From contig JAAFJM010000006.1 of assembly GCA_013298895.1 (NCBI GenBank), positions 1 to 64,000 on the forward strand: a stretch of DNA of 64,000 nucleotides, in the 5' to 3' direction. Positions 1 to 64,000 of this stretch are shown piece by piece. Made by a program: the position numbers and the translations under genes. This stretch comes from Bacteroidota bacterium (GTDB lineage: Bacteria; Bacteroidota; Bacteroidia; UKL13-3). The notes beneath the pieces are model-generated. The model made no database searches, was not told the origin of the DNA, and saw only the letters and a list, made by a program, of their open reading frames with translations. Every line of letters begins with the position of its first letter. Position 1 is the first letter of the stretch.

Positions 1-177
1 TCTTTATAAATGGCTACTTCCTTTTGAAAAGTAACGCCAATAATTATTTTTTAACAATTCCAATCATTAAATTTTTACTTGGTTTTTTATGCTTTTATTT
101 GCAAGTCCATTTACACTTAGTTTTTAGTATAATGACTTTGGTGGAAAGTTTGGCAAATACAATAACATAGAGAAACA

Positions 178-756
178 ATGCAAAACCTACTATTTAACTT
201 TATATCAAAATACATTACTATAGCAGAAGAGGAGAAAAACGTACTCGTTTCTTTGAACCTATTTCATTCTGTTAAAAAGGGGACTGTTTTATTAAAAGAA
301 GGACAGCATTCTAAAGAAAGTTATTTTGTGCTAAATGGCTGTATTCGTACTTATTATATTTTAGATGGTGAAGAAAAAACCACTGCTTTTTACACAGAAA
401 TGGATGCTTTAACACCTCCTTGTGTAATTAACCAAACTCCTTCTGAATGTTATATTAGTTGTGTGGAAGACTCAATAATTTTGGTTTCTAATGAGGATAT
501 GTCGGAAGAGGTAAATAGTAAATTCCCCAAGTTTGATATCATGTGTAGGAAGTTCTCAGAAGAATTGTTGGCTAAACAACAAATCAATTTTGACGAGTTT
601 AAGACTTCATCACCCGAACAACGATACTTAAACTTACTTAAAAATAGACCTGACCTTATTCAGCGTGTGCCTCAACATCAATTAGCAAGTTTTTTAGGTA
701 TAAAACCACAATCATTAAGCAGACTAAGAGCAAGAATGCTTAAAAAAGAAAGCTAA
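178..756 (+). CDS. Crp/Fnr-family transcriptional regulator
   Basis: This 192-residue protein has the usual length and layout of Bacteroidota Crp/Fnr regulators. A cyclic-nucleotide-binding-like beta roll covers about residues 20-115 (GTVLLKEGQ, SYFVLNGCIRTYY) and a C-terminal helix-turn-helix covers about residues 160-185 (HQLASFLGIKPQSLSRLRAR). There is no Fnr-type N-terminal cysteine cluster, so oxygen sensing through Fe-S is unlikely. The ligand cannot be read from the sequence. The next gene starts 82 bases downstream behind a 14-bp palindrome that recurs before its paralogue, and this regulator is the natural candidate to bind both sites; that is inference. A near-consensus -7 element (TGACTTTG) lies about 35 bases upstream of the ATG. 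Confidence 0.9.
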   Translation: MQNLLFNFISKYITIAEEEKNVLVSLNLFHSVKKGTVLLKEGQHSKESYFVLNGCIRTYYILDGEEKTTAFYTEMDALTPPCVINQTPSECYISCVEDSIILVSNEDMSEEVNSKFPKFDIMCRKFSEELLAKQQINFDEFKTSSPEQRYLNLLKNRPDLIQRVPQHQLASFLGIKPQSLSRLRARMLKKES

Positions 757-766
757 AATTTATTTC

Positions 767-780
767 TTCACTTAAGTGAA
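767..780. promoter_or_regulatory. Perfect 14-bp palindromic operator, copy 1
   Basis: TTCACTTAAGTGAA is a perfect palindrome. It lies exactly 23 bases upstream of the -7 element at 804-811, the same spacing as copy 2 at 1929-1942. With a start site a few bases after the -7 element, its centre falls near -41, the class II activator position of Crp/Fnr proteins. No -33 TTTG is evident, as expected of an activator-dependent promoter. Binding by the adjacent regulator is inferred. Confidence 0.7.
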
Positions 781-803
781 CGAGTTAAGGTAGCTCGCCA
801 ATC

Positions 804-811
804 TACTTTTG
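804..811 (+). promoter_or_regulatory. -7 promoter element of the first paralogue
   Basis: TACTTTTG matches the Bacteroidota consensus TAnnTTTG. It overlaps the alternative TTG start at 809, which therefore cannot be the real translation start. Confidence 0.65.
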
Positions 812-838
812 CAATATCAATTAAAAATGAAAAGAGAT

Positions 839-1456
839 ATGCAAAAAAGGATTTTATTTTATGCCTTAATTATAGTATTGGCAAACAGTTTAAAGGCAAA
901 TGCCCAAGATGCCACAAAAGACACTACTCACAAAAGATGGTTTATTGGTAGTACCTTATTTTTATTGGGTAATTTTGATCAAACAAACAACCCAGAGTTT
1001 ATACAAATAAATGCAGGATACAGAATAACACCTAAAGATGTTGTTCTTTTTAAATTTAAAAGGTCCATTTATTCTTGGCCACTTGGCATCCCATTTGGAC
1101 CTGAATTTGATAAACCAGGACTAAACTATCCCGGACACGCACGCATTCTTGCTCCTCAAATAGGCTATCAGAGATTTTGGTGGAAGGGTGTATTTACATC
1201 CGTTACCGCAATGAATGCCTTTGAAAAATATTTGGATAAGGATAACAAAAAGATTGGAAATGGTTATACCTTATACCTAGACTTTTATTTGGGATACCAA
1301 TTTAAGTTTGGTAAAAAACGCTTCTTTTTCGAACCAGCAATTGGAATTAGTACTTGGCCTATAAGAACTAACGTTCCCGAATCTTTTAAAGCATTAGATG
1401 AAAAATGGAATAACTACTTTATTCAACCAGGGTTTGATTTTGGCATTAACTTTTAG
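839..1456 (+). CDS. Small exported outer-membrane-type protein, paralogue 1
   Basis: The function is not recognised. The mature protein is about 180 residues after a signal peptide ending in KANAQ. It is rich in aromatic residues, has alternating beta-strand patterns (KRWFIGSTLFLLGNF, GYRITPKDVV, FFFEPAIGIS) and ends in FGINF, a C-terminal aromatic typical of outer-membrane beta barrels. It is clearly paralogous to 2001-2624; about two fifths of positions look identical by eye. The ATG at 839 was chosen because it matches the paralogue start and is followed directly by the signal peptide; 827 is the alternative. It is expressed from a palindrome-plus-TACTTTTG promoter directly downstream of the Crp/Fnr gene. 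Confidence 0.75.
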   Translation: MQKRILFYALIIVLANSLKANAQDATKDTTHKRWFIGSTLFLLGNFDQTNNPEFIQINAGYRITPKDVVLFKFKRSIYSWPLGIPFGPEFDKPGLNYPGHARILAPQIGYQRFWWKGVFTSVTAMNAFEKYLDKDNKKIGNGYTLYLDFYLGYQFKFGKKRFFFEPAIGISTWPIRTNVPESFKALDEKWNNYFIQPGFDFGINF

Positions 1457-1507
1457 CATTAAAATCAATAAATAATCAATTTACATAAAACAATAAAAAT
1501 TAATATA

Positions 1508-1879
1508 ATGAAAAAGAAATTCAACTATTCCTTGCTGTTTATGCTAACGGCATTCCTTAGTTCATGTGGCATTGGTGCCGCATTTGTTACCAACCACAAC
1601 CAAAACGCCACAGAGGTACACTTAAGTGGAAACAACTTTAAAGTAATTGATCAGGTAAGTGGAAGTTCAGAAACATCTTATGTGTTTGCAATTGGAGGTA
1701 TGAACAAAAGGCAATTGTACGAAAATGCTTATTCAGCAATGATGAAGAAAGCCAACTTGCTAAATGGTTCAAAAGCCATAATAAACGTAATGACAGAGGA
1801 ACATGTTAGTGGATTTGCTCCTTTCTTTGTTAGAAGAACGATAACTGTGAGTGCCCAAGTAGTAGAATTTACAAGGTAG
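1508..1879 (+). CDS. Small lipoprotein, possibly DUF6567-like
   Basis: The 123-residue protein has a lipoprotein signal peptide with lipobox LSSC and Cys at residue 20, followed by a short conserved domain (NNFKVIDQVSG, YENAYSAMMKKANLLNGSKA, ITVSAQVVEF). The pattern resembles small Bacteroidota lipoproteins of the DUF6567 type; this comes from memory and is only tentative. Function is unknown. It starts 51 bases after paralogue 1, with no separate promoter that I can see, so it probably shares that transcript. Confidence 0.7.
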   Translation: MKKKFNYSLLFMLTAFLSSCGIGAAFVTNHNQNATEVHLSGNNFKVIDQVSGSSETSYVFAIGGMNKRQLYENAYSAMMKKANLLNGSKAIINVMTEEHVSGFAPFFVRRTITVSAQVVEFTR

Positions 1880-1928
1880 TTTTAAATAAATAGGCAACGG
1901 ATTTTAAAAAAGAGATAAAACTTATTTC

Positions 1929-1942
1929 TTCACTTAAGTGAA
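1929..1942. promoter_or_regulatory. Perfect 14-bp palindromic operator, copy 2
   Basis: The same TTCACTTAAGTGAA as at 767-780, again 23 bases upstream of a TACTTTTG -7 element (1966-1973). Identity extends to the left (ATTTCTTCAC) and into the promoter (TCTACTTTTGCAATAT), while the DNA between operator and -7 element differs. That pattern suggests selection on the two sites rather than a very recent duplication. Confidence 0.7.
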
Positions 1943-1965
1943 CGTATCATGATAACTCTCCATTC

Positions 1966-1973
1966 TACTTTTG
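1966..1973 (+). promoter_or_regulatory. -7 promoter element of the second paralogue
   Basis: TACTTTTG fits TAnnTTTG. The predicted start site lies about 25 bases before the ATG at 2001. Confidence 0.65.
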
Positions 1974-2000
1974 CAATATTATTTAACAACAAAAATAGAT

Positions 2001-2624
2001 ATGCAAAAGAAAAATTTATGGATTGGACTTGTTTTAGTTTTAACAATCAATTTACATGTAAATGCTCAACATGCTAAAACAGATAGCACTTACAAACGAT
2101 GGTTCGTTGGTAGTACTTTATTTGTAGTGGGTAATTTAGTACCTGTAAATCCACCAGAATTTGGTCAACTCAATTTAGGTTACCGCATTACAGGAAGGGA
2201 TGTAATCTCTCTTGAGCTAATAACTTGGAAATATGCTTGGCCACTTGGTATTAACCCTTTTTATAATAAGGCATATGGAACACCAGAAGAAAAATTTCCA
2301 GGATATGTAAGAGATTACGGTGTAGGTGTGGCTTACCAAAGGTATTTATGGAAAGGTCTTTATGTAGCAGTGCACATAATGCCAGCTTTGCAAACATATA
2401 CAAATGAAAACGGCAAAAATGTGGGTAATGGTTTCATGATATTCAACACAAACCGAGTTGGTTACCACGTAAAACTCTTTAAGGATAAGTTTTTTATAGA
2501 ACCATCACTTGGTATAGCTGGTCGACCTTATGCTACCGAAATGCCTGATGGATTTAAACAAAAAGATAATAAATGGTCCAAATGGACTCCCGAACCTGGT
2601 CTACATATTGGGTTTAATTTTTAA
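2001..2624 (+). CDS. Small exported outer-membrane-type protein, paralogue 2
   Basis: Paralogue of 839-1456 with the same signal-peptide architecture (ending HVNAQ) and shared blocks: KRWFVGSTLF, GYRITGRDV, AWPLGI, FIEPSLGIAGRP and the terminal HIGFNF. Function is unknown; the strand pattern and C-terminal Phe suggest a small outer-membrane beta barrel. The ATG at 2001 was chosen because the upstream TTG at 1971 falls inside the -7 element. A decayed third copy of this C-terminus is found at about 3761-3862. Confidence 0.75.
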   Translation: MQKKNLWIGLVLVLTINLHVNAQHAKTDSTYKRWFVGSTLFVVGNLVPVNPPEFGQLNLGYRITGRDVISLELITWKYAWPLGINPFYNKAYGTPEEKFPGYVRDYGVGVAYQRYLWKGLYVAVHIMPALQTYTNENGKNVGNGFMIFNTNRVGYHVKLFKDKFFIEPSLGIAGRPYATEMPDGFKQKDNKWSKWTPEPGLHIGFNF

Positions 2625-2774
2625 ACAAACAATTTGTACTTATAAAAAAGAACAAAAAAATTTAGCAAATAACTTATAGGGGGTAAACTCAGATTTTGTT
2701 TTACAAAAGGTGTTTTTCCATAAAATAAAACTGTACAGCATTTAAAGCCTATTTATTGTCTAAAAGGACGAAAA

Positions 2775-3746
2775 ATGAAAAAAATAAAACTAATAAGCAT
2801 ATTTATATTCATTGCTACCGTAAATATTGTAGCACAAGAAAATGATAGTTTGAAAACAAGCAAAGTTCAAGTAACATTTGCATATCCATTTGGTAGTAAC
2901 GGAACAAGTTCAATGAAATATTCAAATAATTTTTCATTTAATGTATTGTATGGTTTAAATGGCGGTGTAGATGGAGCTGAAATTGGTTCAATATTCAACT
3001 ATAATAAAGGAATTGTCAGAGGATTTCAATTGTCAGGAATTTCAAATATTTGTTTGAAGTCAACACATGGTTTAGTTATATCAGGAGTACTAAATTATTC
3101 TAAGCAAAGCGCAAAAGGATTTCAATTATCAACTGTAAACGTTTGTGATAATGAGTTTAGCGGTTTGCAATTAGGTGTTGTAAATTATTCAAAGAAACTT
3201 AAAGGCGTTCAAGTTGGTTTATTTAACTACATAAATAATGGTAACAATGCTTTGCCAATTGGATTATTCAGCATAGTGAAAAATGGTTATTATGAATTGG
3301 AACTTGCTGGAGGTGATGCAATAAACTATAACCTGAACTTTAAAATGGGAGTTGAAAAGTTTTACACTATTTTTAAAACTGGCTACTCTACATTTAAAAA
3401 CAATGCTATTTATAGTGTGGGTCTTGGATTTGGCAGTAAAATACCGATTTCTGAGAAACAAAAAATCAGCATTGATTTATCGTACAATCAAATTGTTTAC
3501 AATAACTATTGGGACAACGGAAAAATTAATATCCTAAACAAGGCTGATTTTAATTATAAATATAGCTTTTCAAATAAATTTTCTGTGTTGATAGGTACAT
3601 CATTTAACATTTACATTACAGAAGAGAAGGTAGAAGGTAAATACGGAACTTTAAATATTCCTAATACTATTTATTCAAACGAAAGAATGAATAGTAAGTT
3701 GTTTATGTGGTTTGGAATTAATGCAGGTTTGTCTTTAAAACTATAA
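2775..3746 (+). CDS. LA_2272-type surface repeat protein
   Basis: The 323-residue exported protein has a signal peptide ending IVAQ. Its centre carries tandem short repeats of the form GxQLG-VVNYSK / GVQVGLFNY (about residues 75-165), the pattern of LA_2272-type surface repeat proteins. The C-terminal half looks like amphipathic beta strands (FSVLIGTSFNIYI, MWFGINAGLSLKL), consistent with an outer-membrane location. The biochemical function is unknown. It follows paralogue 2 after a 150-base gap and may have its own promoter. Confidence 0.7.
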   Translation: MKKIKLISIFIFIATVNIVAQENDSLKTSKVQVTFAYPFGSNGTSSMKYSNNFSFNVLYGLNGGVDGAEIGSIFNYNKGIVRGFQLSGISNICLKSTHGLVISGVLNYSKQSAKGFQLSTVNVCDNEFSGLQLGVVNYSKKLKGVQVGLFNYINNGNNALPIGLFSIVKNGYYELELAGGDAINYNLNFKMGVEKFYTIFKTGYSTFKNNAIYSVGLGFGSKIPISEKQKISIDLSYNQIVYNNYWDNGKINILNKADFNYKYSFSNKFSVLIGTSFNIYITEEKVEGKYGTLNIPNTIYSNERMNSKLFMWFGINAGLSLKL

Positions 3747-3760
3747 TTACTGAAATCAAA

Positions 3761-3862
3761 TAATACCTAAAAACAGTGATTGAAAACTGGAAAGTTAATA
3801 ACTGGCCCAAATGGCCTCCCGAACTTGGGCTACACATTGGATATAAATTTAAATATATAACT
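3761..3862 (+). pseudogene. Remnant of a third outer-membrane paralogue (C-terminal end)
   Basis: In the frame starting at 3779 the sequence reads ENWKVNNWPKWPPELG then LHIGYKF. This matches the end of the protein at 2001-2624 (WSKWTPEPGLHIGFNF) at 11 of the last 16 residues. The frame is closed by TAA at 3761 and has no start codon or signal peptide. It is not in frame with either neighbouring gene. I read it as the tail of a deleted third copy, lying between the LA_2272 gene and the DUF6326-like gene. Confidence 0.7.
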
Positions 3863-3863
3863 T

Positions 3864-4295
3864 ATGGATACACAAAAAACACCACAAAATGAACTGAAAG
3901 ACATTAAAGTAGATTTGAAACTAAAACTCGCTGCACTGTGGGCTAGTTTTATGTTTCTCTATGTCTATGTTGATTATTTTCACTTATATATGCCAGGATC
4001 CATAGAAGAAATTCTCGCGGGAAATGTATTTATTTTTGACATTTCTTACGTCTTTTTATTGCTAGCAATGACCTTTGTAATAATTCCAACCCTTATGATT
4101 TTCCTTTCTGTTGCACTTCCTGCTAAAGTAAATCGTTTGATGAACATAATTGTAGCTATTCTTTATATTCCATATATGCTGTTTAATTTGGCAGGAGAAG
4201 CTTGGGCACACATGTATTTTGCAGCGGCTGTAGAAGTGTTACTACTTTGTCTAATTATTCGTTATGCATGGAAGTGGTCTTGTATTGAAGCATAA
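3864..4295 (+). CDS. DUF6326-like four-helix membrane protein
   Basis: The 143-residue protein has a short charged N-terminus and four predicted membrane segments, at about residues 23-42, 55-80, 88-108 and 112-135. The first carries ALWASFMFLYVYVDYFHLY, the block I associate with DUF6326 proteins; that family call is from memory. Function is unknown. The start overlaps the end of the decayed paralogue copy and lies in another frame. It is probably the last gene of the left-end module. Confidence 0.7.
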   Translation: MDTQKTPQNELKDIKVDLKLKLAALWASFMFLYVYVDYFHLYMPGSIEEILAGNVFIFDISYVFLLLAMTFVIIPTLMIFLSVALPAKVNRLMNIIVAILYIPYMLFNLAGEAWAHMYFAAAVEVLLLCLIIRYAWKWSCIEA

Positions 4296-4479
4296 AATTA
4301 ATAGTTGATTGAAAATAAACAACAAACCTTAAGGATCATTTTACCAAATACTTATATCATTTACTTGACTGATAATGAGCAAAAATACATAGGTAAATTC
4401 ATTAAATCCAATTAAGCAAATTACTTCGTTTAGGAAAAACTAAACAAATAATTATAATCTATAAATTATACACAAACAC

Positions 4480-5226
4480 ATGAAAAAAAACAACTTACTG
4501 GCATCATTATGCCTTATTTCCGTGGCATTTTTAAACAATTCACTGAATGCCCAAGATCTAACTTCCATCAAAGTAGGAACTACACTACCTCTTTTTACTT
4601 ATGAGGCATCATCAAAAATTTTAAATGTACAAATGACTGTTAGAAATGTTGGATTTAGTAACTCAGAAGAATTTGATGTAACCTTGGTAATAAAAAACAC
4701 TAGTACTAATACAGAATATGAAATTGATAGGATAGTCCAATCAGGTTTATCGTACACTCAACTTAACAATGGAAATACAAGTTATATAAAAGATTGGAAA
4801 GTAGACTTAAAAGATAGAACTCAGGTACCAAGTGGCACATACAGAGTAATAGCTAAAATAAACGATGAGAAAAAAGCGTTCGAAACCAATTACTCTAATA
4901 ATAATGAGAACTTTGCAAGTAGTAGTTTTACTTATAACACTTCAAGTGTAGGAGTTATTGAAGGTAGCAATAAACAAAATATACAAGTCTATCCCAATCC
5001 TTCTAATGGAAAATTTAATGTGGAGTTGGGTAATATTGAAAGAATTGCTCAACCTATTACTATAACCATTAACAATATTTTGGGAGAAGTAATCAATACT
5101 TATTCTGTACAAAATGGTTTATCAAATTTGGAAATAAACCTCTCAAATCAAGCAAATGGGTTTTATTTTATTGCTATAAAAAATGGTCCAAATTTATATA
5201 CTAGGAAAATAAAAATTCAAAATTAA
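4480..5226 (+). CDS. T9SS type A cargo protein with CARDB-like domain
   Basis: The 248-residue secreted protein has a signal peptide ending SLNAQ. A CARDB/Ig-like domain covers about residues 30-155 (MTVRNVGFSNSEEF, VPSGTYRVIAKIN, NNENFASS). A type A sorting domain covers about residues 165-248 and starts with VYPNPSNGKFNVEL, then GFYFIAIKNG and a basic end. The sorting domain directs export through the type IX system and anchoring or release at the cell surface. The partner of the CARDB domain is unknown. A PorV homologue at 44.5 kb supports a working T9SS in this organism. Confidence 0.85.
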   Translation: MKKNNLLASLCLISVAFLNNSLNAQDLTSIKVGTTLPLFTYEASSKILNVQMTVRNVGFSNSEEFDVTLVIKNTSTNTEYEIDRIVQSGLSYTQLNNGNTSYIKDWKVDLKDRTQVPSGTYRVIAKINDEKKAFETNYSNNNENFASSSFTYNTSSVGVIEGSNKQNIQVYPNPSNGKFNVELGNIERIAQPITITINNILGEVINTYSVQNGLSNLEINLSNQANGFYFIAIKNGPNLYTRKIKIQN

Positions 5227-5422
5227 ATAGTAATACATTACAGAATTGAATAGGACCATGGGCTATTTAGTAAAGCAAAACAATGGTCTGTTGTTTTATA
5301 AAAGTCAATTGCAATTAAACATTTAGTCAAAAATTTCAAATTCAATTTTTTAATTCTTAACTTATCAAAAAAGGCCTAGAATAATACATGACCCTTATAG
5401 AATCGCAGCCATTAAATAAAAT

Positions 5423-7795
5423 ATGATCAAATATTATTCAATTACTTTTATACTTTTTCTTGTTTTTAGTACCGCATTTACCCAAACTAAATTTACTATG
5501 AGTGGTGAGCTTAGAGATAGTTCTAATGGCGAAACATTAATTGGTGCAGTAGTAAAAATTATTGAAACCAATAAAGCTATTTCAACCAATACATATGGCT
5601 ATTTTGCATTAACACTACCTTCTGGAAATTATACTGTTCAAATAACTTATTTGGGTTTTCAAACCAAGATTTTAAAGGTTAATTTAGATAAAGATACCAA
5701 ATTAAATGTAAAACTTAGCCAAAAGAGTATTACAGGAAAAGAAGTGGTAATAAAAGGTGAACGCGAAGATAAAAACGTAAAAAGTACCGAAATGAGTACG
5801 GTGGAATTATCGGGCGAAAAAGTAAAGCAATTACCCGTAATATTTGGAGAACCTGACATTTTAAAAGCCATTACTTTACTACCAGGTATAAAAAGTGGTG
5901 GTGAAGGCGGAACAGGATTTTATGTGAGAGGTGGCGGACCCGACCAAAATTTAATATTAATGGATGAAGCTGTAGTTTATAATCCATCGCATTTATTTGG
6001 TTTCCTTTCTGTTTTCAACACAGATGCAGTTAAAAATTTAGAGGTTATTAAAGGCGGTATGCCAGCAAATTATGGCGGGCGTTTATCATCAATTTTAAAT
6101 GTTAGCATGCGCGAAGGCAATAACCAAAAATATGAGTTTAATGGTGGCATTGGTTTAATAGCCTCACGTTTTAGTGCAGAAGGACCGATGAAAAAAGGAA
6201 AAAGCAGTTTTTTAATTGCTGCACGTAGAACGTATATTGATGTTTTAGCGCAACCTTTTTTGCCTAAAAGTGCACAAGGAAATGCTTATTATTTTTATGA
6301 TATAAATTTAAAGTTAAATTGGCAATTAGGACCAAAAGATAAGTTATACTTTTCGGGATATTTTGGAAGGGATATATTAGATTTTATAAGTCCAACTAAT
6401 AAAAGTGTAAACCTTAATTTTGGTTGGGGAAATGCTACAGCTACATTACGTTGGAACCATATATTCAAACCTAAATTGTTTAGCAATACTTCATTAATTT
6501 ATAACCGTTACGATTTATTTAACGATTTTAAATTTGGTGCAAGTGGTTTTAGTGTGCGTTCAGGTTTGTATGATTGGAATTTAAAGTCAGATTTTATCTG
6601 GTTTGCAGCTGATAAACATTTGGTTAAATTTGGTTTCAATTATATTTTCCATACGTTTACTCCAGGTATTGCCAGTGGTGCTTTAGGTACCATAAAAATT
6701 GATGAAGAAATTAGTAAACAATATGCGCATGAGTTTGCAATATACGCCCAAGATGAATGGCAAATAAGCCAACGTTGGAGTGTAAATGCGGGTTTAAGAG
6801 CCGTGGCTTTTAATAGAGTTGGTCCTTACACGCAAGAAATATTTGACAATAACAATCAAAAAACAGGAGAATCTATAAAATACGGTGCCAATGAAAGTAT
6901 TGCGTTTTATCCTAGATTAGAACCAAGGTTAAATGTTAATTATTTGATTAATGAAGAATCTTCTATAAAAGCTTCTTATACCAAAACATATCAATTTGTA
7001 CATTTAGCTACTACAAGTGGTGCTCAGTTTCCTGTAGATTTATGGGTGCCTAGTTCAGCTAAAGTTAAACCTCAAGAGGCCAATCAAGTGGCTTTGGGTT
7101 ATTTTAGAAATTTTAAAAATAACAGATACGAAGCTAGTGCCGAGGCTTATTATAAAGTAATGGATAACCAAATTGAGTTTAAGCCATTTTCACAATTGTT
7201 TTTCAATGCTAATTTAGAAAACGAGATGGTTTTTGGACAAGGAAAAGCTTATGGTTTAGAATTGTTTTTAAAGAAAAAAGTGGGTAGGCTAAATGGATGG
7301 ATTGGGTACACTTGGAGTCGTGCATACCGCCAGTTTGATCAATTAAACAATGGAGAAGCTTATTTTTTCAGGTATGATAGAACGCACGATATGTCGTTGG
7401 TGTTAAGTTATACTTTTAATAAAAAATGGACAGGAACTTTTGTGTTTGTATATGGAACAGGCAATGCTGTTACTTTACCAAACTCTCGTTATCCATACAG
7501 AATTGGTTATGACCCACAAACAAACGAACCTAAATTCACTTTTATTGACGTTTATGATAAAATAAATTCATATCGGTTACCGTCCTACCATCGTGCAGAT
7601 TTAAGTTTTGTATATACCCATAAAAAAACTAAAAACTGGGAAAGCAATTGGAATTTTAGTATTTACAATATTTACAACCGTGCTAATCCATATTTTATCT
7701 ATTTTTTACCTGATTTAGATAAGTTAGAAGTAAAAGCTTACATGGTTTATTTATTCCCCATTTTACCTTCGGTAGCTTGGAATTTTAAGTTTTAA
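5423..7795 (+). CDS. TonB-dependent receptor with CarboxypepD-like N-terminal domain
   Basis: The 790-residue outer-membrane receptor has a signal peptide, a carboxypeptidase regulatory-like domain (about residues 25-100, with LIGAVVKI and VQITYLGFQTK), a plug domain (about 125-230, with GEPDILKAITLLPGIKSG and FYVRGGGPDQNLILMDE) and a beta barrel to the C-terminus ending in Phe. It imports an unknown substrate using TonB energy. The DUF4249 lipoprotein gene begins 12 bases after its stop, a pairing common in Bacteroidota that resembles SusC/SusD logic. No degradative enzymes lie nearby to hint at the substrate. Confidence 0.9.
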   Translation: MIKYYSITFILFLVFSTAFTQTKFTMSGELRDSSNGETLIGAVVKIIETNKAISTNTYGYFALTLPSGNYTVQITYLGFQTKILKVNLDKDTKLNVKLSQKSITGKEVVIKGEREDKNVKSTEMSTVELSGEKVKQLPVIFGEPDILKAITLLPGIKSGGEGGTGFYVRGGGPDQNLILMDEAVVYNPSHLFGFLSVFNTDAVKNLEVIKGGMPANYGGRLSSILNVSMREGNNQKYEFNGGIGLIASRFSAEGPMKKGKSSFLIAARRTYIDVLAQPFLPKSAQGNAYYFYDINLKLNWQLGPKDKLYFSGYFGRDILDFISPTNKSVNLNFGWGNATATLRWNHIFKPKLFSNTSLIYNRYDLFNDFKFGASGFSVRSGLYDWNLKSDFIWFAADKHLVKFGFNYIFHTFTPGIASGALGTIKIDEEISKQYAHEFAIYAQDEWQISQRWSVNAGLRAVAFNRVGPYTQEIFDNNNQKTGESIKYGANESIAFYPRLEPRLNVNYLINEESSIKASYTKTYQFVHLATTSGAQFPVDLWVPSSAKVKPQEANQVALGYFRNFKNNRYEASAEAYYKVMDNQIEFKPFSQLFFNANLENEMVFGQGKAYGLELFLKKKVGRLNGWIGYTWSRAYRQFDQLNNGEAYFFRYDRTHDMSLVLSYTFNKKWTGTFVFVYGTGNAVTLPNSRYPYRIGYDPQTNEPKFTFIDVYDKINSYRLPSYHRADLSFVYTHKKTKNWESNWNFSIYNIYNRANPYFIYFLPDLDKLEVKAYMVYLFPILPSVAWNFKF

Positions 7796-7807
7796 TTATT
7801 TAGTAAA

Positions 7808-8698
7808 ATGAAAAATATAATTATAGTTTTAATTGTTTTATTTACCTTTTTAGCTTGCGAAAAGGAAATTACTATTGATGTACCTCCAGGTAAATTTCAA
7901 TATGTAGTGGAAGCGAGTATTAACAATCGATTTCCATTGTTAAACTATGTTTTCATAAGTACCACCATTGATTATTTTAAACCTGATTTATCGCTAAATG
8001 GTATTAAAAATGCGGAAGTTTATATTACACCTGGGGTAATAATTGGAAATGATACAATTTACAATAAGGCTGACAAAGTTAGACTTTACTCTGTTGATTC
8101 TTTATCCAAAATAATTCCTGAATTAGATAGCATGGTAAGCTCATTTTCGGGCGTGTATATGAATCCATTTGAACTTATTGGAAATGTTAATACTCCATAT
8201 AAATTAGATATTTTGTTAAACAATGGAGCTACAGCTATTACTGCTAAAACATTTATACCGCGTACAGCAAATATTGATAGTATAGTTTACCAAATTGAAC
8301 CAAACGAAGACAATGATACTTTTGGAAAAGCTTTTACTAAATTTTGGTTTGTAGATGGGCCTGAAAAAAATAATTACAGATTGGCAGTAAATGTTAGTTC
8401 TGATTCTATTTTGTATGGTTGGGGAGCTTGTAAGTTTTACCAAACTTTTGACGATGAGTTTGCAAATAATGGAAACAGACCGTTCGATTTTTTTAGTCCT
8501 TTTAACCAAGGTGATACTTTGAATTTATACCTTTCGCATATTGGCAGAAAAGAGTTTTTGTTTTGGGAGTCGTTTGAAAATGCTGAAAATAACGTTGGGC
8601 CATTTGCTACCCCAGGTAATGTAAAATCAAATGTTAGCGGTGCAATAGGTTCGTTTACTGGATATGCAGTTGATTATAAACAAATCATTCTGAAGTGA
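7808..8698 (+). CDS. DUF4249 lipoprotein, partner of the TonB receptor
   Basis: The 296-residue lipoprotein has lipobox LLAC-type FLACEKE (Cys about residue 17), followed by ITIDVPPGKFQYVVEASINN, the characteristic start of DUF4249. The rest is beta-rich. It follows the TonB receptor by 12 bases and is surely co-transcribed with it. It probably acts as the surface-exposed accessory of that receptor; the role is inferred from the pairing. Confidence 0.85.
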   Translation: MKNIIIVLIVLFTFLACEKEITIDVPPGKFQYVVEASINNRFPLLNYVFISTTIDYFKPDLSLNGIKNAEVYITPGVIIGNDTIYNKADKVRLYSVDSLSKIIPELDSMVSSFSGVYMNPFELIGNVNTPYKLDILLNNGATAITAKTFIPRTANIDSIVYQIEPNEDNDTFGKAFTKFWFVDGPEKNNYRLAVNVSSDSILYGWGACKFYQTFDDEFANNGNRPFDFFSPFNQGDTLNLYLSHIGRKEFLFWESFENAENNVGPFATPGNVKSNVSGAIGSFTGYAVDYKQIILK

Positions 8699-8750
8699 TA
8701 AATTATTATATAACACCCCACTATTAATTAATAATCTCTTGTTACCGAAT

Positions 8751-8775
8751 GTGACAAGTTTTTAAAACCTGTTAC
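8751..8775. terminator. Imperfect hairpin downstream of the DUF4249 gene
   Basis: GTGACAAGTTTT-T-AAAACCTGTTAC folds with one mismatch and a G-T pair, 52 bases after the stop codon. The downstream T tract is weak (GTCTTTG). It is closely related to the stronger hairpin at 10556-10592, so the two look like members of one intergenic hairpin family. Confidence 0.45.
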
Positions 8776-8977
8776 GTCTTTGTGTAGGGGAAAATTACTA
8801 AAATCAATTAAAAGCAAGTTGGACTATAATTAACAAAAAGTGTTTTAGTTAAAAAAATCAAGAAAACAGTTACTTTAAGCCAACTCAAAAGCTATGGTTT
8901 TGTAACACATAAATGCAAGTTATCGGCCATTTTAACACACGAATAATTGCTGAAAAAACCAATTAACAATACAAGAT

Positions 8978-9346
8978 ATGACACAAGACGAACAAGTAAT
9001 TGAATTCGAAAAAAGACTTTTAGAAGCATTGAAAACTCGCGATATCCAAGTTCTTGATGAACTGCTACACGACAATTTGATTTTTAATATTCCAACTGGA
9101 CAGACAATTACTAAAGAAATGGATATTGAAAATTATAGTTCTGGTATTATGACCGTTTACGATATTTCGATAAGTGACCAAACAATAAGCACAATTGAAA
9201 ATATTTCAACTGTTGTGGTTACTGTTTATTTAAAAGCAAAATATGCCGACCAAATTATTGACGGAAAGTTTAGATATTTAAGAGTATGGAAGTTGTATAA
9301 TAATTCTTGGAAAGTAATTGCAGGAAGCGGATTTCAAATTCAATAG
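8978..9346 (+). CDS. NTF2-like / SnoaL-type domain protein
   Basis: The 122-residue cytoplasmic protein has the one-domain layout of the NTF2-like (DUF4440/SnoaL) fold: an N-terminal helix with EFEKRLLEALKTRD, then HDNLIFNIPTGQ, and a final beta sheet with FRYLRVWKLYNNSWKVIAGS. Such domains bind small ligands or act as immunity or enzyme scaffolds. No catalytic role can be assigned. It is the first gene of the orphan-gene stretch, and 32 bases after its stop lies a repeat element that recurs at 14757. Confidence 0.8.
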   Translation: MTQDEQVIEFEKRLLEALKTRDIQVLDELLHDNLIFNIPTGQTITKEMDIENYSSGIMTVYDISISDQTISTIENISTVVVTVYLKAKYADQIIDGKFRYLRVWKLYNNSWKVIAGSGFQIQ

Positions 9347-9378
9347 AATGACCAATATAAAAATAACAACGAATCGCT

Positions 9379-9405
9379 AACAAGGGTTTTCATCAGGCGC
9401 AGCTG
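9379..9405 (+). repeat. Gene-end repeat, copy A
   Basis: This 27-base element (AACAAGGGTTTT then CATCAGGCGCAGCTG) is identical to 14757-14784 apart from one missing G. Both lie shortly after a stop codon in the same orientation as the gene before them. A shorter related sequence, AACAGCGGTTATC, follows the next gene at about 9819. Confidence 0.7.
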
Positions 9406-9481
9406 TTTAGGAATAAATTGCTTGCGTCAAACAAAAGCCAGTTTGATGATTCATAATAAAAAGTTTTATTTGATAAAAAAA

Positions 9482-9814
9482 ATGAAAACAAATATGAAGT
9501 TAAGTAATTCGTTTAGTGGTGCATTACGAACATTTGCATATTTCATGGCTAGTGGAAATCAAAATACTTTAAAAGGGATTGACTATTTAAGTCTTTATGG
9601 AGAAGAGCCAAGTGCAATAGAACAAGTGTTTGCAATTTATGTAAATGTAATAGAACTGGATGAAAATGGCCAAGTTTTAAATGCCAAATATGCTGAGAAA
9701 AGAGCAACAGATTATTTGAGACAATATTGTGATTCTACTTTTAAAGTAGAACCACCATACGAAGATTGGGAAATTGAATTACACGAACCGCCACCATTAA
9801 AAGATTTGAAGTAA
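9482..9814 (+). CDS. DUF7677-like small cytoplasmic protein
   Basis: A 110-residue soluble acidic protein with the blocks SNSFSGALRTFAYFMASGN, IDYLSLYGEEPSAIEQVFAI and VEPPYEDWEIELHEPP. I associate this pattern with DUF7677 proteins, from memory only. No function is known to me. The ATG at 9482 was chosen; 9494 is equally possible. The upstream TTG frame from 9422 runs out of the gene-end repeat and is unlikely to be translated. It stands alone between two repeat-type sequences, like a single-gene cassette. Confidence 0.65.
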   Translation: MKTNMKLSNSFSGALRTFAYFMASGNQNTLKGIDYLSLYGEEPSAIEQVFAIYVNVIELDENGQVLNAKYAEKRATDYLRQYCDSTFKVEPPYEDWEIELHEPPPLKDLK

Positions 9815-9908
9815 AACACTAACAGCGGTTATCAGTTTCTGCCCTCCTTATTGTTTAATTTGGCCTTACCAACAAGCAAATTATTTTAATAAACCACCAA
9901 AAACTAGT

Positions 9909-9961
9909 TTTTATAAAATTAACTTTAATTCCTAAATGGAATTAATATAATTGAAGGAACG
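9909..9961 (+). repeat. Duplicated leader, copy 1
   Basis: About 50 bases beginning TTTTATAAAA, with a 21-base exact core at 9933-9953, are repeated at 11293-11343 with the same internal spacing. Each copy lies upstream of a small orphan gene (10020 and 11388). It may be a shared promoter or the conserved 5' end of a cassette. Confidence 0.6.
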
Positions 9962-10019
9962 AAGAATATAAAGGTATATTAAGCCAATTTCTTTTAGGTA
10001 GATTACTTAAGTTTGTTAC

Positions 10020-10463
10020 ATGAAAATTGAAGTTACATATAAACTAAAGGATAGCCAATCAATAAATGTATTCGAATTAACTCCAGAACAATATTTTGAC
10101 CCAATTATAGAAGGAGAAAATTACGAGTTTGACAGTATTCCTAAATTCGGAGACACCATTGACTACATTAAAAGAGTTGAAATATCTATTACTAAAAATA
10201 AATTAGATTATTCGATTGTTAAAATTACTGGCTCCGTTCAGTCTGATTCTACTTTGAAGACAATTTATTTTGGAAATGAATCAGAATTAAGATATTATAT
10301 TAATTACGAAGGAAGAGAATTAATTATTCAATCTATTAGAATTGCAGAAAATTGTATAGTGATTACTAGAATGGAAAGGGATAATTTAAATAGTGAGTGG
10401 ACAAATATTAATTACTCAACAGGATTGAACTATGAGAATGAATTACATGGACAAGAGATTTGA
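10020..10463 (+). CDS. Hypothetical protein, orphan
   Basis: The 147-residue protein is soluble and has no signal peptide or membrane segment. It is rich in beta-type stretches (KIEVTYKLKDSQSINVFEL, YSIVKITGSVQSD, LIIQSIRIAENCIVITRMER) and is acidic. I do not recognise a family. It follows the duplicated leader by about 60 bases and ends about 90 bases before a strong hairpin. The isolated position and lack of operon partners fit the other cassette-like genes around it. Confidence 0.6.
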   Translation: MKIEVTYKLKDSQSINVFELTPEQYFDPIIEGENYEFDSIPKFGDTIDYIKRVEISITKNKLDYSIVKITGSVQSDSTLKTIYFGNESELRYYINYEGRELIIQSIRIAENCIVITRMERDNLNSEWTNINYSTGLNYENELHGQEI

Positions 10464-10555
10464 TATTCTGCTAAAAATGGTGAATATATAAAAAAGATAA
10501 TTACTAATGATTAGACGATGTTTTGCTTACTCTCCAACAATATAGAACCAATATT

Positions 10556-10592
10556 AAACGTGATAGGTTTTTAAAACATGTCACGTTTTTTT
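10556..10592. terminator. Bidirectional terminator hairpin
   Basis: A 7-bp outer stem (AACGTGA / TCACGTT) and a 5-bp inner stem (GTTTT / AAAAC) are followed by a T run. It separates the convergent genes 10020-10463 and 10604-10918. The arms and loop resemble the hairpin at 8751-8775. Confidence 0.75.
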
Positions 10593-10603
10593 ATGGATAA
10601 GGT

Positions 10604-10918
10604 TTATTTCCTTAATAACTCTTTGTAAATTGCTACTTCTTTTTGTAAATCCAATACTTGTTTTTCAAGTTCTATTTCCTTGGCAGTTGGGGTGTATACA
10701 GGGTGTAACTGTGCCAATACAGTAAACAAATTTAAATTCATGGCATTGCTAAGCTGCCAAAGGTAATGGCTGCTAATACTTTCTTTTTCTATCAACCTAA
10801 ATATGGTTACATTTTGCGTACCCAGTTCGTAAGCCAATTGCGATTGCGTATAGCGCCTTTCGTCCATAAGGCGTTTAAGCAGTTGCCCATTATGAGGCAT
10901 ATTCTTGTTTTCGTTCAT
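10604..10918 (-). CDS. XRE-type helix-turn-helix regulator
   Basis: The 104-residue protein has a Cro/CI-type HTH at about residues 12-65 (LLKRLMDERRYTQSQLAYEL, NVTIFRLIEKESISSHYL) and a C-terminal coiled coil (EIELEKQVLDLQKEVAIYKELL) that probably dimerises it. It is transcribed away from the 41-bp repeat array that begins about 115 bases upstream of its start, so that array could be its operator region; this is inference. No toxin or antitoxin partner is visible next to it. Confidence 0.85.
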   Translation of the reverse strand: MNENKNMPHNGQLLKRLMDERRYTQSQLAYELGTQNVTIFRLIEKESISSHYLWQLSNAMNLNLFTVLAQLHPVYTPTAKEIELEKQVLDLQKEVAIYKELLRK

Positions 10919-11031
10919 GGTATATATGGTTTTTATACAAAAATAATACTTAACCCATCATTTAATATACCATAAATGTAAAATTTATTATCCAAATGGT
11001 AATGAATAATAACAAAATAGTAATTTTATTT

Positions 11032-11276
11032 GTAGCCGACAATGTCAAGAATAAATTATTGTAATGCAATTTACTGCCGACTAAGGCGGGAACAAATTTT
11101 TGTAAATATTTTTGCTGCTGACGGTTTCAGGAACAAACTTTTGTAATTTATTTTACAACTGACGATGTATGCAACAAAATAATATAATTAAGATTACTGC
11201 TGACGGTGTCAGGAATAAAATAATGTAAGTAGTTTTACTGCCCTGTAATGGGGTAACAAATTGTTGTAATAAAATT
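11032..11276. repeat. Array of six degenerate 41-bp direct repeats
   Basis: Units lie at 11032, 11073, 11114, 11155, 11196 and 11237. Five are exactly 41 bases and the last is 40. The approximate consensus is ACTGCTGACGGTGTCAGG followed by AACAAATTTTTGTAAT and a T-rich end. Most units carry a small inverted repeat (ACAAA-TT-TTTGT in unit 2, AATAA-A-TTATT in unit 1). A partial unit precedes the array and the first bases of another (ACTGCC) follow it. The period is not a multiple of three, so the array is not coding. It fills most of the gap 10919-11387. Confidence 0.85.
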
Positions 11277-11292
11277 ACTGCCATCAGCCAGC

Positions 11293-11343
11293 TTTTATAA
11301 AAATAACTATAAATATTAAATGGAATTAATATAATTGTAGTAG
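11293..11343 (+). repeat. Duplicated leader, copy 2
   Basis: Second copy of the leader at 9909-9961, with the exact 21-base core at 11317-11337. It directly follows the 41-bp repeat array and precedes the broken gene that starts at 11388. Confidence 0.6.
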
Positions 11344-11387
11344 CGTAAAGACTTCTTATCTAAACTAGTTAGCTATAACCATTAATT

Positions 11388-11975
11388 ATGACAGAAGAAA
11401 AAGAAATACCAAACGACTATAATATAGATGATATCATAGAAAAATTATTTGAATCATTTTTTGATAAAGGCAATGTTTTAGATCAAAGACAAATTGAGGA
11501 CGATTAACTTTATAAATTATTTGAAAATAAAAAAAACAATGCAATAATAAAACTGAGTGCGTTTGACATTATTAATATAAACCAAAATCACACAATATCG
11601 CTTACGAAAGAAGGTCACAAAGTACTTCAGTTAGGTTCATGGAAAAATTATTTAGACGATTTAAAAAATACTGAAAATCAGAAAAAAGAAGACAGAGAGC
11701 TTGCAAGGCAAGTTAATGAATCTGTTAAGCAAACGAATGAGAATCAAATAAGAATATTGAAATTTACAACATTAATATCGATTTTATCTCTTGGAGTCTC
11801 TTTTCTTACTTATTTTAAGAATGACGAAAGTAAAGTGTATTTATTACCAGAACAAAAAAACTCTGATGCTTACACAAATATTTTAAATGAAATATCTTTA
11901 CCTAAAACAAAGTACTTCCACAACATTGACACCTTATGCTGTCAAGACACCCCCTTTAATTTTTTAAAGCCCTAA
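11388..11975 (+). pseudogene. Broken small membrane-anchored protein gene
   Basis: ATG at 11388 opens a 39-codon frame ending QRQIEDD and TAA (11505-11507). The same frame then stays open for 155 codons, reading LYKLFENKKNNAI, ISLTKEGHKVLQLGSW, LARQVNESVKQTNEN and a hydrophobic segment LISILSLGVSFLTYF. The whole resembles Bacteroidota proteins with a winged-helix-like start, a coiled coil and a transmembrane helix. The single in-frame stop makes it a likely pseudogene. Alternatives are a sequencing error or two separate peptides. It lies in the orphan-gene stretch after the duplicated leader. Confidence 0.65.
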
Positions 11976-12015
11976 ACATAAGAATAATTAATAAATTAAT
12001 CTTTAACAATATACT

Positions 12016-12342
12016 ATGAAAGACACATCATTCAAACATTGTTTAGAAGTAAAAAATAAATTCGATTTAGAATTAAAGCATTTAAGCAAATTATCAATTG
12101 TAAGACCAATTGATATTAAGTATTTTACACTTTATTGTAAGCTTTGTGATGATCTAAATAATTTCACACAAGAAGCTGTAGATAATACTTTACTATTAAA
12201 ATTTGCTGCTAACTATGAAGTTTACGATGGGTATAATGTATTTATATACGAACAAGATGATTTAAACCTTGATAACGGATATCTAGCTGGTATGACAATT
12301 GAGAATTTTGTAAAATTAAACAGTCTTGACTTTATATTTTAA
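12016..12342 (+). CDS. Hypothetical protein, orphan
   Basis: The 108-residue soluble protein has no signal peptide. It has an N-terminal helical part (FKHCLEVKNKFDLELKHLSKL) and an acidic C-terminal half (YNVFIYEQDDLNLDNGYLAG). I recognise no family. It begins 40 bases after the broken gene and converges with 12359-12955, whose stop is 16 bases away. Confidence 0.55.
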   Translation: MKDTSFKHCLEVKNKFDLELKHLSKLSIVRPIDIKYFTLYCKLCDDLNNFTQEAVDNTLLLKFAANYEVYDGYNVFIYEQDDLNLDNGYLAGMTIENFVKLNSLDFIF

Positions 12343-12358
12343 ACTAATAGAAAACTTG

Positions 12359-12955
12359 TTAATGAAATATAATGGTTTTCTTTTTTTTGCCATTAATTAT
12401 TTTATTTTCTTCTAATGGAACAATCTTTCCAAATCTATAGCTCAAACCTATTTCATTTATAAAAAGTAATGAATTCACAACTAAACTTATTCTATTATTG
12501 ATTCTTGTATCAAAATAAATAAATGGTAATGCTCCTTTAAACCATTCTTTATTTATCATTCCATATTGGTAAATGCCATTCTGATATCTATTGTTTTCTT
12601 TTACGTTGAAAAAAAAAGTTAAACCTAAACCAACTCTACTTTTGTTACTTGGCTTGCTAAAAATCCAGCCAGTGGAAAACATATTTGTTTTCTCTATGTC
12701 TTCAAAAGTTGTTTTATTATTAGACCCAAAATTATAATCGGATTTTTCAGTTTTGGATGTAATTGCGTATTTGAAAATTAATTTATCCTTATATGTTATG
12801 CCTACCGCAAAACCCAATTGTGGCTTTGTTGATAATACTCCATATGTACTTGTTATCTGTTGGAATCCTAACCAAGGTTGAATTTGAGCTAAACTTGTTT
12901 TGCTTGAAATTATTACTATTAAAAATAAAGACTTGATGTAATTGTATTTAAACAT
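12359..12955 (-). CDS. Hypothetical exported beta-rich protein
   Basis: The 198-residue protein begins MFKYNYIKSLFLIVIISS with a signal peptide ending SLAQ, followed by beta strands typical of small outer-membrane proteins (LGFAVGITYKDKLIFKYAI, VGLGLTFFFNV, EIGLSYRFGKIV). A longer frame reaches 13069, but its first 38 codons overlap the divergent lipoprotein gene and precede the signal peptide, so the ATG at 12955 was chosen. Family and function are not recognised. It is divergent from 13002-13325 with a 46-base gap. Confidence 0.6.
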   Translation of the reverse strand: MFKYNYIKSLFLIVIISSKTSLAQIQPWLGFQQITSTYGVLSTKPQLGFAVGITYKDKLIFKYAITSKTEKSDYNFGSNNKTTFEDIEKTNMFSTGWIFSKPSNKSRVGLGLTFFFNVKENNRYQNGIYQYGMINKEWFKGALPFIYFDTRINNRISLVVNSLLFINEIGLSYRFGKIVPLEENKIINGKKKKTIIFH

Positions 12956-13001
12956 TATTATACTTTTATTTGTAAAGTTTTCGAAATTAATATAAATAAA
13001 T

Positions 13002-13325
13002 ATGAAAAAATATTTTTTAATAATTTTTGTAATATTTTCCTTATCTGCATGTATGTTTCCTTCATACATTGAGCATGCAAAGTATGGTCAAGAATCTATA
13101 TATTTACAAAGGCCAGATTTAAAAATAGAATTTATTGAAACACGTTCTGCTTCAGGAAAAAATTTAACAATTGCCGATATTTTAGAGTTTGAGAAAAAGA
13201 AATACGGGAATGATATAAGTATTATCAATATCAAAGAACAAAGAGAAATTTCAACGTTCCTATTTGTCTTTGAATCTTATATTTCTCATTATGTATATGA
13301 CGTTGTTAGATATAAGAAAAATTAA
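13002..13325 (+). CDS. Small hypothetical lipoprotein
   Basis: The 107-residue protein starts with a lipoprotein signal (lipobox LSAC, Cys 17) and continues with MFPSYIEHAKYGQES and a short mixed alpha/beta domain. No family is recognised. It is divergently arranged with the exported protein at 12359-12955, so the two may share a regulatory region and act together in the envelope; that is only a guess from the arrangement. Confidence 0.6.
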   Translation: MKKYFLIIFVIFSLSACMFPSYIEHAKYGQESIYLQRPDLKIEFIETRSASGKNLTIADILEFEKKKYGNDISIINIKEQREISTFLFVFESYISHYVYDVVRYKKN

Positions 13326-13676
13326 ATTGAATCTTATATATGCTGTTAATTGATTAATGATTGCTCACCAACGTAACAGATTTAATACTTTGCAACTTAC
13401 TCTGCACTCCACATTCCGAAATCTGCACTTCAAGCTTAACATTTCGCCCCAATCTCCTTAGAGTTAGCAAAGCGCTCTAAGGATTTATAATGAATGGAGT
13501 GTTTGTAACACGGGCATTAAAACTACAGATATTGTTATAAACAATTTTTTTTACTTTGTTTTTTACCCTTTTATCCTCATTTTTCCATCCAGTTTGTGAA
13601 TAGTTTTTTCACACTCTGACGTTGGTGGCAATGCTAACGGACGACTCAGCAAACACGACACGTAAAAAAATGACAA
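13326..13676. other. Gene-free spacer with one hairpin
   Basis: This 351-base stretch holds one clear inverted repeat (13455-13483). The rest resembles decayed intergenic sequence. Reverse-strand open frames on its right side run into the DUF6915-like gene and look like shadows. I see no gene. Confidence 0.5.
13455..13483. repeat. 9-bp inverted repeat
   Basis: TCCTTAGAG and CTCTAAGGA are perfect arms with an 11-base loop. There is no T run on either side, so it is not a standard terminator. It may be the remnant of a repeat element or a protein-binding site. Confidence 0.5.
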
Positions 13677-14072
13677 ATGGGAAAACCACATCAACACGCA
13701 GAAAGTAGTGCAAAAAAGTTCGGGGGCAAAATGCAGGACTATTTGGAAGTTCACGTTTTGTTAGACAGTAGCAAAATGGCGTTTGCGGACAATCGTCATC
13801 GTGCATTGACACATAATAGTTGGTTTGTAAATCATATTTTGCCCAAAATTTTTGGCGACACAATTACGAATAGTGACGGAAAACTAATTTCAGTAATTGA
13901 CATTGCTGAGCAACACATTTTAGAAGATTTCAATCATCATTTTATTCCGACTGCACAAGACTATCTTTTAATTATGACAAAGACATCTTGGTTACACGGA
14001 CAGGGTTTACCACAATCAGTTTTTACAAAAGAAGAAAAACTTAATTCAACAACTTACAAATTCAACAACTAA
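13677..14072 (+). CDS. DUF6915-like protein
   Basis: The 131-residue protein has the pattern I associate with DUF6915: HAESSAKKFGG, YLEVHVLLDSSK, FADNRHRALTHNSW, FGDTITNSDGK, and EQHILEDFNHHFIPTAQDYL. It is rich in conserved histidines (NRHRALTHN, EQHILEDFNHH), which suggests metal binding, but no reaction is known to me. It ends one base before the next ATG, so it is translationally linked to 14074-14742. Confidence 0.75.
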   Translation: MGKPHQHAESSAKKFGGKMQDYLEVHVLLDSSKMAFADNRHRALTHNSWFVNHILPKIFGDTITNSDGKLISVIDIAEQHILEDFNHHFIPTAQDYLLIMTKTSWLHGQGLPQSVFTKEEKLNSTTYKFNN

Positions 14073-14073
14073 A

Positions 14074-14742
14074 ATGTGGAGCGAATACTTAATTGATTTT
14101 ATTGACAAACTCAGCAATCCACCTGAGGACATTAGTAAACTTATCAAAGAAGAAAATTCTGCGATTGAATATAAAGGATACGGAACGCCTGAATTAGAAA
14201 TGAAATTTTTACACAAGCTATTTTTGCAAATTCAAGCAGTTCACCCTGAATTTAAATCTTTTGGTTGGGAACAATGCAATTCATATAACGACAACTATCA
14301 CCATTTTCAATTGACATCATTTACAGTCAACGAAAAACTTGACGTAAATAGTAGTATTGATTTTTATTTTTCATATCAAAACAACGACAAAATGACTTCT
14401 GATATTTCTTTTGATTCAATTGAATATCCCGACCCAGAAGAAATTGAATTTGCAAAGGAAAGCAATCTATCATTTGACAGAGAAGGCTTGCATCAAAAGC
14501 ATTGGGACGCTTTTTGGGAATATCGGAAAAAGAAATACAAACACCTTGAAATTCCTTGTTTAAAATTTTTGATTATTCTAAAACTATTAGAAATTCATTT
14601 CAGTATGTATTTTCTGCTTTACACATTCGGAAACGGAGTAAAAATCAAATTTGACAATGAAGGTGTTATTGTGACAAAATTAGACGAGAAAGAACTAGAC
14701 TCCTCGCCATTAGGTGACGGCATGGACTTAGACGAATTATGA
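14074..14742 (+). CDS. Hypothetical acidic protein, orphan
   Basis: The 222-residue soluble acidic protein has no signal peptide. Notable blocks are FGWEQCNSYNDNYHHFQ, DREGLHQKHWDAFWEYRKKK and an acidic end (DEKELDSSPLGDGMDLDEL). I recognise no family; size and composition would fit an immunity-type protein, but nothing proves it. It forms a two-gene unit with the DUF6915-like gene, and a gene-end repeat begins 14 bases after its stop. Confidence 0.6.
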   Translation: MWSEYLIDFIDKLSNPPEDISKLIKEENSAIEYKGYGTPELEMKFLHKLFLQIQAVHPEFKSFGWEQCNSYNDNYHHFQLTSFTVNEKLDVNSSIDFYFSYQNNDKMTSDISFDSIEYPDPEEIEFAKESNLSFDREGLHQKHWDAFWEYRKKKYKHLEIPCLKFLIILKLLEIHFSMYFLLYTFGNGVKIKFDNEGVIVTKLDEKELDSSPLGDGMDLDEL

Positions 14743-14756
14743 AAAGCACAGCCACC

Positions 14757-14784
14757 AACAAGGGTTTTGCATCAGGCGCAGCTG
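14757..14784 (+). repeat. Gene-end repeat, copy B
   Basis: This 28-base element matches copy A at 9379-9405 except for one G. Here it forms part of a foldback: TTTTGCA and TGCAAAA flank TCAG and CTGA. A second hairpin follows at about 14832-14862 (GCCC-A-CC pairing with GG-C-GGGC). The pair of structures after a stop codon resembles a mobile cassette end or a structured terminator. Confidence 0.65.
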
Positions 14785-15207
14785 AAGTGCAAAATTTAAC
14801 AGTGATAATATCAATTTTTATACTTCGATTGCCCACCCGGACGCAAAGCCACTGGCGGGCATTGAATCCCCAAACATTACTATCAATAATTTTTGCAACG
14901 TACTCTCGGATTTATAATGAAAGTAGTTCAGATGAAATCGAAATCTGACCCGAACCTAAAAGTATTGTTATCAAAAAAAACGTTGTGGAACTACTAAAAG
15001 AATTAATCAATAGAATTGCTATTGATAGCTTTGAAAATTTGGTAACGATAAAAAAATTGAGCGTTTTTAAAAACTCGTGAGGCATTATTAGCTCTTTGCT
15101 TTGCCAAAGTATTAAACTTTGACAAAGCCATTATCTGAAAGATAAATTTTAAGAATAGAAATGGTTGAACATTTAGCAAAAAAGTACAAGTATGAATTAG
15201 TTTGGTA
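14785..15207. other. Decayed sequence after the orphan-gene stretch
   Basis: This region holds the second hairpin of the gene-end element and short interrupted coding-like fragments, for example EALLALCFAKVLNFDKAII near 15081-15137 and MVEHLAKKYKYELVWY at 15161-15211. None forms a complete gene. I read it as debris from one or more lost genes. Confidence 0.4.
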
Positions 15208-16305
15208 TTAGTTAAACCTTCTATTAATCAATTTTTCTAAATCTTTTACCAACATATTTTCGCTGTTCCAATTATGCACTATTTTTAGTTCATTCCATAT
15301 TAAAAGTGCATCATCTAAATTAGCTGAGCTATTAATTTTATCAATTGATTTGGCATACTCCACCACATTTTCTTTAAACAATTCATTTACAAATGCGATT
15401 TTTTTATTAAGTGAAATGGCTGTTTTTAAACTATCAATTTTGGGTTCTACAATTTTTTCAGAAAACTGAAACTCATCTAATTTTTGTGCTATTTTTTCAT
15501 TTAAACTTTGTGATTCAGATTGTGGTAAAACTGTTTTTCCAATGCTAAAAAAAGGTGCAGGTTTTGTTCTAGTATCTTCTATTACTATAGGTTTATTTTC
15601 TACTATGATTGGCTGAATATCTATAGGTAATTCCTCCTTTATTTCAGGTTCAATGATTTCTTCTTCCAATTCAATAGTAGAAATAACCTCGGTTTCATTT
15701 ATAAAAGTAGGCTCTATTTCAATGTTTTCAACTATTTCAGTTTCTTTAATTACTTCCATTTTTGGTTCCGAAAAATTAAATGAAAAATTGAATGGTTGTT
15801 CTGTTTTTTCCTTTGCTAATGGTTCATTAAAATCAGAAATTATATCCTCATGGTTATCCTCCAAAACTACGGCAGGCAATTCAATAGCTTGTGCTGCTGT
15901 TTCTAACACTTCTTCAGTATTTACTATTTCGATTTCAGGCTCCTTTAACGGAAATAAAATAGGCTCTTTTTCAGACTCGGCTTCCATTATTTCGCTCGAA
16001 ACATTGGCCAATGAATTTATTGTTAAATTATCTTCTGAGCTATTATTGCTTATAATAGTTTTAAAACTAAAATCGTCTTTACGTATTTCTTGGCTAATAT
16101 TTTCTTTAATGGCTATTTGCTCTTCACTCAAATCGTTTGATGTTTTTAGTTTAAGCATTAACTCAAACAACTCGCTACAAGTTCTTTTCAGAACCTCTTT
16201 CTCTATATTGCTTAAATTACTATTTGGCAGCAGAATTTCATGGCTTAATGAGGCTAAATCTTCTATTCTTGCATTTATTTTACTAATTAATTGAATTGAA
16301 TTCAT
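15208..16305 (-). CDS. Conserved Bacteroidota protein with acidic disordered linker
   Basis: The 365-residue protein has three parts. A helical N-terminus (about residues 1-75: QLISKINARIEDLASLSHEI, KEVLKRTCSELFEL) is followed by a long Glu-rich, low-complexity linker (about 95-270). A compact C-terminal domain (about 275-365) has SLKTAISLNKKIAFVNELFK, DDALLIWNELK and a final LINRRF. That C-terminal pattern is shared by many Bacteroidota proteins of unknown function. It is probably cytoplasmic. It lies downstream of ccoS on the same strand, but a 415-base repeat-rich gap makes co-transcription doubtful. Confidence 0.7.
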   Translation of the reverse strand: MNSIQLISKINARIEDLASLSHEILLPNSNLSNIEKEVLKRTCSELFELMLKLKTSNDLSEEQIAIKENISQEIRKDDFSFKTIISNNSSEDNLTINSLANVSSEIMEAESEKEPILFPLKEPEIEIVNTEEVLETAAQAIELPAVVLEDNHEDIISDFNEPLAKEKTEQPFNFSFNFSEPKMEVIKETEIVENIEIEPTFINETEVISTIELEEEIIEPEIKEELPIDIQPIIVENKPIVIEDTRTKPAPFFSIGKTVLPQSESQSLNEKIAQKLDEFQFSEKIVEPKIDSLKTAISLNKKIAFVNELFKENVVEYAKSIDKINSSANLDDALLIWNELKIVHNWNSENMLVKDLEKLINRRFN

Positions 16306-16720
16306 TCACAAAAATTAAAAATATTGAAACAAGAAACAATATTTAGTAATGAACAATTGTTATTAAATAGCTCCAATAAAAACACAAATGAAATTATCAC
16401 ACGCATTTTACATTTTAATACCAATTTATTGCCAATATGTGTAAAATACCAGTTCAAAAAAGGATTGTCTCAAAAGGACAACTTCTCAATTTTTTGTCAC
16501 ATTGAGCGAAGTCAAATGTATTTCGCACTTGTGGTAGGTCTGAAGTTGATAGATATCGGCAAAAAACGGGCGGCAAAATTATAAGGTGCATAAAATTCTG
16601 CGTTTATCAGCGAAATCAGCGGGAAATATTTGTTGTTGCTGATGCAAACCAAAAATTATAGTAACATATTCCAGACGGAGGCTGCTTCATAACCTCACTA
16701 GCGAGAAACTAGCGAGTGCC
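16306..16720. other. Repeat-rich spacer between ccoS and the acidic-linker gene
   Basis: It contains sequences that look like scattered intergenic repeats of Bacteroidota: GTCACATTGAGCGAAGTC at about 16495-16512, CTGCGTTTATCAGCGAAATC then AGCGGG near 16596-16622, and a small duplication ACTAGCGAGAAACTAGCGAG at about 16698-16717. An 86-codon open frame (16324-16584) runs through them and is not credible as a gene. Confidence 0.5.
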
Positions 16721-16903
16721 TTATTTTTTTTTATAAACTTTTTCTTCGTCTTGTTTTTTTACTGTTCCATCGTCAAAAAGCATACGAACAGAAGGGGTGT
16801 AATCATCGTCAATCTGACCATTTTTTACCATCCAAATAAATGCAATTAAAAAGCCTATAGCTAATACAAAACTGCTTCCTATTAATACAAACATTATTTT
16901 CAT
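16721..16903 (-). CDS. ccoS: cbb3-type cytochrome oxidase assembly protein CcoS
   Basis: The 60-residue protein has one N-terminal membrane helix (SSFVLAIGFLIAFIWMVKNG) followed by GQIDDDYTPSVRMLFDD, the hallmark of CcoS. CcoS is needed for cofactor insertion into cbb3 oxidase in the inner membrane. It follows ccoI on the same strand after 124 bases of repeat-like DNA. The ccoN/O/P structural genes expected next are absent here. Confidence 0.9.
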   Translation of the reverse strand: MKIMFVLIGSSFVLAIGFLIAFIWMVKNGQIDDDYTPSVRMLFDDGTVKKQDEEKVYKKK

Positions 16904-17027
16904 AGTTTTTTTGCTGCTAGCTACTAGCCTCTAGCTACTAGCTTTTTTTTATATTTTATAAATTACTTTTTCTGCCATTAGCCAGATGCCAGTAGCCAGT
17001 TGCTGAAAGCCAGTTGCCAGTCGCCCT
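16904..17027. repeat. Short tandem repeats between ccoI and ccoS
   Basis: Two low-complexity runs: CTAGCTACTAG twice at about 16917-16941, and AGCCAG-type units (AGCCAGATGCCAGTAGCCAG then AGCCAGTTGCCAG) at about 16979-17020. They look like slippage-generated intergenic repeats and split what should be a tight operon. Confidence 0.6.
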
Positions 17028-19433
17028 TTACCTCATTTTCCTTGCTAACAAATACGTACTTATACTGGTAAATCCTATTACTGTTACTGAACTTATGGGC
17101 ATTAATATGGCTGCTATTACGGGCGATAAAGTGCCACTAACAGCATAGCTTAAACCAATTATATTGTACAACAGCGATAAGCAAAAACTTACATAAATTA
17201 CTTTCATGGTGTTTTTGCAATATTGTAAATATTTAGGCAATAATTCAAAGTTAGCTGCATCCATTATTACATCGCTACTTGGCGAAAAGCTGGAAGTATC
17301 TTCACTTAAACTTATACCTATATTGGCCGTTTTTAAAGCACCTGCATCGTTCAAACCATCGCCTACCATAATTACTTTTTGTTGGTTGCCTTGCAAGGTG
17401 TTTATATACATTAACTTATCTGCTGGATTTTGTTTAAACAGTAACTCAGATGAAGTAGGGAAAACAGTTTGTAAAAAGGTTTTTTCTTGCTCATTATCTC
17501 CTGAAAGTAAATGCAATTTAAATTGGGTTGTCAATTGGTTAATTACTTGTTTCAAACCTGTTCTGTAAGCATGTTTTATTACAAAACAACCAACATTTTC
17601 TCCGTTTATTTTTATGTAAATTCGGGTGTTTAATGCATTGCTTTCATTTTCCAAAATGTTTAAAAATTTAGCAGAACCTACTTCTATTTCATTTCCGCCA
17701 ACATTCGCCTTAATACCTTTTCCTGTAATTTCGTCAAAGCTGTTTAAAATAATAGCCGAACTGATATTTAAATGCTGCGCAATTTGTTTACTTAATGGGT
17801 GAATAGAGTTTTGGGTAACTGAAAAAATCAGCTCTTTTTGCAATTGTGTTAATGGATTACCCATAAACTCAATTTGCGATTCGTTGCTTTGGGTAATGGT
17901 GCCCGTTTTGTCAAAAACGATGGTATCCATATTGGCAATATTTTCAACCACATTAGCCGATTTTAAATAGAATTTTTTCCTGCCCAAATTGCGCATCGCA
18001 TTACCTAAGGCAAACGGACTTGATAAGGCCAAAGCACAAGGACAAGCTATGATTAACACAGCAGTAAAGGCTCCCATTATTTTAGAACTATCGTAAACCG
18101 CCCAATAAATAGCCGATGAAATGGCAATGGCTAATAATGCAATCGTAAAATATTTACTTACTTTGGTTTGAAAAGTTTCTACTTTGCTGGCATTGTCTTT
18201 TGCAAAAATATCGTTGTTCCAAAGTTGCGTTAAATAACTTTGTTCGGTTAGTTTTTTTACTTCCAATTCAATATTTCCGCTAGTTTGTTTGCCTCCTGCA
18301 AAAATAATTTCGCCTAACTCTTTAGCTATTGGTTCTTTTTCGCCCGATACAAAACTAAAATCAATATTGGCTTTGCCTTTTAATAAAATACTATCAGCAG
18401 GTATAATTTCATTGTTTCTAATTAAAATTCTATCACCAATTTTTAGTTTATCAATGGCTACTGTAGTTGTTTGGTTATCGCTGTTAATTTTTATAACCGA
18501 TATAGGAAAATACGATTTGTAATCGCGCTCAAACGAAAGTGAATCGTATGTTTTTTGTTGGAACCATTTGCCGATTAATAAAAAGAAAACCAAACCAGCT
18601 AAAGTATCGCAGTAGCCAAGGCCTGTATGGCTTAGTATTTCGTAAAAATTACGTACAAATAAAACCACCAAACCCAATGCCAAAGGCACATCTATGGTAA
18701 TTAATTTTTTGCGTAATCCTTTGTATGCCGATATTAAATAATCTTGTCCGCTATAAAAAAATACAGGAATAGAAAGCGCTAAGTTGATATAACCAAATGC
18801 CGATGATAAGTAATGTCTAGTAGTATTATCTAACCCAAAATATTCAGGAAAGCTTATCATCATAATATTGCCAAAACAAAAGCCTGCTACTCCTATTTGA
18901 AACAATAATTTTCGATTGATATTTTTAGGTTTTTCTTGGTTTATATCGTTCATAGTAAACGATGGTTCATAGCCAATGCTAGCTAATAACTCCACCAATT
19001 GGCGCAGCGATATTTTATTTACATCGTAAACAATATTGGCCGTTTTCTTTAAAAAATTAACACGTACACCTACTACTGCATTGTTTATTTTGTATAAATT
19101 TTCTAATAAATAAATACAACTGCTACAATGAATATTAGGAATTTGAAATTGTAAACGCGCTACCTTATGGTCAATATAACTAATGAGTTTTGATTGTATA
19201 TTGGTATCGTCTAAGTAAGCATATTTATTGCCAATGCTTTGTTTTAATGCTTTTCCAGGAGTTTTTTCAATGCTGTAATACGATGTTAAGTTGTTTTCAG
19301 AAAGCAACATAAACACATTTTTACAGCCGTTGCAGCAAAAAGTTTTATCGTTTAAAACAAGTGTTTCTTCTGCGCAAAAATCGCCACAGTGGTAACAAGT
19401 AGTTTTGGTATTTTTATTTAAAGTTTCAATCAT
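17028..19433 (-). CDS. ccoI: Copper-transporting P-type ATPase for cbb3 oxidase (CcoI/FixI)
   Basis: The 801-residue heavy-metal P1B ATPase has an N-terminal cysteine-rich motif (C13, C16, C20, C33, C34, C37), a heavy-metal-associated domain with CSSC (C103, C106), the CPC transport motif (about 464-466), phosphorylation motif DKTGT (D508) and GDGLNDA near the C-terminus. The cysteine-rich extension before the HMA domain and the adjacent ccoS mark it as the CcoI type, which supplies copper for cbb3 oxidase assembly, rather than a general copper-detoxification pump. It follows the stress-protein gene by 12 bases, so those two form an operon. Confidence 0.93.
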   Translation of the reverse strand: MIETLNKNTKTTCYHCGDFCAEETLVLNDKTFCCNGCKNVFMLLSENNLTSYYSIEKTPGKALKQSIGNKYAYLDDTNIQSKLISYIDHKVARLQFQIPNIHCSSCIYLLENLYKINNAVVGVRVNFLKKTANIVYDVNKISLRQLVELLASIGYEPSFTMNDINQEKPKNINRKLLFQIGVAGFCFGNIMMISFPEYFGLDNTTRHYLSSAFGYINLALSIPVFFYSGQDYLISAYKGLRKKLITIDVPLALGLVVLFVRNFYEILSHTGLGYCDTLAGLVFFLLIGKWFQQKTYDSLSFERDYKSYFPISVIKINSDNQTTTVAIDKLKIGDRILIRNNEIIPADSILLKGKANIDFSFVSGEKEPIAKELGEIIFAGGKQTSGNIELEVKKLTEQSYLTQLWNNDIFAKDNASKVETFQTKVSKYFTIALLAIAISSAIYWAVYDSSKIMGAFTAVLIIACPCALALSSPFALGNAMRNLGRKKFYLKSANVVENIANMDTIVFDKTGTITQSNESQIEFMGNPLTQLQKELIFSVTQNSIHPLSKQIAQHLNISSAIILNSFDEITGKGIKANVGGNEIEVGSAKFLNILENESNALNTRIYIKINGENVGCFVIKHAYRTGLKQVINQLTTQFKLHLLSGDNEQEKTFLQTVFPTSSELLFKQNPADKLMYINTLQGNQQKVIMVGDGLNDAGALKTANIGISLSEDTSSFSPSSDVIMDAANFELLPKYLQYCKNTMKVIYVSFCLSLLYNIIGLSYAVSGTLSPVIAAILMPISSVTVIGFTSISTYLLARKMR

Positions 19434-19445
19434 TGGGTAAGCTTG

Positions 19446-20285
19446 TTATATCATAAAAACACTTCTATTGCCTTGCATAAAATACGATTCTTCTTTTTTC
19501 AACAAATCGCTTATTACATCATTTCTATTGCTACCTGCTACCAATAAAAAATTATCAAATTGGTTTAACATTTTAAATAATTCTTCTTCGTAATAGTCAG
19601 GATCAATGCGGGTTACCGAAAAATTTAATCGGTAAGTTTTTATGTAGTTTATCAATAAACGCTCTTCTTTGGTAGCTTCGGGCGTGGTTTTAATAATTAA
19701 TTGCACGATTGCATTTTTGGTTTGATTGCTAATTAAATAAGTAAAAAGTTTAATGGCCTCAAACGATTCTGCCGTTCCATCAAATAATAAAATGATATTT
19801 TTTAAATCAAATTTTTTAGATGGAAGTATTAAAAGTGGGCATTTACTATCAATCAATAAGTTTTCAATTTTTGAAATACCATCTTCAGTTTTAAAGTTTT
19901 TTTCAATGGCTTCTTTACCAATTATAAACAAATCGTTGTACTTCGATTTGTGTTCAAACGAGTTGCTATTAATAATGTCTTGGTTAAAAATTACATCAAT
20001 TTTTAGGTTTAATTCGGTACATTTATCAATGATACTAGCCACTATTTTATCATCATTTAGTGGATTATCGCGCATTACTTTTTCTATAATTTCCGAGTAC
20101 TCTAAGTTTTCTAATTCGTGGTTTTCGTTTAAAAATAATTTGTCAATTCCATTATGACTAATGCCATCAATAAATGCACCAGTTGATGTTTTTAAAAATT
20201 GGGTATCAACAATGGTTTTACTTTGTTCTATCAATGCTTCAGCATTGGTGTTGTCCTCTAAAAGAATAAGCAAATTTTTTGACAT
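19446..20285 (-). CDS. Universal stress protein-like, tandem Usp domains
   Basis: The 279-residue protein is built like two fused Usp domains (KNLLILLEDNTNAEALIEQS at the start, then KNIILLFDGTAESFEAIKLF at about residue 165), the second with LLVAGSNRND. The ATP-binding signature is degenerate. A longer frame begins at 20351, but MSKNLL at 20285 matches the start of the fold. It is the first gene of the ccoI-ccoS unit, which suggests a role in low-oxygen or redox adaptation; that is inferred from context. Confidence 0.75.
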   Translation of the reverse strand: MSKNLLILLEDNTNAEALIEQSKTIVDTQFLKTSTGAFIDGISHNGIDKLFLNENHELENLEYSEIIEKVMRDNPLNDDKIVASIIDKCTELNLKIDVIFNQDIINSNSFEHKSKYNDLFIIGKEAIEKNFKTEDGISKIENLLIDSKCPLLILPSKKFDLKNIILLFDGTAESFEAIKLFTYLISNQTKNAIVQLIIKTTPEATKEERLLINYIKTYRLNFSVTRIDPDYYEEELFKMLNQFDNFLLVAGSNRNDVISDLLKKEESYFMQGNRSVFMI

Positions 20286-20779
20286 AACTACTTGAAATTG
20301 AAACTTTAAAAATGAATACTTTATGTACTTCAAATATATTTTGAATGCCAAGGCGTGCCAATGACTGCACTCAATCCAAAAACTGACAATAGTTTTTATT
20401 TATATAGACTTAGGTTTGTTTTTAGGGAAGTGTGATTTTTGATTTGTGAAGTGTGATTTGAGAAATGAGATTTGGGAATTGAGAAATGTAATCTGTGAAA
20501 TTTGTAAGGGAAATATTCCCTCTTGTGCCAAGGATTTGTAAGGCGAAGGGGGTTAGGAGGATTTTTTATTTGAAAAATGAGCAATAGACAAGTTGTAATA
20601 TGAAAAGTTTAACCTGCAACCCACAACCCGAAACAAAAGTAACTCGCCAACCCGCAACCCGCCAACCAAAAAATAACTCAACAATTTAGCAATCCAACAA
20701 TTTAACAATCTATCAATTCAACAATCAAAAATCAATTCCTTTTTACTATAATGCGCTTGGTTTTAAACTGAATTTTTAA
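20286..20779. repeat. Low-complexity intergenic spacer with short tandem repeats
   Basis: This 494-base gap separates divergent genes. It holds GTGATTTGAGAAATGAGATT-like units (about 20428-20500), a CAACCCGCAACCCGCCAACC run (about 20649-20667) and three 16-base units of the form CAACAATTTAACAATC at 20679, 20695 and 20711. I see no gene or RNA. The promoters of both flanking genes should lie at its ends. Confidence 0.55.
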
Positions 20780-22036
20780 ATGAACAAAAAGGTTAATTTT
20801 TTAATAATTGTAGCTGCACTTGGATACTTTGTAGATATTTATGATTTGATTGTGTTCAATGTAGTAAAACAAGAAAGTTTGCTCGATTTTATCACAGCCG
20901 ATCAAATGGATAAAACCGATACTTTTTTGTTTAACTGCCAAATGACAGGAATGCTTTTGGGTGGCATTATTTGGGGTGTTTTAGGTGATAAAAAGGGTAG
21001 GGTATCGGTGCTTTTTGGTTCCATTATTTTGTATTCGTTAGCCAATTTAGCCAATGCATTTGTTACCGATATTCCAAGTTATGCAGTAGCAAGATTTTTA
21101 GCAGGCATTGGTTTAGCAGGTGAATTGGGTGCTGGTATTACTTTGGTAAGCGAAACCATGGAAAAATCAAAACGCGGAATTGGTACTATGATAATAGTTT
21201 CAGTTGGTGCGTTAGGTGCCATAGCTGCTGCTATTGTTGGGAAAAATGGCCATCATTTGGTTTCGTTTTTAGATTCAACATTTGCTATTTCATTAAAAAA
21301 CTGGCAAGTAACTTATATTGTTGGTGGTGTTTTAGGTTTAATGCTTTTGCTACTTCGTGCAGGCACTTACGAAAGTGGTATGTATAAATCGGTTGAAACC
21401 AATAAAACTGTTAAAAAAGGAAACTTGTTAAATTTATTAAGCAATAAAAATAACTTGATAAAATATTTAGCTTGCATAGCCATTGGCTTGCCTATTTGGT
21501 TTACCATTGGGGTTTTAGTTAATAAATCGCATTTGTTTGCACGTAATTTAGGAGTTGAGATAAAAGTAGCTGATAGTGTGATGTTTGCTTACATTGGCTT
21601 ATCGTTTGGTGATTTGTTAAGTGGTATGTTTAGTCAATGGTTTAAGAGTCGTAAAAAGGTAATCTTTGCTTATTTAGGATTAAGCTTGGTATTGTATTTT
21701 ATTTACTTGTTTAACAATCAAGTTTCGGTTAGTTATTTTAAATGGATGTGTTTTTTATTAGGCACCGCTACAGGCTATTGGGCGCTTTTTGTAACTGTAG
21801 CTTGCGAACAGTTTGGGACTAATATCCGTTCCACTGTTACCAATACCGTACCTAATTTTGTTAGAGGGGCTGTGGTTCCAATCACGTTAGGTTTTGCTGC
21901 TTTGCAAAGTAATATTGGTTTAAATATTACCTCATCTGCTTTGGTAGTAGGCTTAATTTGTTTGTTTTTAGCTATTTTATCTACCGCCTTTATTTCCGAA
22001 AGTTTTCATAAAGATTTAGATTATTTGGAGGAGTAG
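20780..22036 (+). CDS. MFS transporter, metabolite:H+ symporter type
   Basis: The 418-residue protein has about 12 membrane segments. The first helix carries ALGYFVDIYDLIVFN; loop 2-3 carries WGVLGDKKGRVSVLFGSI, a version of the MFS signature G-x-L-x-D-x-x-G-R; helix 5 follows ARFLAGIGLAGELGAGITLVSE, typical of the sugar/organic acid:proton symporter group. The transported compound is unknown. It stands alone between low-complexity DNA and purN, so context gives no clue. Confidence 0.85.
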   Translation: MNKKVNFLIIVAALGYFVDIYDLIVFNVVKQESLLDFITADQMDKTDTFLFNCQMTGMLLGGIIWGVLGDKKGRVSVLFGSIILYSLANLANAFVTDIPSYAVARFLAGIGLAGELGAGITLVSETMEKSKRGIGTMIIVSVGALGAIAAAIVGKNGHHLVSFLDSTFAISLKNWQVTYIVGGVLGLMLLLLRAGTYESGMYKSVETNKTVKKGNLLNLLSNKNNLIKYLACIAIGLPIWFTIGVLVNKSHLFARNLGVEIKVADSVMFAYIGLSFGDLLSGMFSQWFKSRKKVIFAYLGLSLVLYFIYLFNNQVSVSYFKWMCFLLGTATGYWALFVTVACEQFGTNIRSTVTNTVPNFVRGAVVPITLGFAALQSNIGLNITSSALVVGLICLFLAILSTAFISESFHKDLDYLEE

Positions 22037-22100
22037 ATCAATGAGTATTACAAACTAAGTGTAATGTTAGCTCCTAGTAAAACAATTCAAAATAAAAGAA

Positions 22101-22667
22101 CTATTTTAATAATAACATCTCAATTATTTTAGGAAAATTATCCATTTCTAAGCTATGGATTTTATGTGCTATAGTTTCTGGAGTTTCAATATTGGTTAAT
22201 GCTACATTAGCTTTGAAAATAATTTCACCTTCGTCAAAGTTTTGATTTACATAATGAATAGTAATGCCTGTTTCGGTTTCATTAGCTCGTTTTACAGCTT
22301 CATGAACATGCATTCCATACATTCCTTTTCCTCCAAATTTGGGTAATAATGCTGGGTGAATATTGATGATTTGTTTTGGAAAATTATTTACTAAATATGC
22401 AGGAATTAGCCATAAAAACCCCGCTAATACAATTAAATCAGGTGCAAATTCATTAATCTGCTTTAGAAATACGGTTTCATTTTTATACTCATCGCGGTTA
22501 AAAACTACACATGGAATATTGAATTTTTCCATTCGTTTAATTACACCTGCATCTTTATTATTTGTAAATACGGCCTTTACTTTTATGGTTGAACTATTGT
22601 TAAAATATTGAGCAATATTTTCGGCATTGCTGCCACTTCCTGATGCAAAAATGATGATGTTTTTCAA
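22101..22667 (-). CDS. purN: Phosphoribosylglycinamide formyltransferase
   Basis: The 188-residue enzyme transfers a formyl group from 10-formyl-THF to GAR, the third step of purine synthesis. Visible are the phosphate-binding SGSGSN (residues 9-14), the catalytic N102 and H104 in NIHPALLPKFGGKGMYG, and D145 in NFDEGEI. Length fits the family. It starts one base after the stop of the upstream lipoprotein gene and belongs to the prfA-lipoprotein-purN unit. Confidence 0.95.
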   Translation of the reverse strand: MKNIIIFASGSGSNAENIAQYFNNSSTIKVKAVFTNNKDAGVIKRMEKFNIPCVVFNRDEYKNETVFLKQINEFAPDLIVLAGFLWLIPAYLVNNFPKQIINIHPALLPKFGGKGMYGMHVHEAVKRANETETGITIHYVNQNFDEGEIIFKANVALTNIETPETIAHKIHSLEMDNFPKIIEMLLLK

Positions 22668-22668
22668 A

Positions 22669-24150
22669 CTAAAATCCCAACTCGTTTTTAAATACTTTTT
22701 CTAAAAAAATACTAGCATTGTTATTGCCATTTAAATTTTGAATAGGCAAACTCATAAATACCATAGCTGTTTTGTTATATTTTAATGAAATACGTTTTGC
22801 AACTACTGTTGATTGTCCATTAAAAGGCCTAACACCACCTGGGCCTAGTGTAATTAATTTTGCATTGTATAAAGAATCAAAATTACTTGTTCCACTTGAA
22901 GCTGTTTGAGTATAAAATGGTCTAGCGCTTGAAATAATAGTATTACATTTTAAAGTTGGCCATGTATTATCAAAAGGAGTAATTTCGTCATTTATATTCA
23001 TTCTGATTGCTAAACCACTTGAATCAGTAACTAGTTTTTGAATAGGAGTAAATCCAAAACTTTCTAATTCATTAGGTATATCTGATCCAAAATTACACAT
23101 CATAAACATTTGACCACCGTTTTCAAAAAAGTCAACTGTACTTTGTTGAGCCAATGATAAACTTGCAGCAGTTGCTCCTTCATCACTTACCCAAATAATT
23201 TTATTAAAGAACGAGAAAACCCTTGATTGTGTTAAGGCATCAGGCGATTGTTCGAAGTTATTTTGTTGTGCATCGCGATTATTCAAATATAGTGTATCAA
23301 ATAATGGTACAAAGGTATTTATCCTGTCATTGATAAATTTTTGCGGAGTATTTCGCGAAGTTAAATAGGCATTTACAAATAATGTTTTTGAAACTGGTTT
23401 TTTTATAAAAATAGAATCATAAACAAACGCAGAACGCAAGCCAGCTTTGTCAAATGCCTTGATGTAAAAGTAGTTCCAATCATTGTATTTTATACCTTTA
23501 ATTCTACCTTCTAGTGCTTTATTTTTAGTGCCTGGAAATACAAAACACGAATCGCTAAAAAGGTTATCTGCCATTATAGTAACATCAAGTACATTGCCTT
23601 GAATACTGTATGGATTACTGTTAGTGTCATTTAAAAAAATATCGAAACCATTGATATCTTGTAAACCATCTGCATCACTTGAAGTCCAAAAAAAATGAAC
23701 TGCTGGAAATGATTTCGTAGTTTTTTTACCAGCAATATTATATAAACTAACACTTGGAGCAGAGTTACGAACAGGGTATGCTAAACTAGCGGGTGTCAAA
23801 TCTTTTTGTCCAAGATTATCAATTGCTCTCACATAAACATCAATATTTGCTGTATCGCTACCAATAGGAATTGTTAGTAAAAGAGTACTATCTGACCTGT
23901 TGGTATAAGTCCAGGTTTTCATACTATCAATTGAAACTTCATAACCAACCACAAATCCATTTGCCGATGTTCCCCACCAATAAGCATCTACACGTGTAGT
24001 TAAACGATTAGTTCCACTTCGTTCAATTTTACTAACAGCCATAAATGTTTCAGGATTTGGGCTATTGTTAAAATTACCTTCATAACCTTTTTTACAAGCA
24101 AAAACGGTTATAATTGTTAATACAAAAAATAAATATTTAATATTTTTCAT
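22669..24150 (-). CDS. Lipoprotein with fibronectin-like domains
   Basis: The 493-residue lipoprotein has signal and lipobox VFACKKG (Cys about 19). Residues 40-260 contain two fibronectin type III-like units (GYEVSIDSMKTWTYT, DVYVRAIDNLGQKD; HFFWTSSDADGLQDINGFDI, FYIKAFDKAGLRS). The C-terminal half (about 265-480) has alternating helix and strand with VDFFENGGQMFMMCNFGSD, perhaps a GATase-like fold; that is a guess. It is sandwiched between prfA and purN, 1 base from purN, although its envelope role has no obvious link to translation or purines. Confidence 0.7.
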   Translation of the reverse strand: MKNIKYLFFVLTIITVFACKKGYEGNFNNSPNPETFMAVSKIERSGTNRLTTRVDAYWWGTSANGFVVGYEVSIDSMKTWTYTNRSDSTLLLTIPIGSDTANIDVYVRAIDNLGQKDLTPASLAYPVRNSAPSVSLYNIAGKKTTKSFPAVHFFWTSSDADGLQDINGFDIFLNDTNSNPYSIQGNVLDVTIMADNLFSDSCFVFPGTKNKALEGRIKGIKYNDWNYFYIKAFDKAGLRSAFVYDSIFIKKPVSKTLFVNAYLTSRNTPQKFINDRINTFVPLFDTLYLNNRDAQQNNFEQSPDALTQSRVFSFFNKIIWVSDEGATAASLSLAQQSTVDFFENGGQMFMMCNFGSDIPNELESFGFTPIQKLVTDSSGLAIRMNINDEITPFDNTWPTLKCNTIISSARPFYTQTASSGTSNFDSLYNAKLITLGPGGVRPFNGQSTVVAKRISLKYNKTAMVFMSLPIQNLNGNNNASIFLEKVFKNELGF

Positions 24151-24230
24151 TTTATAAAATAGATAGCATCAAACATACAGTTTTAAAATAAACGATTCAC
24201 TATTTGATGTAAATTTAACTTTTAAATAAA

Positions 24231-25304
24231 CTAATTCATACCGCCTTCTTTAAGCTTTTCGGCATTTTCAGCTATTTGTAATTGATCAATAAACTCTTGA
24301 ATGTCTCCATTGATAACATCTGGTAAATTATATTTTGTCAAACCTATTCTATGATCGGTTACACGTGCTTGAGGGTAGTTGTAGGTTCTAATTTTAGCCG
24401 ACCTATCTCCTGTAGAAACCATTGTTTTTCTTCTACTTGAAATACCATCCAAATGTTTTTTTAACTCAATTTCGTACAATTTTGTTCTTAGCATTTGCAT
24501 AGCTCGTTCACGGTTTCCCTTTTGATTACGTTCTACTTGACAAACAACTACGATGCCCGAGGGTTTGTGAGTTAACTGAACTTTTGATTCTACTTTGTTT
24601 ACATTTTGTCCTCCAGCACCGCCCGAACGAGAAGTTTGCATCTCTATATCTGCAGGATTAATTTCTACATCCACTTCTTCAGCTTCTGGTAACACAACTA
24701 CAGAGGCCGCAGAAGTGTGCACTCGCCCTTGCGATTCTGTATCTGGTACGCGTTGTACACGATGTACACCACTTTCGTATTTTAAAATTCCATATACATC
24801 CTCACCGCTTACCTCCATTACAATTTCTTTATAACCTCCTACAGAACCCTCCGTAAAATCTAAAACTTCGGTTCGCCAACCCTTGTTTTCGCAGTAGCGA
24901 CTGTACATTCTAAATAATTCACCTGCAAATAACGAAGCCTCATCTCCACCAGTACCACCTCTAATTTCAATGGTAGCATTTTTTTCGTCTTCGGGTTCTT
25001 TTGGAATTAATAATATTCTAATTTCTTCCTCTAAAGGTTGAACTTTTGGCTCTAATTCGTCTAGTTCCTCTTTAGCCATATCGCGTAAATCCGAATCTTT
25101 TTCGTTTTTTAAAATATCGCGCGCATTGTCTATATTATCCATTAAGTTTTTATACTCATGGTATTTATTTACAATACCTGTTAAGTTTTTATACTCTTTA
25201 TTTAAATGTGTAAAACGTTTCATATCACTAAGTATATCAGGCTGACTGATTAACTCTTCTACATTTTTATATCGGGTATAAATGGCTTCTAATTTATCTA
25301 ACAT
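24231..25304 (-). CDS. prfA: Peptide chain release factor 1
   Basis: The 357-residue factor recognises UAA and UAG stop codons and triggers peptide release on the ribosome. Visible are the GGQ motif in [15 protein letters not shown] (about residue 230), a PDT tripeptide at the position of the RF1 PxT stop-codon motif in [18 protein letters not shown], and [13 protein letters not shown]. It lacks the SPF motif of RF2. It is the first gene of the prfA-lipoprotein-purN unit, with a -7 element just upstream. Confidence 0.96.
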
Positions 25305-25332
25305 TGCTTATAAAGCTTTAAAATTTGAGGCG

Positions 25333-25340
25333 CAAATATA
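25333..25340 (-). promoter_or_regulatory. -7 promoter element of prfA
   Basis: On the minus strand this reads TATATTTG (TAnnTTTG), about 30 bases before the prfA ATG. Confidence 0.55.
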
Positions 25341-25461
25341 AGCCTCGTATGGATTATTACCTAAGATTTTGATTTTTTGTTGATTGGATAAATTTCATCC
25401 AGTTATTTATAAATTAAATGCTAACTGTATATTAGTGGCCTTAAAACTATCAATTTATATA

Positions 25462-25968
25462 ATGGGTAAATTTTTTTTCTCACTAATTGCATTCCTTTTT
25501 ATGCTTAGTTCTTGTAATTGGAAACCAGAAACCAATTATTCAACCAAATACACTTATTTTTTTACTAAGCGCGATTTAGTGAACGATTCGTTTGTAAATG
25601 AATTATGTAAAAAGCCTTGGTTTATTTATCAATTTGAGAACAGGAGATTTATTAAAAGAAAAATGGTTTACAATGATTCAAGGGAGTGGTTAAATAATAT
25701 AAACGCTTTTGAAGTAATATTTAATAAAGATAGTACTATTACGGCCCACAACCCCGAAGCTAAAGGAACTTGGAGCATCAATAATAATTATTTTTTGGAA
25801 TTTGATTTTAATACCGCTGATACAAGTATTCATTTAACTGGAAAATTTGATGTAAAAATGAGAGGAGATGACTTAATGTTTAATAAAGGTATATATACCA
25901 ACGATACGATAAGCGAAACGATTAAGATTCATTTTTTTAGAAATGCTGATGAAATAAAGATTTTTTAA
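25462..25968 (+). CDS. Small lipoprotein, possibly lipocalin-like
   Basis: The 168-residue protein has a lipoprotein signal (lipobox LSSC). The ATG at 25462 starts directly with this signal; the longer TTG frame from 25384 does not. The C-terminal part has the short antiparallel pattern FEVIFNKDSTITAHNP, GTWSINNNYFLEFDFN and HLTGKFDVKMRGDDLMF, which resembles lipocalin-like Bacteroidota lipoproteins. Function is unknown. It is transcribed away from prfA and ends before a bidirectional terminator. Confidence 0.65.
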   Translation: MGKFFFSLIAFLFMLSSCNWKPETNYSTKYTYFFTKRDLVNDSFVNELCKKPWFIYQFENRRFIKRKMVYNDSREWLNNINAFEVIFNKDSTITAHNPEAKGTWSINNNYFLEFDFNTADTSIHLTGKFDVKMRGDDLMFNKGIYTNDTISETIKIHFFRNADEIKIF

Positions 25969-26034
25969 ATTTTCAAGAAAGTTCTTATCATTCCAAAAAT
26001 TGATAAGTTTATTGACAACAGAAACATAAATAAA

Positions 26035-26075
26035 TAAAAAAACCTTTTAGTGTTTGCTAAAAGGTTTTTTTATTT
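26035..26075. terminator. Bidirectional rho-independent terminator
   Basis: AACCTTTTAG and CTAAAAGGTT form a 10-bp stem with a 6-base loop, flanked by A and T runs. It serves the convergent genes 25462-25968 and 26074-26595. Confidence 0.85.
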
Positions 26076-26595
26076 ATTCAGTTGTAAAATTATCAATACC
26101 GAGTTTATTAGTTAATAAAGTAATAATACCCTCATTGTCTGCAAATTCATTTGCTACATAATGAGGTTTGCCGTTTTTACCAAATGTAATTTCAATTGGG
26201 TTTTCGGTAGTTTCTTCAATTAAATATTGGCTTGTTTCAAAATTAATTGGAGTACTTAAACCAATACTTAGGGCATAGTTATTAGCATCTTTAATAATTT
26301 GACTGCATAAGCTGTAATCGGCCTCAGCAAAGGGTTTTCCAGCTCCTAATTTTGAAAAAATATCGGCTAGTTTTTTCTCATTAATTCCATATCCCCAAGA
26401 TGTTTGTTTAATTCCTAAACACCATAAATCAATTTGAAAACTACCAATGATATAATTGGTTCTTGGGATATTTTTTACAATTAAAATAGTGGCTTTACCC
26501 GTTTCTTGCCAATCTGTATTAAGATAACATGCTTTAATTGCTAATGTGCGGCCTCTGTCTTTTATATATTTTTCGGGTTTAATATGTTTTGTCAT
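26074..26595 (-). CDS. Conserved Bacteroidota hypothetical protein
   Basis: The 173-residue soluble protein has the blocks IIGSFQIDLWCLGIKQTSWGY, ANNYALSIGLSTPINFETSQYLIEE and EITFGKNGKPHYVANEF. I recall the same pattern (a D-xx-CLG-VK motif followed by a GKPxY end) from Bacteroidota proteins of unknown function, but cannot name the family. It lies downstream of infB, separated from it by a terminator hairpin, so it is probably transcribed independently. Confidence 0.65.
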   Translation of the reverse strand: MTKHIKPEKYIKDRGRTLAIKACYLNTDWQETGKATILIVKNIPRTNYIIGSFQIDLWCLGIKQTSWGYGINEKKLADIFSKLGAGKPFAEADYSLCSQIIKDANNYALSIGLSTPINFETSQYLIEETTENPIEITFGKNGKPHYVANEFADNEGIITLLTNKLGIDNFTTE

Positions 26596-26625
26596 TGTTT
26601 ATTTATTGTTTTGTTTGAAAACAAA

Positions 26626-26660
26626 AACAGCCAAGCTTTTCAGTTTGGCTGTTGTCTTCT
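26626..26660. terminator. Terminator of infB
   Basis: AACAGCCAA and TTGGCTGTT form a 9-bp stem with a 10-base loop. On the minus strand a T-rich run follows. It lies 25 bases beyond the infB stop. Confidence 0.75.
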
Positions 26661-26678
26661 TTTTTTATTATTAGATAT

Positions 26679-29600
26679 TTATTTGCTTGTAGGGCGTTTA
26701 ATTTCAACTTCTTCGTAAGCTTCTACAAAATCGCCTACTTTCATATCATTAAATTTATCGATTGTTAATCCACAGTCAAAACCGTAAGCTACTTCTTTTA
26801 CATCATCTTTAAAGCGTTTTAGTGATGATAATTCACCTGTATGAACCACCACACCATCGCGTATTAAGCGTATTTTTGAGTTACGGAATACTTTACCATC
26901 GGTAACCATACAACCTGCAACGGCTCCAACTTTTGTAATTTTGAATACTTCACGTATTTCAATATTACCAGTAATTTTCTCTTCCATTTTAGGCGTGTGC
27001 ATACCTTCAATAGCCGATTTAATTTCACCAATCGCATTGTAAATAATTGAATACATGCGAATATCGATTGATTCGTTTTCGGCCAATTTGCGCGCTTGAG
27101 GCGAAGGACGTACTTGGAAACCAATAATAATAGCATCAGATGCAGAAGCTAACATTACATCGCTTTCCGATATTTGACCAACTGCTTTGTAAATTACACT
27201 TACTTGAACTTCTTCGGTTGATAATTTTATCAATGAATCTGCTAATGCTTCTACCGAACCATCCACATCACCTTTAACAATAATTTTTAACTCTTTGAAG
27301 TTACCAATTGCTAACCTACGTCCAATTTCATCTAAAGTTATATGTTTATTGGTACGTAAGCCTTGTTCACGTTGTAACTGTTTACGTTTATTAGAAATTT
27401 CCCTTGCTTCAGTTTCAGTTTTAGTAATTATTAATTTATCACCTGCTTGTGGTGCTCCATCAAAACCTAACACAACTGCTGGAGTTGAAGGACCGGCAAA
27501 AAGCATTTTTTTACCACGTTCATCAAACATGGCTTTTACTTTACCCGAATTTGTTCCAGCAATGATTGGATCACCAACTCTTAAAGTTCCGTTTTGAACC
27601 ATTAAGGTAGCCACAATTCCACGTCCTTTATCAAGCGAGGCTTCAATAATTGAGCCTACTGCTCTGCGGTTTGGATTTGCTTTAAGGTCTAATATTTCTG
27701 CCTCAAGTAAAACTTTATCTAGTAATAAATCAATGTTCAAACCTTTTTTAGCAGAAATTTCTTGGGTTTGGTATTTACCACCCCATTCTTCTACTAGTAT
27801 ATTCATTTGGGCTAATTGCTCTCTGATTTTTTCAGTATTAGCACCATCTTTGTCTATTTTATTGAATGCAAAAACTATAGGAACACCAGCTGCTTGCGCA
27901 TGACTGATTGCTTCTTTTGTTTGAGGCATTACACTATCATCGGCAGCAATAACAATAATTACAATATCGGTAATTTTAGCACCACGAGCACGCATAGCGG
28001 TAAATGCCTCGTGACCAGGAGTATCTAAAAATGCAATTTTTTTGCCACTATCTAATGTAACTTCGTAAGCTCCAACGTGCTGAGTAATACCACCCGCTTC
28101 TCCTGCAATAACATTTGCTTTACGTATATAATCTAACAATGAAGTTTTACCGTGATCTACGTGACCCATTACTGTTACAATTGGCGCACGAGGTAATAAA
28201 TCTGCAGGATCGTCAATATCTTCTTCTACTGCTTCTTGTACCTCAGCACTCACAAAGTCAACTTCAAAACCAAATTCTTCTGCAACAATACTAATAGTTT
28301 CTGCATCTAAACGTTGGTTAATTGAAACCATCATACCCAAACTCATACAAGCTGAGATAATTTGAGTAACCGTTACTTCCATCATTTTAGCTAATTCATT
28401 AGCTGTAACAAATTCGGTAACTTTTAATACTTTGTTGGCTAATTCAGCCTCAATTGCAGCTTCTTCTCTTTCACTTCGCGCATCATCTCTTTTTTGCTTA
28501 CGTATTTTTGAACGAACAGCTCCAATATTTGGATTTTTACTTCCTGGATTTAAACGAGCTAAAGTTGCTTTTAATTTATCTTGAACTTCTTTATCAGTAA
28601 TTTCTTTCTTCTCACCTGGTTTGTATGGTGTATTATTACCAAAGCGATTTCCACCAGCAGTATTATTACCACCTTTATTAAATGGCGGACGTGTACCACC
28701 GTTTGGATTATTTCCTTGATAACCTGGGCGATTATTGTTTGGGTTGTTTCCTTGGTAACCTGTTCTAGGAGTACCTGTTCCATTATTAGGATTATTTCCC
28801 TGATAACCAGGTCTATTTCCTCCAGTATTATTTCCTTGGTATGGAGGGCGAGTTGTACCGTCTGCAGGTTTGTTAAATTTATTTAATTTATCATTAGAAG
28901 TATCACTTCCACCTATATAATTATTGCGTTTACGTTTTTTCTTGTTATTAGCATCACTTGATGCTACCGGTTTATTGCTACTTTTTGGTGGGTCAACTGG
29001 TAGAACAATTTTACCCATAACTTTAAGGCCGGAAAGTTTTTCGTAATTTGTTTCCATTACCTCTGTAGGTTTAACCTCAGTAGCTTCAAAAATAGGAGCT
29101 TCACTTACAGGAGCAACAGTTTCAATCTTAGCTTCTATTTCTTTTTCTACCTCTTTAGCAAGAATTATTGGTTTTTCAACAACCTCAATTTTAGGAGTTT
29201 CTTCCTTTTGAACTTGAACTTTTGTTTCCTTTGGAGTTGGTTTTTTCTCAACCACTTTAGATTTTTTTGTCTCTTTCGGACGTTTATCAGGTCGGGTTTT
29301 TGTATTTAATGAATCTAAATCAATTTTACCTAAAATGGTTAATTTAGGCGTTTCAGAGTCATTATCTTCACTATTAATTTCTGATGATTTCTCAACAATT
29401 GGTTCAACTTTGGGTTCTTCAATTGGTTTCGATTCAATTATAATTTTCTCTTCAACTTTAGGAGCTACTTTTTCAATAACTTCAGAAACTGGTTCCTTAA
29501 TTGGAGCTATAACAATTGGTTCTGTGATTATTTCAACAGCTGGTTCAGCTATTTTTTCTGAAGGCTGTTCAACTGTCTTTGAAGTTTTAACTTCAATAGG

Positions 29601-29933
29601 TTTTTCATATCTATTTGATAAGCCTGATTTTACAACAACAATTTCGTCCTCGTAATCATCATCGCTAACATTAGCTTTTGGTTTCAGTTGTTCAATGGTT
29701 ATATCTTTAGGCTTAACTTTGTTGTGGCTAAGTTGTTTAGATTCTTCCTTGTTTTTCTTTTCGCTTTGAAAATCACTAAGCAACACCTTATATTGCTCTT
29801 CTGAAAGCTTTGTAGTTGGCTTAGCCTCAATGCTATGACCTTTTTTGGCTAAATGGTCCACAAGGGTTTGCATTCCTACATTCAGCTCTTTTACTACCGC
29901 ATTTAATCGTTTTGTTCCTGTGCTTTCGCTCAT
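26679..29933 (-). CDS. infB: Translation initiation factor IF-2
   Basis: The 1084-residue GTPase delivers initiator tRNA to the 30S subunit. An N-terminal IF2N-like segment ([24 protein letters not shown]) is followed by a long E/K/P-rich linker. About residues 355-430 hold a Gly/Asn-rich stretch with four YQGNN repeats, then a basic region. The G domain begins near residue 585 ([18 protein letters not shown], then DTPGHEAF and FNKIDKDG). The C-terminal IF2 domains are complete. The core is typical; the repeats in the linker are not. Confidence 0.96.
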
Positions 29934-30194
29934 TAAAATTGTATCGAATTCTTTATAAATTTGTGCGAATATCGTTATTTTTACTGAAATACATTGTTTT
30001 CTGTAAAAACTATTTTAATATTTAAAAAAATTTTATCAAAACTGTAAGGTAATTTTAAGCGTTACTTTAAAATGAAAATGTGGTTTAATGTAGCGATAAT
30101 ACTTCAGACCTAGCCTTTTTCTACAGTAATTGTTGGAAATAATTTTTTAGTTTTTAGTTTTAATTTTAGTAAAAACATGACAAAAAATCTTTAT
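29934..30194. other. Intergenic region between infB and the aminotransferase gene
   Basis: AT-rich and without a credible gene. It must contain the infB promoter. I see no exact TAnnTTTG match and no hairpin terminator for the aminotransferase gene. Confidence 0.4.
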
Positions 30195-31379
30195 TTATAC
30201 TAAATCTAAATTCTTTAAAATAATTTCAATTCCAATATTCAATTCATTTTTGCTTATCGTTAAGGGAGGTACTATCCTTATAGAGCTATTGGCATATAAA
30301 AACCAATCAATAATTAATCCATCTGCCAAACATAACTGACATAATTTTAAGGTTTGCTCAAAATTATCTAATTGTGCAGCAAGCATTAAACCTTTTCCAC
30401 GTATTTCTTTTATTTTGGGGTGAATTAGATTTTCTCTAATAAAATTTTCTTTATCAGGTATTTTATTTATCAAATCAAGGTTTTCAATTTCAATTAATCC
30501 AGCCAATGCAGCTGCAGCTACCACTGCATGTCCACCAAAGGTGGTTATATGCCCCAAAATTGGATTGTCTGTAAACACATGCATCATTCGTTTTGAGGTG
30601 ATAAATGCACCAATGGGCATACCTGCTCCTAGTGCTTTTCCCAATAATAAAACGTCTGGAACAATATTCCAATGTTCAAATGCAAACATTTTCCCTGTTT
30701 TTCCAATTCCGGCTTGTATTTCATCAAAAATGAGCAATGCACAATTTTCTCTACATTTTTGTTGCAACGCACTCAGAAATTCAATGGTTGGTTCTATATA
30801 TCCTGCTTCACCTTGGATGGTTTCTATAATGACACATGCTGTTTGTTTGTCAATAATTTTTAAACTTTCAATATTGTTAAACTCTATAAATTCTATATCG
30901 GGTAATAGAGGACGATAAGGTTGTGTGTAATATTCATTACTGTTTAAACTTAAAGCAGCATGTGTACTGCCATGATAAGCATTTTTGCAAGCAATTATTT
31001 TTGATTTTTTTGTAACACGTTTAGCTAATTTTAAGGCTCCATCTGTGGCTTCTGCGCCCGAATTTACTAAATATACGCAATCTAAATTTTCGGGTAAATA
31101 GTCTGTTATTTTTTTTGCTAATAATGCTGTAGGCTCCTGAATAAACTCTCCATACACCATTAAGTGAAGATATTTGTCTACTTGGTTTTTTATAGCTGTC
31201 TTTACAGCTTCATTTCCATGACCTAAACTGCTAACCGAAATTCCCGATATGAAATCTAAATATTTTTTACCAGTTGAATCGTATAAAAACACACCTTCAG
31301 CTTTCGAAACTTCTAGCATAAGTGGGAAATTAGTTGTTTGTGCCTGATGTGAAAGAAATAATTGTCGGTTTGTAAGCAT
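30195..31379 (-). CDS. Class III aminotransferase, acetylornithine/4-aminobutyrate type
   Basis: The 394-residue PLP enzyme of the ArgD/GabT superfamily shows VNSGAEATDGALKLAK (about residues 105-120), NAYHGSTHAALSL, the PLP-contact FDEIQAGIGKTGK (D219) and the Schiff-base lysine K248 in LLLGKALGAGMPIGA. Length fits ArgD-like enzymes. The amino donor cannot be settled from sequence; no arginine, lysine or GABA pathway gene lies near. It stands as a single gene. Confidence 0.88.
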   Translation of the reverse strand: MLTNRQLFLSHQAQTTNFPLMLEVSKAEGVFLYDSTGKKYLDFISGISVSSLGHGNEAVKTAIKNQVDKYLHLMVYGEFIQEPTALLAKKITDYLPENLDCVYLVNSGAEATDGALKLAKRVTKKSKIIACKNAYHGSTHAALSLNSNEYYTQPYRPLLPDIEFIEFNNIESLKIIDKQTACVIIETIQGEAGYIEPTIEFLSALQQKCRENCALLIFDEIQAGIGKTGKMFAFEHWNIVPDVLLLGKALGAGMPIGAFITSKRMMHVFTDNPILGHITTFGGHAVVAAAALAGLIEIENLDLINKIPDKENFIRENLIHPKIKEIRGKGLMLAAQLDNFEQTLKLCQLCLADGLIIDWFLYANSSIRIVPPLTISKNELNIGIEIILKNLDLV

Positions 31380-31580
31380 GTTGCAAATTAATTGAAAGTA
31401 TCGGAAAATTTATAGACATAACTAATGCTGACAATAGTCAATATTAATAGTGACCGAGTGATTATTTTGTACACCACATTCAAATTAATTTTGAGTATCA
31501 AATAAGTAAAACTTATAACATAATTTTAAATCCCAATGTGTTTTTACTTATAATATTGTATTTGTAAAATCTTGACTATA

Positions 31581-32408
31581 ATGATAAATAAAATTCTAGT
31601 ACCAACCGACTTTTCTGAAGTTGCAAATAATGCGTTGCAGTATGCAATAAGTTTGTCGTTAAAAATTAATGCAGAAATTCATCTTTTGTATGTTAAGAAT
31701 GTTCCATTGGTTGATAGTTCTTACCCTGATACAATTTATCAAAGCTATATGAGTGAAATTGATGATTATACTACAGATAGATTTGCTCATTTAAAAAATA
31801 GTACTTTGGAAATGAGTGGCGTAAAATATGTAACTCATTCGGCTTTTGGATTCATTAATGATGAAATTCAGGAGTTTACCAACCACAACAAAATTGATTT
31901 AATCATATTAGGTACAACTGGAGCAAGTGGTATTCAGGAAGTACTGATAGGTAGTAATGCTGCTTCTGTTGTTGCTAAATCTGAGGTCCCTGTTTTAGTA
32001 ATTCCTCCATCGGCAAAATTTGAAGAGATAAAACATATTGTATATTCAAGTGATTTCAACGAGCCCGAATTTCCAGCTTTATCTCGTTTGGCATATTTTG
32101 CAGATTTATATAACGCTGAAATTAGTATTTTACACGTTAAATCTGAATTTGATAATTATTTTGATGAAGAGCATAACTTTTTTGTAAAAAATAAAGATCA
32201 AATAGCTTTAAACAACTGGAAAATTGTGAAAGTAGAGGAAATAAGCAATGTTATAGATAGTATAAATAGTTATGTAGAGAAAGAACACACTAACTTACTA
32301 GTTATGGCTAAGCACAATCGGAATTTCTTTGATAGATTATTTCACAGAAGTTTAAGTAAACAAATGGCTTATCACACCAAAATTCCTTTATTGGTTTTAA
32401 ATAAATAA
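31581..32408 (+). CDS. Universal stress protein, tandem Usp domains
   Basis: The 275-residue protein has two Usp domains. The first (NKILVPTDFSEVANNALQYA ... LIILGTTGASGIQEVLIGSNA) carries a GxxG-(x)n-GS type ATP-binding motif; the second (IKHIVYSSDFNEPEFPALSR ... NLLVMAKHNRNFFDRLF) is more divergent. The ATG at 31581 was preferred over the TTG at 31572. It probably acts in stress adaptation in the cytoplasm. It is convergent with the OmpA gene, with a strong terminator between them. Confidence 0.85.
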   Translation: MINKILVPTDFSEVANNALQYAISLSLKINAEIHLLYVKNVPLVDSSYPDTIYQSYMSEIDDYTTDRFAHLKNSTLEMSGVKYVTHSAFGFINDEIQEFTNHNKIDLIILGTTGASGIQEVLIGSNAASVVAKSEVPVLVIPPSAKFEEIKHIVYSSDFNEPEFPALSRLAYFADLYNAEISILHVKSEFDNYFDEEHNFFVKNKDQIALNNWKIVKVEEISNVIDSINSYVEKEHTNLLVMAKHNRNFFDRLFHRSLSKQMAYHTKIPLLVLNK

Positions 32409-32451
32409 AAGGGTCTAAATTTTACACTAAAACAGGAGATTACATAGTTAA

Positions 32452-32487
32452 AAATGCCATTTATCAAGTGACAAATGGCATTTTTAA
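32452..32487. terminator. Bidirectional terminator
   Basis: AAATGCCATTT and AAATGGCATTT form a perfect 11-bp stem with a 10-base loop and flanking A/T runs, between the convergent stress-protein and OmpA genes. Confidence 0.85.
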
Positions 32488-32507
32488 TTATATAACTATA
32501 TTAGAAA

Positions 32508-34967
32508 TTATTTAATTATTTTAAATTCAACTCTCCTATTTTTGGCTCTTCCTTCCACCGTTTTATTATTAGCTACTGGGTTTTTACTTCCAAAACCTTT
32601 AGCTGTAAGTCTAGTAGATTCTAAGCCTTTTGAAATTAAAAATTCTTTCACAGCATTTGCCCTACTTTGACTTAATTTTAAATTACTAGCTGGTTTACCT
32701 ACATTATCTGTAAAGCCATTTATATTTAACTTATATTCTGACTTAATAATTAGTAATTCGGCTAATTCGGTTAAACTTAATAATGAACTCTCTTTAATTT
32801 TTGAAGTCCCTGTTTCAAACTCTAAATTACTAAAGGCTTCATTCAGTACTTTGGTTTCCTCCAGTGTCAGTACCACCGCTTCAGGAATAGGATTAATAGC
32901 AGCAACAGGACAACCAGCGTTAGAAATAGGACCAGCTTCATTAGGGCAGTTATCTTCAAAATCGGTTAAACCATCTAAATCACTGTCAGGACAACCATTT
33001 AACTCTTTTAAACCTTTTTGTGTAGGGCATTTATCTCGTTTATCTATGACACCATCACCATCTGAATCTGGGCATCCATTGAGTATTTTTAAACCGTAAA
33101 CAAGTTTACAAGAATCTTGGTAATCGGCTACACCATCATTATCTATATCTGGGCAACCATCAAGTTCTAATTTACCATATTCATTAGGACATACATCTTC
33201 GTTATCAATAACTTTATCTCCATCTGTATCAGGACAACCATTCATATCTATTCTGCCTGAATCTAATGGACACTTATCGTCTTTATCTGCTACACCATCA
33301 TTATCTTTATCGGCACATCCCATCAATTTAGCATTTCCCTTTTCATTTAAACAACTATCTTTATAATCAGGCACACAATCATCATCTTTATCAGGACAGC
33401 CAAATGCACAAGGCTTACCTGCAACATTAATGCAACTGTCTTTATTGTCAGCAATCCCATCTTTATCTTTATCAGGGCAACCGTTCAATTCAATAGTGCC
33501 ATACTTTTTAAAGCACTTATCTTTTTTGTTTGGAATTCCATCACCATCTCTATCGTTATTGTTACCAAAATTCCAATTTATCCCTGTTCTTATATTGATA
33601 AATTTTGCTTCATCATATTGAGTAACTGCCAATAAATTATCACTAAATAAATAGGTTTGAAATGGACCAAGATTTAAAGACAAACCCAAACCTGCATTGT
33701 TAATTGTTTTGTTGTAATAAGTACCACTAATTCTTAAATCTAAAATTGACCATACTTTTTTGGTAAAAGCCAAACTAAGTGCTGGATTAAAAGTTTTTAC
33801 TCCAAAATTATTAAAAAAAACAAAGTCGAAAGTATTATTATAATTGATTGCATATTGACCTCCTAAGTACATTTTTGTACTTAAACTTGTTGAATAACTT
33901 CCTGTTGTTTCTTTAGGCACAAATACATTTTTTAAAAGAGAATCTTGCAAAGTTTTAAATCTATTCTCAATGAAGTTTGAATCATTTATTTGATTTAGTT
34001 CTTTTATGTCTTGTCCTTTATAGTTAAACTCTGCAACTGGCATATCATAAGATCTAGTATTTTTATTCCAATTTATACTTCCTATGTCAATTATACTTGC
34101 AGATACTGAAAAATGTTGGTTGAATTTGTAATTTGCACCAATATCAAAACCCCAACCAGAGCCAGAAACAAGACCTCTTTTGTCAAAAAATTTAGATATA
34201 TCATTCATGAAATTATAATCACTTGGTACATCTTGGCTATTATTCAAAGTAGAATAAAACAACTTGTCAATATTGAAATCATTTTTTCTTAAATCATCAA
34301 TTCCGGCAGTATTAGCCTTAAAGCCCGCTTTTACATAAATAGAATCCATGTTAGATGAAATATTTAAAGTACTTTGATCAATATTAATATTATAAATTCC
34401 TTGCAAATATTTTACCCTAAATCCAATACTTAATTTTTTACCAAATTCTCTAGTATAACCTAAATGAAAGTTATAAGAAGCAGTGGAATTAATATCAATA
34501 TTTCCTAAATTAGCTTGACGATTCAATGTATTTTGAAAAAAAGTTGATCCTTGTGTAAAACCGAGAATGTCTTTAGGAGGGCTACCATAAAAGTCAAAAT
34601 TAGTTTGCAATCCTAAACTAAAATAATTTTTCTTAATGGCAAAGCCAATAAAAATTGGATCAAAAGTGGCAGATAGCCCCACATTATTGAACGACAAATT
34701 ATTATCACCCACAATACGTTTAAAAGTACTATCTGGATTTTCATTTTTGTTAAAAATATCTGCTAAAGTAATTTCGGGTGTTTGGACACTTATATAAGAA
34801 CCCACAAGGCCAAATGTAAAATTAGCTTGCGGTCTAATTCCTGGATTTAGTAAATTACTTTGACCAACATTTCTGAAATTATATAAGTTTAAATTAGTTT
34901 GAGCTTTTACAACGACACTCAAAATAAATAACTGAAAAACAATATTTAAAAAATATTTTATCTTCAT
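32508..34967 (-). CDS. OmpA-family protein with DUF5723-like barrel and thrombospondin-3 repeats
   Basis: The 819-residue outer-membrane protein has a signal peptide ending VVKAQ, an N-terminal beta-barrel-like region of about 440 residues resembling DUF5723 (RNVGQSNLLNPGIRP, GFAIKKNYFSLGLQTNFDF), a run of calcium-binding thrombospondin type 3 repeats (about 470-690: DRDGDGIPNKKDKC, then repeated DxDxDGVxDxxDxCP with GCPD), and a C-terminal OmpA domain (LNINGFTDNVGKPASN, LSQSRANAVKEFL, GRAKNRRVEFKI) that binds peptidoglycan. It anchors the outer membrane to the wall. It follows a large lipoprotein gene by 36 bases and is probably co-transcribed with it. Confidence 0.9.
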   Translation of the reverse strand: MKIKYFLNIVFQLFILSVVVKAQTNLNLYNFRNVGQSNLLNPGIRPQANFTFGLVGSYISVQTPEITLADIFNKNENPDSTFKRIVGDNNLSFNNVGLSATFDPIFIGFAIKKNYFSLGLQTNFDFYGSPPKDILGFTQGSTFFQNTLNRQANLGNIDINSTASYNFHLGYTREFGKKLSIGFRVKYLQGIYNINIDQSTLNISSNMDSIYVKAGFKANTAGIDDLRKNDFNIDKLFYSTLNNSQDVPSDYNFMNDISKFFDKRGLVSGSGWGFDIGANYKFNQHFSVSASIIDIGSINWNKNTRSYDMPVAEFNYKGQDIKELNQINDSNFIENRFKTLQDSLLKNVFVPKETTGSYSTSLSTKMYLGGQYAINYNNTFDFVFFNNFGVKTFNPALSLAFTKKVWSILDLRISGTYYNKTINNAGLGLSLNLGPFQTYLFSDNLLAVTQYDEAKFINIRTGINWNFGNNNDRDGDGIPNKKDKCFKKYGTIELNGCPDKDKDGIADNKDSCINVAGKPCAFGCPDKDDDCVPDYKDSCLNEKGNAKLMGCADKDNDGVADKDDKCPLDSGRIDMNGCPDTDGDKVIDNEDVCPNEYGKLELDGCPDIDNDGVADYQDSCKLVYGLKILNGCPDSDGDGVIDKRDKCPTQKGLKELNGCPDSDLDGLTDFEDNCPNEAGPISNAGCPVAAINPIPEAVVLTLEETKVLNEAFSNLEFETGTSKIKESSLLSLTELAELLIIKSEYKLNINGFTDNVGKPASNLKLSQSRANAVKEFLISKGLESTRLTAKGFGSKNPVANNKTVEGRAKNRRVEFKIIK

Positions 34968-35003
34968 AAAAGTAAATAAATTAATGGTAAAAAATAAATA
35001 GAA

Positions 35004-37100
35004 TTAAAGTTTAAAAGACGTAGTTACACCAAGAGATACTTTAATAAAATAATCACTAAAAACTTTCACAGTTTTGTTTCCATTATTTTCTGTTTTTAAA
35101 GTTGATTTCGTAATGATTTTATCTACTCCACTTTCCTTTAATTTTTTTAATAATATTTCATTTATTCCTATTTCACTCCTCGATTTTGTAGTTTGTATAA
35201 CTTTACCATCGGCATCGGTTATTGCACTCAGTAAAATTGTTTTGTCGTTCAATGAGTCAATAATGGTGTTGGTTTTACTATTATAAAAATATAGCTTTAA
35301 AGTAGTTTCAAAAGGAAAACCATTTTCGGTATTTAAACCTAATGTAAATCTCGTAAATTGATTTAAAGAATTTATATCGAATTTACTAGTATCTGAAAGA
35401 GAAAAATTAGTTGTTCTTATTGCCAAAGGCAAATCTAACTCCACATCAACGCTTATACTTGAACCACGTTTTACAAATTGATTTTTTGATTGGTCTTTAA
35501 CAGCGTTAGTAATGGCTTTTCCTTCTACTTTAATACTGTGTGGTGGAAGCGACATGAGTTCATTAATTTTACCATTATTATTTTTATTGCTATATACCTG
35601 TGTAGTTAGTTTTGTTTGATTAACCTCACTCACCGATGGGTAATTAGCTTCAAAAGGCAATAATTGGGCATCTTGACTTATACCATCGTTGTTTTTACCA
35701 ATAAAATTATAATTAAATTTAATTGGTATCCCAATCGAATTATTCACTTTTAATTTAAGTTCTCCATCGTAAAGATTTAAGCCACCTTTTATTTTATCTA
35801 AAAATGAAAGGTTGATGAAATTATTATTATCTGATGGAACTTCAATTGTCCCTGGATAACCTTCAAAATATTCAAGTTGTAACTTGGTAGTTTCAATTCG
35901 TAAATTTATGTAATCCGAAGAGTCAAAAGCTACTGCATTACCGCTTGAAATAACCTTGGCAGTATAATTTACTGGAATATAATTATATGGTTTATTTGGA
36001 TTCTGTGTTAAATCAAAATCAACATTTGATATATCAATAGATGAATCAATAATGTTTGTGCCATTACCAGTATATGGAATGTTAATAATTTGACTAGGAA
36101 ACGGTAAACCATTCCTTTTGGCACCTGGAAAATTTATGGTTAGTTGAATAGGTTCTTTAATTGTAGATTGGGCAACAAACTTTAATTTACCTGCAGCCAA
36201 GTTCAACTTTCTGACCCTTTGTGTTGTATCGGATGGTGTAAAATCTATTTCAGTGCTCTTGGCTGGAATATCTTGATCAGGGAATTTAGCTACCCCGCTA
36301 ATGGCACGTAAATTTCTTCCAATTGCATTGATAACGATTGAATCTTGGTAATTAATTAAAACAGCTGTTGGAGCTGAACTATTGGTATTTAAAATTGGTA
36401 AATTATATCCTAAAGTATTGCTCAAAGATTTATTTATTAATTGAATAGAATCCGATTTGCTGGCACCAGGGGCTATATTTGTGTAATTAAAAACACCAAG
36501 TTCCAATGGTGTTGGTGTAAGATTATATAATTTCAGCTGTATTGTATTTAAATTGACAGGTAATTTATTGGTGATTTTAATTATTAAGTAACCCTCCGAA
36601 AAAGTTATAGACGAAAACTCTGTAAAAGCTTCAAAAGAAGTAATATTTGAAATGTTTTCGCTTATGGCAGGAAAAATACTAACTGTACCTTCTACTGCAT
36701 CAAAAGCAGCCTTGGACGCTGGGTTAAAACTTGTAGATAACTCTTGTAAGGTAACCTGTTTTGTGTTTCTAACTTCTGAAATAAGAATTGAACCTAATTT
36801 ATTATTTAAATTGGTCTTATTGGGGTTTTCAAATTCAAAAAAATCAGCCACATCATATTTGTAAAGGTTATCCTCTCTATATATAAAACGAACCAAACCG
36901 TTTGCATCAATCTTAATATTGGTAGTATCTTCTTCAACATAATTAAGCATACTTATTTTAGTATTTACCAATGGTATGGCAAATTCAGGTGTAGGTTTAT
37001 AAGTATCAAATTTCGAAAAATCAGTAGTGTCTTTCTTACATCCATTTAAAAAAAATAGACCAAAACTTAAAACTAAAATTAAAGAGTACTTGTTTGTCAT
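35004..37100 (-). CDS. Large lipoprotein of unknown function
   Basis: The 698-residue protein has a lipoprotein signal (FFLNGCKKD, Cys 21). It is beta-rich without repeats that I can name. Conserved-looking blocks include FAIPLVNTKISMLNYVEEDTT near the start and TTNFSLSDTSKFDINSLNQF near residue 560. It sits between a sensor kinase gene (84 bases upstream) and an OmpA gene (36 bases downstream) on the same strand, so all three may form one unit. A structural envelope role is likely; no family is recognised. Confidence 0.7.
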   Translation of the reverse strand: MTNKYSLILVLSFGLFFLNGCKKDTTDFSKFDTYKPTPEFAIPLVNTKISMLNYVEEDTTNIKIDANGLVRFIYREDNLYKYDVADFFEFENPNKTNLNNKLGSILISEVRNTKQVTLQELSTSFNPASKAAFDAVEGTVSIFPAISENISNITSFEAFTEFSSITFSEGYLIIKITNKLPVNLNTIQLKLYNLTPTPLELGVFNYTNIAPGASKSDSIQLINKSLSNTLGYNLPILNTNSSAPTAVLINYQDSIVINAIGRNLRAISGVAKFPDQDIPAKSTEIDFTPSDTTQRVRKLNLAAGKLKFVAQSTIKEPIQLTINFPGAKRNGLPFPSQIINIPYTGNGTNIIDSSIDISNVDFDLTQNPNKPYNYIPVNYTAKVISSGNAVAFDSSDYINLRIETTKLQLEYFEGYPGTIEVPSDNNNFINLSFLDKIKGGLNLYDGELKLKVNNSIGIPIKFNYNFIGKNNDGISQDAQLLPFEANYPSVSEVNQTKLTTQVYSNKNNNGKINELMSLPPHSIKVEGKAITNAVKDQSKNQFVKRGSSISVDVELDLPLAIRTTNFSLSDTSKFDINSLNQFTRFTLGLNTENGFPFETTLKLYFYNSKTNTIIDSLNDKTILLSAITDADGKVIQTTKSRSEIGINEILLKKLKESGVDKIITKSTLKTENNGNKTVKVFSDYFIKVSLGVTTSFKL

Positions 37101-37184
37101 AAATTTATTTCATTTACCACAAATTAAGTCATAATTATGTAAAAAAAAACATTCGAGTAAGTTAACTCTAATAACTAATACAAA

Positions 37185-39155
37185 TTACATCTTAAAACTT
37201 CGCAATTCAAAAGTAAAAACAGTGCCTTGTCCTTTTTCACTTTCGGCATAAATAGTTCCATTATTTTGTTTGATAAAATCATGGCAAAGCATTAAACCCA
37301 AACCTGTTCCTTTTTCATTAGCCGTTCCTTGAGTGCTTGGGTTTTTATGTTGGGTAAAAAGTTTGTTTAATTTATCTTTATCTATTCCAATTCCGTTATC
37401 AATCACTGATACTTTTGTAATATCATTTTCAGTGATACTTGCTATACTTACCTCTCCCCCATCGTTGGTAAATTTAATAGCATTTACTATCAAATTACGC
37501 AGCACCAAATTGATGGTATTGCTATCTGCAAAAATTGTATCTTCAGTATTACATAAGTTTACCAAATTGATGTTTTTTTGATGAGCCAAACTGGCTGCTA
37601 AAGCAATATTTTTATCAACTAACTCTACTACATTTAATGGCTCAAAAACCAATGGCATGCCTTTTATTTGCGCAGCAGCCCATACCAATAAGTTCTCTAG
37701 TAAGTCAATATTATTTTCAACCGATGAAGCAATTTGCCTAGTAAGTTCTTCTGTATTTTCTGGCTTGTATTTTTTATTACTCATCAAATCAAAATACAAT
37801 TTCATGGTAGTTAAATTATTGCGCAAATCGTGACTGATAATACTAAAAAATCTATCCTTTACATTGTTTAATCTACCGAGTTCTTCTGTTTGAATTTCTA
37901 AGGTTTTATTTTGATTAGCCAATGATTTACTAATACGTTTGTTATTGATAAAAAAATAGAAAAACACAATAGCCAAAAGCACAAATAATCCAACTATGGC
38001 CAAAAGCATATTCCTGAGTTGTTTTTCTTTTACCAATTGCGCTTGACTTAACTCTTCATTTTGTTTCAGCAAGCTCAATTGTTGTTGTGCTTTTTCTTTA
38101 TCGTAAATCAATTGTGTATTGGTTACGCTGGCTAAAATAGAGTCGTTGAACAATGAATCTTTTATTTGATTACTCAATAACGAAAATGTTTTAGATTCAA
38201 AACCTTGGTTCTTTGATTTTGAAATAATAGCCAAACCTTCGTAAGCTTCTTTCAACTCAAAACGTTGGTTTAACAACTTGGCTTTTTGTAAAGCTTGTTT
38301 GTAATTTTGCTCCGCAACTCCATAATTATTGAGCATTAACTCGGTATTTCCTAAGCCTAATAAAATACTTGTTTCCAATACATCCGAATTGGCTTGTTTT
38401 GAAATATTGTACGACATTTGGTAAAATGTCAAAGCACGCTTATAGTCCATTTGCGCGTAATAAAGTTTGGCTATATTTTGGTAAGTAATGGCCTCACCTG
38501 CTTTATTGCCAATGCTTTTATAAATGCTCAAAGCCTTTTTATAATACACTTCCGACAATTTATACTTTTTTTGCAAAGCATAAATTTTACCAATATTTTC
38601 ATATACCGTTAAAGTTCTAAAAGTATTTTTATTGTTCTCAAAAATTTGAGCAGCTTTTAAGTTAAACTCTATGGCTTTAGTAAAACTATTTTGTCTTTCG
38701 TAAATACTTGATATGAGCACATACACATTTATCAATTCATTGGGCAAGTTTAATGCTTCAAATATTTTTAGCGCTTCTAAACTTAATTTGATGGCATTGG
38801 GTAAATTACCAAGGGCATAATTACAATCGCCAAGTGCGTAGTAAATTTGTGCTTTGGCTTTATTGTTTTCAGTAGTCAATTCTAAAGCCTTTTGATAATT
38901 AGCTATGGCCAAACCAAAATTAGCCGATAGGTAATAATAAGCTCCTAAGGTTCTGTAGGCCTTAACTTTTAATGGAATATTATTTGAATTTTCGGTTAAA
39001 GCAACTGCCTTTTTACTTAATTCAAGTGCTTTAGTTATATTTTGTGTGCCTAGTTTATTAGCAGCATCTATTAAACAATCAGCTCCATTTGTAGCATCTT
39101 GGCAAAAAACATTGCCAACCAAAAACATAAAAACAAATAGATAGATATAGCGCAT
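37185..39155 (-). CDS. TPR-containing sensor histidine kinase
   Basis: The 656-residue kinase has a signal peptide (GNVFCQ), about eight tetratricopeptide repeats in the periplasm (about residues 40-330), a coiled coil, one transmembrane helix (about 378-400, LLAIVGLFVLLAIVFFYFFI), a HisKA box with phospho-His in FFSIISHDLRNNLTTMK, and an ATPase domain (NLIVNAIKFTNDGG, DNGIGID, KGTGLGLMLCHDF). No response regulator is fused or adjacent, so its partner is elsewhere. It may lead a unit with the lipoprotein and OmpA genes. A -7 element lies just upstream. Confidence 0.92.
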   Translation of the reverse strand: MRYIYLFVFMFLVGNVFCQDATNGADCLIDAANKLGTQNITKALELSKKAVALTENSNNIPLKVKAYRTLGAYYYLSANFGLAIANYQKALELTTENNKAKAQIYYALGDCNYALGNLPNAIKLSLEALKIFEALNLPNELINVYVLISSIYERQNSFTKAIEFNLKAAQIFENNKNTFRTLTVYENIGKIYALQKKYKLSEVYYKKALSIYKSIGNKAGEAITYQNIAKLYYAQMDYKRALTFYQMSYNISKQANSDVLETSILLGLGNTELMLNNYGVAEQNYKQALQKAKLLNQRFELKEAYEGLAIISKSKNQGFESKTFSLLSNQIKDSLFNDSILASVTNTQLIYDKEKAQQQLSLLKQNEELSQAQLVKEKQLRNMLLAIVGLFVLLAIVFFYFFINNKRISKSLANQNKTLEIQTEELGRLNNVKDRFFSIISHDLRNNLTTMKLYFDLMSNKKYKPENTEELTRQIASSVENNIDLLENLLVWAAAQIKGMPLVFEPLNVVELVDKNIALAASLAHQKNINLVNLCNTEDTIFADSNTINLVLRNLIVNAIKFTNDGGEVSIASITENDITKVSVIDNGIGIDKDKLNKLFTQHKNPSTQGTANEKGTGLGLMLCHDFIKQNNGTIYAESEKGQGTVFTFELRSFKM

Positions 39156-39172
39156 GAAAAAAGTTTATAAGG

Positions 39173-39180
39173 CAAATCTA
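39173..39180 (-). promoter_or_regulatory. -7 promoter element of the TPR kinase gene
   Basis: On the minus strand this reads TAGATTTG (TAnnTTTG), 17 bases before the ATG. Confidence 0.5.
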
Positions 39181-39313
39181 AAATAAAACTACTAAGTTTT
39201 TTCTTAAAATGAATCAATGTAAAAACTATCCTAAAAGGTTGGTGAAAACACCAACCTCAGGCAAAACGTTTTCAATGTAATGAAAAGTAGAATAAATGTT
39301 ATTTTTAGTATTT

Positions 39314-39961
39314 TCATTTGGATAAGTAATTAAATTCAACTCTTGTTTGATTATTTTTTATAGAAAAAGTTCCAAATTCTTTATTAACAAATGCAATAGC
39401 AAAAGCCGAGTCGTTCAAATTATGATATATATCTATAACATCTTTATAGGTATTATTTCCTCTAACTAAACTATCATAAAATGTTCCCCCAGCTTTTGAA
39501 CCAATCCTAAAGTCTCTAACTAAAAAATATAATTCATTAAATTTAATTTCTACTAAATCGGGTAATATTCCAAAATAGTAGCCTTTTTTACTATGCCTCA
39601 CATCAAAACTCCCATTTCCTTTAATAGTAGTATATGTATTATGCAAAGTTTGGTAACAATTTTGGTCGTTATTATCAGGGTTGCTCGTGGTACGTTCGCA
39701 ATACCAAGATGTATCGGTTTTGGTTTTTACAAAGGTTAAGGTATCGCCTTTATCACTTGCAAAGCTTATGGTATCAAAAGCCTTATTGGTAAAATAAGGT
39801 GTTTGGTTTAGCTGCGCTGCTGTTAAGTAAAAGTAATATTTCTTGGGGTTGTAGTTTTGTGAATTGTTGTTGTCTTTACTACAACTTTGGGTTAGCATAA
39901 TTATTGTTATTATGCTTAGTAGTTTTAGTTTTATAATTATCGTATAGTTTAATGTTTTCAT
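39314..39961 (-). CDS. Hypothetical lipoprotein
   Basis: The 215-residue protein has lipobox LTQSC in a signal starting MKTLNYTIIIKLKLLS. The ATG at 39961 was chosen because the longer frame (from 40012) adds 17 residues before the signal. The mature part is Asn-rich at the start and continues with KKYYFYLTAAQLNQTPYF and WYCERTTSNPDNNDQNCY, holding two possible disulfide cysteines. No family is recognised. It is a single gene. Confidence 0.65.
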   Translation of the reverse strand: MKTLNYTIIIKLKLLSIITIIMLTQSCSKDNNNSQNYNPKKYYFYLTAAQLNQTPYFTNKAFDTISFASDKGDTLTFVKTKTDTSWYCERTTSNPDNNDQNCYQTLHNTYTTIKGNGSFDVRHSKKGYYFGILPDLVEIKFNELYFLVRDFRIGSKAGGTFYDSLVRGNNTYKDVIDIYHNLNDSAFAIAFVNKEFGTFSIKNNQTRVEFNYLSK

Positions 39962-40263
39962 ATTATGTAAGTTTAAACAATACTTAAAATAAGGTATGTT
40001 TTCAAAAAACAAACATTGGTTATTTTTATTTAATTACAAAGGAAAGTATTTGTTTATCAAACTATCCTATAAGTTAGCGCAGCACTACTAAGATTTAAAA
40101 TGAATGTGATGTCAAATAGCTATTAAACTCTATGCTTTTGCCTTGAGCACAAGATTACGAACGGAAGTGAGAAGTAATTTCAAAGTATTACATAATCTGA
40201 TAAAAATTAAACATTACCATGTAAATGGTATTTGTATTTAATTCGCATAAAATTTTAAAAACC
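39962..40263. other. Divergent intergenic region before kbl
   Basis: This 302-base AT-rich region separates the lipoprotein gene and kbl. No strict -7 consensus, palindrome or hairpin stands out. Both promoters must lie here. Confidence 0.4.
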
Positions 40264-41454
40264 ATGTACAAAACATTACAACCCATTTTACAAGCTGAAT
40301 TAAAGGAAATAGAAGAAGCAGGTTTATTTAAACGCGAACGCATTATTACCAGTCCGCAAGCTGCCGAAATTAAAGTAAGTACTGGAGCCGAAGTGTTAAA
40401 TTTTTGTGCCAATAATTACTTAGGCTTATCAAGCCATCCTAAAGTTTTGGAAGCTGCTAAAGCTACTATCGATACACATGGTTTTGGGTTAAGTAGTGTG
40501 CGTTTTATATGTGGTACACAAGATATTCATAAAACTTTAGAAGCTAAAATTTCGGAATTTTTAGGAACTGAAGATACCATTTTATATGCCGCAGCCTTTG
40601 ATGCAAATGGTGGTGTTTTTGAACCATTATTTAACGAAAAAGATGCCATTATTAGCGATGCTTTAAACCATGCAAGTATTATAGATGGTGTACGTTTATG
40701 CAAAGCAGAACGCCACAGATATGAGCACAATAACATGGCCGATTTAGAAGCTAAATTACAAGCCACTGCTCATTGCCGTAACCGCATTATTGTTACCGAT
40801 TCGGTATTTAGTATGGATGGAACCATAGCACAGCTAGATAAAATAGCTGAATTAGCCGATAAATATGAAGCATTGATTATGATTGACGAGTGTCACTCAA
40901 GCGGATTTATGGGCAAAACCGGAAGAGGAACTCATGAACATTGTGGCGTATTAGGGAAAATTGATATTATAACTGGTACACTGGGCAAAGCTTTAGGCGG
41001 AGCAAGTGGCGGGTTTACAAGCGGTAGAAAAGAAATCATTGACATGTTACGTCAACGCTCACGCCCCTATTTATTCAGTAATACTCTAGCTCCAAGCATT
41101 GTTGGTGCAAGTATTGCGGTATTAGATATGTTAACCGAAACTACCGAATTACGCGACAAATTATGGGAAAACACCAAATACTTTAGAACCAAAATTGAAG
41201 AAGCTGGATTTGATGTAAAACCGGGCGAACATGCCATTGTTCCTGTAATGCTTTACGATGCTAAACTTTCGCAAGACTTTGCTTCACGTTTGTTAGAGGA
41301 AGGAATTTATGTGATTGGGTTCTATTACCCAGTTGTTCCAAAAGGACAAGCGCGTATTAGGGTTCAAATTTCGGCAGGACATGACAGAGTCCATTTGGAC
41401 AAAGCCATTGCCGCATTTACCAAAGTTGGTAAAGAATTAGGAGTAATAAAATAA
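40264..41454 (+). CDS. kbl: Glycine C-acetyltransferase (2-amino-3-ketobutyrate CoA ligase)
   Basis: The 396-residue PLP enzyme joins glycine and acetyl-CoA, or cleaves 2-amino-3-oxobutyrate, in threonine degradation. Length matches Kbl. Visible are [41 protein letters not shown] (D208) and the PLP lysine K242 in [13 protein letters not shown]. The ATG at 40264 was chosen; the longer frame from 40225 adds residues not typical of Kbl. Threonine dehydrogenase (tdh) is not adjacent. Related enzymes (BioF, serine palmitoyltransferase) are less likely given the RFICGTQ-IHK block. Confidence 0.92.
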
Positions 41455-41473
41455 CTTATAATCAACACAATAG

Positions 41474-41505
41474 AAAAGCGAAAACCAAAAATTTTCGCTT
41501 TTTTT
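41474..41505 (+). terminator. Terminator of kbl
   Basis: AAAAGCGAAAA and TTTTCGCTTTT form an 11-bp stem with a 7-base loop followed by T residues, 20 bases after the kbl stop. Confidence 0.85.
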
Positions 41506-41558
41506 ATTTTAGTACAATAATTTTTTTTCAGCCATACTGACATTGGTTTGATTTTTGT

Positions 41559-41566
41559 TAAGTTTG
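41559..41566 (+). promoter_or_regulatory. -7 promoter element upstream of the 41586 gene
   Basis: TAAGTTTG matches TAnnTTTG and lies 19 bases before the ATG, downstream of the kbl terminator. Confidence 0.55.
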
Positions 41567-41585
41567 TTTCACAAATATTTGTTAA

Positions 41586-42083
41586 ATGACAATTCCTTTT
41601 AGCCAAATGCCGCCAAACGCCAAAGTTTGGATATATGCTAGCGATAAAATTATCAATGCTTCGCAATTAGAAACCATCCATCAAATGTCAGTTCCATTTA
41701 TTCAAAACTGGACCGCTCATCAAAATCAACTAAAAGCAGAGTTTGCAGTTTTGTATAATTGTTTTTTGGTTTTTATGGTTGATGAAGGCTTTAATGAAAT
41801 CAGCGGTTGTGGTATAGATAAATCTGTTAAATTGGTCAAAGAAATAGAACAAGCCACAGGCTTAAATTTATTCGACAGACTAAAAATTCAAATATTAGAA
41901 AATCAAAATATTCATATTTTCTCAAAAACAGAAGCACTTAAACGAATAGAGAACAATGAACTAAGCACAGAGGCAAAGGCGTTCAATAACCAAGTAAGTG
42001 TAAAATCACAATTTGATGCTGAATGGATAATTAACATAGAAAAAGCTTGGTTTTACCCAAAAACAAAATTACAATCAGTTTAA
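41586..42083 (+). CDS. Conserved Bacteroidota protein (often misnamed ABC transporter ATPase)
   Basis: The 165-residue soluble protein has FSQMPPNAKVWIYASDKII at the start, ISGCGIDKSVKLVKEIEQATGLNLFDRL in the centre and ENQNIHIFSKTEALKRIE. Homologues in Bacteroidota are sometimes labelled ABC transporter ATPase, but there is no Walker A or signature motif here. Function is unknown. It precedes ftsH by 77 bases and may be co-transcribed with it. Confidence 0.75.
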   Translation: MTIPFSQMPPNAKVWIYASDKIINASQLETIHQMSVPFIQNWTAHQNQLKAEFAVLYNCFLVFMVDEGFNEISGCGIDKSVKLVKEIEQATGLNLFDRLKIQILENQNIHIFSKTEALKRIENNELSTEAKAFNNQVSVKSQFDAEWIINIEKAWFYPKTKLQSV

Positions 42084-42160
42084 AATACATTTTGCTAGGT
42101 CAAAACTATTTGTAGTTTTGAAAAAATATAAAAATTAATCAAAAATAAATAATACCTTAA

Positions 42161-44239
42161 ATGGCCGATATCAATTCAAACGATTTAAAACCTCAAAACG
42201 AAAACAATCCTAGTCCACGCAAAAACAGCAATTTGCCTAAATTCAACTTTTATTGGATTTATGCCATTATAGCTATTGTAATGATTGGCTTGTTTTTCCT
42301 ACCAAAAGATTTTGCACAAAAAACAACTTGGCTTTCGGTAAGAAACAACATGATTTTAACCCACGATGTTGAAAAAATTATAGTGGTTAACAAAGAAAAA
42401 GCAGAAGTTTTTATCAAGAAAAACTCTCTTTCAAATACCAAGTACAAAGACGTAAAAGGCCAAGGAAGTTTTGGAGAAACAGGACCTCAATACTATTTTG
42501 AAATAGGCGATTTACAACAATTTGAAAAAAACATGGATGAAGTGCAAAAAGACTTTGGCCAAAATGAAAAAATTGTTGTTGAATTTGCCAATACACGCGA
42601 AACATCTAACTTTTTAGTAAATTGGTTACCCATTTTATTATTAATTGGTTTTACCTTCTTTATGGTACGCAGAATGAGCGGTGGTTCAGGCGGAGGAGGC
42701 GGAGCCCAAATATTTAATATTGGCAAAAGCCGTGCACAACTATATGACAAGGAAACTAATGTAAATATTACCTTTAAGGATGTAGCTGGTTTAGACGAAG
42801 CCAAAGAGGAAGTAATGGAAATTGTTGATTTCTTGAAAAATCCTAAAAAATATACTGTACTTGGAGGAAAAATCCCGAAAGGAGCCTTATTAATTGGTTC
42901 ACCAGGAACTGGTAAAACATTATTAGCTAAAGCTGTAGCTGGCGAAGCTGGTGTTCCATTCTTCTCACTTTCAGGTTCCGATTTTGTGGAAATGTTTGTA
43001 GGTGTTGGTGCTAGCCGTGTTCGTGATTTATTCAAACAAGCCAAAGAAAAAGCTCCTTGTATTATTTTTATTGATGAAATTGATGCTGTTGGTCGTGCAC
43101 GTGGTAAAAATGCCATGCAAGGTGCTAACGATGAGCGTGAAAATACCTTAAACCAATTGCTAACCGAAATGGATGGTTTTGGAACTGATATTGGAATCAT
43201 CATTTTAGCTGCAACCAACCGTCCTGATATTTTAGATTCAGCTTTATTACGTCCAGGAAGATTTGATAGACAAATTTCAATTGACAAACCAGATTTAAAA
43301 GGCCGTGCTGCTATTTTTAGAGTGCATTTAAAACCTTTGAAATTAGCCGCTGATGTTGATGAAACTAAATTAGCTACTCAAACTGCTGGTTTTGCTGGTG
43401 CCGAAATTATGAATGTTTGTAACGAAGCAGCTTTAATTGCAGCCCGTAGAAATAAAGAAATGGTTGACATGGCTGATTTCCAAGCAGCTGTAGACAGAGT
43501 TATTGGCGGTTTAGAAAAGAAAAACAAAGTAATTTCTGACCACGAAAAACAAATAGTAGCATACCACGAAGCAGGTCATGCCATTTCAGGTTGGTTCCTA
43601 GAACATGTTGATCCATTGGTTAAAGTTAGTATTGTTCCTCGTGGAGTTGCTGCTTTAGGTTATGCTCAGTATTTACCAAAAGACCAATATTTATACACTA
43701 CCGAACAAATGATAAACATGATGTGTATGACCTTGGGAGGACGAGTAGCTGAAGATATCATTTTTAATCGCATAAGTACAGGTGCGCAAAACGATTTAGA
43801 ACGTATTACCAAAATGGCTTACGCAATGGTTACCATTTACGGAATGAATGAAAAGGTAGGTAATTTAAGCTTTAATGACCCTAATAATGAATATGGTTTT
43901 ACCAAACCTTATAGCGATAAAACAGCTGAGTTAATTGACCAAGAAGTAAGAGCTCTTGTGGATTTGTGCTATCAAAAAACAAAGGCCTTATTAATTGAAA
44001 AGAAAGAACTTCTTGAAATTTTAGCTCAAGAATTATTGAAAAAAGAAATAATATTCCAAGCTGATTTAGAAGTAATATTAGGTAAACGTCCGTTTGAATA
44101 CCGCAATCAAGAAATTGAAGCAATGGATGCTGAAAAACTAAAATTAGACGAAGAGGCAAAAGAGTTAGCCGATAAGAAAACAGAAACTTCGGAAATTAAA
44201 GATACTTCCAGTGAATCAATAGCTGATTCCAATATTTAA
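42161..44239 (+). CDS. ftsH: ATP-dependent zinc metalloprotease FtsH
   Basis: The 692-residue inner-membrane AAA+ protease has two membrane helices (about residues 30-47 and 152-170) around a periplasmic domain, Walker A GSPGTGKT (about 246-253), Walker B CIIFIDEIDAVG, second region of homology LRPGRFDRQI, and the zinc motif HEAGH (about 468). It degrades misassembled and regulatory membrane proteins. The C-terminal tail is acidic and repetitive (EEAKELADKKTETSEIKD). Length and all key residues are intact. Confidence 0.97.
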   Translation: MADINSNDLKPQNENNPSPRKNSNLPKFNFYWIYAIIAIVMIGLFFLPKDFAQKTTWLSVRNNMILTHDVEKIIVVNKEKAEVFIKKNSLSNTKYKDVKGQGSFGETGPQYYFEIGDLQQFEKNMDEVQKDFGQNEKIVVEFANTRETSNFLVNWLPILLLIGFTFFMVRRMSGGSGGGGGAQIFNIGKSRAQLYDKETNVNITFKDVAGLDEAKEEVMEIVDFLKNPKKYTVLGGKIPKGALLIGSPGTGKTLLAKAVAGEAGVPFFSLSGSDFVEMFVGVGASRVRDLFKQAKEKAPCIIFIDEIDAVGRARGKNAMQGANDERENTLNQLLTEMDGFGTDIGIIILAATNRPDILDSALLRPGRFDRQISIDKPDLKGRAAIFRVHLKPLKLAADVDETKLATQTAGFAGAEIMNVCNEAALIAARRNKEMVDMADFQAAVDRVIGGLEKKNKVISDHEKQIVAYHEAGHAISGWFLEHVDPLVKVSIVPRGVAALGYAQYLPKDQYLYTTEQMINMMCMTLGGRVAEDIIFNRISTGAQNDLERITKMAYAMVTIYGMNEKVGNLSFNDPNNEYGFTKPYSDKTAELIDQEVRALVDLCYQKTKALLIEKKELLEILAQELLKKEIIFQADLEVILGKRPFEYRNQEIEAMDAEKLKLDEEAKELADKKTETSEIKDTSSESIADSNI

Positions 44240-44264
44240 TTTTAAGAAAAATAGCTATTTAAGA

Positions 44265-44300
44265 CAGCTTTGAAATTCGATTTCAGAGCTGCTTTTTTTA
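44265..44300 (+). terminator. Terminator of ftsH
   Basis: CAGCTTTGAAA and TTTCAGAGCTG pair with one T-G wobble around a 5-base loop, followed by seven or more T residues. Confidence 0.85.
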
Positions 44301-44524
44301 TTTATGGTAATTAGCAAGCTGATAAAATACTAATTAAAGACTGCTTTTCATAAAATTACATATTTTGGTAAAATATTATTTCTACATTTCAAAATTGAAC
44401 TAAAAAACTATATTGCACGTTCAAAATTCAACCAATAGTCTATAGAATATACATTATACTTAAACAAACTTTATTTAGTAATTAATTTCATAAGCAAGTT
44501 ACTTGTTATAAATAAAATGTATAG

Positions 44525-45826
44525 ATGAAAAAGCAAACAATGTTAAATTTTAAAAAACTTAGTTTATTTGTTGCCGCAAGTTCAGTAATTACAACTGTAT
44601 TTGGGCAAAAAACCATTACTACCAAAGACTTACAGAATGGTCAAAATTCAATAAGTACAGCTGTTCCTTTCTTGGGTATTTCGCCCGATGCGAGGGCTGC
44701 GGCCTTAGGAGATGCAGGGGTGGCAATGCCCGATGACATTAATGCGATGCATTGGAATTTAGCCAAAACACCTTTCAATACTAAAAATGGAGCAGTTGCA
44801 ATTTCATACACTCCTTGGCTACGTAATTTAGTACCCGATATTTCATTATCTTATTTAACGGCTTATTATAAACTCGACAAGCGCTCTGCAATTGCAGGTT
44901 CATTGCGTTATTTTTCTTTAGGTCAAATCCAATTTACAGATAACTATGGTGCGAGTACAGGTAATTTTACACCAAATGAATTTGCCATTGATTTAGGCTA
45001 TGCCACTAAACTAAACGAAAAATTTAGTTTAGGAGTAGCTTTCAGATATATTTATTCGAATTTAGCTGGTGGATTTAACCAATCCCAAACTCCAATAGAT
45101 GCAGGTGTTTCGTATGCAGGCGACATAAGTGCCTACTATAAAGATAATACTACTTTTAAAGACAAAGCAAACGGAAAAAAATACAATGTAAATTATGGTT
45201 TTGGTGCTGTAATTTCAAATATTGGTTCTAAATTAACCTACACCTCAGCTCAATTTGAAAATTTTATTCCAATAAATTTGCGTCTAGGAGGTTATGCCAA
45301 TGTTGATATTGATGAATACAATAGTGTAGCATTTATGTTAGATTTAAATAAGCTAATGGTTCCTACAAATCCTTATTACCTAAGAAATTCAAAAAATACA
45401 GCAGATTCATTGGATAGAAACAGAAAACCAATAATATCAGAGGGAGTGGATCCAAATGTGCCAGTGGTTCAAGGAATGATTCAATCGTTTTATGATGCTC
45501 CAGGTGGATTCAGTGAAGAAATGTCAGAGATTAATATTTCTACTGGTTTAGAGTATTGGTATAATAAACAATTTGCTTTAAGAGGTGGTTATTTTCACGA
45601 ACCTCTTACAAAAGGAAATCGCCAATATGCAACATTTGGTGTTGGATTACGCTATAATGTATTTGGTTTAGATGTAGCTTATTTATGGCCTTTCCAACAA
45701 CGCCATCCTTTAGAAAATACTTTACGATTTACACTAACATTTGACTTTGATGCATTTGTGGATCAAAAGGATGAGCCTACCAAGAAAAAAACAAAAGTAG
45801 TAGAAGAAGACGCTCCTGCTGAATAA
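44525..45826 (+). CDS. porV: T9SS outer-membrane protein PorV (LptO family)
   Basis: The 433-residue outer-membrane barrel has a signal peptide ending VFGQ and the typical PorV start: STAVPFLGISPDARAAALGD then AGVAMPDDINAMHWNLAK. The C-terminal region (FALRGGYFHEP, ATFGVGLRYNVFGLDVAYLW, LRFTLTFDFD) is also typical; an acidic tail follows. PorV shuttles T9SS cargo from the translocon to the attachment complex and is required for surface anchoring. It serves the sorting-domain proteins at 4480 and 63240. ispF follows after 10 bases. The ATG at 44540 is a possible alternative start. Confidence 0.93.
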   Translation: MKKQTMLNFKKLSLFVAASSVITTVFGQKTITTKDLQNGQNSISTAVPFLGISPDARAAALGDAGVAMPDDINAMHWNLAKTPFNTKNGAVAISYTPWLRNLVPDISLSYLTAYYKLDKRSAIAGSLRYFSLGQIQFTDNYGASTGNFTPNEFAIDLGYATKLNEKFSLGVAFRYIYSNLAGGFNQSQTPIDAGVSYAGDISAYYKDNTTFKDKANGKKYNVNYGFGAVISNIGSKLTYTSAQFENFIPINLRLGGYANVDIDEYNSVAFMLDLNKLMVPTNPYYLRNSKNTADSLDRNRKPIISEGVDPNVPVVQGMIQSFYDAPGGFSEEMSEINISTGLEYWYNKQFALRGGYFHEPLTKGNRQYATFGVGLRYNVFGLDVAYLWPFQQRHPLENTLRFTLTFDFDAFVDQKDEPTKKKTKVVEEDAPAE

Positions 45827-45836
45827 TAAAAAATAA

Positions 45837-46310
45837 ATGAGAATAGGGTTTGGGTTTGATGTGCATCAATTGCAAGAAGGTCGTGACTTTTGGTTAGGAG
45901 GTATTAAAATTCCTGCCGAAAAAGGAATATTAGGCCACAGTGATGCAGATGTGCTTTTACATGCTATTTGTGATGCCATATTGGGCTCTTTGGCCCTTGG
46001 TGATATTGGAAAACATTTTCCTGACACTGATAGCTCATTTAAAGGAATAGATAGTAAACTATTACTTATAAAAGTAATGGAATTAATTACCAATAAAGGT
46101 TATAAAATAGGCAATATTGATACAACTGTAGTTTGCCAAAAACCTAAAATTATGCCTTATGCTGATGATATGAGAAGCTGTATTGCAAAAATTTGTAATA
46201 TTGGAATGGATGACATTAGCATAAAAGCAACTACTAATGAAACCATGGGCTTTATTGGTAGAGAAGAAGGAATAGTTGCCTACTCAGTAGTACTTTTACT
46301 ACCTATTTAA
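45837..46310 (+). CDS. ispF: 2-C-methyl-D-erythritol 2,4-cyclodiphosphate synthase
   Basis: The 157-residue enzyme of the MEP isoprenoid pathway forms the cyclic diphosphate with release of CMP. Metal ligands D8, H10 and H42 are visible (GFDVHQ; HSDADVLLHAICDA), along with DIGKHFPDTD and TTNETMGFIGREEGI. Length fits the family. It is co-transcribed with porV. Its last four bases overlap the end of the convergent radical SAM gene. Confidence 0.96.
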   Translation: MRIGFGFDVHQLQEGRDFWLGGIKIPAEKGILGHSDADVLLHAICDAILGSLALGDIGKHFPDTDSSFKGIDSKLLLIKVMELITNKGYKIGNIDTTVVCQKPKIMPYADDMRSCIAKICNIGMDDISIKATTNETMGFIGREEGIVAYSVVLLLPI

Positions 46311-47326
46311 TTCCATACTTTTGTACCTTCAGTACAATTAGTACATATATCAATTTCTTTTCTGCTTTTTAAAATGGCTTTTCTAAAGTTGTTGTATTGT
46401 TCGCCACTCCAAACACTTTTAAAACTTTGTTTAGTAATATTTCCAAAGCGATGAGTTGCGTCTTTATCAAAACAACAAGGAACAACTAAACCGTCCCAAG
46501 TAATCACACTTCCTCTCCACATTCTCCAGCATTGATTTAACAATTTATTTTTTATTTGATACCCAGTTTCAGTTTTTGAATACCTACTCAAATCTTCGTT
46601 TTCTGGAATAAATTCATTGCTTGTTTGATAATCATAAATTTGAGCTGTTTTTATTCCAAGTTCATCCACACCTATTTCTTTGGCTAGTTTCTTAATTTCA
46701 GGAATTTGGTGCTCATTGTGCTTAAATGCAATAAATTGCCATATAATATGCGGTGTTTGAATGCCAAGCTCCTTTTTCCATTTTAAAAGATTTTCAGTAC
46801 CTTCAATCACTTTATTTAATTGTCCACCTTTTCTGTATTTACTATAAGTTTCTTGATTGGTTCCGTCTATTGAAATTATTAATCTGTCTAAACCCGACTC
46901 AACAGTAGCTTTCGCCATTTCATCATTAAAATAGTGCGCATTACTACTTGTGGCAGTATACAAATTTTTGGACGCTGCATACTTTACGAACTCTAGAAAA
47001 CTTTTGTTTAAAAAAGGTTCTCCTTGAAAATACAAAATAAGCCATACTAGTTCGGGGTGTAATTCATCTATAATTTTTTTATACAGATTTAAATCTAACA
47101 TGCCTGTATCACGAGTGAATTCTCTTAACCCACTTGGACATTGGGGGCAACGAAGATTACAACTAGTTGTTGGTTCTATTTCCATACTTAGTGGCATACC
47201 CCACTGTATGGGTTTTTTAATGGTTTTTGAAATATAATAGCTGCTAAATAATTTAACCGCATTTAATATGCGCCTGCTATTTAACTTGGAAAATAAGTTT
47301 AAACCATCCTTTAAATTTCTATTCAT
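46307..47326 (-). CDS. Radical SAM / SPASM domain protein
   Basis: The 339-residue enzyme has the radical SAM 4Fe-4S motif CNLRCPQC (C56, C60, C63) and a C-terminal SPASM-type cysteine set (CCFDKDATHRFGNI, ICTNC) that binds a further cluster. LVWLILYFQGEPFLNKSFL and LIISIDGTNQETYSKYRKGG are typical of the family. Such enzymes modify peptides or are anaerobic sulfatase-maturase relatives; no small precursor peptide or sulfatase is seen beside it, so the substrate is unknown. radA lies upstream on the same strand, 90 bases away. Confidence 0.88.
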   Translation of the reverse strand: MNRNLKDGLNLFSKLNSRRILNAVKLFSSYYISKTIKKPIQWGMPLSMEIEPTTSCNLRCPQCPSGLREFTRDTGMLDLNLYKKIIDELHPELVWLILYFQGEPFLNKSFLEFVKYAASKNLYTATSSNAHYFNDEMAKATVESGLDRLIISIDGTNQETYSKYRKGGQLNKVIEGTENLLKWKKELGIQTPHIIWQFIAFKHNEHQIPEIKKLAKEIGVDELGIKTAQIYDYQTSNEFIPENEDLSRYSKTETGYQIKNKLLNQCWRMWRGSVITWDGLVVPCCFDKDATHRFGNITKQSFKSVWSGEQYNNFRKAILKSRKEIDICTNCTEGTKVWN

Positions 47327-47416
47327 GTATTATTTCAAAAAACGACATTATTTTATTGCCAAACAAGTACTATTAATGAAATATTGGAAAGAGGTATCAA
47401 TTAAGGTTTAAGTAAT

Positions 47417-48784
47417 TTAACCAAATAAAAAACTAAGCATTTCTTCAATCTTCCCTACTTCTATAATTTTTATTGATAATCCTTTAGGAAGCTTATTAAA
47501 TTTTGATAGATAAATAGTGGTAAAACCTAGTTTTTCAGCCTCACTCAAACGTTGTTCAATTCTATTAACAGCTCTAATTTCTCCACTTAATCCAACTTCA
47601 CCAACAAAACATATTTTACTATCAATGGCTATATTTTCGTAACTTGAAACAATAGCCGCTATAATGCTTAAATCAATTCCAGGATCTTCTACTCTTAAGC
47701 CACCAGCTATATTGATAAAAACATCTTGCATACCCATTCGTAAACCACATTTCTTTTCTAAAATAGCCAAAAGCATGTTCAAACGTTTGGTATCGTAACC
47801 ATTGCTATTACGCTGAGGTGTTCCATAAACTGCTTGGCTTACTAGTGCTTGCGTTTCAATGAGTAATGGACGCATGCCTTCAATGGTTGCGGCAATGGTT
47901 ACCCCACTCAAGGCTTCGTCACGCTGACTAATTAGGATTTCAGAAGGATTTGAAACTTCACGCAAACCGCCATTTTGCATTTCATAAATTCCAATTTCAC
48001 TTGTGCTCCCAAAGCGATTTTTAGTAGTTCTTAAAATTCGGTAAACATGGTGACGGTCGCCTTCAAATTGCAAAACAGTATCTACCATATGTTCCAACAG
48101 TTTGGGACCTGCTATGGTTCCATCTTTGGTAATATGGCCAATTAAAAAAACTGGAGTTCCTGTTTCTTTTGCAAAACGAATCATATCACTTGCAGTTTCT
48201 TTAACTTGTGAAATACTGCCGGGAGTTGCATCAATTAATTCACTTTGGAGTGTTTGAATAGAATCAACTATGACAATATCAGGTTGTAATTCTTGGAAAG
48301 CTTTGCCAATTTTTTGGGTAGAGGTTTCGGTAAATAAATAGCAATTATCATTATTAAAAGGCAAGCGCTCAGCACGCATTTTTATTTGTGTATCGCTTTC
48401 TTCACCACTGATATAAAGAACTTTTAAGTCGTTAAATTGTAATGCTATTTGTAATAATAAAGTTGATTTTCCAATACCAGGTTCACCACCAATTAATATT
48501 ACAGAACCCGGAACCAATCCACCACCCAAAACCCTGCTAAATTCTCCATCCTTTAAAACAAGTCTTATATCATTTTTTTGTTCAACTTGATTAATTGGAA
48601 CAGGCTTTAATGCTCGTTGTGCATTACTCGTTTCTTTCCAAGTACTTTTATAATCAAGTTTTTCTTTATGAATTACTTCTTCAATATAAGTGTTCCATTC
48701 ACCACAGCTATTACACTTACCTACCCATTTGCTTGATGAAGCACCGCAGTTTTTACAAAAAAAAGATGTTGAAGTTTTTGCCAT
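47417..48784 (-). CDS. radA: DNA repair protein RadA
   Basis: The 455-residue RecA-like helicase acts in branch migration during recombinational repair. Visible are an N-terminal zinc finger (C10, C13, C24, C27), Walker A GGEPGIGKS (residues 99-107), the RadA-specific KNRFG motif near residue 256 and a C-terminal Lon-protease-like domain (INIAGGLRVEDPGIDLSIIA, VGEVGLSGEIRAV). Length and all motifs are intact. Confidence 0.96.
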   Translation of the reverse strand: MAKTSTSFFCKNCGASSSKWVGKCNSCGEWNTYIEEVIHKEKLDYKSTWKETSNAQRALKPVPINQVEQKNDIRLVLKDGEFSRVLGGGLVPGSVILIGGEPGIGKSTLLLQIALQFNDLKVLYISGEESDTQIKMRAERLPFNNDNCYLFTETSTQKIGKAFQELQPDIVIVDSIQTLQSELIDATPGSISQVKETASDMIRFAKETGTPVFLIGHITKDGTIAGPKLLEHMVDTVLQFEGDRHHVYRILRTTKNRFGSTSEIGIYEMQNGGLREVSNPSEILISQRDEALSGVTIAATIEGMRPLLIETQALVSQAVYGTPQRNSNGYDTKRLNMLLAILEKKCGLRMGMQDVFINIAGGLRVEDPGIDLSIIAAIVSSYENIAIDSKICFVGEVGLSGEIRAVNRIEQRLSEAEKLGFTTIYLSKFNKLPKGLSIKIIEVGKIEEMLSFLFG

Positions 48785-48900
48785 AATTAATTTGATAAAA
48801 TTGTTTTTAAATAAACATAATGCATTCTAAAATCATAATCCTGTTTTTAAGTTAAAATAATTCCTTTCAATTAAGATTTAGCTTGTAAAAATAAAATAAA

Positions 48901-48908
48901 TATATTTG
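48901..48908 (+). promoter_or_regulatory. -7 promoter element of the hybrid kinase gene
   Basis: TATATTTG matches TAnnTTTG, about 45 bases before the ATG at 48953. Confidence 0.55.
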
Positions 48909-48952
48909 TTTTTTATTTTTATAAAATACATTCTTTAAATTAACACATTATT

Positions 48953-51397
48953 ATGCTGAGATATAAGACAAAATTTATTTATTTATTAATAATGCTCCTT
49001 TCAACTTTTATGCACTTAAAGGCTCAGGTAGAAAGTGAAAAAGATAGCTTAGAATCTCTATTACCATATGCTAAAGATAATCAGCGAGCAGATATTTATA
49101 TAGGATTAGCAGAGGCAATTAAACAATATGATTCTGTAAATGCAATTAGTTACGCAAAACAAGCTTTAAAAATATCTAATTCATTAAGTTATGATAAAGG
49201 TATAGCCGGTGCTAATATCATTTTAGGTTATATTGACAGAAACAATGGAAACTATAAAAGTGCAAAAATAAGGTACTTATTTGCGGTATCTTATGCATTA
49301 AAATCAAATGATTTAAATACAATTGCTTGGGCTTATCAAAACATGGGTAATTTATATTATATACAAGCTGACTACCCTAAAGCTATGCGCTATTATTTAG
49401 GTGCTTTAAAAAAAGGAGAAGAGGCTGGTAATTTAAAGAGAATTGCTTTAGCATCTAATCAAATTGGTTCATTATACTCAAATATAAATGATACAAATAA
49501 AGCTACTTTCTTTTATCAAAAGGCTTTCAACATATTAAAAGATTTGGGCGATGAAATAGCATATGCTCGTATATCAACAAATTTAGGAAATATTTATAAA
49601 AGTAAAGAAGAATATATGAGGGCTTTGTATCATTACAACCAAAGTTTAGAAGTTTTTAGAAAGCATAAATTACTTACGGATATATCAACTGTTTTGAATA
49701 ATGTAGGTACAATTTATTTAGCACAAAAAAAGATTAAAAAAGCATTCCCCTTCATAGCAGAATCATACTTGATAGATTTACAATCTAAAGATATGCTTTC
49801 ATTGTCCGTATCTTCCATGAACTTATCTAGCTATTATTTCGAAACTAAAAAAATAGATAGTGCCATTTTTTATGGAGAAATTTCCTTTAACACTGCAAAA
49901 AAAAACAACTTTGGTCTTGAATATACAGAGGCTTGTTTGCATTTAAGTAAAATTTATAATTCAAAAGGAAATAAAGAACGAGCTTTCTATTATTTAAATG
50001 AAAGCAATAATTCGCAAGTACTGAGTGCAAACAACGGTGCAGAAATAGAAGGTATAAGATCTGATTTTGAAAAGGCAAAAAAAGATGAAGTATTAACTAA
50101 ACTTGATGCTGAAAACAAGGAAAGTAAAAGCACAGCCAAAGAAAGTAAACTAAATTCACAAAAAAAGAATGTTGTATTACTGGTTTTGGTATGTGTAATT
50201 GTTTTTTTTATATTGATAATTATTCTATTCTTCTACTTTTTAACTCAAAAGAAAAAAACTAAAAATTTAGAAATTACTTCTGCGTCTAAAAGCAATATCC
50301 TTAACAGAATAAATCACGAATTAAGAACCCCTTTAAATTCATTAATTAACTATAGCTATTTAGCCAATGAAAGTAAAAATCTAACTGAACTAAGAGAATA
50401 CTTATCAGGTATTAACGCCTCAAGCAATGATTTGTTATTTAGTATGAATAATATTGTAAGTTATTTACAAATTGATGCAAAGAATGATTTGGTTTTTGAA
50501 GAGCATTTTGACTTTTTAGATACTTTAAAATCAATCTTTAGTACATTTCAAATTCAATGTAATCAAAAAGGTATTTTATTTTCACAATTAATTTCACCAG
50601 AATTACCAAGGTATTTGAAAGCTGATAAAACAAAAATTACCACAATAATTCAAAATTTATTAAACAACGCACTCAAATTCAGTGAAAATGGTGTAATTAA
50701 AATTGAAATCAAACATCTAAACCAAGATAAAATTCAAAACTATACTAAGTGCTTCATTTTAATTTCCGTAACTGATGAAGGAAAGGGTCTTAATGGTAAA
50801 ACTTTAAAGGATTTAATTTTAAATACTAAAAAAGAAAATAATAACGGCTTTGGGCTTGGGTTATTCATTGTAAAAAAATATGTTGAAAAACTTAACGGTT
50901 CTTTTGAATTAACTAATAATGAAACAATAGGCTGCAATGCAATTGTTAAATTTGAGTCTACTATTGACAACAAAGAAGATAATGAGGACACTATTTCTAG
51001 TTTAAACAATATTAAGCTAAGTAAAAATTTATCCATCCTATTGGTTGAAGACGACTTAACAAATAGTTATACTTTACAAAAAATATTAGAGCGTAAAGGA
51101 TATAATGTAATTTGTGTAGATAAAGGAAAGGATGCTTTTACTGAATTGCTAAAAACATCCATTGATATTGTTTTAATTGATTTAGGTTTACCTGATATGA
51201 GTGGATTAGAAGTAGCTAAATGTATTAGGCTAGGAGGAGAATTCTCTCTAGAAAAAGACATTCCAATTATTGCTTTATCAGCCAATGCGGACCCAATAGA
51301 AATGCAAGATTGCGTAAAAATTGGAATTAATGAATACCTAACCAAACCAATAAATAAAGAGTTGTTGATTAATAAAATGCATGAATTAGTTAAATAA
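48953..51397 (+). CDS. TPR-containing hybrid histidine kinase / response regulator
   Basis: The 814-residue protein has a signal peptide ending HLKAQ, periplasmic TPRs (about residues 50-370), one membrane helix (about 404-425, VLLVLVCVIVFFILIIILFF), a HisKA box with phospho-His in LNRINHELRTPLNSLINY, an ATPase domain (NLLNNALKFSENG, DEGKGL, NNGFGLGLFIVKKYV) and a C-terminal receiver domain (about 690-812: LLVEDDLTNS, phospho-Asp in VLIDLGLPDMSG, IPIIALSANA, NEYLTKPIN). No output domain is fused, so phosphate is probably passed on. Unlike the kinase at 37185 it carries its own receiver. Confidence 0.92.
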   Translation: MLRYKTKFIYLLIMLLSTFMHLKAQVESEKDSLESLLPYAKDNQRADIYIGLAEAIKQYDSVNAISYAKQALKISNSLSYDKGIAGANIILGYIDRNNGNYKSAKIRYLFAVSYALKSNDLNTIAWAYQNMGNLYYIQADYPKAMRYYLGALKKGEEAGNLKRIALASNQIGSLYSNINDTNKATFFYQKAFNILKDLGDEIAYARISTNLGNIYKSKEEYMRALYHYNQSLEVFRKHKLLTDISTVLNNVGTIYLAQKKIKKAFPFIAESYLIDLQSKDMLSLSVSSMNLSSYYFETKKIDSAIFYGEISFNTAKKNNFGLEYTEACLHLSKIYNSKGNKERAFYYLNESNNSQVLSANNGAEIEGIRSDFEKAKKDEVLTKLDAENKESKSTAKESKLNSQKKNVVLLVLVCVIVFFILIIILFFYFLTQKKKTKNLEITSASKSNILNRINHELRTPLNSLINYSYLANESKNLTELREYLSGINASSNDLLFSMNNIVSYLQIDAKNDLVFEEHFDFLDTLKSIFSTFQIQCNQKGILFSQLISPELPRYLKADKTKITTIIQNLLNNALKFSENGVIKIEIKHLNQDKIQNYTKCFILISVTDEGKGLNGKTLKDLILNTKKENNNGFGLGLFIVKKYVEKLNGSFELTNNETIGCNAIVKFESTIDNKEDNEDTISSLNNIKLSKNLSILLVEDDLTNSYTLQKILERKGYNVICVDKGKDAFTELLKTSIDIVLIDLGLPDMSGLEVAKCIRLGGEFSLEKDIPIIALSANADPIEMQDCVKIGINEYLTKPINKELLINKMHELVK

Positions 51398-51507
51398 AGC
51401 TGTTATATCAATTCATGATTTTAATTTTTTTTGAGAAAATAACTCTATAAATCAAATAATTGTAAATATTATAAAATCAATAAAAATATTTAGTGGCTTA
51501 TAAAAAC

Positions 51508-51532
51508 GCTAGTTTTATTTAAATAAAATAGC
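51508..51532. promoter_or_regulatory. Palindrome upstream of sucD
   Basis: TTTTATTTAAATAAAA (51513-51528) is a perfect 16-bp palindrome, extended outward by GCTA and TAGC with one extra base on the left. It ends where a near-consensus -7 element (CATATTTG) begins, about 30 bases before the sucD ATG. It could be an operator; in AT-rich DNA chance is also possible. Confidence 0.4.
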
Positions 51533-51561
51533 ATATTTGCCACACTTTTAAAAAAATAAAA

Positions 51562-52446
51562 ATGGCAGTTTTAGTTAATAACGATTCAAAAGTAATTGTT
51601 CAAGGATTTACAGGTAGCGAAGGAACTTTCCACGCTCAACAAATGATAGAATACGGAACCAACGTAGTTGGTGGTGTTACTCCTGGTAAAGGTGGTCAAA
51701 CTCATTTAGATAGACCTGTATTTAATACAGTTAAAGATGCTGTAGAAAAAGCAAGTGCTAATACCTCAATTATATTTGTACCACCAGCTTTTGCTGCTGA
51801 TGCAATTATGGAAGCGGCTGATGCTGGAATTAAAGTAATTATTTGTATTACTGAAGGTATTCCGGTAGCAGATATGATTCCAGTAAAAGAATATATCAAA
51901 TCGCGCGGTTGTACATTAATCGGTCCAAACTGCCCAGGTGTTATCACTCCAGGCCAAGCTAAAGTTGGTATTATGCCAGGGTTCGTTTTCAAATCAGGTA
52001 GAGTAGGTATTGTTTCTAAATCTGGTACTTTAACTTACGAAGCAGCCGACCAAATTGTAAAAGCTGGTTTAGGTATTTCTACTGCTATTGGTATTGGTGG
52101 CGATCCAATTATTGGAACTCCAACTAAAGATGCAGTTGAATTATTAATGAACGATCCTGAAACTGATGCCATTATTATGATTGGTGAAATTGGAGGAAGC
52201 TACGAAGCAGATGCTGCACGTTGGATTAAAGCTAATGGTAATAAAAAACCTGTTGTAGGTTTTATAGCTGGACAAACTGCTCCTGCTGGCCGCAGAATGG
52301 GTCATGCTGGTGCTATTGTTGGTGGACACGATGATACTGCTGCTGCTAAAATGAAAATTATGGCAGAATGTGGTGTTCATGTTGTTGATTCGCCCGCAGA
52401 AATTGGTTCTAAAATGGCTGAAGTATTAGGCTTAAAAGCTAACTAA
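51562..52446 (+). CDS. sucD: Succinate-CoA ligase, alpha subunit
   Basis: The 294-residue TCA-cycle enzyme subunit forms succinyl-CoA or makes nucleotide triphosphate from it, with the beta subunit. Visible are the CoA-binding Rossmann start ([15 protein letters not shown]), [20 protein letters not shown], the phosphohistidine H248 in [13 protein letters not shown] and a complete C-terminus. The beta subunit gene sucC is not adjacent, so the two are encoded separately in this genome. Confidence 0.96.
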
Positions 52447-52469
52447 TATATACTATAACATTTATAAAA

Positions 52470-52503
52470 AGAAAAGCTAATATTGAATTAGCTTTTCTTT
52501 TTT
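52470..52503 (+). terminator. Terminator of sucD
   Basis: AGAAAAGCTAAT and ATTAGCTTTTCT form a perfect 12-bp stem with a 5-base loop, followed by T residues, immediately before the tRNA gene. Confidence 0.9.
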
Positions 52504-52504
52504 A

Positions 52505-52576
52505 GGCCTCATAGTTCAATGGATAGAATAGATGTTTCCTAAACATTTGATATGAGTTCGATTCTCGTTGAGGCTA
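52505..52576 (+). tRNA. tRNA-Arg (anticodon CCT)
   Basis: A full cloverleaf can be drawn. The acceptor stem is GGCCTCA with TGAGGCT (G1-U72 wobble). The D arm is GTTC-AATGGATA-GAAT. The anticodon stem is GATGT with ACATT around loop TTCCTAA, with anticodon CCT at 52538-52540. The T arm is ATGAG-TTCGATT-CTCGT and the discriminator is A. CCA is not encoded. It reads AGG codons. No integrase or partial repeat of its 3' end is seen nearby. Confidence 0.93.
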
Positions 52577-52592
52577 CTACAAAATTATTGTA

Positions 52593-53105
52593 TTATTGAT
52601 TAAACATTTCAGCATAAACTTTGCTTAAATCAACATAACTTTGAGCATTGAGTTTAATTTTTTCAACTTGCTCAGGTGTAATTTGCTTAACCACTTTTGC
52701 AGGTGAACCCAATACCAACGAATAAGGTGGAATTTGCGTGCCATCAGTTACCAAAGAATTTGCCCCAATTATGCTAAAATCGCCAATAACAGCATTGTTT
52801 AAAATGGTTGAATGCATGCCAACTAACACATGATTTCCAATTTTAGCACCATGAACAATGGCCGAATGACCAATGATACAATCATGTCCGATATGAGTTG
52901 GACAATTTGGATCAACATGAACTACTGCATTGTCTTGAATATTACTTCTGTCGCCAATAATTATTTCATCTCCATCGGCACGCAAAACGGCACCAAACCA
53001 AATGGAAACCTCATTGCCTAAATTTACATTGCCTATAACTGTAGCAGTTTGTGCTATAAATACTTCATTACCTTTAACAATTGCTTTAGTTAAAGTAAGT
53101 TTCAT
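52593..53105 (-). CDS. Gamma carbonic anhydrase-like hexapeptide-repeat protein
   Basis: The 170-residue left-handed beta-helix protein of the gamma carbonic anhydrase family shows hexapeptide repeats throughout (TATVIGNVNLGNEVSIWFGA, GDRSNIQDNAVVHVD) and the three metal-ligand-type histidines (VVHVDPN, IVHGAKIG, VGMHSTI). It probably binds zinc or iron; whether it hydrates CO2 or acts as an acyltransferase cannot be told. The ATG at 53105 fits homologues; 53123 is also possible. It is the last gene of a manC-hydrolase-CA unit. Confidence 0.87.
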   Translation of the reverse strand: MKLTLTKAIVKGNEVFIAQTATVIGNVNLGNEVSIWFGAVLRADGDEIIIGDRSNIQDNAVVHVDPNCPTHIGHDCIIGHSAIVHGAKIGNHVLVGMHSTILNNAVIGDFSIIGANSLVTDGTQIPPYSLVLGSPAKVVKQITPEQVEKIKLNAQSYVDLSKVYAEMFNQ

Positions 53106-53129
53106 TTTTTCTTTATTAAACATTTTATT

Positions 53130-54287
53130 TTATAAGGCTAAAGCAATATCTAAATACACAAAAATATCATCAGGTAATTCATCTCCTTTTTTAGTAGCAC
53201 GTTTATGCCCAGTTCGAACCACAATTAAATTGTTATCAGGCACCGCAAAAATGTATTGGCCCCTAATTCCTCTGCAATAAAATATATCGTGACCTTTGTG
53301 TTTCATAACCCACCATTGGTAACCATATTTATCGTTTGGTTTGCCATCAATATCTTTTAAGTTAGCCAATTGAATTGATTCTTGAATGTATGAAGAGTCT
53401 AATATTTGCTCACCATTCCAATTACCTCTGTTCATATAAAGTTTAGCAAAACGAGCAAAATCGCGGGCTGTTGCATACCAACAGCAGCTTACTTTTTCCA
53501 TTCCATCTGCTTTATCTAAACTCCAAAAAGCAGGTTGTTCTGCCCCCATTTTTTGCCATAAATTTTCAGCAGCAAACTGCGAAACAGTTTTATTACCCAA
53601 AACTTTTTTCAAAATTATTCCAAGTAATTGTGTGTCGCCTCCTTTGTATTTCCAAGTAATTCCTGGTGTTTCTTTTACTCCTGCTTTTAAAGTTAAGGCA
53701 TTTACATCGTTTCCATAATAAGCCTCGCTTGGCCATGCTAAAGGACTATTATATGTTTCATCAAAATCAATTCCGCTACTCATGGTAAGCAAATGTTTGA
53801 TGGTAATTTTAGCTTTATCACCTTCTTTATAACTATCAATATAATTGCCAACGGGTTCATCTACACTTTTTATCAAACCTTGTTTAATGGCAATACCAAT
53901 TAAAGCAGCAGTAAAACTTTTAGCCATACTGAACGAGTTGGTTACACTTTTATCATTGTTTTGTTCCCAATAGTTTTCGTAAACAATCGAATCGTTTTTA
54001 ATCACCAAAAATGAAGTTGTTTTAAACGATTCCATTTTTTGGATGAGGCTAGCATCAATTTTTGCCTTGTTGTAATTTACCGAAACTACCCAAGGTTGTG
54101 GTTTGGTAGCAGCCATTTCTCGGTAAGGAAATAAATGAAGTTCATCAATATCAGGACTTAATTTGCCACTAAAAATAGTCATGGCAAAAACACGATTTAA
54201 AAATGTTTTGCCATTAATTAATATGGCAGCTTCGCCAATAATTAGTAAGCTAATAATAACTATAAAAAACCACTTGATGAATTTCAT
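53130..54287 (-). CDS. Serine hydrolase, class C beta-lactamase family
   Basis: The 385-residue protein has an N-terminal membrane anchor or signal (residues 5-24), catalytic SMAK (S120, K123) in the SxxK position, a typical TIKHLLTMSSGIDFDETYNS block and RDFARFAKLYMNRGNWNGEQ near the C-terminus. Such proteins are esterases, D-aminopeptidases or penicillin-binding-protein relatives acting in the periplasm; true beta-lactamase activity is unlikely to be the main role. It lies 31 bases after manC and 24 bases before the carbonic anhydrase-like gene. Confidence 0.85.
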   Translation of the reverse strand: MKFIKWFFIVIISLLIIGEAAILINGKTFLNRVFAMTIFSGKLSPDIDELHLFPYREMAATKPQPWVVSVNYNKAKIDASLIQKMESFKTTSFLVIKNDSIVYENYWEQNNDKSVTNSFSMAKSFTAALIGIAIKQGLIKSVDEPVGNYIDSYKEGDKAKITIKHLLTMSSGIDFDETYNSPLAWPSEAYYGNDVNALTLKAGVKETPGITWKYKGGDTQLLGIILKKVLGNKTVSQFAAENLWQKMGAEQPAFWSLDKADGMEKVSCCWYATARDFARFAKLYMNRGNWNGEQILDSSYIQESIQLANLKDIDGKPNDKYGYQWWVMKHKGHDIFYCRGIRGQYIFAVPDNNLIVVRTGHKRATKKGDELPDDIFVYLDIALAL

Positions 54288-54318
54288 TTTTTATTCTAAA
54301 TTACACTTTAAAAGATAA

Positions 54319-55416
54319 TTAAGAAAATTTATCGTTGAATTTTATTTTTATATCAGTAGCAATTTGTTTCACTTCTTGTTCTTGGTTTTTATCGCAAATT
54401 AATAGCACATCAGGAGTATCTACTATGATTAAGTCTTTCACCGATTTTATGGCTATTATTTTGTTCCCTAATGTTTCAGCTTTGTTTACCAAACATCCAT
54501 CCACATTGTAAAGAAAAACATTTTTACCTTTAATAGCATTTTCGTTGTCATCCTTTGTCGATATTTCGTACAATGAGGTCCAAGTGCCTAAATCACTCCA
54601 ACCAAATTCGCTTGGAATAACATAAACATTATCAGCTTTTTCCATTATTCCATAATCAATACTAATACTACGACATTGTTCATAAAATGTTCTAATAGTC
54701 TCAGCTTCGTTTTCGGTAAATAGGTTCTGTGAAGCACTTTCAAAAATATCATATTGCTCAGGCAAATGCTGCTTAAATGCTTTTTTTATGGATGAAATAG
54801 ACCAGATAAATATACCTGCATTCCATAAAAAATCTCCACTTTCAATAAAAGTTTTTGCTATTTCCAAAGTAGGCTTTTCAGTAAACGTTTTTACTTTATG
54901 GATATCAGCAGTTACCGTTTCCTCGATATATTGAATATAACCATATCCTGTGTCTGGTCTGCTTGGTCTAATTCCTAAAGTAACAAGTGAAGGACTTTTA
55001 TGTGCATACGCCATTGCTTCGCCAACATATTTTAAAAATTTTTCTTCATCTATTATCAAATGATCGCTTGGTGCTACTATACAAGCTGCATGAGTATTTA
55101 GTTTATGAATTTTAGCGCTAGCATATGCAATACAAGCAGCAGTATTTTTTGCTGTTGGCTCACCTAAAATTCTATCTTCAGGCATATTAGGTAATTGCTC
55201 TTTAACTAAAGAAATATAAGCAGCATTGGTAACTATAAAAATATTTTCAGGTAAAAAAGATTTCAAAAACCTATCATAGGTTTGCTGCATTAATGTTTTT
55301 CCTGTCCCTAAAATATCTAAAAACTGTTTTGGATATGTGCTTCGACTAGCAGGCCAAAAACGACTTCCAACTCCACCTGCCATTATAATGGCATAATTAT
55401 TTTTATTTTTTTCCAT
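54319..55416 (-). CDS. manC: Mannose-1-phosphate guanylyltransferase
   Basis: The 365-residue enzyme makes GDP-mannose from mannose-1-phosphate and GTP. Visible are the nucleotidyltransferase signature GGVGSRFWPASR with YPKQF (residues 14-32), GEPTAKNTAACIAYA, VAPSDHLI, FTEKPTLEIA and FLWNAGIFIW. It lacks the C-terminal isomerase domain of bifunctional enzymes. GDP-mannose feeds glycan or O-glycosylation pathways; no glycosyltransferases lie adjacent. It is first in the unit with the hydrolase and carbonic anhydrase-like genes. Confidence 0.92.
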   Translation of the reverse strand: MEKNKNNYAIIMAGGVGSRFWPASRSTYPKQFLDILGTGKTLMQQTYDRFLKSFLPENIFIVTNAAYISLVKEQLPNMPEDRILGEPTAKNTAACIAYASAKIHKLNTHAACIVAPSDHLIIDEEKFLKYVGEAMAYAHKSPSLVTLGIRPSRPDTGYGYIQYIEETVTADIHKVKTFTEKPTLEIAKTFIESGDFLWNAGIFIWSISSIKKAFKQHLPEQYDIFESASQNLFTENEAETIRTFYEQCRSISIDYGIMEKADNVYVIPSEFGWSDLGTWTSLYEISTKDDNENAIKGKNVFLYNVDGCLVNKAETLGNKIIAIKSVKDLIIVDTPDVLLICDKNQEQEVKQIATDIKIKFNDKFS

Positions 55417-55661
55417 TAATTAAACTTAAAGTTGAAATAAAACTTCTTCTATTAAGGCTGGCAATTTACTTTATTTTTAAAGTTTTATAAAAATTTATTT
55501 TACCTAATAAAAATAAATTTATTTGTTAAAATTGTTTATGTATTCACATCATCACATTAAATTATTGCCTTGATAATTGCAAAAATTCAAATGGTTATTT
55601 GATTATTATCAACTCCAGTTCAATTGTTTTTAGGTATTTTTACCAAAAATATTTAACACAA

Positions 55662-56996
55662 ATGCAAGAAAAAATTACAATTGTAGGTGGTGGTCTTTCG
55701 GGTTCATTATTAGCTATATACATGGCAAAACGTGGTTTTGAGGTGAGCCTTTTTGAACGCAGACCCGATATGCGTAAAAACAAAATTTATGCTGGTAAAT
55801 CAATCAACTTGGCATTGTCAACTCGTGGTTTAAATGCACTGTCTAAAATTGGTTTAGATACCGAAATATTAAACGATGCCATTCCCATGGCTGGCCGTAT
55901 GATGCATAGTGTAAAAGGCGAACTTACTTATCAGCCTTATGGTAAAGAAGGGCAAGCCATTAACTCGGTATCGCGCGGCAGGTTAAATACCAAATTGGTA
56001 GAACTAGCCGATGAATACCCAAACATTACCATTTACTTTAATGCTAAATGTGTGGATGTAGATTTAACCAAAAACTTGTGTGTTTTTGAAATGGAAGATG
56101 GCAGTAAAAAAGAAGTTTGGAGCGATAGAATTATAGGAACCGATGGTGCTTTTGCAGCTACTCGTGGTAAAATGCAAATGGGCGATAGGTTTAATTACTC
56201 TCAAAATTATTTGCATGTAGGTTATAAAGAATTGGTTATTCCTGCGGGTCCTAATGCTGAGTTTTTAATGGAAAAAGGGGCATTGCATATTTGGCCTCGT
56301 GGCTCATATATGATGATAGCTTTACCTAATCCTGCAGGCGATTTTACGTGTACTTTATTTATGCCTTTTGAAGGTGAATATGGATTTACAAACTTAGATA
56401 CAAAAGAAAAAGTAGTTGAATTTTTTAAAACCAATTTCTCTGATGCAGTAGCTTTAATGCCTACTTTGGCCGAAGACTTTTTTACCAACCCAACTTCAAG
56501 TTTGGTTACTGTTAAATGTTATCCTTGGGTAAAAGAAGATAAATTGGCTTTAATGGGCGATGCTGCACATGCCATTGTTCCATTTTATGGTCAAGGTATG
56601 AACTGTAGTTTTGAAGATGTAGTAGTTTTTGATGAATGTGTAGAAAAGTATTTTCCTAATTGGACAAAAGTATTTGACGAATACCAAAAATTACGCAAAC
56701 CAAATGCGGATGCTATAGCCGATTTGGCTGTTCAAAATTATTATGAAATGGCCGATAAAGTAGGCGACAAAGAGTTTTTACATAAAAAACATATTGAGCA
56801 CGATTTAAGCGATTTATATCCTGAAAAATACAAATCGCAATACGAGTTAACTACCTTTAGTTTATCATCGTATAGTTATGCTTTAAACCAAGGAAAGAAA
56901 AACGAAGCTTTGATTGACCGCATCATTGCCGATAAAGCCGAAGACAAAATAAAAGATGCAGCATACATGGATACCTTGTGGCATTTATTAGCATAA
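55662..56996 (+). CDS. kmo: Kynurenine 3-monooxygenase
   Basis: The 444-residue FAD-dependent hydroxylase converts kynurenine to 3-hydroxykynurenine. Visible are the dinucleotide fold TIVGGGLSGSLLAIYMAKRG, SINLALSTRGLNAL and AIPMAGRMMHS (both typical of Kmo), the DG-type motif GTDGAFAATR, and LMGDAAHAIVPFYGQGMNCS. The ATG at 55662 starts directly with the FAD-binding fold; the longer frame from 55599 does not add to the family alignment. No kynureninase or other tryptophan-catabolic gene is adjacent. Confidence 0.92.
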   Translation: MQEKITIVGGGLSGSLLAIYMAKRGFEVSLFERRPDMRKNKIYAGKSINLALSTRGLNALSKIGLDTEILNDAIPMAGRMMHSVKGELTYQPYGKEGQAINSVSRGRLNTKLVELADEYPNITIYFNAKCVDVDLTKNLCVFEMEDGSKKEVWSDRIIGTDGAFAATRGKMQMGDRFNYSQNYLHVGYKELVIPAGPNAEFLMEKGALHIWPRGSYMMIALPNPAGDFTCTLFMPFEGEYGFTNLDTKEKVVEFFKTNFSDAVALMPTLAEDFFTNPTSSLVTVKCYPWVKEDKLALMGDAAHAIVPFYGQGMNCSFEDVVVFDECVEKYFPNWTKVFDEYQKLRKPNADAIADLAVQNYYEMADKVGDKEFLHKKHIEHDLSDLYPEKYKSQYELTTFSLSSYSYALNQGKKNEALIDRIIADKAEDKIKDAAYMDTLWHLLA

Positions 56997-57061
56997 ATTT
57001 TTTTTGTAAGGAACGAAGTAATTTCGTAAAGAGATTGCTGTAATAAAGATTTTGTATCAAA

Positions 57062-57145
57062 CGTCAATGCGAACGAAGAGAAGCAATCTCAAGCGATAAA
57101 AATTGTACTTCATAACTTGAGATTGCTTCGTTCCTCGCAATGACG
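57062..57145. repeat. Foldback repeat element, copy 1
   Basis: An 84-base element begins CGTCAATGCG and ends CGCAATGACG. Its left arm (AGAAGCAATCTCAAG) pairs with its right arm (CTTGAGATTGCTTCG) around a short spacer, giving a long imperfect hairpin. It is preceded by TATCAAA, as is copy 2. Confidence 0.8.
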
Positions 57146-57227
57146 AATACTTCCGCAGCTTGCTCAAAAATAAAGCTTTCTTGACCGATAGTTATCTGAC
57201 TTGCAATTACAATTATCCTTTATCAAA

Positions 57228-57310
57228 CGTCATTGCGATCGAAGAGAAGCAATCTCAAGCGAGAAAATTGTACTTCATAACTTGAGATTGCTTCATTCCT
57301 CGCAATGACG
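57228..57310. repeat. Foldback repeat element, copy 2
   Basis: An 83-base near-copy of 57062-57145 in the same orientation, with the same ends (CGTCATTGCG, CGCAATGACG), the same pairing arms and the same TATCAAA on its left. The short similar ends suggest a non-autonomous MITE-like or REP-like element. No transposase is in the window. Confidence 0.8.
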
Positions 57311-57358
57311 CGCTCAACTATATATTAATTTAGTCATGCCGATTGCGTTAAATATTTT

Positions 57359-57366
57359 TACTTTTG
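57359..57366 (+). promoter_or_regulatory. -7 promoter element of the NTF2-like gene
   Basis: TACTTTTG matches TAnnTTTG only 8 bases before the ATG at 57375, so the mRNA may be nearly leaderless. Confidence 0.6.
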
Positions 57367-57374
57367 TAACCACT

Positions 57375-57809
57375 ATGAAAAAAATACTTTTTGTACTCAC
57401 CATATTGCTTTGCCAAAAAGCATTTGCGCAAAATTATACTGCCGAAAAATTGGCTATTTCTCAACTATTAATAAAACAACAAGCTGCTTGGAATAATGGC
57501 AATATTGAAGGTTTTATGGCTCCTTATTGGTATAGCGATAGTCTTCAATTTATTGGTAAAAAAGGGATAACCTTTGGTTGGCAAAATACCTTAGACAATT
57601 ATAAAAAATCGTACCCTGATACTTCGGCCATGGGTCAGTTAACTTTCGAAATTGTAAAAATTGATGTATTGGCTAAAAACAATGCTTTTGTTATTGGTAA
57701 ATGGTTTTTAAATCGCCAAGCAGGTAAAGGAAATCTAGGAGGTTATTTTACTTTATTGCTTAAAAAAATGAAAGGTAAATGGGTTATCGTTTCCGATCAT
57801 TCATCATAA
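57375..57809 (+). CDS. Exported NTF2-like (DUF4440-type) protein
   Basis: The 144-residue protein has a signal peptide (MKKILFVLTILLCQKAFAQN) followed by one DUF4440/SnoaL-like domain: ISQLLIKQQAAWNNGNIEGF, YWYSDSLQFIGKKGITFGWQ, NAFVIGKWFLNRQ and KGKWVIVSDHSS. The ATG at 57375 was chosen because it starts the signal peptide; the frame from 57336 runs through the promoter. It is periplasmic or surface-exposed, with unknown ligand or function. It stands alone. Confidence 0.8.
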   Translation: MKKILFVLTILLCQKAFAQNYTAEKLAISQLLIKQQAAWNNGNIEGFMAPYWYSDSLQFIGKKGITFGWQNTLDNYKKSYPDTSAMGQLTFEIVKIDVLAKNNAFVIGKWFLNRQAGKGNLGGYFTLLLKKMKGKWVIVSDHSS

Positions 57810-58131
57810 AAGAAAATTTAAAAGGCTGCTTTTGTTAAGGCACCCTTTTTTATTTTATTACATTGAGATGTAATGCTATATCAAAGAACTACATCTAAAA
57901 TAAAGTTTTAAATAGTTAAACTAAATTATGATTTTCCCATTAGCGATGTGCGTGGGGTCGGCAAAAAAGCGGGCCAGCCTGAGCCATGTGCGTGGAAGCA
58001 TTTTTTTGCCTTGATTTTTTGTTTCTTTTTCATCTAAGGAAAAAGAAAGCAGAAAAAAAGAAATACTTTCCTTACATATTTCACTGTTTTTGGAAATCTC
58101 TCCCACTAACATGCTATGTTTCTATATGCTT
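57810..58131. other. Intergenic region with repeat-like sequence
   Basis: This 322-base gap has an imperfect hairpin after the NTF2-like gene (about 57820-57850). It also has a low-complexity stretch (57955-58080) with ATGTGCGTGG twice and a run of TTTCTTTTT / AAGAAAAAG that resembles a decayed repetitive element. I see no credible gene. Confidence 0.4.
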
Positions 58132-58680
58132 TTATGCAAAAATAATTAAGAACAATATTGGAAAAACAATTCCTGCTAAAGCCAATTTCCAACCTCTTTC
58201 CTTAAACGATAATCGGCCTTTCGGAATCATAATAATACCTGTAATGGCAATGGTAATCAACGATAATCCGAAAATATCAGAATAATAAATCCACCAATTA
58301 GAAGTATTTTTATGTAAAGTCATCATTTGGCTAATTAAAGGCGTTTTGGTAAAAGCTATAATTTCGCCCTTGCCGGTTGCTAGTTCTATTTCTAATTCGT
58401 GGTTTTCAGCTATAATTTTCAGCTTGCCTTTACGCACAAAATGTTTCTTCACTTTATCTTTAATGCCTAGTTCTGTATTTACATAGTTTTTTACATAGTC
58501 TTCGGTAATCGAATCTTCTTTGGGCAGTTGCTTTTGAATTTCGGTAATATTTAAAGTATATTTTTCGGGGTGCCAGCTATCGCGGTGGTTCATCATAATA
58601 CCCGATAAGGCAAACGATAAAATAAGTCCTACATAAAAATAACCTAAATCTCGGTGTATGGCTCTGCTTGTTAACTTCAT
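58132..58680 (-). CDS. PepSY-associated membrane protein
   Basis: The 182-residue inner-membrane protein has an N-terminal helix (RDLGYFYVGLILSFALSGIMMNHRDSWHP, the PepSY-TM start), a PepSY-like domain (about 50-115) and two C-terminal helices around LSLITIAITGIIMIPKG. Such proteins accompany siderophore receptors and are thought to help in ferric-siderophore reduction or processing. It starts 9 bases after the TonB receptor gene, in the same operon, and should be controlled by the same palindrome. Confidence 0.87.
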   Translation of the reverse strand: MKLTSRAIHRDLGYFYVGLILSFALSGIMMNHRDSWHPEKYTLNITEIQKQLPKEDSITEDYVKNYVNTELGIKDKVKKHFVRKGKLKIIAENHELEIELATGKGEIIAFTKTPLISQMMTLHKNTSNWWIYYSDIFGLSLITIAITGIIMIPKGRLSFKERGWKLALAGIVFPILFLIIFA

Positions 58681-58689
58681 TGTTATGTT

Positions 58690-60813
58690 TTAAAATGTTA
58701 ATCCTACTTGTACTGAGTAATTAATGGGGGCAATTGGATTTAAGCTGTTATCGTCATGTATATTATAACTCATTTCGTTTAATACATTGGCTAATTTTCC
58801 GTTCAATCTCCAATTTTTATACTTGTATCCAGCTACTAAATCCAACACAAAATAATCGTTTACTGGAATTAATCTATAAATATCGTTAGCTACTGTTAAT
58901 CTGGTAGAACGACCTGCAAAGCGGTTTCCAAAATACTGACTAATTAAGCCAACGTTTAAGTTTTTTAACTTGCCTTTGGCAATTTCATAATTAACACTTG
59001 CATTAGCTGTGTGGTTTGGATTATAGCGCAATTCGCTACCTACTATAAAAGTATTGCTTTTGGTATAAGTAGATTGGTTATAGCTGTATCCTGCCATTAT
59101 TGAAAGGCCTTTTATGGGTTTATACATACCATCTATTTCAATGCCTTTACTTTCTGTTTCACCAGCTAGTTCTTTAATATTACTATTGGTATTTCCATTT
59201 AATAAGGATGTTTGGGCTAAATTGCTATTTACAATTAAATATACAGTAGCGTTAAGTTGCATTTTTCCATTTAAAAAGCGGTTTTTTACACCAATTTCGT
59301 ATTGGTCAATAATGGATGGTTTTATTGCATTTCCGTTAATATCTACACCAGTATTTAAAGCAAACGAGTTAGAGTAGCTACTAAAAATAGTATGGTTAAT
59401 GGTTGGTTGTAAAATTATACCAACTTTGGGCGAAAATGGCTTGTCAAAAGTTTCGGTATTTACTGTTTTATTGGTAGAATATGTTAATACTTCTGATTGG
59501 CTTTGAACATAATTATACCTGCCGCCAATAAATATTTTTACATATTTAGGAAAACTAATCAAGTTTTGAGCATACACACCAAAACGATTAATTGGAGTTT
59601 TGGTCAATGTGTTTTTAGTTAAATTAGGTGCGTTGGTTTCATTATTGGCATTGTACTCGTTGTAAATATTTATAGAGTCGTAGTTAGCAAAGTTGTTATA
59701 AGCAGTAGTTTGAGTGGTAAATTGTTCTGCATCGGCACCAATTAATACTTTATGAGTTATTCTGCCAGTTTTAAATAATACATTGGCATCTATTTGTTGG
59801 ATGGTGTAATCATCACCAACTTCCGATTTTTGTATACTACGTTTCCAATTTCCATTAGCTAATACTGCTGTAGAGCTTGGCCTTGCATTGGCAAATAACT
59901 CAGTGCCATAATTTCTATAACCTACTAAAGCGCTTAAATCCCATCTTTTGTTAAGGCTAATATTGTATTTAGCCGATAAAAATGATTGGTTAGCATTATA
60001 CCTTCCCCAACTTACGCCTGTAAATCTATCTCTTGGTAAATCAACTATTTGGTAATTAATAATACCTGCTCCAAAATCAGGAACGGTGCTACTTTTGGTA
60101 AAATCACCTTCAATTAATAAGGTTGATTTTGGGTTTATTTTAAACAATAACGATGGATTGATGTAAAACGAATTACTTTCCACATATTTTCTAAAACTAT
60201 TACCCTGTTGGTACGAGGAATTTAACCTAAATGCAATGGTTTTACTTTTATTTAAAGGTCCAAATACATCAATTTGAGGTTTAAAATTATTGAAGCTAGC
60301 GTATGTAAAATCTATATTTCCGCCAAATTCAAATTTGGGTTTTTTAGTAATAATATTCAATACACCTCCCGGAGCCACATTTCCATATTCAATAGCGGTA
60401 TTACCTTTTAATACTTCAATTTTATCAATTCCGCTCATTTCTATTTTCATTCCATTAAAAAAGCGGATACCATTTTTAAAAGTATTGGTTGATGAAATAT
60501 TTGAACCTCTTGATGCAATTTCCTCTTGATAACCTCCCGTGGTTCCCATTATATAAACACCATTTACATTTTTGAGCACATCGGTTAAATTACTAATTTG
60601 TTGCTGTTGCAATGTTTTTCCATCTAAAATGGTAATGGCTTGTGGTAAATCCATTTCAGTAATGCCATTTTTCGATATTTTGGGTGTTTTTATAATAGAG
60701 CCTTCAATGGTAACCTCTTGTAATTCTTTGTTCTTGGTTGAATCCCTTTTGTTTTTTTGTGCCAATGCAAAAACTGACATCAAGACTAAAATTGGTAAAA
60801 TTATTACTCTCAT
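58690..60813 (-). CDS. TonB-dependent siderophore receptor
   Basis: The 707-residue outer-membrane receptor has a signal peptide ending ALAQ, a TonB-dependent plug domain (about residues 45-160: MDLPQAITILDGKTLQQQQI, GNTAIEYGNVAPGGVLNIIT) and a 22-strand-type barrel ending in VQVGLTF. The phrasing of the plug is that of the ferrichrome/siderophore class. No carboxypeptidase-like extension is present, unlike the receptor at 5423. It is probably iron-regulated through the palindrome 40 bases upstream. The siderophore is unknown. Confidence 0.92.
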   Translation of the reverse strand: MRVIILPILVLMSVFALAQKNKRDSTKNKELQEVTIEGSIIKTPKISKNGITEMDLPQAITILDGKTLQQQQISNLTDVLKNVNGVYIMGTTGGYQEEIASRGSNISSTNTFKNGIRFFNGMKIEMSGIDKIEVLKGNTAIEYGNVAPGGVLNIITKKPKFEFGGNIDFTYASFNNFKPQIDVFGPLNKSKTIAFRLNSSYQQGNSFRKYVESNSFYINPSLLFKINPKSTLLIEGDFTKSSTVPDFGAGIINYQIVDLPRDRFTGVSWGRYNANQSFLSAKYNISLNKRWDLSALVGYRNYGTELFANARPSSTAVLANGNWKRSIQKSEVGDDYTIQQIDANVLFKTGRITHKVLIGADAEQFTTQTTAYNNFANYDSINIYNEYNANNETNAPNLTKNTLTKTPINRFGVYAQNLISFPKYVKIFIGGRYNYVQSQSEVLTYSTNKTVNTETFDKPFSPKVGIILQPTINHTIFSSYSNSFALNTGVDINGNAIKPSIIDQYEIGVKNRFLNGKMQLNATVYLIVNSNLAQTSLLNGNTNSNIKELAGETESKGIEIDGMYKPIKGLSIMAGYSYNQSTYTKSNTFIVGSELRYNPNHTANASVNYEIAKGKLKNLNVGLISQYFGNRFAGRSTRLTVANDIYRLIPVNDYFVLDLVAGYKYKNWRLNGKLANVLNEMSYNIHDDNSLNPIAPINYSVQVGLTF

Positions 60814-60844
60814 ATTTGCTATTTAGAATTGTTATAAATAATGG

Positions 60845-60852
60845 CAAATATA
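60845..60852 (-). promoter_or_regulatory. -7 promoter element of the siderophore receptor
   Basis: On the minus strand this reads TATATTTG (TAnnTTTG), 31 bases before the ATG and directly adjoining the 29-bp palindrome. Confidence 0.6.
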
Positions 60853-60881
60853 TTTTTATTTAGATTTGGTCTAAATAAAAA
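60853..60881. promoter_or_regulatory. 29-bp palindrome, probable metal-responsive operator
   Basis: TTTTTATTTAGA and TCTAAATAAAAA are perfect 12-bp arms separated by 5 bases. It abuts the -7 element, so a bound repressor would cover the promoter. The TTTAGA/TCTAAA core is of the kind seen before iron-uptake genes in Bacteroidota and suggests Fur-type control; that is inference. Confidence 0.7.
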
Positions 60882-61246
60882 TAGGTTGATATTTATCAAA
60901 AATTAATCTAATATTAGTTGCTATTAATTTTGATCTTCATCTTAATTTTATAATATACTGATAAGTAATTATTTGTAGATTAAATGAAATTATGAAGTAG
61001 AGTTTTGCTAAATTAAACAAATCAACAAGCTACCCCTTTAATTCAGGGCTTCTCTTAGAAATATTCTTTTTGAATTAGGATTAGATTTAACAAAATAAGC
61101 TAAAGAATGAAAATACACTCAAGGATTTTTATTTACTTTTAGCTTATTTAATTAAATAAAAAAATGTCATAGTTTTAATCTTTACCTAACAATAAATATT
61201 GGTACATTATTTAAAATTTAGGTTTAAATTAGTACTTTCGCTTTCT

Positions 61247-61822
61247 ATGTTTATTGAACCTCGCGCACATACTGATAAAAGAAAAGGCTGGATTGAAGTA
61301 GTTTGTGGCTCTATGTTCTCGGGGAAAACCGAAGAATTAATTCGTAGATTAAATAGGGCAAAAATTGCTAACCTTCAAGTTGAAATTTTTAAACCATCGG
61401 TTGATACACGCTATGATGAAATAGAGGTTGTGTCACATAATCAAAACTCAATTCACTCAACTCCCGTGGCATCATCGCTTAATATTTTATTGATGTGTGG
61501 AGAAGCCAATGTAATTGGAATAGATGAGGCTCAATTTTTTGATCAAGAATTGGTTTTTGTATGTGAAAAATTAGCTGAGCAAGGTGTAAGGGTTATAGTG
61601 GCAGGATTAGATATGGATTATTTGGGTAAACCATTTGGACCAATGCCTGCTTTAATGGCTATAGCCGAATACGTTACTAAAGTTCACGCCATTTGTATGG
61701 TTTGTGGCGATATAGCAACACATAGTTACCGAAAAATAAATAATGATAGTTTGGTTATGTTAGGCGAACAGGATACTTACGAAGCTAGATGCCGCTTTTG
61801 CTTTAACGATGGTATGAAATAA
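61247..61822 (+). CDS. tdk: Thymidine kinase
   Basis: The 191-residue type II thymidine kinase phosphorylates thymidine in the salvage pathway. Visible are the P-loop GSMFSGKT (residues 21-28), the DEAQFF block, VAGLDMDYLGKPFGPMP and the zinc-binding pairs CMVCGD and CRFCFND. The ATG at 61247 was chosen; the frame from 61199 adds residues not found in the family. It converges with the flavoprotein gene; no clear terminator lies between them. Confidence 0.95.
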   Translation: MFIEPRAHTDKRKGWIEVVCGSMFSGKTEELIRRLNRAKIANLQVEIFKPSVDTRYDEIEVVSHNQNSIHSTPVASSLNILLMCGEANVIGIDEAQFFDQELVFVCEKLAEQGVRVIVAGLDMDYLGKPFGPMPALMAIAEYVTKVHAICMVCGDIATHSYRKINNDSLVMLGEQDTYEARCRFCFNDGMK

Positions 61823-61866
61823 CAATTTGGATAATTGCCACTGCAATTTTTAATACAAAACTCTAA

Positions 61867-63084
61867 TTAAACTGCTGCTGCGCCTGTTCCTGCTATAAAG
61901 CCAGTTGTCCATGCCGCTTGAAAATTAAATCCTCCAGTTACACCATCTATATCAAGAACCTCTCCAGCAAAAAACAGACCTTTGATTTTACGACTTTGCA
62001 TGTTTTTAAAATCAACCTCATTCAAATTCACTCCACCACATGTAACAAACTCTTCTTTAAAACCAGTTTTGCCTTCAATTTGATAGGTATCGTACAATAA
62101 AAATTGTACCAATTTATTTACTTGATCTTTGCTAATTTCTGCCCAATTTAGTTTTGAATTGATTTCACTTTTTTCAAATAAATAATCGAGCAATCGAGCT
62201 GGCAATTTAAATGGAAACAAATTATTTACCTGACGGTTTGGGTTTGCGGCCTTAATATTCATCAATTCATTTCTGCAAGACTCTTCCTTTTTATCGTTCA
62301 GCCAACTAATTTGAATTTCGAAATTATAATTTTTATCTGCTATTAAACGAGCTCCAAAACTTGATAAACGTAAAACTGAAGGACCACTTAAACCCCAATG
62401 GGTAATCATAATTGGACCAGTATTTTCAAGTTTTAATTCAGGAATTCTAACTTTAACTGGATTAACAGCAATACCTGAAAGTTCGTTTAATGGATTATTG
62501 GGTAAGTTAAATGTGAATAATGAAGGAACAGGATCTATAATTTCATGACCTAAGGTTTTTATCCAATTAATCTGTTCAGATTTAGGAGCACCACCAGTAG
62601 TAACAATTACTTTACTGCATTCAATATTTTCACCGTCAGCAATATATAATTTGAAACTTGTATCACGTGTTTCAATTCTTCTTACCTCTTTGTTGTTTAA
62701 AATTTCAATTTTCAGCCTTTTAGCTTCCTTCATCAAACAATCGATAATGGTTTGACTATCGTCAGTAATAGGGAACATGCGCCCATCAGGCTCAGTTTTA
62801 AGCTTTACTTTTTTGCTTTCGAACCATGCAACCGTATCATTGGTTGAAAAGCGACTAAACGCGCTCTTAAGGTGTTTTTCACCTCTAGGATACGACAATG
62901 ACAATAGCTTCAAATCAAAGCATGCATGTGTAATATTGCATCTTCCACCACCCGAAATTTTTACTTTTTGTAAAAGCTTAGCTGTTTTTTCTAAAATAAT
63001 AACTTCGGCTTCAGCATTAGCATTAGCAGCACTAATAGCTGCAAAAAAACCAGCTGCTCCTCCTCCAATTACAACAATTTTCAC
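61867..63084 (-). CDS. HI0933-type flavoprotein (NAD(P)/FAD-dependent oxidoreductase)
   Basis: The 405-residue flavoprotein has an N-terminal FAD-binding fold (VVIGGGAAGFFAAISAANAN), the family block VKISGGGRCNITHACF, VIVTTGGAPKSE and the C-terminal FAD motif GLFFAGEVLDIDGVTGGFNFQAAW. The HI0933 family is widespread; proposed activities include aminoacetone oxidation, but the true substrate is uncertain. A -7 element (TACTTTTG on the minus strand) lies at 63121-63128. Confidence 0.9.
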   Translation of the reverse strand: MKIVVIGGGAAGFFAAISAANANAEAEVIILEKTAKLLQKVKISGGGRCNITHACFDLKLLSLSYPRGEKHLKSAFSRFSTNDTVAWFESKKVKLKTEPDGRMFPITDDSQTIIDCLMKEAKRLKIEILNNKEVRRIETRDTSFKLYIADGENIECSKVIVTTGGAPKSEQINWIKTLGHEIIDPVPSLFTFNLPNNPLNELSGIAVNPVKVRIPELKLENTGPIMITHWGLSGPSVLRLSSFGARLIADKNYNFEIQISWLNDKKEESCRNELMNIKAANPNRQVNNLFPFKLPARLLDYLFEKSEINSKLNWAEISKDQVNKLVQFLLYDTYQIEGKTGFKEEFVTCGGVNLNEVDFKNMQSRKIKGLFFAGEVLDIDGVTGGFNFQAAWTTGFIAGTGAAAV

Positions 63085-63120
63085 TAGCGATTATAGGTTT
63101 AAATAAATTTTGTGAGGATG

Positions 63121-63128
63121 CAAAAGTA
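63121..63128 (-). promoter_or_regulatory. -7 promoter element of the HI0933-type gene
   Basis: On the minus strand this reads TACTTTTG (TAnnTTTG), about 36 bases before the ATG. Confidence 0.6.
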
Positions 63129-63181
63129 AGTGTTTTTGTAGCTAATATCCAAATTTTGGGGCTTTTACGATTTATATCAAA

Positions 63182-63217
63182 AAAAAGAGCCTGCAAATAA
63201 ATTTGCAGGCTCTTTTT
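63182..63217 (-). terminator. Terminator of the T9SS cargo gene
   Basis: AAAAAGAGCCTGCAAAT and ATTTGCAGGCTCTTTTT form a very strong stem with a minimal loop, 22 bases beyond the stop of the gene at 63240. Confidence 0.9.
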
Positions 63218-63239
63218 ATGTTTTTAATTAAAGATAAGC

Positions 63240-64000
63240 TTATTGAATTGCTAAACGCTTAGTTGCGCTTGCTCCATTAGCTAATTTTACGTTCACTAAG
63301 TAAATACCTTTTGTAAAGTTTTCAGTGTTTAAAACTACTTCGTGAGATGAAACTGCATTTTGAGTTAAAACTACTTTACCAGTAATATCAAATACATTTA
63401 CTTGGCTAATAACTGCTTGGCCTTTATCCATGCTAACAGTTACATTTTCTTTAGCTGGGTTAGGATATAAACCTAATAAACTTGACACATTAACTACTTC
63501 ATTTACACTTGTGTTAGGTAATAAATCTAACTGAACAGCAATACGAGGAGAAATAAATTGAGCAATAGTGTCAATATATGCTTTAGCTCGTGCAGCAGAC
63601 ATAAACGGATTTGTTTTAATTGCTAATGAATCAGCATTTCTTCCTGTTCCTAAGCCATAAGTATTGTTTGCTTGAACTGACGGTCTATCCCACCATTCCC
63701 ATGGAGAACCTTCTGCAGGGAAACTTGAAATAAAAGGATATAAATTTTTAATACCTCCAGTAATAGATAAAGCTCTTGTACTGATTGCATCATTGTAAAC
63801 ACCAGCATTCATTTTATTATTTATACCTAATGAATTTGCGTAAGGAATTACTGAACCAGCACCTGAAGCACTTTCAATAACAGTAGCACCTGAAGTAGGT
63901 ACAATTACATTTCCTGTTTTGTATGGTGCAAAAAAATCAGTTGGGCAATGTAAACCAATAATTGGTAAAGTTGCATTATCCATCCAAGTAGTATCGCCCA
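63240..64000 (-). CDS. T9SS type A cargo protein, C-terminal part (cut by window edge)
   Basis: The frame is open to the window edge (the residues GDTTW precede the internal Met at 63983), so the N-terminus lies outside. The visible 250 or so residues begin with PIIGLHCPTDFFAPYKTGNV, resembling the acid/His segment of alpha/beta-hydrolase esterases, and continue with GNN-type loops. They end in a type A sorting domain from about 63490 down: LGLYPNPAKENVTVSMDKG, VFDITGKVV, KGIYLVNVKLANG, ATKRLAIQ. It is exported and surface-attached by T9SS. The hydrolase call is tentative. Confidence 0.75.
   Translation of the reverse strand, partial: GDTTWMDNATLPIIGLHCPTDFFAPYKTGNVIVPTSGATVIESASGAGSVIPYANSLGINNKMNAGVYNDAISTRALSITGGIKNLYPFISSFPAEGSPWEWWDRPSVQANNTYGLGTGRNADSLAIKTNPFMSAARAKAYIDTIAQFISPRIAVQLDLLPNTSVNEVVNVSSLLGLYPNPAKENVTVSMDKGQAVISQVNVFDITGKVVLTQNAVSSHEVVLNTENFTKGIYLVNVKLANGASATKRLAIQ

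Follow-up and report, generated by a model that had tools for sequence, protein, structure and literature searches.

Two genes for predicted outer-membrane beta-barrel proteins, here called ompA and ompB, are each preceded by the same 14-bp palindrome, and a gene of the Crp/Fnr family stands directly upstream of the first copy (Table 1). The question raised by this locus is what the two palindromes do and whether the product of the neighbouring gene reads them. The first-pass annotation of the window (the whole stretch of 64,000 nucleotides that was analysed) had pointed out the two identical palindromes, each 23 bp before TACTTTTG; both are exact and the distance is correct in both cases. The genes behind them, described there as paralogous, encode proteins with approximately 42% identity.

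Table 1. Features of the regulator-omp locus (positions in the window)
Feature	Position	Strand	Remarks
Crp/Fnr-family regulator gene	178..756	+	192 aa; recognition helix KPQSLSRLRAR; assignment from PF00027, 3dn7 and orthologues
Putative operator 1	767..780	.	TTCACTTAAGTGAA; 10 nt past the regulator stop codon
Putative ompA -7 box	804..811	+	TACTTTTG; 23 bp from operator 1; predicted start 816
ompA, predicted outer-membrane beta-barrel	839..1456	+	orthologues favour ATG 839; ATG 827 possible too
DUF6567 lipoprotein gene	1508..1879	+	PF20205, 175 bits; co-transcription with ompA likely
Putative operator 2	1929..1942	.	TTCACTTAAGTGAA; before ompB
Putative ompB -7 box	1966..1973	+	TACTTTTG; 23 bp from operator 2; predicted start 1978
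ompB, predicted outer-membrane beta-barrel, ompA paralogue	2001..2624	+	AlphaFold pLDDT 82.5; small-barrel fold matches
DUF6326 membrane protein gene	3864..4295	+	PF19851, 36.3 bits; often accompanies ompB in relatives

A search of the whole 3.6-Mb genome for TTCACTTAAGTGAA returned only these two local copies, where a first-order Markov model predicts about 0.04. Two copies with one mismatch were present elsewhere, both within long ORFs. With only two sites in this genome, a genome-wide regulon is rejected.

The regulator was scanned against 85,000 species genomes, which yielded 80 orthologous loci (74-98% regulator identity) from genera including Runella, Spirosoma, Larkinella, Dyadobacter, Emticicia, Lacibacter, Chitinophaga and Flavobacterium. 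A site with at most two mismatches from TTAACTTAAGTGAA was located within about 120 nt of the regulator stop codon in 79 of the 80 loci, most commonly 10 nt past it, and the match was exact in 61 of these 79; in the single exception, L091, the sites lie further downstream. Among 110 well-matched sites, 99 had a recognisable -7 box, 96 of them at a distance of 23 bp and 3 at 22 bp; the remaining 11 had none, and in no case did a box stand at a different spacing within 48 nt. An ompA/ompB homologue follows 114 of 118 promoter-type sites. The sequence logo built from 123 sites reads cATTTC-TTAACTTAAGTGAA-CGA, followed by a variable stretch and CCAATCTACTTTTGCA. Since the general consensus, TTAAC-TTAA-GTGAA, is asymmetric, the perfect palindrome of the window represents a variant, specific to its lineage, of an operator with slight asymmetry. 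The search of related genomes for the palindrome near TAnnTTTG, which the first-pass annotation had proposed, therefore shows that site and distance are kept in orthologous modules. The palindrome is a conserved site at which the regulator encoded just upstream most likely binds, and this pairing has been retained across the Bacteroidota with a constant distance to the promoter.

The gene at 178-756 encodes a short regulator of Crp/Fnr type. Its N-terminal part is a cNMP-binding-type beta-roll domain (PF00027, 36.3 bits, cut-off 27.5) and its closest solved sequence is PDB 3dn7 (E=3e-22, full-length alignment), a cyclic-nucleotide-binding-type regulator which has the same short architecture but the helix PEYLSEIR instead of PQSLSRLR. 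The C-terminal domain scored 15.7 bits with HTH_Crp_2 (PF13545), below the curated cut-off of 27; in the alignment with 3dn7, the recognition helix PQSLSRLR falls on the HTH of that protein. An AlphaFold model of the regulator reached a pLDDT of only 55 and was left unused. Three cysteines (Cys55, Cys82 and Cys123) are conserved in the alignment, and one might speculate that they serve sensing; the alignment contains no FNR-type N-terminal Cys cluster for a [4Fe-4S] centre. At the position of the cAMP-binding cassette (G-E-L ... R-S) the inspected alignment reads TEMEALTPPCVINKTPSEYY and lacks an R-S/T pair, and cAMP is probably not the ligand, if the protein binds one. Autoregulation of the regulator gene was considered and dropped, because no similar site occurs within 300 nt upstream in the eight orthologues checked, nor in the window, where 177 nt precede the gene.

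The half-site order (TCAC, then GTGA) had been interpreted as a reversed E. coli CRP site. This did not hold: TTCAC-N4-GTGAA is an FNR-type 5-4-5 palindrome in which the third half-site base is altered. The 14-bp palindrome, the class II position and the helix pattern with its S-R pair are shared with FNR of E. coli. Unlike FNR proper, which reads TTGAT-N4-ATCAA, the present regulator has TTAAC/TTCAC-N4-GTGAA as its putative site, with A or C rather than G as the third base, Gln in place of Glu209, no N-terminal Cys cluster, and a pair of local sites where FNR has a global regulon. CRP of E. coli belongs to the same superfamily and uses the same recognition-helix position, its base contacts being made by Arg180, Glu181 and Arg185 (PMC12531629). 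However, its site (TGTGA-N6-TCACA) differs in half-site and geometry, and the present regulator has Pro-Gln for Arg-Glu, no cAMP-binding motif recognisable by inspection, and a local regulon.

How might such an operator act? Flavobacterial TAnnTTTG boxes sit at -12 to -5 (PMC9723704), which places the predicted starts at 816 and 1978 and the operator centre at -42.5, over the position where a -33 box would be expected. The consensus of the operator promoters, in the logo of 123 sites, contains no such box (TTTG). A dimer at such a position is the standard class II arrangement, in which the centre lies near -41.5 and the upstream box is replaced; the class II placement suggested in the first-pass annotation is thus supported, counted from a predicted start. 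The 178-756 protein is probably a dedicated local activator of class II, acting on operators of its neighbour genes. The regulator dimer would bind the 14-bp site of FNR geometry (two 5-bp half-sites and a 4-bp centre) at two places, one directly behind its own gene and one before ompB. In CRP and FNR a Glu reads the third half-site base; because Gln (Gln178) replaces it, the site read would be TTAAC/TTCAC and not TTGAT/TTGAC. As the operator overlaps the would-be -33 box, the bound dimer would bring in RNA polymerase at a promoter with a -7 box and no -33 box, and the targets would be the two paralogous barrel proteins together with the small genes behind them.

Activation is inferred from the position of the operator centre and the missing -33 box, and repression by the same regulator is the main rival. 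In that case a dimer over the -33 region would block RNA polymerase until a ligand releases it, which would suit the overlap of the operator with the upstream promoter region and the fact that many local regulators are repressors. Blocking, however, tolerates many positions, whereas the one helical phase and distance found in 99 of 99 measurable sites suits contact with the polymerase, and a consensus lacking a -33 box suggests a promoter that needs help. We regard repression as unlikely.

The association of site and regulator was examined in an even set of 395 genomes of the class, 19 with a close regulator orthologue and 376 without. The combined pattern of site and promoter was present in 15 of the 19 and in only 2 of the 376 (Fisher p=1e-21), and each of the 15 genomes had at least one match in the neighbourhood of the regulator. 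In the four regulator-bearing genomes without a match the site or promoter behind the gene was degenerate or altered: altered sites were found in G142 (TTAACTTAAGTGCT), G170 (TTAACTTAAGTCAA) and G351 (TTAACCAGAGTCAA), while G352 has TTCACTTAAGTGAA behind the regulator and an altered -7 box. In G029 (L043, 7400-8100) the regulator orthologue is broken, apparently by a frameshift, and neither omp genes nor an operator were detected near it, so that the module has apparently decayed jointly.

Diverged relatives of the regulator offer a further view. In 100 Crp/Fnr paralogues of less than 45% identity we looked for TT-N10-AA with matching halves, a -7 box 21-24 bp away and a location between -30 and +150 of the regulator's own stop codon. 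Such a site stands behind the own stop codon in 21 of the 100, compared with 0-2 in control windows. In a second set, fetched later, it was found for 12 of 61 paralogues. Of the five control windows for this set, four gave 0 of 61 and the divergent one gave 4 of 61, among which one case, L249 (TTGATCCATATCAA, Glu-type helix), looks real. Since approximately 80% of the paralogues have no such site under the strict pattern, the layout is common rather than universal.

Across these paralogues and the orthologues the half-site tracks the residue equivalent to Glu181 of CRP. Glu (P-E-T-L-S-R) goes with TTGAC or TTGAT, Gln with TTAAC or TTCAC, Pro and Gly with TTAAC and in places TTCAC, Val with TTATC (four of five cases), and Ser/Thr with TTGCC. 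For LSR-helix regulators of both sets, a restriction chosen after the exceptions in the second set had been seen, a GA-type half accompanies Glu in 18 of 18 cases and other residues in 1 of 14 (p=4e-8, or p=5e-6 when three exceptional Glu orthologues are added, both uncorrected for shared ancestry). The second set, which contains a single non-Glu regulator carrying a site, gave p=0.33 for Glu versus non-Glu and is underpowered, so that most of the weight for the association of helix and half-site falls on the first set and on the combined table. The exceptional orthologues (L114, L132 and L135, with KPESLSRLRAR) keep TTAAC..GTGAA, which means that this residue alone does not fix the site. They rule out a simple Glu/Gln switch; the code holds across diverged paralogues. 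Three more Glu regulators, from the second set, break the rule; in two of them the LSR arginine is missing, and the site of the third looks like a chance match.

Genome G074 contains two paralogous regulator-omp modules, one with a Gln-type regulator on TTAACTTAAGTGAA and one with a Val-type regulator on TTATCTTAAGATAA; the halves are TTATC-TTAA-GATAA for the Val type and TTAAC-TTAA-GTGAA for its Gln-type sister. When 40 genomes of this genus were searched, TTATCTTAAGATAA together with its promoter was present once, behind the Val-type gene, and no second Val-type pair (PVS with TTATC) turned up. Three other Val paralogues likewise have a TTATC half.

It could be argued that another transcription factor binds the palindrome and that the Crp/Fnr gene is a long-standing neighbour and nothing more, since linkage alone cannot separate a neighbour from the protein that binds. 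We consider this highly improbable: the site is missing from nearly all genomes without the regulator, it changes with the recognition helix among paralogues of the same layout, and the two sites of G074 each fit their own neighbour. The tie to the 178-756 gene proposed in the first-pass annotation is supported, at the level of sequence, by linkage, co-occurrence and this covariation. There is still less to recommend an action as RNA, for example as terminator of the regulator gene or leader hairpin. The element lies directly behind the regulator stop codon and could pair with itself, but no T run follows it, it stands upstream of a promoter box at a fixed distance, and it recurs before ompB away from the regulator gene. 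Finally, the sites had been thought selected because the DNA between them differs; selection is borne out by conservation in relatives, whereas the spacers are not unrelated, 15 of the 23 positions being identical in the two copies. This likeness beyond the palindrome would, in the window alone, leave room for the view that promoter and gene were recently duplicated in tandem and that the sites are relics without function, a reading refuted by the retention of the site in 79 of 80 loci from many genera while the spacer varies, and to which we attach practically no weight.

With its local operators the regulator resembles HcpR and HcpR2, which have narrow regulons beside the regulator gene, in Bacteroides too (PMC1274295). 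For HcpR, HcpR2, DNR and NnrR, Rodionov et al. (2005, PMC1274295) reported a correlation between the DNA motif and the residues at 180 and 181: Glu-type HcpR reads TTGAC-N4-GTCAA, Pro181 HcpR2 reads GTAAC-N4-GTTAC, and Ser and Gln variants have altered motifs. The residue-base principle has thus been known since 2005. Our data agree with that study for Glu (TTGAC) and Pro (here TTAAC) and extend its table by Val, Gly and Thr classes. Unlike HcpR and HcpR2, the present regulators have outer-membrane barrel, DUF6567 and DUF6326 genes rather than hcp as neighbours and putative targets, and their operator follows immediately after the stop codon of the regulator gene itself. The module, this layout and the extended residue table appear to be new; in the literature searched, which excluded most subscription journals, we found neither the module and layout nor Gln, Val, Gly and Thr classes in this form, and nothing relevant on the motif or such a system.

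It is common for a Bacteroidota genome to encode five to ten such regulators, or more, and no targets or sites of theirs were described in the literature searched. We lean towards a rule for the phylum, by which many short Crp/Fnr regulators would be activators of a single neighbour, with the operator behind their own stop codon, 22-23 bp before TAnnTTTG. Their specificities would be readable from genomes and predictable from the helix (Glu, TTGAC/TTGAT; Gln, TTAAC/TTCAC; Pro or Gly, TTAAC; Val, TTATC; Ser/Thr, TTGCC). The fixed layout would then provide an experiment-free training set of regulator-site pairs and extend the CRP/FNR code past Glu181 to natural variants with Gln, Val, Pro, Gly, Ser or Thr, some of them paralogues of one genome with different sites. 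It also makes promoters available on which class II activation can be tested, in a phylum whose -7 box is unusual, and points to the likely targets of the regulator, a paired family of outer-membrane barrels.

Neither ompA nor ompB had a Pfam or NCBIfam match above threshold. AlphaFold predicts a small beta-barrel for ompB; among solved folds it comes closest to small outer-membrane barrels such as CarO, OmpA and OprF, with TM-scores of only about 0.4. Identity of the barrel as a lipid A deacylase (PagL) was rejected, the matches being weak and under the cut-off. The DUF6567 lipoprotein gene and the DUF6326 membrane-protein gene are frequent companions of the module in relatives. An ORF between ompB and the DUF6326 gene (2775-3746) matches the NCBIfam LA_2272 surface-repeat model above cut-off.

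Some minor observations concern the sites themselves. An imperfect inverted repeat, CGAG..CTCG, is common in the spacer between operator and -7 box (window 781-803; L039 6914-6936); it is perfect in G003, and its covariation over 123 sites is weak. A second palindrome in the spacer (CGAGTTAT-G-ATAACTCG in G003) was rejected, as it is not conserved and the covariation z is only about 2-3. The Glu-type paralogues L234 and L253, which lack the LSR arginine, have other downstream sites (TTAAGATACTTTAA and TTAAACTATCTTAA) and perhaps represent a further recognition class. In L120 (CP034120.1), a complete genome deposited under the name of the gammaproteobacterium Glaciecola amylolytica, the region around 6000-7200 contains a regulator of 76% identity and, ahead of a DUF6326 gene, a TTAACTTAAGTGAA site, reflecting either horizontal transfer or a mislabelled assembly.
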